In this document: positions 1 to 28,450 of the stretch, piece by piece
How the letters are laid out: the number at the start of each line of letters is the position of its first letter
How positions within the stretch are numbered: the first letter of the stretch is position 1
Origin: a virus
Reading direction: 5' to 3' (one strand)
Length of the DNA: 28,450 nt
IMG/VR virus record: IMGVR_UViG_3300022929_000145
Span: 1 to 28,450 of that record
Position numbers and translations under genes: made by a program
The notes under the pieces: generated by a model
The model's database searches: none
The model's input: the letters and a program-made list of their open reading frames with translations, nothing else
What the model was told of the DNA's origin: nothing

Positions 1-1
1 A

Positions 2-169
2 GCAATACCTTTGCCGGCTGATAGTACCGGCGATGAATATTATGATTTATTCACAGGTATTCCTAACAATGCGGGATCTGGTGTAACCGGTGATATTGAC
101 TTTACAACAGTAGGTCATAGCAACGGGGACGCTTACTCCATAATCTTGGTATTGACTAAAAACTACTAG
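2..169 (+). CDS. C-terminal end of a virion-type protein (5' truncated)
   Basis: The frame starting at base 2 is open to the left edge and ends at the TAG at 167-169. It encodes the last 55 residues of a protein ending SIILVLTKNY. The piece is polar, rich in Gly, Thr and Asp, and has no motif I recognise. The stop directly abuts the ATG of the next gene at 170, and the genes that follow are structural, so a virion protein is the likely identity. Function cannot be assigned from this fragment. Confidence 0.6.
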   Translation, partial: AIPLPADSTGDEYYDLFTGIPNNAGSGVTGDIDFTTVGHSNGDAYSIILVLTKNY

Positions 170-463
170 ATGGCGACGACCAAAGACGTCACTAGATCTC
201 CTAGCGGTAGGTTATCCTACCGCGGGGAGACTTTTTCTGGTTACAACAAACAAAAACGTACACCAGGCAAAAACAAAAAGTTTGCTGTTTTAGCTAAAAA
301 AGGCGATCAAGTAAAAATAGTACGTTACGGGGATCCGAACTTATCTATAAAAAAGAGTCAACCTAAACGTAGAAAAAGTTTTAGAGCAAGACATAACTGC
401 GATGCGGTACAAAAGAAAAAAGACGTATTCACCGCTGGTTATTGGTCCTGTAAGAATTGGTAA
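170..463 (+). CDS. Small basic marine-phage protein with conserved Cys residues
   Basis: This 97-residue, very lysine/arginine-rich protein contains GYNKQKRTPG near residues 24-33, KKFAVLAKKG at 36-45, RYGDPNLSIKK at 52-62, a KSFRARHNCD motif around residue 69 and a terminal YWSCKNW. The pattern of two Cys and one His near the C-terminus matches a small family I recall in many marine tailed phages within the virion gene cluster. Its role is unknown. The charge suggests contact with nucleic acid, and the two Cys could bind metal, but neither is shown. The ATG abuts the previous stop. Confidence 0.75.
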   Translation: MATTKDVTRSPSGRLSYRGETFSGYNKQKRTPGKNKKFAVLAKKGDQVKIVRYGDPNLSIKKSQPKRRKSFRARHNCDAVQKKKDVFTAGYWSCKNW

Positions 464-469
464 ATAATT

Positions 470-817
470 ATGGCAACTCCAAAAAATGTAGCAAACCCAT
501 CCTTGTATGCAAAAGCCAAAGCAAAAGCTAAAGCTAAGTTTGACGTATATCCGTCTGCTTACGCCAATGCTTATATGGTTAAAGAATATAAAAAAATGGG
601 TGGCAAATATAAAGGTGCTAAAAAAGCAGAAGGCGGTGAAATGAAAAGTTTGAAGCCGATACCGGCAAAAAACAAAGGCTTGCCTAAACTACCTAAAAAG
701 GTAAGAAACAAAATGGGTTTTATGGGCAATGGTGGAGAAGTAATGATGGTCCAGGGCAGAGGTTGTGGAGCTATGATGCAAAGCAAACGCAAAAAGACCA
801 GAGTTCCTAGAAGCTAA
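470..817 (+). CDS. Small basic phage protein with a VYPSAYANAY motif
   Basis: This 115-residue protein starts with a lysine/alanine repeat (AKAKAKAKAK, about residues 14-23). It is followed by FDVYPSAYANAYMVKEYKKMGG, a motif I recall from many phage small structural-cluster proteins, with a Lys/Gly/Met-rich tail. The length is typical of the group and the function is unknown. The stop TAA overlaps the ATG of the next gene (TAATG), so translation is likely coupled. With the genes at 170, 1608 and 1910 it forms a set of highly basic small proteins around one larger structural protein. Confidence 0.7.
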   Translation: MATPKNVANPSLYAKAKAKAKAKFDVYPSAYANAYMVKEYKKMGGKYKGAKKAEGGEMKSLKPIPAKNKGLPKLPKKVRNKMGFMGNGGEVMMVQGRGCGAMMQSKRKKTRVPRS

Positions 818-1611
818 TGTCAAGAGAAGTATCTTCAATATCTCGCGTAGGTACAAGCGAGCCTTTTGATCTTCAAGTAGCAAGAGGTCAAGTAGCTTTT
901 CACGAAACGCAGTTTAAGTTTGGTTTTAATTCAGATATTGATGATTCTTTAGAAACAGTTTGGGCGGAAGGAGGTTTGTACTCGTATCTGTCAGCTGCAT
1001 CGGTTTTAAAAATATCTAGTTCCTCTACCGACGATACCTCAGCTGGTACAGGTGCCAGAACTATTACGATTAGTGGACTAGATGCAAATTACGATGAAAT
1101 CAGCGAGTCCGTTACTCTGAACGGGCAAACAGCGGTAAATACAACACAATCATTCTTGCGTGTGTTACGTTTGATAGTTGACACGGCTGGATCTGGTGGT
1201 CAAAACGCTGGAGTTATATATGCGGGCACAGGAACCGTTACTTCTGGTGTGCCAGCTAATAAATTCGGCACCATAGCCGTTGGTGACAATCAAACGCTTA
1301 TGTGTTTTTGGACAGTTCCTAGAGGATATACAGCTTTTTTATATCAAATAGACATGAGCATGAATACTGAGGTGGCAAACAAATTCGGTACTGTATCTTT
1401 AGTAGCTAGACCAGAAGGCGGAGTTTTTAACGTCAAAGATAAATTCGCTTTATCACAAGACATTATTCATCAAGAGTTTAAGCATCCAATAAAATTTGCA
1501 GAAAAAACCGATTTAGAAGTAAGAGCTATAGCTAGTAGCTCAAACGCAAATCTTGCAGTATCGGCGGGATTAGACATCGTATATATACAAAATAGGCCGT
1601 ATCCAGAATGA
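817..1611 (+). CDS. Probable virion structural protein (264 aa), marine-phage type
   Basis: The protein is acidic to neutral and beta-rich. It has no signal peptide or membrane segment, and is rich in Thr, Ser, Gly and Ala. Segments such as GTGARTITISGLDANYDEI (about 87-105), LNGQTAVNTT and GTGTVTSGVPANKFG are typical of an abundant family of uncharacterised virion proteins in marine phages. I infer a structural role (capsid decoration or tail component) from composition and position. The start overlaps the preceding stop (TAATG), and the end overlaps the next ATG by four bases (ATGA). Confidence 0.7.
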   Translation: MSREVSSISRVGTSEPFDLQVARGQVAFHETQFKFGFNSDIDDSLETVWAEGGLYSYLSAASVLKISSSSTDDTSAGTGARTITISGLDANYDEISESVTLNGQTAVNTTQSFLRVLRLIVDTAGSGGQNAGVIYAGTGTVTSGVPANKFGTIAVGDNQTLMCFWTVPRGYTAFLYQIDMSMNTEVANKFGTVSLVARPEGGVFNVKDKFALSQDIIHQEFKHPIKFAEKTDLEVRAIASSSNANLAVSAGLDIVYIQNRPYPE

Positions 1612-1907
1612 GTTTAACTAAGTGGTTCAAAGAAGATTGGGTTGATATCGGATCTCCGAAAAAAGGCGGTGGATTCGCTAAATGTGGAAGGACCAAGCTG
1701 AAAGCAGATAAAAAAAGAAAATACCCTAAGTGCGTACCGGCTGCTAAAGCTAGACGAATGACTAAATCACAAATAAAATCAGCTGTGAAAAGAAAAAGAG
1801 CTAAGCCTCAAGGTGTTGGTGGCAAACCAACCAATGTAAAAACTTTTGCAGCTAGAGGTGGTATGGTAAGATCAAAACCTAATATGGGTTTATACGGAAG
1901 GAGATAA
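1608..1907 (+). CDS. DUF6321-like small basic protein
   Basis: This 99-residue protein has the core LTKWFKEDWVDIGSPKKGGG (residues 3-22), two Cys in FAKCGR and YPKCVPAAKARRMT, a basic KRKRAKPQG segment and GGKPTNVKTF near residue 71. This matches the small family I remember as DUF6321, which is common in marine viruses (name from memory). Function is unknown. Two Cys separated by about 16 residues in a basic context may be a minimal metal site, but that is speculation. It overlaps the upstream stop by four bases. Confidence 0.7.
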   Translation: MSLTKWFKEDWVDIGSPKKGGGFAKCGRTKLKADKKRKYPKCVPAAKARRMTKSQIKSAVKRKRAKPQGVGGKPTNVKTFAARGGMVRSKPNMGLYGRR

Positions 1908-1909
1908 CT

Positions 1910-2209
1910 ATGAAAGGAACGAAATATAAAGCCGGAGGTGGTTTTATGAAAGGGACCAAAGGTAAGGCTAAAGGTGGCGAAATGAAAGGCACCAAGTACA
2001 TGTCTATGGGTGGTGCTGCACAAGCAGAAATGAAAGCCAATCCAGGTATGAGCAAAATGCCAAGATCTGTTATGTCTGCATTAATGGGCCAAGGCACAAG
2101 AAAAGCCGGTCAAGCTAATGTTTTAAAGAGCAGTAAAATGAGTGCCGGCGGTGGTGCAAATAAAAATGTTAAGTACAGATCTAAGGGCGGAGGCTTGTAC
2201 GGCAAATAA
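1910..2209 (+). CDS. Gly/Lys/Met-rich repeat protein (MKGTK repeats)
   Basis: This 99-residue, highly basic, low-complexity protein begins with three copies of MKGTK (residues 1, 13 and 25) separated by GGG-type linkers. It contains several KxGGG blocks and ends SKGGGLYGK. It has a clear Shine-Dalgarno sequence (AAGGAGAT) eight bases before the ATG. Similar glycine/lysine repeat proteins occur next to structural genes in marine phages and have no known function. It is probably disordered. The compositional bias means homology searches would be unreliable. Confidence 0.65.
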   Translation: MKGTKYKAGGGFMKGTKGKAKGGEMKGTKYMSMGGAAQAEMKANPGMSKMPRSVMSALMGQGTRKAGQANVLKSSKMSAGGGANKNVKYRSKGGGLYGK

Positions 2210-2233
2210 CTAATTACATAGGAGTTAAATTAA

Positions 2234-2923
2234 GTGGCGTATTTAATTTCCAACATTCCTCAGTTTAAATGCTGGGTACGTAAGGAGTTTACGGCTAATC
2301 ATCAAGATTACCATGGAGAATATCTCCATGCTTTGGCGTTTGCTGTAAACACCATTCCAGATAGATCTCTTTCTTTCCAAGTGGTTTTTACCGGATGTGA
2401 GACAGACTTTGAAGATTATCCAGATGAAAACGTACATGGCGGAGCTATGTGGGCCAGGATGCCCATACAAGCGCTTGTAGCGGACGTTCCTCTTGATAGG
2501 TGGCCTACACCTATGGAAGATCATTTAGCTCAACCCTGGGACTGTTTGGCCCACGATCATTCAGTTGTTGTCCTGGACAGAGTGAGTTCATCGCCCTGGA
2601 TATGCAAAATAGGCGGAGAGTTCTATACTGGCAAGTATATGTTTACAGTTGATTACACTGAAAATAGCATCGCAGACGATCCGGCTCAACATAAGCAATC
2701 ACATGTGTTATATTTAACTGACGCTGGAGAGTACACTGGCAATTTTGTAGCTTTACCTAATAATAGGGTTAGAGCAACAAACCCAGCTTTGTGGCGAGTA
2801 GGAGAAGGAGCACCAGACTTTTCTCCTAGTCAATGGGTACATTCAGCAGAAGGACATGAAAGTTATATGGATCCAAATATAACCTTCAACAATTTGTATA
2901 GCGATGGAGTAGAAAAAGACTAA
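2234..2923 (+). CDS. Conserved marine-phage structural-cluster protein (229 aa)
   Basis: The start is GTG, chosen because GGAG lies about ten bases upstream and the protein begins MAYLISNIPQFKCWVRKEF, a recognisable N-terminus in a family that I know only as hypothetical phage proteins. It is aromatic-rich, with a YMFTVDYTENS segment (about 137-147) and LPNNRVRATNPALW (about 175-188). There is no catalytic motif. It sits between the basic small proteins and the tail adaptor genes and overlaps the next ATG by one base. A virion or assembly role is inferred from position only. Confidence 0.65.
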   Translation: MAYLISNIPQFKCWVRKEFTANHQDYHGEYLHALAFAVNTIPDRSLSFQVVFTGCETDFEDYPDENVHGGAMWARMPIQALVADVPLDRWPTPMEDHLAQPWDCLAHDHSVVVLDRVSSSPWICKIGGEFYTGKYMFTVDYTENSIADDPAQHKQSHVLYLTDAGEYTGNFVALPNNRVRATNPALWRVGEGAPDFSPSQWVHSAEGHESYMDPNITFNNLYSDGVEKD

Positions 2924-3618
2924 TGGCAACATCCGGAAGTAAAAATTTTGAGCTAGACGTAGCAGATTATGTAGAAGAGGCCTTTGAACGCTGTGGTTTA
3001 GAAATGCGCACAGGCTATGATCTCAAGTCTGCTAACAGAAGTCTCAATTTGATGTTGGCTGAGTGGGCCAATAGAGGCCTTAACCAATGGACGATTACAG
3101 AAAAGACTGTGACCATGGTTAAAGATACAAAGACTTATGATATTGACAGCACTAATGGGACAGCTCCAATAGATGTCCTGGATGTGTTTATTAGAGAAAC
3201 AGTCAGCTCAGAAACCACAGATATACCAATGACCAGGTTAAGTAGAGCTGAGTATGCACACATAACCACTAAATCGACTACAGGTAAACCTAATCAGTTT
3301 TTTATAAACAAACAACTTACACCGACAATATCAGTTTGGCCAGCTCCAGATAAAAATAGCACCTATACAGTACACATGAACGTACTTACGAGGATGGACG
3401 ATGCAGATGCGGGCGCAAATACATTGGATCTGCCGTTCCGGTTTTACCCTTGTTTGGCAGCTGGCCTCGCATACTACATATCAATGAAGCGAGCACCAGA
3501 AAGAACAAACGCTCTAAAGGCCATTTACGAAGACGAGTTTCAAAGAGCCTTATCACAAGATGAAGACAGAGCATCTTTCAAAGTTTCACCAAGTTTAAGG
3601 AGTTATAACAACGCGTAA
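2923..3618 (+). CDS. Head-tail adaptor/tail accessory protein, P22 gp4-like
   Basis: The 231-residue protein has an N-terminal helical region (DVADYVEEAFERCG and ANRSLNLMLAEWANRGLNQW, residues 12-55), then a beta-rich middle (YDIDSTNG, DVLDVFIRE) and a C-terminal helix ending EDEFQRALSQDEDRAS. This helical start with the LxxMLxxWxxRGLNLW-like motif is typical of the podovirus adaptor called gp4 in P22, which extends the portal and stabilises packaged DNA. The next genes support a tail module. The identification rests on remembered motifs and order. Confidence 0.6.
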   Translation: MATSGSKNFELDVADYVEEAFERCGLEMRTGYDLKSANRSLNLMLAEWANRGLNQWTITEKTVTMVKDTKTYDIDSTNGTAPIDVLDVFIRETVSSETTDIPMTRLSRAEYAHITTKSTTGKPNQFFINKQLTPTISVWPAPDKNSTYTVHMNVLTRMDDADAGANTLDLPFRFYPCLAAGLAYYISMKRAPERTNALKAIYEDEFQRALSQDEDRASFKVSPSLRSYNNA

Positions 3619-3929
3619 TGGCTTTTGCATCTGGTAAATATTCCTACGGGATCTGCGATATAACAGGGTTTAGATATAAGCTCAAAGACATGCGTAAGAC
3701 CTGGGATGGTTTGTTGGTAGGTCCAGATCAGTGGGATGCAAAACATCCACAGCTTATGCCAAAACCAGCTCCCCAGGATCCACAAGCTGTTAAAAATGCA
3801 AGACCAGATGTGGACGACGATAATTCAGTCTTTTTGGTTTATACTAACGTGGGTGATGGCAAACTTGGAGCAGTCTTAGATACATTTTCTATCACATCCG
3901 CAGTAGGCGAGGTTACAGTAACAACATGA
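3618..3929 (+). CDS. Small structural-cluster protein of unknown function
   Basis: This 103-residue protein begins MAFASGKYSYGICDITGFRYKLKDMR. It carries WDGLLVGPDQWDAKHPQL (about 29-46) followed by a Pro-rich MPKPAPQDPQAVKNARPD stretch. I recall the GPxxWxxKHPQL type of sequence from phage tail-region small proteins with no assigned function. The start overlaps the previous stop (TAATG), and the end overlaps the next ATG by four bases, so the three genes from 2923 to 4570 are likely one translationally coupled tail unit. Confidence 0.6.
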   Translation: MAFASGKYSYGICDITGFRYKLKDMRKTWDGLLVGPDQWDAKHPQLMPKPAPQDPQAVKNARPDVDDDNSVFLVYTNVGDGKLGAVLDTFSITSAVGEVTVTT

Positions 3930-4570
3930 GTTTCACATTAGCAACATTAAAAACAGCTATTCAAGATTATCTTGAGGTATCTGAGACGACCTTTACCAAT
4001 CAACTTAACACGTTTATTAAAGAATCAGAGGATAGGATATTCTCTTTTGTTCAGCTCCCGGACCAAAGAAAAAACGTCCAGGGAAACCTGACTTCTGGTA
4101 ATAGATTCTTAGCAACTCCAACAGATTTTTATGCACCTATGAGTTTGGCAATAATTAGTTCAAGCACATACGATTATTTAGATTACAAACATCCCTCGTT
4201 CATAAAAGAATTTTCTCCTGGCACAACTCAGGGAACACCTAAATATTACTCTTTATTTGATGAAACCTCTTTTGAGATCTCACCGATACCAGATTCAAAC
4301 TATACAGTTGAATTACATTATTTAAACAAACCAGGCTCTTTAACAAGTGGTAGTGACAGTGGTACAACAACCTTATCTACAGATTATGCAGATGCGTTGT
4401 TGTACGGAGCTTTAGTGGAAGGAGCAGTCTTCCTCAAAGAACCGCCTGAAATCGTCGCTCAGTTTGAAGGCCGTTTCAAGGAGGCGATAGCTCGTATGAA
4501 AAATATATCAGAAGGTCGTGGCACACGCGACGAATATAGATACGATTCAGTCCGCTCTAGCGTGACTTAA
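3926..4570 (+). CDS. Tail tubular/adaptor protein (T7 gp11- or P22 gp4-type)
   Basis: The 214-residue protein opens with LATLKTAIQDYLEVSETTFTNQLNTFIKESEDRI (about 5-38), the alpha-helical opening common to podovirus adaptor-ring proteins. A beta-rich centre follows (DYKHPSFIKEF, YYSLFDETSFEISPIPDSNYTVELHYL), then a C-terminal helix (FEGRFKEAIARMKNISEGRGTRDEYRYD). It is distinct from the gene at 2923 but similar in layout, so the phage may have two stacked adaptor rings. The role is inferred from architecture and neighbours. Confidence 0.6.
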   Translation: MSFTLATLKTAIQDYLEVSETTFTNQLNTFIKESEDRIFSFVQLPDQRKNVQGNLTSGNRFLATPTDFYAPMSLAIISSSTYDYLDYKHPSFIKEFSPGTTQGTPKYYSLFDETSFEISPIPDSNYTVELHYLNKPGSLTSGSDSGTTTLSTDYADALLYGALVEGAVFLKEPPEIVAQFEGRFKEAIARMKNISEGRGTRDEYRYDSVRSSVT

Positions 4571-5286
4571 TGGTATTAGAACATTTAGAAGGAAAAACAG
4601 TAGCAATAATTGGCCTGGGTGTGTCACAGGTAGATTTTGCAATAGGCTTAGAAAACTCTAGAGAGTGGGATGAAATTTGGTGTATCAACTCGGCTGGTTT
4701 GGTTTATCCAGCTGATAGGATTTTTGCATTAGATCCGGCCAGTCGTTTCTTTGATTCTGACGATGCCGGCAAACAAACCAATGCAATGATTAAACTCATG
4801 TCCACGTCGGACGTGCCTATTTACACTTGCGAAGAAGATCCCAGGATAAAAAACCCTGTGAGATACCCTGTGGAGGAAGTCTGTAACGCTACCAAATGTG
4901 CTTACATGAACACTACAGTAGCTTTTGCTATAGCGTATGCTTTGTATAACAAAGTTGGTCGCATAGATCTATTTGGTATAGATTTTTCATATAAACAAAA
5001 CATGCACTTTGCAGAAGCGGGCAGAGCTTGTGTGGAGTTTTGGATTAGTAAATGTATGAGCGAAGATATTATTGTGGGTATAAGCGGTAGATCTACAGTC
5101 TTAGATTCTAACGTGCCGGCCACGGAAAAACTCTATGGTTTCCATAGACTAGATAAACCATTGGTTGCAGTGCCGCATGAGGGCAAATTTATTATTGGGC
5201 CCTTCGATGAAATCAACGAACAGCTGGAACACTATGGCCTTAAAATTAATGAGGATGTTGTGCCACCAGAACCATATAAGGGGTAA
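4570..5286 (+). CDS. Rossmann-type protein, possibly DUF115/MAF-like
   Basis: This 238-residue protein starts with a strand-loop-helix nucleotide-binding signature, VAIIGLGVSQVDFAIG (residues 11-26, GxGxS loop). It continues with DEIWCINSAG, DRIFALDP, an acidic EEDPRIKNPVRYP segment, and a second Rossmann-like strand RIDLFGIDFSYKQNMHFAEAG (about 131-151). The pattern resembles sugar- or nucleotide-transferring enzymes of the DUF115/motility accessory factor type, also found in phages. It is translated within the tail cluster (TAATG overlap), which is an odd place for an enzyme. Substrate and activity are unknown. Confidence 0.55.
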   Translation: MVLEHLEGKTVAIIGLGVSQVDFAIGLENSREWDEIWCINSAGLVYPADRIFALDPASRFFDSDDAGKQTNAMIKLMSTSDVPIYTCEEDPRIKNPVRYPVEEVCNATKCAYMNTTVAFAIAYALYNKVGRIDLFGIDFSYKQNMHFAEAGRACVEFWISKCMSEDIIVGISGRSTVLDSNVPATEKLYGFHRLDKPLVAVPHEGKFIIGPFDEINEQLEHYGLKINEDVVPPEPYKG

Positions 5287-5288
5287 TT

Positions 5289-5576
5289 ATGAGCGCTAAG
5301 GGAGATTTTGTACTTGGTAATATCGAGGTTCATTCAACACAAAACAAAGGTCACGATCCAGAATTTTGGGCAGCACAAGCCACAAAAAAGATAGTAAGTA
5401 TTTCGGATGGTGCGCCGGAGCATATCAAACAACAAGCGTTAGCTTTTCAAAATCAAGTTTATACTGTAATCTTGTACTCTATAAAGAACGCGATTAAGTC
5501 GCAAAATACGACTTACTCGAATATACTAAGAGAACAAGGCCATGAAGACATGGCTAAAATATTGAAGGAGCTATAA
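5289..5576 (+). CDS. Small helical phage protein (95 aa)
   Basis: The product is mostly alpha-helical, with ATKKIVSISDGAPEHIKQQALAFQNQVYTVILYSIKNAI in the middle (about 31-69) and an LREQGHEDMAKILKEL C-terminus. I recall this small-protein pattern next to tail genes in diverse phages, without a function. It lies two bases after the Rossmann-type gene and overlaps the next gene by one base. The amphipathic helices suggest an oligomer or an assembly chaperone, which is inference only. Confidence 0.6.
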   Translation: MSAKGDFVLGNIEVHSTQNKGHDPEFWAAQATKKIVSISDGAPEHIKQQALAFQNQVYTVILYSIKNAIKSQNTTYSNILREQGHEDMAKILKEL

Positions 5577-6001
5577 TGGCAATTACATCTGCAATATGTA
5601 CGAGCTTCAAACAAGAGTTACTTGTTGAGGGGCATAATCTTACAAATGGTGCTGACAGCATCAAACTAGCGCTTTATACAAGCTCTGCAACTTTGGGAGC
5701 GGGCACAACTGCGTTTACAACTACAGGACAGGCCAGTGGAACTAACTATAGTTCTGGTGGTAGTGCACTAACAAACGTAACGCCAACCACATCTGGTACT
5801 ACCGCAATAGTTGATTTTGCGGATCTCACTTTTGGTACGGCTACGATAACGGCTAGAGGATGCTTACTATACAACTCAACTAACTCTAACAAAGCTATTG
5901 CTGCGATAGATTTTGGTGGTGATAAGACATCAACAGCTGGTGATTTTACGATTGTGTTTCCAGCTGCAACTGCAACTGGAGCCATTATCAGATTGGCTTA
6001 G
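5576..6001 (+). CDS. Beta-rich virion protein (141 aa), decoration/fibre-like
   Basis: The start is supported by GAAGGAGC about six bases upstream. The protein begins MAITSAICTSFKQELLVEGHNL. This is followed by KLALYTSSATLG and many Thr/Ser/Gly residues, with TARGCLLYNSTNSNKAIAAIDFGGDKTSTAGDF (about 93-125), which resembles a widespread phage structural family of about 140 residues. It has no membrane segment. Position between tail genes suggests a virion surface or tail component. The exact role is not known to me. Confidence 0.6.
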   Translation: MAITSAICTSFKQELLVEGHNLTNGADSIKLALYTSSATLGAGTTAFTTTGQASGTNYSSGGSALTNVTPTTSGTTAIVDFADLTFGTATITARGCLLYNSTNSNKAIAAIDFGGDKTSTAGDFTIVFPAATATGAIIRLA

Positions 6002-6016
6002 AGCGCATTAGGATAT

Positions 6017-6029
6017 GTTAGAATCTAAC
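6017..6029 (+). promoter_or_regulatory. Palindrome between Shine-Dalgarno and start codon
   Basis: GTTAGAATCTAAC is a perfect inverted repeat (GTTAG, AAT loop, CTAAC) ending one base before the ATG at 6031. The only Shine-Dalgarno-like sequence, AGGA at 6010-6013, is about 17 bases from the ATG. A short hairpin would bring it closer. Alternatively TAGAAT (6019-6024) could be the -10 box of an internal late promoter. Neither reading is proven. Confidence 0.35.
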
Positions 6030-6030
6030 T

Positions 6031-7923
6031 ATGCCTCTAACCAAACTAAATTTTAAACCCGGAATCAACAAAGAGGAAACCGACTATTCTAACGAAGGTG
6101 GTTGGGTTGACGGCGACAAAGTAAGATTCCGAAAAGGCCGCGTAGAAAAGATAGGCGGATGGGAAAAGTTTTCACCCTCTTCAATCATTGGTTCAGCAAG
6201 AGCCTTGCACTCCTGGATTTCTCTGGGAGGATCCAAATATCTAGGTATTGGAACTACTAACAAATACTATATTGAAGAGGGTGGCACCTATAACGATGTC
6301 ACACCTATACGAGCAACTACAACCAACGTAGCTACCTTTGCGGCCACTAATGGATCATCTACACTTACTGTTACAGATGCAAGTCACGGAGCTGTAACCG
6401 GTGATTTCGTAACCTTTTCTAGTGCTGTGTCGTTAGGAGGTAACGTAACAGCGGCGGTTTTAAACCAAGAATATCAGATTAACCTAGTTACTGGCACTAA
6501 CACATACGAAATAACAGCAAAAGACACTTCTGGATCTACAGTAACCGCCAATGCAAGCGATAGTGGTAATGGTGGATCTGCTACAGATGCGGCATACCAA
6601 ACTAATTCTGGCTTAGACTTTTATGTAGAGTCAACGGGTTGGGGTGTAGGTACATGGGGTGCTGGAGCCTGGGGATCTTCAACAGCACTATCGGACACTA
6701 ACCAGTTACGATTATGGACACACGACAACTTTGGTGAAGATCTTATAATCAATCCTAGAGGTGGTAGTATATTTCGTTGGGTTGAAAACGATGGTTTATC
6801 AACGAGAGCAGTAAAATTATCCGCAGTGTCCGGGGCAAATTTAGTGCCCACAAAAGGATTACAAGTAATAACGTCAGAAACAGACAGGCATCTTATTGTG
6901 CTTGGAGCAGATCCGATTAGCGGTAGCTCAAGAACAGGAAGTATAGATCCCATGTTAGTAGCATTTAGCGATCAAGAAAACGCCTTGGAATTTGAGCCAT
7001 TGAGTACGAATACCGCTGGATCACTGCGGCTGTCCTCTGGTTCATCTATAGTAGGCGGATTGAAGGCTAGACAAGAGGTTCTTATTTGGACAGACACATC
7101 ATTGTATTCCATGAACTTTATCGGCCCACCACTTACTTTTGCAGTCAATCTAATCAATGAAGGTGCTGGATTGCTTGGACCGAAAGCAGCAGTCAATAGT
7201 CCAAAAGGCGTGTTTTTCATGTCCAAAAAAGGATTTTATTTTTACAACGGATCTGTGCAAAAACTACCTTGTTCAGTACAAGACTATGTGTTCTCAGATC
7301 TCGACGAATCGCAAGCCTTCAAGTGTTTCGGTGGTTTGAACGAAGAGTTTTCTGAGGTTTGGTTTTTTTACCCATCATTGACAGACGACGAGAGAGAAAT
7401 AACAAGATATGTTATTTACAACTACGAGGAGAATAGTTGGAGCATAGGATCCTTAGAGCGATACAGTTGGTTAGCAGCTGGTGTTTTGAACAAACCTTTG
7501 GCAGCTGGAGAAGACACGTCTGTTAAATACATATACGAGCATGAAAAAGGATTCAACAACGATACAGGATCTATGGATGGTGTATTTGTGGAATCGGCTG
7601 ATATAGACATAGCAGATGGTGATAACTTCGTATTCTTAAAGCGTATTTTGCCTGACATACTGTTTGTAAATGATTTAGGAACTAGCCAGGATCCAGCAAT
7701 AAACATCGTTGTGAAGCGTAGAGATTTCAGTAATCAAACTTTATCTACGGATTCAACCACTCAAATCACGGCCAGCAGCACTTTTGGTTCTTTAAGATCT
7801 CGTACAAGACAGTTTGTGTTGCGGTTTGAATCGGACGACGATAATACCGAAAGTGATAGAAAGAACTATAAATGGAGGCTAGGAAACACAAGAGTTGAAG
7901 TACAACCATCTGGTAGAAGATAG
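6031..7923 (+). CDS. Tail nozzle/stabilisation protein, P22 gp10-like
   Basis: This 630-residue protein begins with FKPGINKEETDYSNEGGWVDGDKVRFRKGRVEKIGGWEKF (8-47), the typical opening of the podovirus tail protein related to P22 gp10 (packaged DNA stabilisation/nozzle). A long beta-rich body follows, with repeated short beta segments such as HLIVLGADP, QEVLIWTDTSLYSMNF, GVFFMSKKGFYFYNG and EVWFFYPS, as expected for a beta-propeller. Length fits a nozzle protein with an insertion of low-complexity Thr/Ser/Gly near residues 100-190. Assignment is by N-terminal motif and gene order, not by search. Confidence 0.6.
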   Translation: MPLTKLNFKPGINKEETDYSNEGGWVDGDKVRFRKGRVEKIGGWEKFSPSSIIGSARALHSWISLGGSKYLGIGTTNKYYIEEGGTYNDVTPIRATTTNVATFAATNGSSTLTVTDASHGAVTGDFVTFSSAVSLGGNVTAAVLNQEYQINLVTGTNTYEITAKDTSGSTVTANASDSGNGGSATDAAYQTNSGLDFYVESTGWGVGTWGAGAWGSSTALSDTNQLRLWTHDNFGEDLIINPRGGSIFRWVENDGLSTRAVKLSAVSGANLVPTKGLQVITSETDRHLIVLGADPISGSSRTGSIDPMLVAFSDQENALEFEPLSTNTAGSLRLSSGSSIVGGLKARQEVLIWTDTSLYSMNFIGPPLTFAVNLINEGAGLLGPKAAVNSPKGVFFMSKKGFYFYNGSVQKLPCSVQDYVFSDLDESQAFKCFGGLNEEFSEVWFFYPSLTDDEREITRYVIYNYEENSWSIGSLERYSWLAAGVLNKPLAAGEDTSVKYIYEHEKGFNNDTGSMDGVFVESADIDIADGDNFVFLKRILPDILFVNDLGTSQDPAINIVVKRRDFSNQTLSTDSTTQITASSTFGSLRSRTRQFVLRFESDDDNTESDRKNYKWRLGNTRVEVQPSGRR

Positions 7924-8235
7924 ATGAGTAAACTGCTTCAAACAAGACTTCCTATAGCCGAAGGTCAGACTGTTAGCGCAGACACATTTAACCGATTAGT
8001 AAGAATATTAGAGATTAACCTGGGATCTGTAGATCCAGATGCCATACAAGTCTTTAATTCAACGGAGATTAGCGAATTGCAATTTGCTACCGGAGCGATT
8101 ATATTTAACTCTACAACAGAGGTTCACCAAGCGTTTGATGGCACTGAATTTAGGAACCTATACGAACATCAAACTTACTTGACTGGATTGTCTGGTACAA
8201 TGAGTTTAGGAACAGTAACAGTGAGTACACCATGA
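7924..8235 (+). CDS. Small tail-region protein (103 aa)
   Basis: The ATG directly abuts the TAG of the nozzle-like gene. The N-terminal half is helical (ADTFNRLVRILEINLG, about 20-35), and the C-terminal half is Thr/Gly-rich and beta-like, ending GTMSLGTVTVSTP. The position immediately after the nozzle gene is where P22 encodes its tail needle (gp26), but this protein is too short and lacks a long coiled coil, so I do not call it that. The stop overlaps the next start (ATGA). Confidence 0.55.
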   Translation: MSKLLQTRLPIAEGQTVSADTFNRLVRILEINLGSVDPDAIQVFNSTEISELQFATGAIIFNSTTEVHQAFDGTEFRNLYEHQTYLTGLSGTMSLGTVTVSTP

Positions 8236-10082
8236 GCGCGTTAGAAGACAGTTTAAGAGCAGTATATAAATTACCACAAAGAGAAACGGGTGCCGTCATT
8301 AACCAGGCAGAAGTTAGAAACCGACTCGAAAGAATGGGTGAAACAGGGGCAGTGATTCCCGATAATGAAATGGAAGTTATGCAACGATTCATGGAAAACC
8401 CGGCTTTGGGTGATATGAGAAGAGAAACGGGTGCTGTAATAAACGAGGCAGAATTTACACAAGAAGATCAAGAGACATTAGATAGATTGCTCAAACAAGA
8501 GGCAGCGATGGAGTCCGCTCCTCTGGGCCCGTTAGCTCAGGAGCTAAGAGCGCAAGGTTTAGAAGAAGATACTGAACTTGCTCACGTTCGTCTCGGTGAA
8601 GTTATCTTACCTCCTGAGTTTTTGGACGACGACAAATTTGCTACGGCAGTAGAAAATAAATTTAAAGCAGAGGGCATTAACCCGGAAGAAGCGGTAGTTG
8701 GTGGTATCGGCACACTTAATCCTGGCACCGGATTACAACAGTTTTTCCTCAAGAAGCTCGCTAAAGGTTTAAAAAAGGTGGTTAAGAAGGTAGCGCCTTA
8801 TGCCGGTTTGATCGCAGCTCCATTCACTGGTGGTGCCTCAGCAGCCTTAATAGGTGGTATTGGAGGAGCTATAGGTGGTGGCGGAATCAAAGGTGCACTG
8901 AAAGGTGCGGCCCTGGGTGGCGCTGGATCTGCTTTGTTTGGTGGCGCGGGCGGTGCTGGTGGCGGTATAAGCAAGTTTTTTAATCCAGCAAAAGGTAGCA
9001 CGGGAATCTTTGGTGGACAACTTGGCCCCAACATTAGAAGTGGTATTGGTGGTTTATTTAAAACTCCAGACTTTAACCCCGCTTCTGGTCAAATTTCTGG
9101 TGGCGGTATTTTTGGTAGAGCAAAAGAATTTATATTACCTGGACAAGACCAAAGAGGATTGTTTTCAAATCTTTTTGGTGCTGGTGCACCGCAACAATCT
9201 GTTGATGATATAGCTAATAATGTACCTGGAGCAAAAACCAGAGTAGAGAGATTAAGAGCAGAAGGACTTTCTGATGCAGAAATTATGAAAGACTTACAGT
9301 TTTCTGGTTATGCCCCAACTTCCCGACCAGGCGTTCTCAGTGGTTTAATTAGTGGTGGCGGTGCTGACGGCGTAGGCAACTTCGGACGTTTAGGTGATTT
9401 TTTAGGTGGAGCTGGCGGAGCTGGCGTAGCTGGAGGAGGCGGAGGCGGCTTTGGCAACTTTGCTAAAATGGCTGGTATCGGAGCTTTATCTGCTGGTTTA
9501 GGTAAGTTAGCTTATGAAGACGCACAAAAACAAAAAGGCGTGGCTTTGACACCATTAACAACCATGAGTCCTACAGGCAGATACAATATAGAAGCTGAGA
9601 TAGCCAGAAGAATGGGACAAGCACGACCTAACCCGGTTGAGTTTGGTTTATTGCCAGAAGGCACTTTGCCTCAGTTATCTGGCGGACAACCAAGACAAGC
9701 GGCTTACGGCGGTGCTGTAGAAGATCTTACAGGCGGTATGGCTAGAGGTATGATGCGCGGAGGAGGAGTTATGGCCTTTGCACAAGGCGGAGCCGTAGCC
9801 ATGCAAGAAGGCGGAGAAATGGATCCGAGCCAGTTTCCTAGAATGGATGGCGACATAAATGGTCCAGGGACAGAACAAAGTGACGATATACCGGCTATGC
9901 TATCAGATGGCGAGTTTGTTATGACAGCAAGAGCAGTTAGGGGCGCCGGTTCTTATGAAATGAAAACAGAACCAGGTGGAATCATTAATTTAGTACCAAG
10001 TTTAGAAGAGGACAGGGAGAGAGGCATGGACGTTATGTATAAGGTCATGGACACCTTTAGCGGCCAAGCCAATCCCTCATAA
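8232..10082 (+). CDS. Gly-rich probable ejection/internal virion protein with three ETGAVI motifs
   Basis: The 616-residue protein has three copies of an ETGAVI(N/P) motif at residues 18, 37 and 65 (two as RETGAVIN), each followed by an acidic helix. Then comes TELAHVRLGEVILPPEFL (about 116-133) and LKKLAKGLKKVVKKVAPYAG, a basic amphipathic helix. A glycine-zipper stretch (GGIGGAIGGGG, near residue 212) and two further Gly-rich blocks follow. A C-terminal SDDIPAMLSDGEFVMTARAV motif lies near residue 547. These segments recur in uncharacterised marine phage proteins. Amphipathic and glycine-zipper segments fit a protein that inserts in the host envelope during DNA ejection, which is inference. 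Confidence 0.6.
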   Translation: MSALEDSLRAVYKLPQRETGAVINQAEVRNRLERMGETGAVIPDNEMEVMQRFMENPALGDMRRETGAVINEAEFTQEDQETLDRLLKQEAAMESAPLGPLAQELRAQGLEEDTELAHVRLGEVILPPEFLDDDKFATAVENKFKAEGINPEEAVVGGIGTLNPGTGLQQFFLKKLAKGLKKVVKKVAPYAGLIAAPFTGGASAALIGGIGGAIGGGGIKGALKGAALGGAGSALFGGAGGAGGGISKFFNPAKGSTGIFGGQLGPNIRSGIGGLFKTPDFNPASGQISGGGIFGRAKEFILPGQDQRGLFSNLFGAGAPQQSVDDIANNVPGAKTRVERLRAEGLSDAEIMKDLQFSGYAPTSRPGVLSGLISGGGADGVGNFGRLGDFLGGAGGAGVAGGGGGGFGNFAKMAGIGALSAGLGKLAYEDAQKQKGVALTPLTTMSPTGRYNIEAEIARRMGQARPNPVEFGLLPEGTLPQLSGGQPRQAAYGGAVEDLTGGMARGMMRGGGVMAFAQGGAVAMQEGGEMDPSQFPRMDGDINGPGTEQSDDIPAMLSDGEFVMTARAVRGAGSYEMKTEPGGIINLVPSLEEDRERGMDVMYKVMDTFSGQANPS

Positions 10083-10085
10083 GAT

Positions 10086-12218
10086 ATGTCATTTTTTAGA
10101 GAATTAGCAGAAAGGGTAAGGGAAAGAGCAGCAGCTCCAACATTACAAACACAAGTTTTACCACAAGTAAATCCTGTTCCTACGCAAATAGGCGGTATAG
10201 GTTCAATATTGCCAATGCAGACTATCACTTTGCCTGGTGGACAAACAGTACAAATACCAGAGATAAACATGGAGGAGGTCAATGCTAATTTATTAGCAGC
10301 TGGTATCATACCTCAAGAACCATTACAGGCAGTAACACCAACACAACCTACACCTATTCAAAGTCCAGCTGAATCTTTTTTAGCTAACGCGGACATACAA
10401 GATACAGGTGCACTGTCAATACCTAGCGTTTTGAGTGGCACTCCATCTTTTGCCGCAGATGCTTACAGGACTAATTTCGGAGAAACGAATCCAGCGGGAT
10501 TTAGAAATCCTGAAAGGTTAGCAGACCAACTTTTTGATCGCAAAATTGAATCACTTGGACTTCCCCCAATCGCAGAGTTAGATCCTAATGTATCAATTCC
10601 AGCAAAAACCCCTCAAACAACTTCTGTTCCTGGCACTACGTCACCTAGTCCTGGGGCAGAAGTCTCACCAGCACCAACATTTAGAACAGCAGATTTCCAA
10701 GATGCCGATGGTAATGGCATAGACGATAGGGATGAAATGAACACGAATCCTAATCTTGCCACAACATTACCAGATCTTCCGGGCACAGGTAGCCTTGTAA
10801 CTCCACCAGCTAGTACATCACCTCCAGCACCAAGAGAGGATATGCCTTTCGTGCCTAGCGTTAGACAGGTTGCTACAGGATTAGATCCTTTAACAGAACA
10901 GTTGTTATTTGGTATTGGCGGTGAGGGTGGATTTATACCAGGCGCTATGCGAGCGGCAGAGAAGACTTTCTTTGATGAAGAAGGCAAACCGATTGTTATA
11001 GAAGAACAAGTAGCTGGTTTTACCCCGGATCAATTAAGAGCAGCCGAACTAGCCAGACAAGGCGTTGGCATACAAGATCGTTTTATTAGTGGCGCTGAGG
11101 GCGCTTTTGGGCAAGGTATAGATGCTTTGAGCCGTGGATTCGGTAGGGCGAGAGGCTTCGCTGGACAAGGTTTAGAAGCAACAAGAGCTGGACTTGGCGA
11201 TTTAACATCTGGTTTATCTGAACAAGAAAGAATATCCAGAGGAGCCACAGGCCAGTTTGGACAAAGACTGGGTGGCCTTGGAAGATTGGCAGCAAGATCT
11301 ACAGCTGACTTTGGTGGTAGATTGGGCGAATCAGAGCGTTTATTAAGGGGCACTACAGGCGCTTATGATCCTTCTCTGACCTCAGCTTTCTTTGATCCAT
11401 TCGAGGATCGTGTCGTACAACAAACAATCAGTGATGTATTAGAGCAAGGAGCTCAAGCTGACATTGCAGCGCGAGCTGGTGATATAGCCAGAGGCGGTGA
11501 GTCAGCGTTTGGCTCAAGAGCTCGTTTAGGCGCTTCTGAGCGTCAAGAAGCTCTCGGTAGAGGTTTGGGTGAGGCTATAGCGGGAATCCGCTCCAGAGGC
11601 TTTACAGAGGCCCAGAGAACAGGTTTAAGTGAGTTTGCAAGACAAAGGGCAGCAGAAAGAGCTGCTTCATCTGGTTTGGCTGGATTATCAGCTTCCAGGT
11701 TAGGTGCTCAACAACAACTAGGCGGTACGCTTAGAGGGTTGTCTGCGGACCAATTAGCAGCTCAACAAGGATTAGCCGGGACACTAGGAGCTCTGGGATC
11801 TCAGAGATTTGCTGGACAACAAGCATTGGCGGGAGCTCTAACCGGATTAGGTGGTATGGAATCTCAGTTAGCACAAAGAGAACAAGCAGCTCAATTTGGT
11901 TTAGGATCTGCATTACAAGGCCTAGGAACTCAGGCTCAAGCAGCACAGGCTTCGGACATAGCACAGCTTTACGGCATGGGCACACAACAGCAAGCTCTTT
12001 CACAAGCACAACTAGACGCACAAAGAAGGAACCAGTTACAAGCTCAACAAGCACCTTTAGCTCAATATCAAGCGTTAGCACCATTCGTAAGTATGGCACC
12101 AGCTGGACAGTTCCAGACTGTGACAGACTTTGCACCGCCGCCTAGTCCAATGCAAGTGGGCATAGGTACCGGTTTATCAACTCTCGGAGCACTAGGTAAC
12201 TTATATGGAGGAGGCTAA
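10086..12218 (+). CDS. Large Ala/Gly/Gln-rich probable internal virion protein (710 aa)
   Basis: The N-terminal third is Pro/Thr-rich and likely disordered. It contains DADGNGIDDRDE (about residues 206-217), which fits a single EF-hand/thrombospondin-3-type calcium loop. The centre has a helical FTPDQLRAAELARQGVG segment. The C-terminal half is a long Ala/Gln/Leu/Gly-rich helical repeat region (LGGTLRGLSADQLAAQQGLAGTLGALG pattern, about 545-650), ending with a Gly-rich tail. The gene lies in the position of P22 gp7/gp20/gp16 and overlaps the next start (TAATG). I infer an ejection or internal protein. A fibre-like role remains possible. Confidence 0.55.
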   Translation: MSFFRELAERVRERAAAPTLQTQVLPQVNPVPTQIGGIGSILPMQTITLPGGQTVQIPEINMEEVNANLLAAGIIPQEPLQAVTPTQPTPIQSPAESFLANADIQDTGALSIPSVLSGTPSFAADAYRTNFGETNPAGFRNPERLADQLFDRKIESLGLPPIAELDPNVSIPAKTPQTTSVPGTTSPSPGAEVSPAPTFRTADFQDADGNGIDDRDEMNTNPNLATTLPDLPGTGSLVTPPASTSPPAPREDMPFVPSVRQVATGLDPLTEQLLFGIGGEGGFIPGAMRAAEKTFFDEEGKPIVIEEQVAGFTPDQLRAAELARQGVGIQDRFISGAEGAFGQGIDALSRGFGRARGFAGQGLEATRAGLGDLTSGLSEQERISRGATGQFGQRLGGLGRLAARSTADFGGRLGESERLLRGTTGAYDPSLTSAFFDPFEDRVVQQTISDVLEQGAQADIAARAGDIARGGESAFGSRARLGASERQEALGRGLGEAIAGIRSRGFTEAQRTGLSEFARQRAAERAASSGLAGLSASRLGAQQQLGGTLRGLSADQLAAQQGLAGTLGALGSQRFAGQQALAGALTGLGGMESQLAQREQAAQFGLGSALQGLGTQAQAAQASDIAQLYGMGTQQQALSQAQLDAQRRNQLQAQQAPLAQYQALAPFVSMAPAGQFQTVTDFAPPPSPMQVGIGTGLSTLGALGNLYGGG

Positions 12219-13015
12219 TGGCTATAACGAGAGCACAGATACCTGAGCAAGTAGATGTATTCGCTACAGGCGGAGATCCCTCCGGGACTACTACGCCTAC
12301 AAGCATAGATGCACAGGATATTTTAAATCTATATGGCGCAGTACAAGCTACACCGGTAACAGCGGCAGATGTTCAAGCACAAGCAGCTCAAATGGCTGGT
12401 TTATTTCCGCAACCCAGAAAAGCAAACTTTTTTGACCTGGCCTCAGAAGTAGGTGCTGGGTTAGTCGCCGGAGCCTCCGCTCCTGGAGGATTTGGAGTCG
12501 GTTTGACTGCTGGCCTACAGTCTTTCAATGAAATGGCACAGAAAAGAAAAGCGGAGAGAGATAAGATTAGACAAGAGCTTTCTATGTTGGCTTATCAACA
12601 AGTAGAAGCAAGAAGACAAGAACAATTAGCTACATCCAAAGAATTATTAGAAATGCAATTTGAAGCGGCTTTGGAAGGACAAGGAGCTGACTTTGGTAGT
12701 TCAACTCTTGGTAAGGCCCTTTCATTCATTGTCCAGGCAGAAAAAAATCCAGCTCTGAAAGCGTCTCCAGAATATGCGGTAGCTGTGGCTATAGCTAAAC
12801 AAGAAAAGACATCTGTTATACAGACTGAAACCGGAGCACAAACTATAACAATACCTGGTATTGATGTTGATTCAATATTTGCAAGTAAAGGAGTGGTAGC
12901 GCCACCACAAACAATAGAGCAAGGTGGTAAAACATATACTTATACAGGTAGAAAAGACGCCAAAGGTGGGCCAATCTACACAGGACCAGATGGTAAAGAG
13001 GTGGTCATAGAATGA
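12218..13015 (+). CDS. Probable internal virion protein with coiled-coil segment (265 aa)
   Basis: Residues about 50-68 (TAADVQAQAAQMAGLFPQP) precede a Gly/Ala-rich hydrophobic stretch, EVGAGLVAGASAPGGFGVGLTAGL (about 77-100). A long charged helix follows (NEMAQKRKAERDKIRQELSMLAYQQVEARRQEQLA, about 104-138), probably a coiled coil. The C-terminus has a YTYTGRKDAKGGPIYTGPDGK strand-rich segment. It has a strong Shine-Dalgarno (GGAGGAGG) overlapping the end of the previous gene. The function is not recognised; the setting suggests a partner of the neighbouring ejection-type proteins. Confidence 0.55.
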   Translation: MAITRAQIPEQVDVFATGGDPSGTTTPTSIDAQDILNLYGAVQATPVTAADVQAQAAQMAGLFPQPRKANFFDLASEVGAGLVAGASAPGGFGVGLTAGLQSFNEMAQKRKAERDKIRQELSMLAYQQVEARRQEQLATSKELLEMQFEAALEGQGADFGSSTLGKALSFIVQAEKNPALKASPEYAVAVAIAKQEKTSVIQTETGAQTITIPGIDVDSIFASKGVVAPPQTIEQGGKTYTYTGRKDAKGGPIYTGPDGKEVVIE

Positions 13016-13034
13016 TTTATTCTAGGAGAAAGTA

Positions 13035-13685
13035 ATGGAAGATCGTATTAACGTTAGTCAATTACCACCCAAAGATCCGCCTGTAACTGAAAAAGGATTT
13101 ACAATAAGAGAGGTCGTTCCAGAGTTTGAAGTAAAACCCATCGTGGGAACGGAAAAGGTAAAAGATCCTTTTACGGGCGATCAAAAGAAACAAGCTGGCT
13201 TTGCTGTTCGTATGGAAAATGCCGTAGCACAGCTTGAAGACTTAGAAAATTCTGGTTTTAATCCGGTAAATGTTTATGACATGGTTGTGAGTAATTTACC
13301 CATAGTGCCTGATGCAATAGAGCGTTATCTTAACTCACCTAAATTCAAACAATACGAAAGAGCAAAAATAGATTTTTCCACAGCACAACTGAGACAAGAA
13401 ACGGGTGCCGTGATTAATGAAAGTGAAATCGATTGGATCGACAGAACTTATTTTCCACAGTTTGGCGATGATCCTGAGACTTTGATGAACAAAAGGCAAG
13501 CCAGAAGAGACGCCCTGGCTGCGATGCGTGGCCAAGCGGGTGAGGCTTACACCAGGACTAAAAAAATAGTACAAGCAAGTGGCGGCACACCTACAAGCGA
13601 AGAAGCTCTTGAAGAGTTAAGAAAAAGAGCAAAAACAGATCCAGAGCTGGCTCGTAAGTTAGAAGAAAGAGGACTATTAGAGTAG
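13035..13685 (+). CDS. Probable internal virion protein carrying one ETGAVI motif (216 aa)
   Basis: The ATG is preceded by TAGGAGAAAGTA, a good Shine-Dalgarno. Residues 70-120 are helical. LRQETGAVINESEIDWIDRTYFP (about 119-141) follows, and the C-terminus is basic/acidic helical. The ETGAVIN core at residue 122 is the same as in the 616-residue protein encoded at 8232. Similar E(S/T)GA(A/V)I-type motifs are, from memory, common near the C-terminus of phage internal proteins. Function is not known. The gene is in line with the ejection-type cluster. Confidence 0.6.
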   Translation: MEDRINVSQLPPKDPPVTEKGFTIREVVPEFEVKPIVGTEKVKDPFTGDQKKQAGFAVRMENAVAQLEDLENSGFNPVNVYDMVVSNLPIVPDAIERYLNSPKFKQYERAKIDFSTAQLRQETGAVINESEIDWIDRTYFPQFGDDPETLMNKRQARRDALAAMRGQAGEAYTRTKKIVQASGGTPTSEEALEELRKRAKTDPELARKLEERGLLE

Positions 13686-13692
13686 AAAAACC

Positions 13693-16101
13693 ATGAAGGA
13701 CGGATTTGAAAATTTAGAAAACGATATTTTATTTTCCATGTTACCTGGAAGCCAGGAACAAGGATCTTATGAAGATGATCTTTTAGACAAAATAGCGCAA
13801 GAAAGGTTATTAGCATCCATAGACACAAAAACAGGCGCACCAGCCAACGTAAGAGCCTCGGTAAGCGCCGCTCAGTCGCAAGATGATAGATTAGCTACAC
13901 TTAGGAACTTTTACCCTGATGCGGTTCCTGTGCAAGCCATAGATCCGGAGAATGGGGTAGCTAAATTTGGTTTCGGTAACTTTGTATATACTAATCCAGA
14001 GACAGGACAGCTTACTTTGTTTGATGAAGATTTAAGATTGTTTGGTGTTCCGGTACCAGGACTAAGAGATTTTGTAGATGTAGGTCCAGAGATAGCAGAA
14101 ACAGCCGGAGCTATAGGTGGTGCTATAGGAGGCGCTACGATAGGAGCACCAGTTGGTCCTGGCGGTATAGCTGCTGGTGTCGTTGCGGGTGAAGGCTTGG
14201 GTAGCGCAGCTGCTAGAGAAGCATACATAGGCATATTAGATTTTTTTGGAGAAACCGAAGACAACAGATCTGGAGCTGACAGGCTTTTTGATTTTGGCAC
14301 AACAGCCGGGATAAATGCTGTAGGCGGTCCTGTGGTTAACAAAGTTGTCCAGGGCGTTAAATATGTAGCCGGACAACCTATAAGATACGCCATGGGCGGG
14401 ATGTCTAAAGACTCTGCAACTGCTTTGAAAAATATGGAGACTGTAGGCATTACGGATCCCTCAGCTGGCATGGTAACCGCTAATCCAACTGTCAATTTGA
14501 TGGAACAAGCATTAGCAGCAGCACCGACATCTACTAAGATCATGCACGAAAATGCTGCTCAAGTAATTAACCAAATGGATAATTTCTCCAGGGAATTAGC
14601 CGAAAAATATGGTGGGGTAAGAACGACATCCGAGGCCGCAGAAGAACTAATGGATGGCGCCAGAAAAGCCAGAGTAAGGTATGACAATAAAGTTGATTCG
14701 TTATACAGAGAAGTAGACGAGTTCATGCCAGATAATTTAGTTTCTAATGCAGATAATACTGTTGAGTTTATAAATAAATATCTTGCTCAAAGTACGACTG
14801 CTACAGGTGCAGACACAGTAAATCCGGCATTAAGAATGGCAGAAAAAGTTGTAAAAGATGCGAAGGATGGTGTGTTGACTTACAACCAGCTAAAATCTTT
14901 TAGGTCAAGCCTTATGCACAATTTGAGATCTGCTCAAGCTGCTGGTGCAAAACTAGACGCTCCAGGGCAAAAAATCAGTGAGCTTGTCGGGTATGTCACA
15001 AAGGATATTGATGCTCTGGTTGCAAGATCTGATAATCCGATGGCGCTAGAAAAGTACAAAGCTGCAAATGCTTTTGTAAAAGCTAACACTGGCAAAGCCG
15101 GTGGATTAACTTATCTAAATAACGTAATAAACAAAGGTGCGGCCAGATCTACAGATGCTTTGAATTATGTTTTAAGAGGCGCTAAAGATGGTGGCGAAGA
15201 TCTTTTGAAACTTAGACAGATGATGAATCCAGATGAATATAATGTTATATCTGGTTATATGTTAGGCCGTATGGGTTTGCCTACACCTGGCATGGCCGGT
15301 GTTGCTGAGTTGGGTGAATCTGCAATAAAAGAAGGATCTGAGTACATTGCAGAGCAAGGTTTTTCTCCCAGGACTTTCATAACGAATTGGAACAGATTAA
15401 GTAAAGAGGCAAAAGAAGCCTTATTTAAAAACACAGAGCATGCTGATTTAGTACCAGAGCTAGATGCTTTGGTAACAACCATAGATCGAATCGGTAAATC
15501 TGCCGATCAGATGGCGAATCCTAGCGGTACTGCTAGAGTTATGGGTGCTTTAGGTATATTCGGTATAGGTGCGGCTGACGTCGGTTTAGGATCTGTAGTT
15601 GGATCCGAAGGTTTTGAATATGGATTGAGTGCTTTAGTTGCTCCTTACATGTCGGCTAATCTTTTAACCAACAAACAATTTGTGAAGTGGCTGACCGAGG
15701 GTGTAGAAAAAGCTGCTTATGATCCTCAAAGCTGGGGCCAACATGTAAGACGTTTGTACCAAATCTATGAACTGAATCCTGATATACGAGAAGAGGTAAG
15801 AGCTATAACAGAAGGCTTAACCGGAGATACTATTGAAAGGATCCCTTCACAAAACTCAAAGTCAACACCCTCAGTTACTACTCCAGCAACAAATGAACAG
15901 GCTTTTCGTGAAGTAACCAATCCAGAGATTGCGGGTAAATTGTTGCCTGATACAAACCTGGCTAGTCAAATAGACAGTTTTACATTACCTTCCGTAACAG
16001 AAAGCACAATGGAGCTGGCTATGTCGCCAACTGTAGTGCCAGATGAAAGGGATCGTGAGATCGCAATGCGTGAAGCGGGTGGTATCGGATCTTTAGTTTA
16101 G
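13693..16101 (+). CDS. Large probable DNA-ejection protein (802 aa)
   Basis: The N-terminal region (1-130) is acidic. Residues about 134-180 form a glycine-zipper hydrophobic segment (AGAIGGAIGGATIGAPVGPGG), which could insert into a membrane. The long remainder is mainly alpha-helical, with VRYDNKVDSLYREVDEFMP (about 327-345) and several regular Lys/Glu/Leu helices. The layout, one short membrane-active segment plus a long helical body and last in the structural operon, is like the large ejection proteins of P22 (gp16) and T7. I see no transglycosylase motif. Starts eight bases after the previous gene. Confidence 0.55.
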   Translation: MKDGFENLENDILFSMLPGSQEQGSYEDDLLDKIAQERLLASIDTKTGAPANVRASVSAAQSQDDRLATLRNFYPDAVPVQAIDPENGVAKFGFGNFVYTNPETGQLTLFDEDLRLFGVPVPGLRDFVDVGPEIAETAGAIGGAIGGATIGAPVGPGGIAAGVVAGEGLGSAAAREAYIGILDFFGETEDNRSGADRLFDFGTTAGINAVGGPVVNKVVQGVKYVAGQPIRYAMGGMSKDSATALKNMETVGITDPSAGMVTANPTVNLMEQALAAAPTSTKIMHENAAQVINQMDNFSRELAEKYGGVRTTSEAAEELMDGARKARVRYDNKVDSLYREVDEFMPDNLVSNADNTVEFINKYLAQSTTATGADTVNPALRMAEKVVKDAKDGVLTYNQLKSFRSSLMHNLRSAQAAGAKLDAPGQKISELVGYVTKDIDALVARSDNPMALEKYKAANAFVKANTGKAGGLTYLNNVINKGAARSTDALNYVLRGAKDGGEDLLKLRQMMNPDEYNVISGYMLGRMGLPTPGMAGVAELGESAIKEGSEYIAEQGFSPRTFITNWNRLSKEAKEALFKNTEHADLVPELDALVTTIDRIGKSADQMANPSGTARVMGALGIFGIGAADVGLGSVVGSEGFEYGLSALVAPYMSANLLTNKQFVKWLTEGVEKAAYDPQSWGQHVRRLYQIYELNPDIREEVRAITEGLTGDTIERIPSQNSKSTPSVTTPATNEQAFREVTNPEIAGKLLPDTNLASQIDSFTLPSVTESTMELAMSPTVVPDERDREIAMREAGGIGSLV

Positions 16102-16102
16102 T

Positions 16103-16354
16103 ATGGCCAGGGACTACGCCAAGGAGTATGCCAACTATCACTCCAGGCCGGAACAAATCAAAAAGAGATCTTCCAGGAATAAAGCCAGGCGTTTAGCTAT
16201 TAAGATAGGCAAAGCCAAGAAAGGCGATGGCAAGGATATACACCACAAAGACGGCAACCCAATGAACAATAGTCGTGGTAATCTCAAATCAATGGCTAAA
16301 AGCAAGAATAGATCTTTTGCTAGGACCAGGACGGCCAGGAAGAAGAGATCTTAG
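16103..16354 (+). CDS. Small basic HNH-like protein
   Basis: This 83-residue, highly basic protein contains DIHHKDGNPMNNSRGNLKSM (residues 45-64). The His-His pair (47-48), the DGNPxNN segment and Asn60 match the core of HNH nucleases in short phage proteins. It lacks the Cys pairs of zinc-bound HNH domains, so activity is uncertain. It starts two bases after the ejection gene and ends in a stop that overlaps the stop of the convergent gene at 16351. In many phages HNH proteins assist packaging, but here the terminase gene is 9 kb away. Confidence 0.6.
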   Translation: MARDYAKEYANYHSRPEQIKKRSSRNKARRLAIKIGKAKKGDGKDIHHKDGNPMNNSRGNLKSMAKSKNRSFARTRTARKKRS

Positions 16355-16593
16355 CTTTCTGATTCGGTGGCGCGAATTATGGCCCCTACAACGTCGTAAT
16401 CGAGCTCATAACCCATATAGGTATCTCCGCCTACATTCACCTCTATATTGCGCGATATGAGCCTCATAAGCGCTGCTTGTTGGTGTAGCGTAAGACGGCT
16501 ATAGAGATCTATAACCTCTTGTGCTTCTAGCACAGGTTTGTAGGACTGAGGTACAGACTTCTTTTTCGGTTTGATCTTATTAAACAAGTTCAT
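16351..16593 (-). CDS. Unknown 80-residue protein downstream of a ribbon-helix-helix-like gene
   Basis: The protein has a basic N-terminus (FNKIKPKKKS), a helical centre (AQEVIDLYSRLTLHQQAALMRLISRNIEV, about 24-52) and ends YDVVGAIIRATESES. I recognise no family. Its ATG lies inside the end of the upstream gene (overlap of 14 bases), so the two are cotranscribed and probably coupled. The stop codon overlaps that of the plus-strand HNH-like gene, making a tight tail-to-tail junction without a visible terminator. A toxin-antitoxin reading is possible from layout alone but no toxin motif is seen. Confidence 0.5.
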   Translation of the reverse strand: MNLFNKIKPKKKSVPQSYKPVLEAQEVIDLYSRLTLHQQAALMRLISRNIEVNVGGDTYMGYELDYDVVGAIIRATESES

Positions 16594-16789
16594 GGTCTTG
16601 CATGCTAACTAATCTTTTGTGCTCTCTCTGTATTAAGCGTTTGAGCTGATCGATTTTAGATCTGTCCTCCATCACGCAGATCTCAGCCAAAAGATCATAA
16701 GTAGCCGGATCTACGGCAAGACTTTTCCTTATTTCTTTCCCGTCTTTTTTTGTCTGTTCTATGTCTGATTCTGTAATCATGTGCTTCAT
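16580..16789 (-). CDS. Ribbon-helix-helix-like small regulator (candidate)
   Basis: About 69 residues from the ATG at 16789, or 66 from the in-frame ATG at 16780. A longer TTG start is possible but lies in the AT-rich promoter region. The core KSLAVDPATYDLLAEICVMEDRSKIDQLKRLIQREH has the strand-helix-turn-helix rhythm of CopG/Arc-type DNA-binding proteins. No Shine-Dalgarno precedes either ATG, so initiation may be leaderless or weak. It is divergent from the oxygenase gene at 16852 with a palindromic AT-rich spacer between, suggesting autoregulation and control of that gene. Assignment is by pattern only. Confidence 0.5.
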   Translation of the reverse strand: MKHMITESDIEQTKKDGKEIRKSLAVDPATYDLLAEICVMEDRSKIDQLKRLIQREHKRLVSMQDHELV

Positions 16790-16822
16790 TCTATAAAATT
16801 TAGCAGAAATATACAAATAAAT

Positions 16823-16845
16823 ATTAATATTAATCTGATATACTG
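16823..16845 (+). promoter_or_regulatory. Extended -10 promoter with adjoining AT palindrome
   Basis: ATTAATATTAAT (16823-16834) is a perfect 12-base palindrome. TGATATACTG (16836-16845) follows directly and contains an extended -10 (TG-A-TATACT). TATACT ends seven bases before the ATG at 16852, so the transcript should begin at or next to the start codon. No -35 match is seen. The palindrome sits where an operator for the divergent ribbon-helix-helix-like gene would be expected. Confidence 0.5.
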
Positions 16846-16851
16846 TTGGCC

Positions 16852-17565
16852 ATGTATAAGGTCAAAAATTATTTACTCAGCATGCAATCGCACTGGATGA
16901 TTAATCATACGACCTACCAGGCTGTCCAGGACTCGGTTCCAGAGATTATCAAATACAAAGCCAGCGAGGGTGTGGATGATATGGGGAAAACTCCAATACA
17001 TGATGTGATTAAAAGGATCCACCCGGACATCTATCGAGTGCCGTTGTTTCGTAGAAAGTTTTGCAAGATGTTGATGAAAGAGATCGAACACATGCAGAAA
17101 GAAGTCGGGTTTGAACCTAACTCCGATGAAGACGAGCTCAGACAAATCCCTGAGATTGTTTTGCGTGAACACGCGCCAGAGCTCTATCGCAGTATGTGGT
17201 TCGTGGTCCAGACTGTACTCAATCCGATCTTCAATGCGGTGTGGCAACGTGATTGTAAGGATCCGGCATCGATACAGATAGCCAACTACAACCTCAAGGA
17301 TAAGCAACAAGGATCCTGGCACCACGACGACAGCGCAGATATATCTGTTGTGGTTCCTTTGAATACTGGCAAGTATGAAGGCGGTGGAACCGCGTTTCAT
17401 AACTATGGAGAGATAGCGCCATTGCCCACAGGCCATGCACTGTTTTTCCCCAGCTTTACCAATCTACACAAAGGCTTACCGGTCCAATCTGGAGATCGTT
17501 ACCTTCTGGTTTTCTGGCTAAATGACGCCAAAAGAATAGTCGATTTATACCAGGAAATAGTCTAA
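16852..17565 (+). CDS. 2-oxoglutarate/Fe(II)-dependent oxygenase (first of three)
   Basis: The protein has 237 residues from the ATG at 16852 (an in-frame TTG at 16846 overlaps the promoter). The C-terminal double-stranded beta-helix shows W156-H157-H158-D159 (HxD iron ligands), GGGTAFHNYG, LFFPS, the distal His206 in NLHKG and Arg216 in GDRYLLVFWL for 2-oxoglutarate binding. This is the complete facial triad of prolyl/lysyl-hydroxylase-like enzymes, common in marine phages. The N-terminal 130 residues are helical and do not match a domain I know. Its substrate is unknown and could be protein or nucleic acid. It begins the plus-strand unit that leads to the small-gene array, although a second promoter lies between. 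Confidence 0.85.
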   Translation: MYKVKNYLLSMQSHWMINHTTYQAVQDSVPEIIKYKASEGVDDMGKTPIHDVIKRIHPDIYRVPLFRRKFCKMLMKEIEHMQKEVGFEPNSDEDELRQIPEIVLREHAPELYRSMWFVVQTVLNPIFNAVWQRDCKDPASIQIANYNLKDKQQGSWHHDDSADISVVVPLNTGKYEGGGTAFHNYGEIAPLPTGHALFFPSFTNLHKGLPVQSGDRYLLVFWLNDAKRIVDLYQEIV

Positions 17566-17583
17566 AAATATCCTCTATAAATA

Positions 17584-17613
17584 GTTGCACATAGTTGCAA
17601 CTTTTGATAATAT
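17584..17613 (+). promoter_or_regulatory. Sigma-70-like promoter with overlapping dyad
   Basis: TTGCAC (17585-17590) and TAATAT (17608-17613) are separated by 17 bases, which fits a housekeeping-type promoter about 40 bases before the Shine-Dalgarno of the 37-residue gene. GTTGCA (17584-17589) and TGCAAC (17596-17601) form an inverted repeat with a six-base spacer across the -35 region, so it may be an operator. Seventeen bases of this site (17583-17599) recur in inverted orientation at 25654-25670. Confidence 0.55.
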
Positions 17614-17655
17614 AGTCATGTGAGACATGTTATTAAAAACCAAAAAGGAGGAGAA

Positions 17656-17769
17656 ATGATAAGAGTGTTAAACGTCCTGGAGCATTGGGCCTTGCCCGTT
17701 GCGTTGTTCAATATGGCTATGTTCTTGTTTGCGGTTGACGCAATCATCAAATTATTGGAGGTGGTGTAG
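17656..17769 (+). CDS. 37-residue single-span membrane protein
   Basis: The ATG has a near-perfect Shine-Dalgarno (AAGGAGGAG) four bases upstream. The protein reads MIRVLNVLEHWALPVALFNM and continues with hydrophobic MFLFAVDAIIKLLEVV, so one membrane span covers roughly residues 12-33. It is the first gene of the small-gene array. Its last codons contain the Shine-Dalgarno of the next gene, whose GTG start shares one base with this stop. The function is unknown. Its strong start signal, not its length, is the main evidence that it is real. Confidence 0.6.
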   Translation: MIRVLNVLEHWALPVALFNMAMFLFAVDAIIKLLEVV

Positions 17770-18113
17770 TGACTTTGGGTAACTGTTACGAAAACACTTT
17801 GAAAAAGTTTTTGACTCTTGGATGCACCGGCATCAAAGATCTTAAAATCGCTCATGGCCATGTGACCGGGCAAGCTGGTTACGTTGACGGCAAGAAGTAT
17901 GGACATGCCTGGTTAGAAATCGATGGGGAGACTTGTTTGGATGCTGAGACAGGTTATGAAATGGACAAAAAAACATTTTATGCTCTTGGCAAAATCAAGC
18001 CAGAAGAAGTCTATCTTTACGACAGAGCAGAGATCAGCAAGTGGGTAAACAAGATTGGTACTTATGGCCCATGGGAACTTGAATTAACAGATTTTGAAAA
18101 GGAGGTAATGTAA
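17769..18113 (+). CDS. Papain-like (NlpC/transglutaminase-type) fold candidate
   Basis: This 114-residue protein starts at GTG, supported by GGAGG eight bases upstream. It shows Cys6 (GNCYEN, start of a helix), His46 in KYGHAWLEID and Asp58 in TCLDAETG. This is the order and context of a Cys-His-Asp triad in transglutaminase/NlpC-like folds, where the His-Ala-Trp strand is typical. If active it could be an amidase or protease acting on a host target, but the short length and lack of a transport signal leave this open. It ends in EKEVM, with the junction repeat encoding the next start. Confidence 0.5.
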   Translation: MTLGNCYENTLKKFLTLGCTGIKDLKIAHGHVTGQAGYVDGKKYGHAWLEIDGETCLDAETGYEMDKKTFYALGKIKPEEVYLYDRAEISKWVNKIGTYGPWELELTDFEKEVM

Positions 18114-18346
18114 TGGCAGATATTATGGGTAACAAAACTAAATTAGTTTGCAGAGAGACAGGAGCCGATGTGAATGTCGGTGACAAAAGAGATTGTCACA
18201 ATGAGGACGAACCAGTCGTAGTTACTGGACACTGTGCCAGGACCGGCAGAGTTTTCTTTGAGTTAGCTAACGGCTACAACGTAAGGACTGAGGGCGGTAT
18301 GTTCCCCAGTGTGATTGGTACAAAAATTGTTAAGGAGGTGGTGTAA
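18113..18346 (+). CDS. Unknown 77-residue protein of the small-gene array
   Basis: I do not recognise this protein. It has three Cys (residues 13, 23 and 36) in KLVCRETGADV, KRDCHNEDE and GHCARTGRVFF, which may form a metal site. It is short of hydrophobic stretches, and ends TKIVKEVV. The start is TAATG-coupled and its Shine-Dalgarno (AAGGAGG) lies inside the previous gene. Both junctions carry the recurring 15-base sequence described as the intercistronic repeat. Confidence 0.6.
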   Translation: MADIMGNKTKLVCRETGADVNVGDKRDCHNEDEPVVVTGHCARTGRVFFELANGYNVRTEGGMFPSVIGTKIVKEVV

Positions 18347-18606
18347 TGGCTTACAAAGATTATACAAAAGAGCAACTTATTAAAAAATTTGGTAAGGGCA
18401 ACAAACAGATTCAAGTCTACAAAAAATATGACTATTGCAATCAAGAATATACTTATGAGGTAAGAAGTGTAAAAAACAAACCCCATGAAAATCACCAAAC
18501 AGTTTGGGAAATATTGACTGACGGAATTTGTTGGACCAAGGATGAATATGACGATTATGTTCACATTCAAAAATACAAAGATGTTTATGAAAAGGAGGTA
18601 GTGTAA
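18346..18606 (+). CDS. Unknown 86-residue protein of the small-gene array
   Basis: I do not recognise a family. The protein is rich in Lys, Tyr and Asp, with YTKEQLIKKFGKGNKQIQVYKKYDYCNQEYTYEV in the first 40 residues and a DEYDDYVHIQKYKDVYEKEVV C-terminus. It is likely a small soluble alpha/beta protein. Start and stop both overlap with the junction sequence; its last three residues before the stop (EVV) are the shared ending. AAGGAGG precedes the ATG at the right distance. Confidence 0.6.
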   Translation: MAYKDYTKEQLIKKFGKGNKQIQVYKKYDYCNQEYTYEVRSVKNKPHENHQTVWEILTDGICWTKDEYDDYVHIQKYKDVYEKEVV

Positions 18607-18998
18607 TGTTAGATGCTTATATAGAAAAAATGTTGAAGGCTGCTAAGAAGGCAGCACAAAAATCTTACGATGAATGTGTGCCAACGCCGGTGGCTTTCCA
18701 GGTGGCTGATTCCTTGAACGGCGAGTTTGATAGGAACAAGCCATACAAAGTTGACAAGGAGGGCCACTGTGGTTGGGCCGGCCTGAAGGTTGCCGGTCCT
18801 GGTAAAAATATGATCTCTAAGGAGTTGAAGGCCAAAGGTTTGATTGACACTTTAGGATCTAACTACGGCTGGGATATGAGAGTCGTGTGCAACAAGTGGA
18901 GCCAAAGCGCAGACAGGGCGGAAGCTGCTGCCATTGCTTACGGCAAAGTGTTAAAAAAATATGGTGTGCCCAACAGAGTGGTCACTAGATTAACTTAG
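18606..18998 (+). CDS. Unknown 130-residue protein of the small-gene array
   Basis: The protein begins with an amphipathic helix (YIEKMLKAAKKAAQKSYDE, about 4-22). A Gly/Trp-containing middle follows (GHCGWAGLKVAGPG, about 53-66), then a helical SQSADRAEAAAIAYGKVLKKYG segment (about 98-119). It ends VTRLT, unlike its neighbours, so here the junction repeat is noncoding. No domain is recognised. Good Shine-Dalgarno and full codon-level openness support it as real. Confidence 0.6.
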   Translation: MLDAYIEKMLKAAKKAAQKSYDECVPTPVAFQVADSLNGEFDRNKPYKVDKEGHCGWAGLKVAGPGKNMISKELKAKGLIDTLGSNYGWDMRVVCNKWSQSADRAEAAAIAYGKVLKKYGVPNRVVTRLT

Positions 18999-19009
18999 GA
19001 GGTGGTGTA

Positions 19010-19258
19010 ATGGCCAAATATAAAGTAGGAGATAAAGTAAAACTAAACGCGGATCTTTTTGAGAACGCGATACCTGGAGTGATTGGAAAGATCGTCAACA
19101 TTTTTGATCTTAAAACCAATACTTTTGAACACGAGGCTCAAATCAATGTCGCAGTTACTTACAAAGATGAATGTGACTACGGCTACGATGTCGATTGGGG
19201 TATAGACAAGCCTATGGTTAATCCTTGGGCAGAAATAGAATTAGAGGAGGTAGTGTGA
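19010..19258 (+). CDS. SH3/KOW-like small protein of the array (82 aa)
   Basis: The sequence reads KYKVGDKVKLN, then PGVIGKIVNIFD, INVAVTYKDECDYGYDVDWG and NPWAEIELEEVV. The GDxVxL / GxIGxI / VxY / WxxIE spacing is typical of small SH3-like or KOW-like beta barrels found in many phage-encoded and ribosome-related proteins. The match is by pattern and is not strong. It starts after the TAG of the previous gene with the junction repeat in between. Its last codons (EEVV) again provide GGAGG for the next gene. Confidence 0.55.
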   Translation: MAKYKVGDKVKLNADLFENAIPGVIGKIVNIFDLKTNTFEHEAQINVAVTYKDECDYGYDVDWGIDKPMVNPWAEIELEEVV

Positions 19259-19422
19259 AAGAAGATCTTGTATTAGTAAAAGTCAAAAACAAACCGAATG
19301 AATTGAAGGCTGTTGCTCACCTGGGCAAGTATTCACAACATAAAGGTTTGTTTGACGAAGTAGTCAAAACATTAGATTGGTTAGACGAAACAAGAGAAAT
19401 TGCAGAGGATTTTGCAGATTAA
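19255..19422 (+). CDS. Unknown 55-residue protein of the array
   Basis: The start is the GTG at 19255, chosen because AGAGGAGG ends five bases before it and because the junction (GGAGGTAGTGTG) matches the array. A longer start inside the previous gene would have no Shine-Dalgarno. The protein is VKEDLVLVKVKNKPNELKAV at its start and ends TREIAEDFAD. It is small, charged and without a recognised domain. The stop TAA overlaps the following ATG. Confidence 0.5.
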   Translation: MKEDLVLVKVKNKPNELKAVAHLGKYSQHKGLFDEVVKTLDWLDETREIAEDFAD

Positions 19423-19688
19423 TGAAATATAAGAACGTAGAAATAATATCAACAAAATATAATAAAGAGGGCAGACATCTTTCTTATGATGTGACTTACA
19501 GAGTATATGGTAATGATGAAGTGGTGACAAAACCAACCTATCCAAACGCAAGTTTTGTTTATGGCGTTGGCTGGAATGGTATGGGTAAAGATACCACGGC
19601 AAAAGTTGCGATTAATTCAGATGGTTACATAGAAGACATGAAAGATGTTTTCACAAAGACTGTTTCCGGATATATAAGATTAGCTTAA
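19422..19688 (+). CDS. Unknown 88-residue protein closing the array
   Basis: The ATG at 19422 overlaps the TAA of the previous gene (TAATG). A longer start upstream would run through that gene. The protein is KYKNVEIISTKYNKEGRH followed by YDVTYRVYGNDEVV and a Gly-rich GVGWNGMGKDTTAKVAI (about 48-64). It is beta-rich without recognised family. Unlike its neighbours, no GGAGG precedes it. It ends four bases before the end of the convergent exonuclease gene, with no clear terminator between. Confidence 0.5.
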   Translation: MKYKNVEIISTKYNKEGRHLSYDVTYRVYGNDEVVTKPTYPNASFVYGVGWNGMGKDTTAKVAINSDGYIEDMKDVFTKTVSGYIRLA

Positions 19689-19692
19689 ATTT

Positions 19693-20469
19693 TTAATATA
19701 GATCTTTCAATCCGATCTCTTGCTCACCTTCCAGGTTGTATGGTTTGTAATCGTTATTAGCTACGCACTCCTGGATCAGAGCCAACGCTTGCTCGTTCCT
19801 GGCCTGGGCATACTTCAATGCCTCCGGGTGCATGGAATAAACCACATAAGGAAAAGGATCTTGTTTTTCCTGGGCAAGAAACTTAAACCCTTTGGCCGGT
19901 AGATCTAGTGCCCTGGCCGCGTCAACATAAAGCGCAGCTTGCATGTGATAGTTGAAAGCGTTTATAGCTTGTTTAAACCCTCTAGGAGACGCGTCACGGC
20001 ACGTTTTAAGATCCCAGACATACTCACCATCATACCAATCAAAACGGGCCTTAAACGGCGCTCCATGCCATTCAAATACCAGGGTAAGTTCTGCCTTATC
20101 GGTTTCACCTGGTATGTAATCTTTTACGAGCTCTCGGCGTTTCATGCAAAGATCGTATAGATCCTGGGTGATGGGCGTTCTATTGCCCACAGACGCCAGG
20201 AAATCCTCGTAGTCGGCTTTTCCGGCCTTGGTCCTTCTGTCTACCTGGGGTTGAATAACGAACTCCTCGTCGAACTTATGGTGCTCCAGGAAGACTGTGT
20301 GTTGCACTCTTCCTTCCAGGAGAGCGGGTGTTTGTTCCAGTGCCTTTTTGTTTTTCCATGTATATGGGCATTTTATGACTGAGGTAAGATCGTGAGATCT
20401 ATGAGCTGGGATCTCAGCGTATTCTTCATAGCTTAGATCTTCATATATGCCTACGTTAAATTCTTTCAT
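19693..20469 (-). CDS. RecE-like exonuclease, PD-(D/E)XK family (PF12684-type)
   Basis: This 258-residue protein has the layout of the phage exodeoxyribonuclease VIII-type nuclease. It has LEGRVQHTVFLE with His57, KAELTL with Glu127, KARFDWY with Asp144, WDLKT with Asp153 and Lys155, and NYHMQAALY with Gln177. All catalytic positions of the PD-(D/E)XK core are present. It would resect double-stranded DNA for single-strand annealing recombination. It is the last gene of a minus-strand operon; its ATG overlaps the oxygenase gene by 14 bases, and AAAGGAGAT precedes it. A RecT- or Erf-like annealing protein is not seen, unless the SSB-like gene fills that role. Confidence 0.8.
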   Translation of the reverse strand: MKEFNVGIYEDLSYEEYAEIPAHRSHDLTSVIKCPYTWKNKKALEQTPALLEGRVQHTVFLEHHKFDEEFVIQPQVDRRTKAGKADYEDFLASVGNRTPITQDLYDLCMKRRELVKDYIPGETDKAELTLVFEWHGAPFKARFDWYDGEYVWDLKTCRDASPRGFKQAINAFNYHMQAALYVDAARALDLPAKGFKFLAQEKQDPFPYVVYSMHPEALKYAQARNEQALALIQECVANNDYKPYNLEGEQEIGLKDLY

Positions 20470-21169
20470 TCTCTATCTCCTTTATTTCTTCTTCGGTTAC
20501 ATCAAAACAATTCAAGTTACCGGCTACAGTTCTGCGCTCACCCTCACCGAAAAAGGGATAGACAGTGTGTTGCATCCAAGATGGGAACAACAATAGTTTG
20601 CCTGGCTCCGGCATAATATATCTGGATTGCGACGGCCTGAGTCGCTCCGGATCTGAAACCTGGTTTAAACCATAAGTAAAATTTATATAGCCATCGATAG
20701 CTCCAGAGCTATTGTAGAGATCTACGCGCTCGTTACTGGATTGCATTATTTGTTCTGGAACCATGGTCCAGGTGGTAAATGATATGCCCATAGGGGTAGC
20801 GGTTAAATGATCGTGTATGGGGTTGTAATCGCCCTCAAAGCTATGGACTGACCACAACTTATCCATAGATATTTTCTTAGCTCTAAGAGGAGATTTAGTT
20901 TGCTCTACGAAGTGTCTAAGATAAGCTGCGGCCAAACTCTCAACAATCCTAACAAAAGGAGTTAGTAACACATCTTCATAATCCATTTTAAGTTGCTCGC
21001 CTTGGTGTATTTGTCCAACTAGCGTATTGCCAGCAGACTCGCGCAACTTATCCTGTCTTAATGTGTCCAGGTAATCATTGAGAGTTGTCACTACCTGATC
21101 GGGTAATCTGTGTTGCAGCATCAATGCAGCTGGCAACGTGTAAAGCTCGTATTCTATTTGGTCACTCAT
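20456..21169 (-). CDS. 2OG/Fe(II) oxygenase of the HxH type (second of three)
   Basis: This 237-residue protein resembles the putative 2OG-Fe(II) oxygenases remembered as TIGR02466/PF13759. It has WSVHSFEGDYNPIHDHLT with His119 and His121, YIMPEPGKLLLFPSWMQHTVYPF with distal His201, and GERRTVAGNL with Arg212/213. The facial ligands and arginine are in the correct order. The N-terminal 70 residues are alpha-helical. It is encoded in an operon with SSB-like, DUF6378-like and exonuclease genes, so a role linked to DNA or to the replication machinery is plausible. Family members have no established substrate to my knowledge. Confidence 0.75.
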   Translation of the reverse strand: MSDQIEYELYTLPAALMLQHRLPDQVVTTLNDYLDTLRQDKLRESAGNTLVGQIHQGEQLKMDYEDVLLTPFVRIVESLAAAYLRHFVEQTKSPLRAKKISMDKLWSVHSFEGDYNPIHDHLTATPMGISFTTWTMVPEQIMQSSNERVDLYNSSGAIDGYINFTYGLNQVSDPERLRPSQSRYIMPEPGKLLLFPSWMQHTVYPFFGEGERRTVAGNLNCFDVTEEEIKEIENERI

Positions 21170-21555
21170 GGTTTGATTTGTTCAAATATTTCCTCTTCGG
21201 CTATTATTTCTTCAAGAGACGACTGTTCGAGTTCGTTCAATTTGACTAGATCTGACATGATTAATGAGTAGCCAACCAGATCGTCAGCTGTGTCCTGGTG
21301 TTCAGGATTATTCATTATTCTGCATGCCTTGAAAACTATCATCATCGAGCAACATTGTGAGGGTGTTAGCTCAATGCCTAGCAACCCGCTCCAGGCATTG
21401 GCTAACTGAATAAAGAAATCATCGGGAGCAGAATAGTCCTGGCCTTTCTGGTCCAGGAGATCTGCTATCTGTTCTGCTTTGTCTTTATACATAGTTGGGG
21501 GGTGGTGAGCAGCCTTGAACCATCGTTGTGAGACATTAGGAGAAGGGCCACCCAC
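21166..21555 (-). CDS. DUF6378-like phage protein
   Basis: The conserved portion, from about residue 25 on, contains KAEQIADLLDQKGQDYSAPDDFF, NAWSGLLGIELTPSQCCSMMIVFKACRIM and HQDTADDLVGYSLIMSDL, which is the pattern of DUF6378, a small alpha-helical phage family remembered to resemble MazG-like or all-alpha NTP-handling folds. The start is uncertain: GTG at 21555 gives 129 residues, and the first in-frame ATG is about 21 codons further on. Neither has a clear Shine-Dalgarno. Its stop overlaps the ATG of the oxygenase gene by four bases. Confidence 0.65.
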   Translation of the reverse strand: MGGPSPNVSQRWFKAAHHPPTMYKDKAEQIADLLDQKGQDYSAPDDFFIQLANAWSGLLGIELTPSQCCSMMIVFKACRIMNNPEHQDTADDLVGYSLIMSDLVKLNELEQSSLEEIIAEEEIFEQIKP

Positions 21556-21563
21556 CTAAACTT

Positions 21564-22301
21564 TTAAAAGGGTATGTCGTCGTCTTTAAGACCTTGTGAT
21601 CCCTCTTCGGATATTGTTTCTAAGTTGTCGCTTGCCACTGACGCGCTGACTGTTTGTGTCGGAGCTGTGTTGCTATCGTTAGCTGCAAGATACTCAAAAC
21701 TTTCTTCTATTTCTTTTTGTTGCCAGGCCGGTAACTCTTCAAACACATCGCACATAAGTTTGCTCTCTGGTGAAGAGTTGCCATTGAAGTCGTTGCAATA
21801 AAGCTCCAGGTCAAACGCACGTTGTTCGTTCTTGGTTGCTACCTTTTGTGTACCGCCAGCTGGTTCACGCAGAGCTGCGATCTTGGGATTGCCTCCTTCA
21901 AACTCAGCTGTCTTTTGTGTCAGCTCTATCTCTATCTTGGCTGTATGTCCTAGAAGTCCAACCAGGTCAAACCCGGCCAACTCTTCATCGGTTAAACTTT
22001 TACCGCGCCAGGATTCGATGTCTAATCTCAAGGCTGCTTTCTCGTGTAAAGATAAAGTGTACTTCTTAGAAACTGCAAATGGCCTGTCGTCTTCCATAAC
22101 AACTTTGTTGTCTTCTGGATCTATGGCTTTGGTTATTTCAAATGCCAGGACAACCTTATGTTGTTTCTTGGGTTCCTCGTTACCAAACTTATATTCCTTG
22201 CTGCCTATGTCAACAATCGAATACAGCGTACCCTCGTACATACCTTTTTCTAGCTTTGGAAAATCGTCGTTCCCACCTTTATCAGTTATTGTTAAACTCA
22301 T
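21564..22301 (-). CDS. Single-stranded DNA-binding-like protein with acidic tail
   Basis: This 245-residue protein has an N-terminal beta-rich half (EGTLYSIVDIGSKEYKFG, KKQHKVVLAFEITKAI, VSKKYTLSLHEKAALRL) consistent with an OB-type fold. It then has a disordered Ser/Thr/Asn-rich region and ends in LKDDDIPF. A terminal DDDIPF is the signature by which SSB proteins recruit partners. I therefore call it a phage SSB-like protein; it may also assist annealing with the exonuclease of the operon. The ATG is preceded by AGGAG, and a -10 box lies about 25 bases upstream. Confidence 0.75.
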   Translation of the reverse strand: MSLTITDKGGNDDFPKLEKGMYEGTLYSIVDIGSKEYKFGNEEPKKQHKVVLAFEITKAIDPEDNKVVMEDDRPFAVSKKYTLSLHEKAALRLDIESWRGKSLTDEELAGFDLVGLLGHTAKIEIELTQKTAEFEGGNPKIAALREPAGGTQKVATKNEQRAFDLELYCNDFNGNSSPESKLMCDVFEELPAWQQKEIEESFEYLAANDSNTAPTQTVSASVASDNLETISEEGSQGLKDDDIPF

Positions 22302-22319
22302 ATTTATCTCCTAATGTGT

Positions 22320-22348
22320 TTGCAAATTATAATAAACTTGGATAATAT
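22320..22348 (+). promoter_or_regulatory. Divergent overlapping promoters between replication operons
   Basis: On the plus strand TTGCAA (22320-22325) and TAATAT (22343-22348) are 17 bases apart, pointing to the primase-helicase gene. On the minus strand TATAAT (22331 to 22326) lies within that spacer and points to the SSB-like operon, with a weak -35. The two promoters would exclude each other. The plus-strand version shares GATAATAT and the TTGCA(A/C)-N17-TAATAT arrangement with the promoter at 17585. Confidence 0.55.
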
Positions 22349-22400
22349 CTTACAGACTTTGGCATTACAAAGCAAACACTAAAAAATTAAGGAATGATTG

Positions 22401-24563
22401 ATGTCATTAAAAATTACAGGACCGGCCAAGAATAAAAGCAAACCCTTCACCAAAGATTATATTTCTCAGTTCCGGGATTTCCTGGCCAGCAATGGTTATG
22501 AACCGGATCCGAAAAAAGGTTTGGTAGTCGATGGCTCAGTCGGTAGAGCGTACATCAACATCGGCAATCAAAGGAAGCTCGTGGGTTGGTATCAAGCGTG
22601 GCTAGATCAATCTTCCCCTTTTGGACGCATCGGCGATTATCGTTACAGTGCGGACCAACCCACAGCGACCTGGAAGCCAGAGAACAGTGGCCGTTACAAA
22701 TTAACCAAAGAACAAAAAGCAGAGATTGAGGATCTTCGACGCAAGGCTGAGGTCAAAAGCCAGGAGAAGTACACACAGGCCGCCCAGAGATCTCAGTCTA
22801 TATGGGATCAATGCGAAGAAGTAGAGAAGCATCCGTACCTGGAGCGCAAGCAAGTCTTGTCGTATGGTTTACGCAAAGACAAACACGATAACTTAGTCAT
22901 ACCACTTAAGGATGGCCAGGGCACTATCGTTGGCCTACAGTACATTAGCGACGAAGGCGAAAAGCGTTTCCTCACTGGTTCTAAAAAAAGCGGTAGCTTT
23001 TTCCTTCTCGGTAGAGAGATCTTCAATACAACAGACACGCTTAACTATGCCGAGGGGTATGCCACCGCGGCCTCTCTATACGCTGACCGCTCCCAGCCGG
23101 TGGTCGTCGCGTTCGATGCTTACAACTTAATTAAGGTAGCGGAGGTGATGTACCAATACTTCCCTAACCACAAACACATATTCGTCGCAGACAATGACGA
23201 TAGTAATACCGGAGAGATAGAGGCCAAGAAAGCTGCATCGTTTATACAGAAGAGTGGCGGGTACGCCGAGGTCCAGATGCCAGAGACTAAGGGAGACTAC
23301 AACGACCATGCCACAGAGGAAGCGCTGGAAGGCGAGGTGATCCTCCAGAATATTGAGGTACCGGTTGAGTATGACTTTCATCGCAGTGCCAACGGCCGCT
23401 TCTTAAATACCAAAGACAACATCGGTGGCGTACTGAAAGTGCATGATGTGGATGTCCGGTATAACGTGATTAAGAAGAAGATGGAGATAGACATACCCAA
23501 CATGGAGTTCATCGCGGACATGCACGAGGAAGCCAGTCTTATAGAGATAGAGGACCGCTGTATCAACATGGGGATCCCGCACACTAAAGTGCGAGACTAT
23601 CTCAAGGTTCTCGCCAGAGAATACAATCCTGTTAAGGAGTGGATCGATAGTGAGCCATGGGACGGAACAGACAGACTACAGACATTTATGGATTCGCTGG
23701 TTACAGAAGAGTCCGCGCAGCTGAAAGAAATGCTACTCAAGAAGTGGCTGATCTCTTGTGTCGCCGCTGCCCACGAAGTCAATGGCGTTGAGCTCGAAGG
23801 GATCTTGGTCCTACAAGGCGCACAAGGACTCGGTAAAACCTTATGGTTCAAGCGCCTGTGTGACTACAATAAAGGCTGGCTGTTAGAAGGTGCAACCTTG
23901 AATCCGTCGGATAAGGACAGCGTAAAACGGGCGGTAAGCCATTGGATTGTGGAGTTAGGCGAGATTGAGTCCACGTTCAAGAAGTCGGACATTGACCAGT
24001 TGAAAGCGTTTGTGACAGCGAAGACGGACGAACTGAGGCTGCCATATGACCGAGCCTTCACGACCTATCAGCGACGTACGGCTTTCTACGCCAGTGTTAA
24101 TGCGCGAGAGTTTTTGACGGACACGTCGGGTAATCGTAGATTCTGGGTTCTCGCGGTGAGAGACATCAATGTTAATCATGGGGTGAACATGCAACAGCTA
24201 TGGGCCCAGGTTAGAGACACGATGTATGTGCCTGGCCAGAAGAACTGGTTTCTATCACCGGACGAGCGTGAGTTGTTGAACGAGAGTAACGAGGTATATC
24301 GAACACAATCCAGCGTGGAGGATCTTATCCTGGAGCACGTCAACTTTGGTAGTGAGTACGCGAAGCCGGTGCAAATGACTAAGCTGCTACGAGATCTTGG
24401 TATCAAGGCACCGAGGATGCCTGACTTCAAAGAAGCGAGTCGTGTCCTTCACGAGCGTGGCATCGAACCCCGTAGGAGTAACGGCAAGAAGATCTATGAC
24501 CTGGACTACACACCGGTCGAGGATGATTCGATCGGTTCGATCGGAAGTAACTGGAATGATTAG
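22401..24563 (+). CDS. Toprim primase-VapE helicase fusion
   Basis: This is a 720-residue bifunctional replication protein (ATG at 22401 with AAGGA seven bases upstream; an in-frame TTG at 22398 is less likely). The N-terminal half has a Toprim domain: LNYAEGYATAASLY with Glu218, then FVADNDD with Asp264/266/267. The C-terminal half has the VapE-type ATPase: EWIDSEPWDGTDRLQTFM (about 413-430), Walker A GAQGLGKT (473-480), Walker B WIVELGE (515-521) and SGNRRFW (576-582) as likely Arg finger. It should lay primers and unwind the phage DNA. It has no zinc ribbon at the N-terminus. Its GC content is higher than that of the late genes. Confidence 0.85.
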   Translation: MSLKITGPAKNKSKPFTKDYISQFRDFLASNGYEPDPKKGLVVDGSVGRAYINIGNQRKLVGWYQAWLDQSSPFGRIGDYRYSADQPTATWKPENSGRYKLTKEQKAEIEDLRRKAEVKSQEKYTQAAQRSQSIWDQCEEVEKHPYLERKQVLSYGLRKDKHDNLVIPLKDGQGTIVGLQYISDEGEKRFLTGSKKSGSFFLLGREIFNTTDTLNYAEGYATAASLYADRSQPVVVAFDAYNLIKVAEVMYQYFPNHKHIFVADNDDSNTGEIEAKKAASFIQKSGGYAEVQMPETKGDYNDHATEEALEGEVILQNIEVPVEYDFHRSANGRFLNTKDNIGGVLKVHDVDVRYNVIKKKMEIDIPNMEFIADMHEEASLIEIEDRCINMGIPHTKVRDYLKVLAREYNPVKEWIDSEPWDGTDRLQTFMDSLVTEESAQLKEMLLKKWLISCVAAAHEVNGVELEGILVLQGAQGLGKTLWFKRLCDYNKGWLLEGATLNPSDKDSVKRAVSHWIVELGEIESTFKKSDIDQLKAFVTAKTDELRLPYDRAFTTYQRRTAFYASVNAREFLTDTSGNRRFWVLAVRDINVNHGVNMQQLWAQVRDTMYVPGQKNWFLSPDERELLNESNEVYRTQSSVEDLILEHVNFGSEYAKPVQMTKLLRDLGIKAPRMPDFKEASRVLHERGIEPRRSNGKKIYDLDYTPVEDDSIGSIGSNWND

Positions 24564-24708
24564 CGCCGCCGTGCGTGAGTGGATCTCGGTGTGGTTTTTT
24601 GTGTTGGCCATGAGTGTGTTGTTGTTCTTCGTGGCGGTGATTATGCCCTTTCTGGCCATCGCTAAGATGGTAGATGAATTGTTAAATTGGAGGTCATGGC
24701 GCTTGTGA
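24556..24708 (+). CDS. 50-residue single-span membrane protein overlapping the primase stop
   Basis: The ATG at 24556 overlaps the TAG of the primase-helicase gene (ATGATTAG). A GGAAG sequence lies about eight bases before it. The protein is MISAAVREWISVWFFVLAMS followed by VLLFFVAVIMPFLAIAKMVD, one hydrophobic span of about 25 residues, with a charged C-terminus (DELLNWRSWRL). It is a candidate for a holin, spanin component or membrane anchor. No lysin gene is next to it, so no assignment is made. Confidence 0.5.
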   Translation: MISAAVREWISVWFFVLAMSVLLFFVAVIMPFLAIAKMVDELLNWRSWRL

Positions 24709-25020
24709 ATGGAGTGTATGGTGCACTGATTAGGGTGGCATGGCGTTGAGGGTGTGTGTGTTGAGGTTTGCATGAATGTGTATATGTATGTGTAAGTTTA
24801 GAATAGGAGGGTATAGCAAAGGGTATAGTAAGAATTTACTGTGCACTTAATGAAAGCCTTTATTTACTTGGTTATTAGATATATAAGGGTATAGTGTATA
24901 GTAAATAGAAGATATAGTTAGTTATAGCCTGTTAGCGTGTATTCTTATAGCGTTCACGTGTAATAGTTTGAAGTGGCTATACACTACCCTCTGTACACTG
25001 TTTATAATTAGGATCTGATT
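24709..25020 (+). other. Noncoding region with iterated and inverted repeats
   Basis: These 312 bases hold no ORF with support. AGGGTATAG occurs at 24808-24816, 24820-24828 and 24886-24894, and GTATAGTAA at 24823-24831 and 24897-24905. AGGGTATAGTGTATAG (24886-24901) recurs as its reverse complement, minus two bases, at 24977-24990. A GT-rich alternating tract spans about 24748-24797. A replication origin, an operator cluster or a packaging-related element would fit; sequence alone cannot choose. Confidence 0.55.
25003..25008 (+). promoter_or_regulatory. -10 box for the terminase gene
   Basis: TATAAT lies 12 bases before the ATG at 25021 and about seven bases before the expected transcript start. 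AGGA at 25010-25013 is the likely Shine-Dalgarno. No -35 match is found at 16-18 bases, and the inverted AGGGTA repeat (24977-24990) covers that position, suggesting an activator- or repressor-controlled promoter. Confidence 0.4.
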
Positions 25021-25530
25021 ATGGGAAGACCAAAGAAGCCAAAAGAGAAAATAGTAGATACCCCGGTACAGTTCGATCGGGATGAAGAACATGGCCTGAC
25101 AGAAATGCAGACCAGCTTTGTCTGGCACTATACCGAAGGTGCATGCGGTATGACCGAAGCAGCCAGGAGAGCTGGGTATGAATTTCCAAGCCAGGCCGCC
25201 AACAAGTTACTGAATGGTAAGGACTATCCGAATGTGGTTAAGGCCATCCGGATCAAACAAGACGAGCTGGCAGAGAAGTATGCGATCACTCCGCAGAAGA
25301 CCGGGACGATGTTGTGGAAGGTCATGGAGAAAGCGTACGAGAACGGACAGTTCAATGCTGCGGTTTCTGCGATCAAGGAGCTCAACCAGCTTGGCGGATT
25401 GTCAATCAATAGATCCCAGAATATCAATATCAATGCCAACCTGGAGAAGATGTCCAGGGATGATATTAAGGAGAGATTAGGCCAACTATTAGGTGCTAAC
25501 ACTTCTGACTACTCACCAAAGGACAAGTAG
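25021..25530 (+). CDS. Terminase small subunit-like protein
   Basis: This 169-residue protein begins with a basic arm (MGRPKKPKEK). LTEMQTSFVWHYTEGACGMTEAARRAGYEF (about 26-55) follows, a helix-turn-helix typical of small terminases, then AANKLLNGKDYPNVVKAI and AEKYAITPQKTGTMLWKVMEKAYENGQFNAAVSAIKELNQLGG (about 79-125). This is the arrangement in Terminase_2-type small subunits, which recognise the packaging site and load the large subunit. The large subunit does not follow here. A terminator is found 60 bases after the stop. Confidence 0.75.
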   Translation: MGRPKKPKEKIVDTPVQFDRDEEHGLTEMQTSFVWHYTEGACGMTEAARRAGYEFPSQAANKLLNGKDYPNVVKAIRIKQDELAEKYAITPQKTGTMLWKVMEKAYENGQFNAAVSAIKELNQLGGLSINRSQNININANLEKMSRDDIKERLGQLLGANTSDYSPKDK

Positions 25531-25590
25531 TGCTGGCAACTTTGTTATGGCCCTTTCTCGGCCAGGCGCCAAATATTTTGATAAAAAAAT

Positions 25591-25628
25591 AAAAAAGCTC
25601 GTAAGTTATTGATTTTACAGGCTTTTTT
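25591..25628 (+). terminator. Rho-independent terminator, probably bidirectional
   Basis: AAAAAAGC (25591-25598) pairs with GCTTTTTT (25621-25628), and GTAA with TTAC inside, leaving a loop of about ten bases. A T tract on one strand and an A tract on the other would let it act in both directions. It ends the terminase small subunit transcript. Confidence 0.65.
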
Positions 25629-25653
25629 GCTTGTATTTACATGTGTATCTTTC

Positions 25654-25681
25654 TGCAACTATGTGCAACTTGTGAGCACAA
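25654..25681. promoter_or_regulatory. Two adjoining operator-like dyads
   Basis: TGCAACTATGTGCAACT (25654-25670) is the reverse complement of 17 bases at 17583-17599. Overlapping it, TTGTGAGCACAA (25670-25681) is a perfect inverted repeat with a two-base spacer. They are in the noncoding stretch after the terminator. The rest of 25531-25874 has a pyrimidine-rich tract (25719-25750), GGGGC/GCCCC at 25711 and 25746, GCCGGC at 25766-25771 and no supported gene. Confidence 0.5.
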
Positions 25682-25874
25682 CAGTAACAGGTAACAAATT
25701 GGAGTCCCTTGGGGCCGGTTTTTTCCCTGGTTTTTCTTTTTTTTTGCCCCGCACACCCCTAGATGGCCGGCGGCGTATGCAGATGTGTATATAACTGGGT
25801 TTTACACATAAGATCACCAAAAAAAATGATTCCTTACGATTGTAATTTTGTGCAAATTTTGAGACACTCTTGCA

Positions 25875-26294
25875 ATGCCTATTAATTCCAGAAACAAAGG
25901 GGCCAAGTTTGAGCGAGACATAGCAAAGATCCTTAATGGTTTTTTCCTGGACAACGGCATAGATTACGAAACCAAACGCAACCTGGACCAATACCAACAA
26001 AAGGATCTGTGTGACCTGGACATACCCTTTCATTCTGTCGAATGTAAACACTACAAAGAAGGCGATTGGCTAAAGTCCGCCTGGTGGAACCAGGTATGCG
26101 AGAGCGCTGGCCCGAACATTCCGGTTCTTATCTTTAAATTCAACCGAAAACCCATCCGAGTCTGCGTACCGCTATATGCAATCAACCTGGACTGGCCCAG
26201 GGAAAACGACAAGATCTGCATAATGTCCATGGAGGACTGGTTAGATACCCTCAAAAAAAACTGGACAACCTATGAACAGCGACATTCTTCCTAA
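25875..26294 (+). CDS. PD-(D/E)XK nuclease, Holliday-junction-resolvase-like
   Basis: This 139-residue protein has NKGAKFERDIAKIL with Glu13, then YETKRNLDQYQQKDLCDLDI with Asp44 and Asp47, and FHSVECKHYKEGDWLKSAWWNQV with Glu56 and Lys58 in an ECK motif. This order (E, then D, then ExK) is that of the small PD-(D/E)XK resolvases used by phages to resolve branched DNA before packaging. The start is preceded by no obvious Shine-Dalgarno. The end overlaps the oxygenase gene by 23 bases. Confidence 0.75.
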   Translation: MPINSRNKGAKFERDIAKILNGFFLDNGIDYETKRNLDQYQQKDLCDLDIPFHSVECKHYKEGDWLKSAWWNQVCESAGPNIPVLIFKFNRKPIRVCVPLYAINLDWPRENDKICIMSMEDWLDTLKKNWTTYEQRHSS

Positions 26295-26826
26295 GCACGG
26301 CGTTACCGGCTTACTGGTTTCTGAGGAGGAAACCGATTTATTCCTGGATTACCTGGTAGAAACAGATCCAGAACCCGCAAAAGTACACACCCAGGGCGAG
26401 GAGAAGGAGGAAAAAGGGATCCGGGATGCTGAGATCCGTTATATCGACGAAAAACAGACGCGTTTGTATAGGATCCTTAATAAAATCGCTTTTTCAGCCA
26501 ATAAATACTTCAAATACGACATAAATGGGATCGAAAAGGCCCAAATAATCAGCTATAAAGCGCCATCTAAGGGTTATGAGTACCACATGGACATAGGACC
26601 AGAGGGCACAGCTGCAACGCGCAAAATAAGCATGAGCTTGCTTCTAAACGAAGATTATGAGGGGGGCGAGATATGCTTCCGATCCAGCGAGTATGAAAGA
26701 TGCACGAGGCCAGAAAAGGGTGAAGCGGTGATATTCAGCTCATTCTTGAGTCACAAGGTCAAGCCGATTACGAAGGGTGAAAGATTTGTCGTCGTTGCCT
26801 GGTTTACCGGGCCCCCTTTCCGTTGA
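26272..26826 (+). CDS. 2OG/Fe(II) oxygenase, PKHD-type (third of three)
   Basis: This 184-residue protein has YEYHMDIGP with His105 and Asp107, SLLLNEDYEGGEICF, GEAVIFSSFLSHKVKPI with distal His161, and GERFVVVAWF with Arg171. This is the full facial triad and 2-oxoglutarate site of prolyl-hydroxylase-like PKHD enzymes. It differs from the two other oxygenases in length and N-terminus. The start ATG lies inside the nuclease gene without a clear Shine-Dalgarno. The stop TGA overlaps the extended -10 of the next gene. The substrate is not known. Confidence 0.85.
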   Translation: MNSDILPKHGVTGLLVSEEETDLFLDYLVETDPEPAKVHTQGEEKEEKGIRDAEIRYIDEKQTRLYRILNKIAFSANKYFKYDINGIEKAQIISYKAPSKGYEYHMDIGPEGTAATRKISMSLLLNEDYEGGEICFRSSEYERCTRPEKGEAVIFSSFLSHKVKPITKGERFVVVAWFTGPPFR

Positions 26827-26833
26827 TATACTG
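26824..26833 (+). promoter_or_regulatory. Extended -10 directly before a start codon
   Basis: TGATATACTG is identical to the sequence at 16836-16845. TATACT (26827-26832) ends six bases before the ATG at 26839, so transcription should start at the start codon. A weak -35 match (TTTACC, 26803-26808) is 18 bases upstream. The promoter overlaps the stop codon of the oxygenase gene. Confidence 0.5.
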
Positions 26834-26838
26834 CTCGT

Positions 26839-28450
26839 ATGCGAGCTGACGATGTAAATGTTTTTGAGGAACCTTCTGCCCTGGAGTCTTTCCAGTCAAA
26901 GCTAGCTGCCGTACCTTTGAGACAACCAGACGTAGGATCTATAGAACCTACGGAGCAAACCTCAGCTCAAAAAAGGGTGCAAGGATTAGCAAGCCTATTA
27001 CAAAGGGTTGGTTATGGCGGTGGGGATCCGAGAAGATCCTTTCAAATGTCTCAGAAACTTTTACGAACCTTCGATCCCTACCAACAAGGAGGCATAGGCG
27101 AGTTTCTACCTGGTTTTTCTTATCAGTTAGCTCAAGAACGTGGTGATAAATTTGGTCAGTTACTTTCAACCATAGATCTATTACCAGGAGCAGCAATCGG
27201 AACCGCCGCTTTGAAAGCGGGAAAAGCTGGCAAAGGGATTGAAACTTTAGCAAAATCACAAGCTATGACTGAGCCAAAAGACATGGTTTTTTTACACAAC
27301 ACTTCACCAGACAAACTTGCTTTGTATGACAACATTGGTGGATTACCTTCTCCAAGCATAGCTGTAACAAAAGCAGACACACCGCATGAAGGTTACGGAA
27401 AAATTACTCTAGTTGGTAAACCCGAAAAGTTTGATCCCGCTGTAGATCAACGCAATAAGGTTTACTCAGCAGACGCTTACACACCCAGAGGACCACGGCC
27501 TTTAAGATTAGCAAAACCTGGCGCGGCGAAACAAATAGAAAAAGATTACAAAGAAATAAACAGAAGGTATGGCGACAGATATGAATTTTCTCAGTCAGGC
27601 TTAGACTCTGCAAGTTTTGCTTTAGAAAACTTAGATCCAAAAAATCTTTTTTATCCAGAAAATAGATTAGATGAACTTAATCGCTTTTTTGATGGGCCTC
27701 TTGCAGTAAGAAAATACATGAGTGAAAAAAGGATCAGTGAAAAAGCTCTTGATAATTATGGCCTTTTTAAAGATTTTAAACAGCGACAGCGCTTTCAAGA
27801 TTGGGCAAAACAAGAAAAAGATAAATACTTATCCCAAGATGCTGTGTTCCAATATTTTGATGAAGCAGAAGAAACAATGAAAACTGTGCCTTATAATACA
27901 GAAAATGTTGTAGCAAACATGATTGCAGATACACAAAGAGGCGGGGAGGGAATACCTGGCTCTGCATCTGACGCTTATCTTAGAGCTCTTTCATCAAAAG
28001 AATTTCCTAGCTTGCAAGACATCAAAGCAGATAAATCAAGAATTACAAGTGAATTTACATACGGGGATAATTACTTAGACGACGACATTGAAAATTTACT
28101 TGAGCCACTAGGTTTAGACTTGCAAGTAGACACTTTACAAACATTTATCAAAAATTTTGTAAAAACCAAACTTGAACGAGGTGAAAAATTAAAAACTTCT
28201 GTGGATGAAGCAGTAAATTCGCTAGTCAAAAATTCTAATTTAAAAATTAAAGACGCAAAAAAACTTAAAGACGAAATGTTTGAAGTGTTTGAAGATAATG
28301 CAAATAGGGCAGTTAGTTACTTTGAAGCAAAACCCACCAGAGCTGTAGACTTTGACGAGTTTGCTGGGGCCATAGTGCCAGCCAACACAAAAAAAACTAC
28401 CATAGATCTTTTGAAAAAAAGAGGCCTAAAAGTAATTAAAGAAAAGGAAG
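26839..28450 (+). CDS. Large protein, 3' truncated; polyvalent-protein-like segment
   Basis: The frame from the ATG at 26839 is open for 537 codons to the right edge, so the protein is cut off here. Residues about 40-145 are helical with a hydrophobic LLPGAAIGTAALKAG. Residues about 149-220 read VFLHNTSPDKLALYDNIGG, then LPSPSIAVTKAD, GYGKITLVG and YSADAYTPRGPRP. I recall similar GGLPxPS...GxGxIxL segments in large multi-domain proteins carried by phages and plasmids (polyvalent proteins), which may be delivered into the host. The rest is Lys/Glu/Asp-rich and helical. Base composition drops to strongly AT-rich after about 27500. The function is unknown. Confidence 0.6.
   Translation, partial: MRADDVNVFEEPSALESFQSKLAAVPLRQPDVGSIEPTEQTSAQKRVQGLASLLQRVGYGGGDPRRSFQMSQKLLRTFDPYQQGGIGEFLPGFSYQLAQERGDKFGQLLSTIDLLPGAAIGTAALKAGKAGKGIETLAKSQAMTEPKDMVFLHNTSPDKLALYDNIGGLPSPSIAVTKADTPHEGYGKITLVGKPEKFDPAVDQRNKVYSADAYTPRGPRPLRLAKPGAAKQIEKDYKEINRRYGDRYEFSQSGLDSASFALENLDPKNLFYPENRLDELNRFFDGPLAVRKYMSEKRISEKALDNYGLFKDFKQRQRFQDWAKQEKDKYLSQDAVFQYFDEAEETMKTVPYNTENVVANMIADTQRGGEGIPGSASDAYLRALSSKEFPSLQDIKADKSRITSEFTYGDNYLDDDIENLLEPLGLDLQVDTLQTFIKNFVKTKLERGEKLKTSVDEAVNSLVKNSNLKIKDAKKLKDEMFEVFEDNANRAVSYFEAKPTRAVDFDEFAGAIVPANTKKTTIDLLKKRGLKVIKEKE

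Follow-up and report, generated by a model that had tools for sequence, protein, structure and literature searches.

As judged by comparison of related sequences, a 17-bp element (AGTTGCACATAGTTGCA) shared by two non-coding regions of an uncultured marine phage is a conserved, helically phased, operator-like array, in which the conserved unit is a pair of tandem TGCA boxes exactly 10 bp apart and not a dyad, and whose protein binding is putative. At the first place (site 1) the boxes lie within the predicted promoter of an exchangeable accessory-gene cassette, and at the second (site 2) they stand in inverted orientation in a conserved non-coding block past the small terminase gene. As a phage operator/promoter it is well founded and of a rather common type. 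The features are listed in Table 1.

The window, i.e. the whole stretch of DNA that was analysed, is a viral contig of 28,450 bases with 43% G+C from an uncultured marine phage group. The capsid protein, read from the relative L177, shows about 60% identity to its counterparts in the Pelagibacter phages HTVC023P and HTVC027P, and the terminase just 34% identity to that of HTVC027P. A search of cultured phages with the site-2 block retrieved no relative except for one 27-bp piece. Scanning IMG/VR for the exact 17-mer returned 56 contig stretches, and syntenic places were assigned in the relatives from the gene that precedes each site, the oxygenase gene for site 1 and the small-terminase gene for site 2. 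The sole match among bacterial genomes, in a Litoreibacter MAG, has no phage genes nearby and was taken as chance.

Table 1. Features of the window (positions counted from its first base)
Feature	Position	Strand	Remarks
80-aa protein	16351..16593	-	same orientation as the RHH gene, which it overlaps; both kept in nearly all relatives
Ribbon-helix-helix (RHH) protein, 69 aa, candidate binder	16580..16789	-	adjacent to the oxygenase gene; strand RKSLAVD invariant or near-invariant
2OG-Fe(II) oxygenase gene	16846..17565	+	gene preceding site 1
Copy 1 of the 17-mer (site 1)	17583..17599	+	two AGTTGCA boxes; TGCA cores 17586-17589 and 17596-17599, 10 bp apart
Sigma-70-like promoter (predicted)	17585..17613	+	-35 TTGCAC 17585-17590 = box 1; 17-bp spacer with box 2; -10 TAATAT 17608-17613
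Palindrome AGTTGCAACT	17593-17602		contains box 2 of site 1
Conserved leader	17618..17655	+	starts ATGTGAGACAT; strong Shine-Dalgarno AGGAGG 17646-17651; ATG at 17656
Accessory cassette of small genes, function unassigned	17656..19688	+	ORFs at 17656, 17769, 18113, 18346, 18606, 19010, 19377
Small terminase subunit-like gene	25021..25530	+	phrog_51, E 2.4e-7; just below Pfam cut-off; upstream of site 2
Conserved non-coding block	25531..25874		small terminase to PDDEXK nuclease gene; kept strings GGAGTCCCT, ACACCCC, TATAACT.GGTT
Copy 2 of the 17-mer (site 2)	25654..25670	-	inverted; TGCA cores 25654-25657 and 25664-25667, 10 bp apart
Palindrome TTGTGAGCACAA	25670..25681		centre exactly 10 bp past second TGCA core of site 2

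Two sites and their 10-bp register

Both copies of the 17-mer are exact and lie in non-coding DNA, as the sequence-only reading had described, and allowing up to three mismatches in the window returned sites 1 and 2 only, with 0.09 matches expected by chance for AGTTGCACATAGTTGCA alone. The accompanying statement that chance agreement is low is too strong for an unselected repeat: of 60 dinucleotide-shuffled versions of the window, 9 (15%) contain some exact 17-mer repeat, and the match alone is thus only suggestive. The window also contains a longer, unrelated direct repeat of 18 bp at 18333 and 18997. It is the conservation of the element in relatives, and not the match itself, that excludes chance.

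The dyad GTTGCA-N6-TGCAAC, which had been put forward as the symmetry of an operator, is present at 17584-17601 and deviates at two positions in the second copy. Near-matches to it are frequent by chance (mean of 1.54 per shuffled window), and the bases that would complete it at site 2 vary among relatives (TG, TA, TC, TT), so that this dyad, which is not kept at site 2, was rejected as the recognition unit. Because it is imperfect and variable there, the feature common to both copies is the direct repeat AGTTGCA-N3-AGTTGCA, and the dyad at site 1 is a by-product of the AAC that follows box 2.

The doubt raised with the original observation, that relatives might lack the element, was answered by dozens of related uncultured marine contigs that keep the 17-mer at both syntenic places, where most of its matches in relatives are found. 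At site 1 it lies on the plus strand about 20-45 nt past the oxygenase stop, and at site 2 on the minus strand about 125 nt past the terminase gene (123 bp in the window). Two TGCA cores exactly 10 bp apart are present in 43 of 64 site-1 regions (0.13 in shuffles) and in 41 of 69 site-2 regions (0.6 in shuffles), and the sole other spacing at site 1 is 20. Among more distant relatives, 24 of 39 still harbor the pair at spacing 10; the surrounding letters have changed (GTGCAAATACTTGCACATTTGTGCA) and the phase has not. The site-1 consensus reads AAATAGTTGCAnWTAGTTGCAACTT..-10..TATGTGRGA, with box 1 and the leader spaced 33 nt apart in 24 of 25 non-redundant relatives. At site 2 the 17-mer is kept with at most two mismatches in 40 of 70 non-redundant regions (~57%), and the mean column identity amounts to 0.80 for the 17-mer, 0.90 for the palindrome TTGTGAGCACAA and 0.71 for the whole block. 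Strict boxes at the two sites co-occur weakly (Fisher p 0.064). Direct repeats of the AAGAGAAACGGGTGC type were also seen in coding DNA, at positions 8279, 8420 and 13397 in two large late genes, where they encode a repeated ETGAVI peptide.

A constant predicted promoter before changing genes at site 1

Site 1 is a predicted promoter. The -35 box that had been noted across the first copy was recovered together with a matching -10 hexamer, the two lying within the 16-18 bp separation of sigma-70 promoters, and this layout is kept in 24 relatives. The -10 hexamer of relatives reads TAATAT, TATATT, CATTAT or TATTAT at the same position. A sigma-54 promoter was discarded by inspection, the spacing of the GG/GC element being off by one. 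The leader motif ATGTGRGA is conserved, and the same leader recurs at other promoters of the phage family. The earlier interpretation as an operator is supported for site 1 insofar as an operator-like element lies at an early-type promoter; its dyad as recognition unit is not.

The cassette genes behind this promoter differ between relatives, and the first downstream protein belongs to 24 families behind 39 unique promoter-plus-leader contexts. The presence of the same promoter before 24 protein families indicates that site 1 heads an exchangeable accessory-gene cassette. Several relatives lack both promoter and cassette, and their oxygenase gene leads straight into the exonuclease gene. Copies of this promoter also precede other small genes in the family, where they follow terminators close to the capsid gene. 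This arrangement resembles that of phage moron or accessory genes, with a constant promoter, a variable gene and, at the loci near the capsid gene, a terminator in front; it differs from morons in the reuse of the same promoter and leader at several places in this family.

The gene junctions within the cassette (18102-18116, 18334-18349, 18594-18609 and 18998-19013) have AGGAGGTRRTGTAATG in common. Stop and start codons overlap or adjoin, the Shine-Dalgarno sequence of the next gene lies within the last codons, several of the proteins end in EVV or EVM, and the same junction is found in the cassettes of relatives; it may represent a joint for gene swapping.

The non-coding block at site 2

A palindrome adjoins the second copy as previously noted, namely TTGTGAGCACAA, whose arms remain palindromic in relatives while its centre varies (AG, CT, TT); it is either a third box in the 10-bp register or the site of another factor. 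A conserved -10 hexamer was sought on both strands of site 2 and no convincing one was found: the candidates on the minus strand vary (CACATG, TACATG, TAATTA), and the plus strand has TATGTG before TTGTGAG. The claim that the element controls two regions is consequently not borne out as stated, no conserved promoter having been found on either strand of site 2. Two relatives (L102, L103) that are devoid of the site-1 cassette retain degenerate site-2 boxes, which indicates that site 2 is independent of site 1. A comparison of the block with Rfam gave no family, its predicted RNA folding does not exceed that of shuffles, and an RNA element after site 2 was rejected since this stretch folds worse than shuffles (z +1.9).

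Several further observations were made in this part of the genome. At 25601-25627, after the terminase gene, CGTAAGTTATTGATTTTACAGGCTTTT matches the unrelated Pseudoalteromonas phage J2-1 with 96% identity over 27 bp, and the block with CGTAAGTTATTGATTTTACAGGCTTTT occurs in either orientation among relatives; the region looks like a recombination core, though no integrase was found. At the start of the nuclease gene (25840-25877), a promoter-like TTGTAA-17-GACACT directly abuts CAATG and would, as a weak candidate, give a leaderless or nearly leaderless nuclease message, and TTGCAA boxes 10 bp apart recur in this start region in relatives.

A third conserved place for the boxes (site 3) is located beyond the end of the window, about 2.4-4.5 kb past site 2 in relatives, in the spacer between two divergent genes, which vary on both sides. 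In several genomes the left gene, which starts about 38 nt from the 17-mer, encodes an RHH-like protein of 57-58 aa (RelB model, narrowly missing the Pfam cut-off). The left gene is of this type in only part of the relatives; L005, the closest relative of the window that reaches site 3, has the boxes and a different left gene. Five tandem AGTTGCANNN units with a 10-bp period beside a tRNA gene were noticed in an unrelated phage group (L163, L164, L169, L170, L173 and L174) and judged to be unrelated to the element.

Candidate readers of the boxes

The likeliest reader of the boxes is a phage dimer that would bind cooperatively. A ribbon-helix-helix-like protein had been suggested as a binder, and a gene for a protein with this predicted fold is indeed encoded close to site 1, in the window as in nearly all relatives. 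Its residues R21, K22, L24, A25 and D27 are invariant and lie in the predicted strand, and the AlphaFold2 model (pLDDT 81.6) places helices 28-41 and 45-67 behind this extended strand. The best PDB matches in Foldseek are mostly RHH proteins, none of them significant by E-value, and VIA-align gives a Z of about 5-6 to many RHH chains, a value that on its own might mean a common arrangement, although nearly all rows are RHH proteins. A Pfam sequence search did not recognise the protein. The presence of a phage-encoded RHH-fold protein is a prediction. The DNA upstream of its own gene (16790-16845) is free of boxes, and the co-occurrence of element and RHH gene cannot discriminate, because the gene is universal in the family. 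For the overlapping 80-aa protein two helices and four strands are predicted and no fold match was obtained in the PDB; both proteins possibly constitute a regulator-partner or toxin-antitoxin-like pair.

We propose, with a probability of about one half, that the 17-mer represents helically phased boxes bound by a cooperative dimeric phage protein, which would repress the cassette at site 1 and anchor at site 2. The reading starts from the two sites with their conservation and 10-bp phase, the sequence features of promoter and leader, the constancy of the promoter before changing genes, and the predicted RHH fold. The 17-mer would then be a pair of neighbouring boxes with the core TGCA and the unit AGTTGCANNN, part of a helically phased array to which a phage protein may bind cooperatively as a dimer, the candidate being the RHH protein. 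The array at site 1 lies on the -35 box and spacer of the sigma-70-type promoter that reads the exchangeable cassette, so that a bound protein would keep RNA polymerase out and shut the cassette down, probably once early expression is over. The array at site 2 is extended in register by TTGTGAGCACAA within the conserved block past the small terminase gene, and a protein-DNA anchor is more likely there than the operator of its own promoter. Against this reading it has to be considered that a host regulator fits equally well, that the 17-mer at site 2 is less conserved than the adjoining TTGTGAGCACAA, and that strict boxes at the two sites co-occur weakly.

In its working the element would resemble the tandem-repeat operators that RHH proteins or Apl-type regulators use, and it is a putative member of either class. 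RHH dimers such as ParR, ParG, omega, CopG and Arc bind tandem repeats, and those of ParR are 10-bp repeats around a promoter (PMC5016525); RHH binding of the present element is putative. Tandem boxes at a fixed helical spacing, as RHH operators require, were found at both sites, but the arrays are short compared with those of the ParR type and no partition ATPase was recognised. The operators and stoperators of Cluster A mycobacteriophages likewise consist of one short element that is repeated in non-coding DNA, both at a promoter and in the gaps between genes (PMC9283540). They are, however, single 13-mers at many sites oriented with transcription, whereas the present element consists of tandem boxes at only two sites in 28 kb, and site 2 runs against the direction of its neighbouring genes.

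The most serious alternative, which we nevertheless regard as rather unlikely, is that a host protein binds the boxes, or that they are a duplicated -35 box for the host RNA polymerase, with no phage regulator involved. TTGCAC-17-TAATAT is a workable sigma-70 promoter, and an element that heads scattered accessory genes behaves like a plug-in promoter. Yet box 2 lies in the spacer, where sigma-70 does not read it, and is conserved equally with box 1, and site 2 retains the boxes without a recognisable -10 hexamer.

It is less probable still that site 2 belongs to a cos/pac or att region and that the binder is an Apl/Cox-like recombination directionality factor or a packaging accessory factor with a second role as repressor of the early promoter. 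The location of site 2, in conserved non-coding DNA behind the small terminase gene, would suit this explanation, as would the adjoining 27-bp piece with its near copy in an unrelated phage and its two orientations among relatives. The Apl protein of phage 186 (Cox/Xis-type) provides a precedent, since it binds cooperatively to direct repeats at 10-11 bp spacing in att and at early promoters (PMC7498355), and both systems combine direct repeats one helix turn apart at an early promoter with a second, non-promoter-like place. Apl operators, however, have five to seven boxes per site instead of the two or three found here, and an Apl/Xis-like fold contrasts with the RHH fold expected for the binder. 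An att site was rejected: a tyrosine integrase (PF00589) is absent from the window and from 24 related records of up to 56.8 kb, all 25 records being fragments. As to cos, related contigs run through the block without a pile-up of ends (coordinates judged by eye).

A site for a lambda CII-like activator, recognising TTGC-N6-TTGC, is very improbable. The sequence TTGC-ACATAG-TTGC is exactly present, but CII promoters have their -35 box between the two TTGC motifs, and here the intervening hexamer is just 13 bp from the -10 box, the first TTGC itself being the -35 box at 17 bp; the position relative to the -10 box is thus wrong. Chance identity or a recent functionless duplication, for which only the repeats in shuffled windows could be adduced, can be dismissed because both places are conserved in relatives with unrelated flanks and a kept 10-bp phase.

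The element can serve as a sequence tag by which accessory-gene cassettes of an uncultured marine phage group are recognised. A joint search for promoter, boxes and leader yielded the 24 families of small first-position proteins, which ordinary annotation leaves as unknown and which most probably act in host takeover or counter-defence. Were all sites read by one regulator, a simple model would follow for the timing of plug-in genes in such phages. In a bolder version, which we consider improbable, a single RHH protein ties all plug-in cassettes of a lytic marine phage family to the terminase/packaging region. The shared promoter, operator and leader would then allow any small gene to be recombined in, and a single switch would silence the host-takeover genes as packaging begins.

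Follow-up and report, generated by a model that had tools for sequence, protein, structure and literature searches.

A conserved repeat array tied to a small terminase gene in a viral contig: a candidate TerS recognition site

Gene context and layout of the repeat element

The window, i.e. the whole stretch of 28,450 bases analysed here, is an IMG/VR record classed as linear. Its gene order runs from structural genes through small genes and a minus-strand block (encoding a DUF3799 exonuclease, a 2OG oxygenase, a DUF6378 protein and a protein of unknown function) to a Toprim/VapE primase–helicase, the repeat element considered here, a gene resembling that of the small terminase subunit (TerS), a RusA-like gene and another 2OG oxygenase, after which a last open reading frame runs off the window end. 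Three separate 2OG-Fe(II) oxygenase genes are present in the window (16846–17565, 20456–21169 and 26272–26826). The helicase part of the primase–helicase matches the solved VapE-like structure 7pds (8e-24). An earlier note, made from the sequence alone, had placed a small terminase gene just downstream of the repeats, and the gene found there bears this out. Besides its match to phrog_51 (Table 1), the product scores 25.8 bits against Pfam Terminase_2, 0.3 bit below the cut-off of 26.1, and its profile matches the DNA-binding domain of the SF6 small terminase (4zc3, 3.5e-4; 2cmp, 4.0e-4; 3zqp, 4.8e-4), which together suggest that the neighbour of the element is a genuine TerS. The predicted N-terminal domain superposes on 4zc3 with a TM-score of 0.85 of the target and 1.5 Å, at a Foldseek E of 3.9 and a mean pLDDT of 67.

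Seven 9-mers of the form AGKGYAYAG lie within 24808–24999 (192 bp), four on the plus and three on the minus strand, between the primase–helicase gene and the TerS-like gene. Three direct copies and a 14-base inverted copy had been claimed for this segment; AGGGTATAG does occur exactly three times, always on the plus strand (R1, R2 and R4), and CTATACACTACCCT is found exactly at 24977–24990, being the reverse complement of the 16-mer AGGGTATAGTGTATAG (24886–24901) minus two bases (TA). The earlier observation is thus confirmed, and the repeats are more numerous than described, since R3, R5, R6 and R7 are further copies of the degenerate 9-mer. The GT-rich tract said to precede the repeats is present as well, and the description of the segment as noncoding holds for about 24.71–25.02 kb, save for short open reading frames that overlap there.

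Table 1. Features of the repeat element and its two flanking genes
Feature	Position	Strand	Remarks
Toprim/VapE primase–helicase	22398–24563	+	upstream neighbour of the element; candidate initiator in the origin model
R1, AGGGTATAG	24808–24816	+	exact copy
R2, AGGGTATAG	24820–24828	+	12 bp after R1
R3, inverted AGTGCACAG	24839–24847	-	one set of relatives has a third direct AAGGGTATG instead (alignment)
Spacer AAAGCCTTTATTTACTTGGTTAT	24853–24875		partly conserved (alignment, 52 distinct elements)
R4, AGGGTATAG	24886–24894	+	exact copy
R5, AGTGTATAG	24893–24901	+	overlaps R4
AT-rich spacer, 33% GC	24902–24976		contains conserved TATTCTTAT box at 24940
R6, inverted AGTGTATAG	24977–24985	-	part of the inverted 14-mer
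R7, inverted AGTGTACAG	24991–24999	-	14 bp from R6; 21 bp separate its end from the TerS start codon
TerS-like small terminase subunit, 169 aa	25021–25530	+	phrog_51, 2.4e-7

Beyond the element, the 28,450 bp contain a single further AGKGYAYAG site (26603). In 300 Markov-1 simulations of the window, sites numbered 1.7 in total on average, with at most two in any 200 bp; this consensus was picked after seeing the data, and the relatives offer a fairer test. Sixteen contigs were compared, amounting to 498,511 bases with the window and without G003, a contig ending before TerS; 77 of their sites are located no further than 430 bp upstream of TerS, and the other 18 lie outside these regions. A motif-free scan, in which each 300-bp scan window was scored by its best 9-mer (one mismatch allowed), ranks the element as the densest place in the 28 kb, its value being reached by 0.18% of scan windows. 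The rank of the element is weaker in the four long relatives scanned, where its value is reached by 0.6% (G001), 1.1% (G004), 6% (G005) and 15% (G002) of scan windows.

Conservation and linkage to TerS

A TerS search of viral contigs returned 280 relatives, the best 80 of which (84–100% identity) were used; together with the window, 80 of 81 upstream regions were long enough, and these yielded 52 distinct elements. Conservation in relatives was the test that the earlier note had set for itself, and both the cluster and its spacing are kept: at least three AGKGYAYAG sites occur in 50 of the 52 distinct elements and at least four in 45, the direct pair spaced 12–13 bp is found in 42 and the inverted pair spaced 14 bp in 32. 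At the lower end, the L014/L020/L021/L022-type elements and that of L031 have one exact 9-mer each, while those of L056, L061, L064, L066 and L077 have three sites each. In the alignment of the distinct elements the spacers drift more than the repeats, with the exception of short boxes. Such conservation of the repeats speaks for a functional site. The literature searched contained no description of them, which does not in itself establish their absence from print. Comparison of the DNA of 22300–26900 with a phage collection gave no similarity, Rfam gave no match for 24300–25900 at E values up to 1, and a TerS-based search of bacterial genomes for prophage copies gave 33 pattern matches and no relatives.

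Linkage was assessed on 78 distinct primase–TerS intervals from 123 locus entries, some of which were the same contig fetched twice, with the best R6–R7 pattern match taken as the position of the element. The last repeat lies 18–214 bp before TerS in all 78 intervals, at 18–33 bp in 41 of them and at no more than 214 bp in the rest, and the wider gaps hold small open reading frames in the sequences read. The distance from the primase gene to the element, on the other hand, ranges from about 153 to 2170 bp; it exceeds 600 bp, often with a gene in between, in 38 of the 78 intervals, although the two adjoin in the window. In G002, for example, a DNA methylase gene separates them. The narrow distance on one side and the variable one on the other indicate that the element is tied more closely to TerS than to the primase, and its place directly upstream of TerS throughout the 78 intervals is that of a pac- or cosB-type site. 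A scan independent of TerS, with the pattern AGGGTATAG-N3-AGGGTATAG, returned 82 stretches, five of which (on four contigs) were rejected as matches inside coding sequence, e.g. KGIGKGIG repeats; a TerS match accompanies 75 of the remaining 77, and the other two (L106 and L126) are on contigs that end before TerS. The divergence of the element appears to track that of TerS only slightly better than that of the primase, with Spearman coefficients of 0.48 and 0.44, respectively, for 72 sequences, and of 0.61 and 0.41 for the 48 sequences that also have the RusA gene.

These distances bear on the main rival explanation, a replication origin, which we consider less likely. The repeats would then be iterons for the C-terminal domain of the adjacent primase–helicase, and melting would occur in the AT-rich spacer that separates R5 from R6. 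In the iteron origins of P4 and the SaPIs, repeats and an AT-rich stretch lie beside a VapE/primase gene; similarly, the element is on the 3′ side of a primase–helicase whose helicase part is VapE-like, and its repeats flank a spacer of low GC content. Unlike in those origins, however, it is the distance to TerS, not to the primase, that the window-type repeats keep. Helicase and primase initiators have been reported to drive the replication of the P4 and SaPI satellites (PMC7145576). In three of five phages with 31–36% identical primases (ep3, Persinger and KA2-1; all five compared as parts of 27–32 kb), the densest or joint densest scan windows are TTGGTCACC/GTGACCACC-type arrays. These have 6–10 copies and occupy gaps between annotated genes about 2–3 kb downstream of the primase (L189, 13151; L191, 23951; L192, 24351), and they are candidate origins or late-gene operators. 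Directly flanking the homologous primase, by contrast, no dense array was seen in any of the five, the best count of 3–4 being reached by at least 14% of scan windows. The proposed check by GC skew lent an origin no support either: the cumulative skew does not turn at the element in any of six contigs, or in the pelagiphage HTVC023P, this being a weak test that is blurred by the location of most genes on one strand.

The position of the last repeat would also suit an operator or promoter that controls the TerS operon, is recognised by some other phage regulator or a host protein and plays no part in packaging. We assign this alternative a low probability. The sites contain TATA and look by eye like −10 boxes, yet a simple scan, restricted to the sigma-70 type, detected no promoter-like pair in the element and two in the region, against a shuffle mean of 3.1. 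The element has been exchanged independently of its neighbours (see below), as an operator might be, but no regulator was found that varies with it, and other genes do not carry the motif, as judged from the few sites outside the TerS-upstream regions of the 16 contigs. A TerS operator would in any case be compatible with a packaging site, and the same site may serve both functions.

Arrays in isolate phages and genome ends

Among isolates, the sole TerS match was to Pelagibacter phage HTVC027P (34%), and the large terminase (TerL) of G002 is 58–62% identical to those of 023Pt_psg01, DSL-LC04, HTVC027P and HTVC023P. The HTVC023P group (TerS 25–28% identical to that of the window in six aligned members; TerL 58% identical to that of G002) has PolA-type replication genes and is devoid of the replication module of the window. 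Of 80 loci fetched, 37 were examined, and each of them has a different repeat cluster, mostly of the CTAGGAA type, immediately upstream of TerS. In this cluster, two direct copies are followed by at least three more after a spacer of about 50 bp, in which TCTAGA is conserved in many loci. The likeness to the window is in the arrangement, with a direct pair, a spacer and further copies directly before a homologous TerS, whereas the sequence and spacing of the repeats are unrelated and the replication genes differ. The best 9-mer count upstream of TerS is 4–8 (mean 6.2) as compared with a mean of 3.1 in other scan windows of the same loci, the former being the best of up to three windows and the latter single ones; in eight of the 37 loci (L203, L206, L218, L222, L224, L228, L230 and L263) another window is equal or higher. 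In HTVC023P itself (60.9 kb), five of 11 CTAGGAA sites are directly upstream of TerS, and the scan window with the densest repeats in the first 30 kb is located there too. Its primase, helicase and polymerase genes are some 5–10 kb away from this array, which speaks against the interpretation of the window element as an origin.

The HTVC027P group, with a TerS closer to that of the window (37–40% identity, 13 aligned), presents a different picture. No dense array was found in the 500 bp before TerS in the 31 loci examined of 80 fetched, where the best count was 3–5 (mean 3.4 versus 3.1 elsewhere). CAAGCNN arrays are located about 0.6–2.6 kb upstream of TerS in 29 of 32 HTVC027P-type sequences (L273–L352), HTVC027P included; they are tandem heptads with 6–11 copies of the best 9-mer. 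Of the other isolates, which were compared as parts of 20–40 kb, 023Pt_psg01 has a GA-rich repeat tract roughly 0.4–0.6 kb upstream of TerS, and DSL-LC04 has no outstanding repeats there. By groups, then, two seem to favour a link with TerS and one tells against a strict position. Term searches in PMC9599517 (‘intergenic’, ‘small subunit’, ‘origin of replication’) and PMC12753301 (‘terminase’, ‘repeat’, ‘origin’) found no mention of these terms. Open reading frames at about 7.4–10.6 kb of G001 (L152–L154) resemble, by eye, curli-type repeat proteins, and curli genes have been reported in HTVC023P-type phages (PMC9599517).

Contig ends, a poor stand-in for the ends of virion DNA, do not pile up at the element among 77 contigs, and in the window group two of 54 true left ends are no more than 410 bp from TerS, against an expectation of 4.4. 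In the HTVC023P group (L193–L272), 11 of 24 true left ends lie at most 410 bp upstream of TerS, over the CTAGGAA array (p 1.4e-4, binomial, for a limit of 410 bp chosen after seeing the list for this group). This clustering could reflect either packaging ends or local variability. The ends of G002 (56.8 kb; 56,791 bp; L155–L157) overlap by 404 bp at 97.3%, so that the map closes as a circle of about 56.4 kb; it is the only circularly closing contig among 12 of at least 28 kb tested (G004 without its last 783 bases). G002 also encodes a resolvase-type recombinase (13551–14336). The lack of piled-up contig ends leans towards headful (pac) packaging rather than fixed (cos) ends.

A cos site with fixed cohesive ends is accordingly the alternative that we regard as highly improbable. 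In phage lambda, cosB is located before the TerS gene; the element resembles it in that short repeats of either orientation flank a spacer shortly before TerS. Lambda cosB has a length of 120 bp and contains three TerS sites, of which R2 is inverted, with an IHF site between R3 and R2 (PMC4669245). On the model of lambda cosN–cosB, the repeats of the element would be R sites, and the nicking site would be a dyad, TAAGA(A)..(T)TCTTA, which many relatives carry in the AT-rich spacer about 40 bp before R6. This dyad is, however, absent from the window (24940 region), L001 and L012, and was dropped as a part of the mechanism because the window does without it. A different dyad, GCTCAA-6-TTGAGC, occupies the same place in L031. 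In addition, G002 closes on itself through another place, the window element bears no sign of a fixed end, and its TerS is of a different family from that of lambda (PMC4669245).

A putative TerS recognition site and its exchange

The sites are demonstrated here, as are their conservation and close linkage to TerS; from this starting point, the reading that we favour, with about even confidence, is that the element is a TerS recognition site (pac or cosB-like), which perhaps also regulates TerS. Among the three functions that the earlier note had put forward, recognition for packaging fits best, on account of the tight TerS linkage and the analogous array of the HTVC023P group, where this replication module is absent; an operator is compatible with such a site, and an origin at this place found no support in GC skew or in the homologous primases. 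Several TerS subunits would bind the 9-mers R1–R7 on both sides of the AT-rich spacer and fold about 190 bp of DNA into a nucleoprotein complex serving as a mark of phage DNA. This complex would bring in the large terminase, upon which packaging would start, with cleavage probably occurring nearby. Since R6 and R7 lie just before the TerS start codon, binding of TerS at these repeats may also lower its own expression, as reported for SPP1.

The pac site of SPP1 spans the start of the small terminase gene and comprises three sets of direct repeats (boxA, boxB and boxC) that reach into the gene, boxA being absent from SF6 (PMC4737164). The element shares with the SPP1/SF6 site the presence of repeats in the region running up to the TerS gene, a homologous TerS DNA-binding domain and, in one relative, a circular map. 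It differs in that a single degenerate 9-mer occurs seven times, in either orientation and at fixed spacing, and always upstream of TerS, and in that TerL is not adjacent to TerS. The latter feature, as seen in G002, where TerL is at 29186, about 20 kb from TerS, would count against a packaging site, as would the contig ends and the HTVC027P group with no array at TerS. Neighbouring terminase genes are not universal among phages (PMC9611059). Furthermore, conserved 9-mers sit badly with the weak DNA binding without sequence specificity that has been reported for TerS of pac phages (PMC9611059).

The pair L012 and L022 also bears on specificity. The two contigs are 95.7% identical over one 6.9-kb alignment, and only 46–66% identical in the three 100-bp steps covering the element, so that about 300 bp before TerS, i.e. 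the element, have been replaced. Their TerS proteins differ by two residues, both outside the HTH. This swap of the element with a near-constant TerS argues against a strictly sequence-specific TerS site; the contigs differ in other genes too, and an unseen cognate protein is therefore possible. A pattern scan for a donor of the L022-type element gave only four contigs, all already known. Concerted changes of the repeats have also taken place in some lineages of the HTVC023P group (CTAAGAA in L255, CTGGGAA in L261), and inspection by eye of 48 distinct TerS sequences of this group gave no clear change in the recognition helix that tracks the repeat type.

On the basis of the L012–L022 swap and the concerted changes in the HTVC023P group, it is tempting to speculate, at a probability that we hold to be low, that marine podovirus-like phages carry an exchangeable packaging-identity cassette before TerS, with TerS and its neighbours kept while the array is swapped or rewritten. 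If so, such exchanges would alter which DNA is packaged, and they could allow a phage to evade satellites or competing phages that copy the site.

The literature searched yielded no mapped packaging site for phages of this kind. Were the element a TerS recognition site, the occurrence of a conserved, TerS-linked array in two related phage groups would provide a sequence signature for such sites. The natural set of variants may also help to establish how strictly TerS reads DNA, a question that is unsettled for pac phages (PMC9611059).
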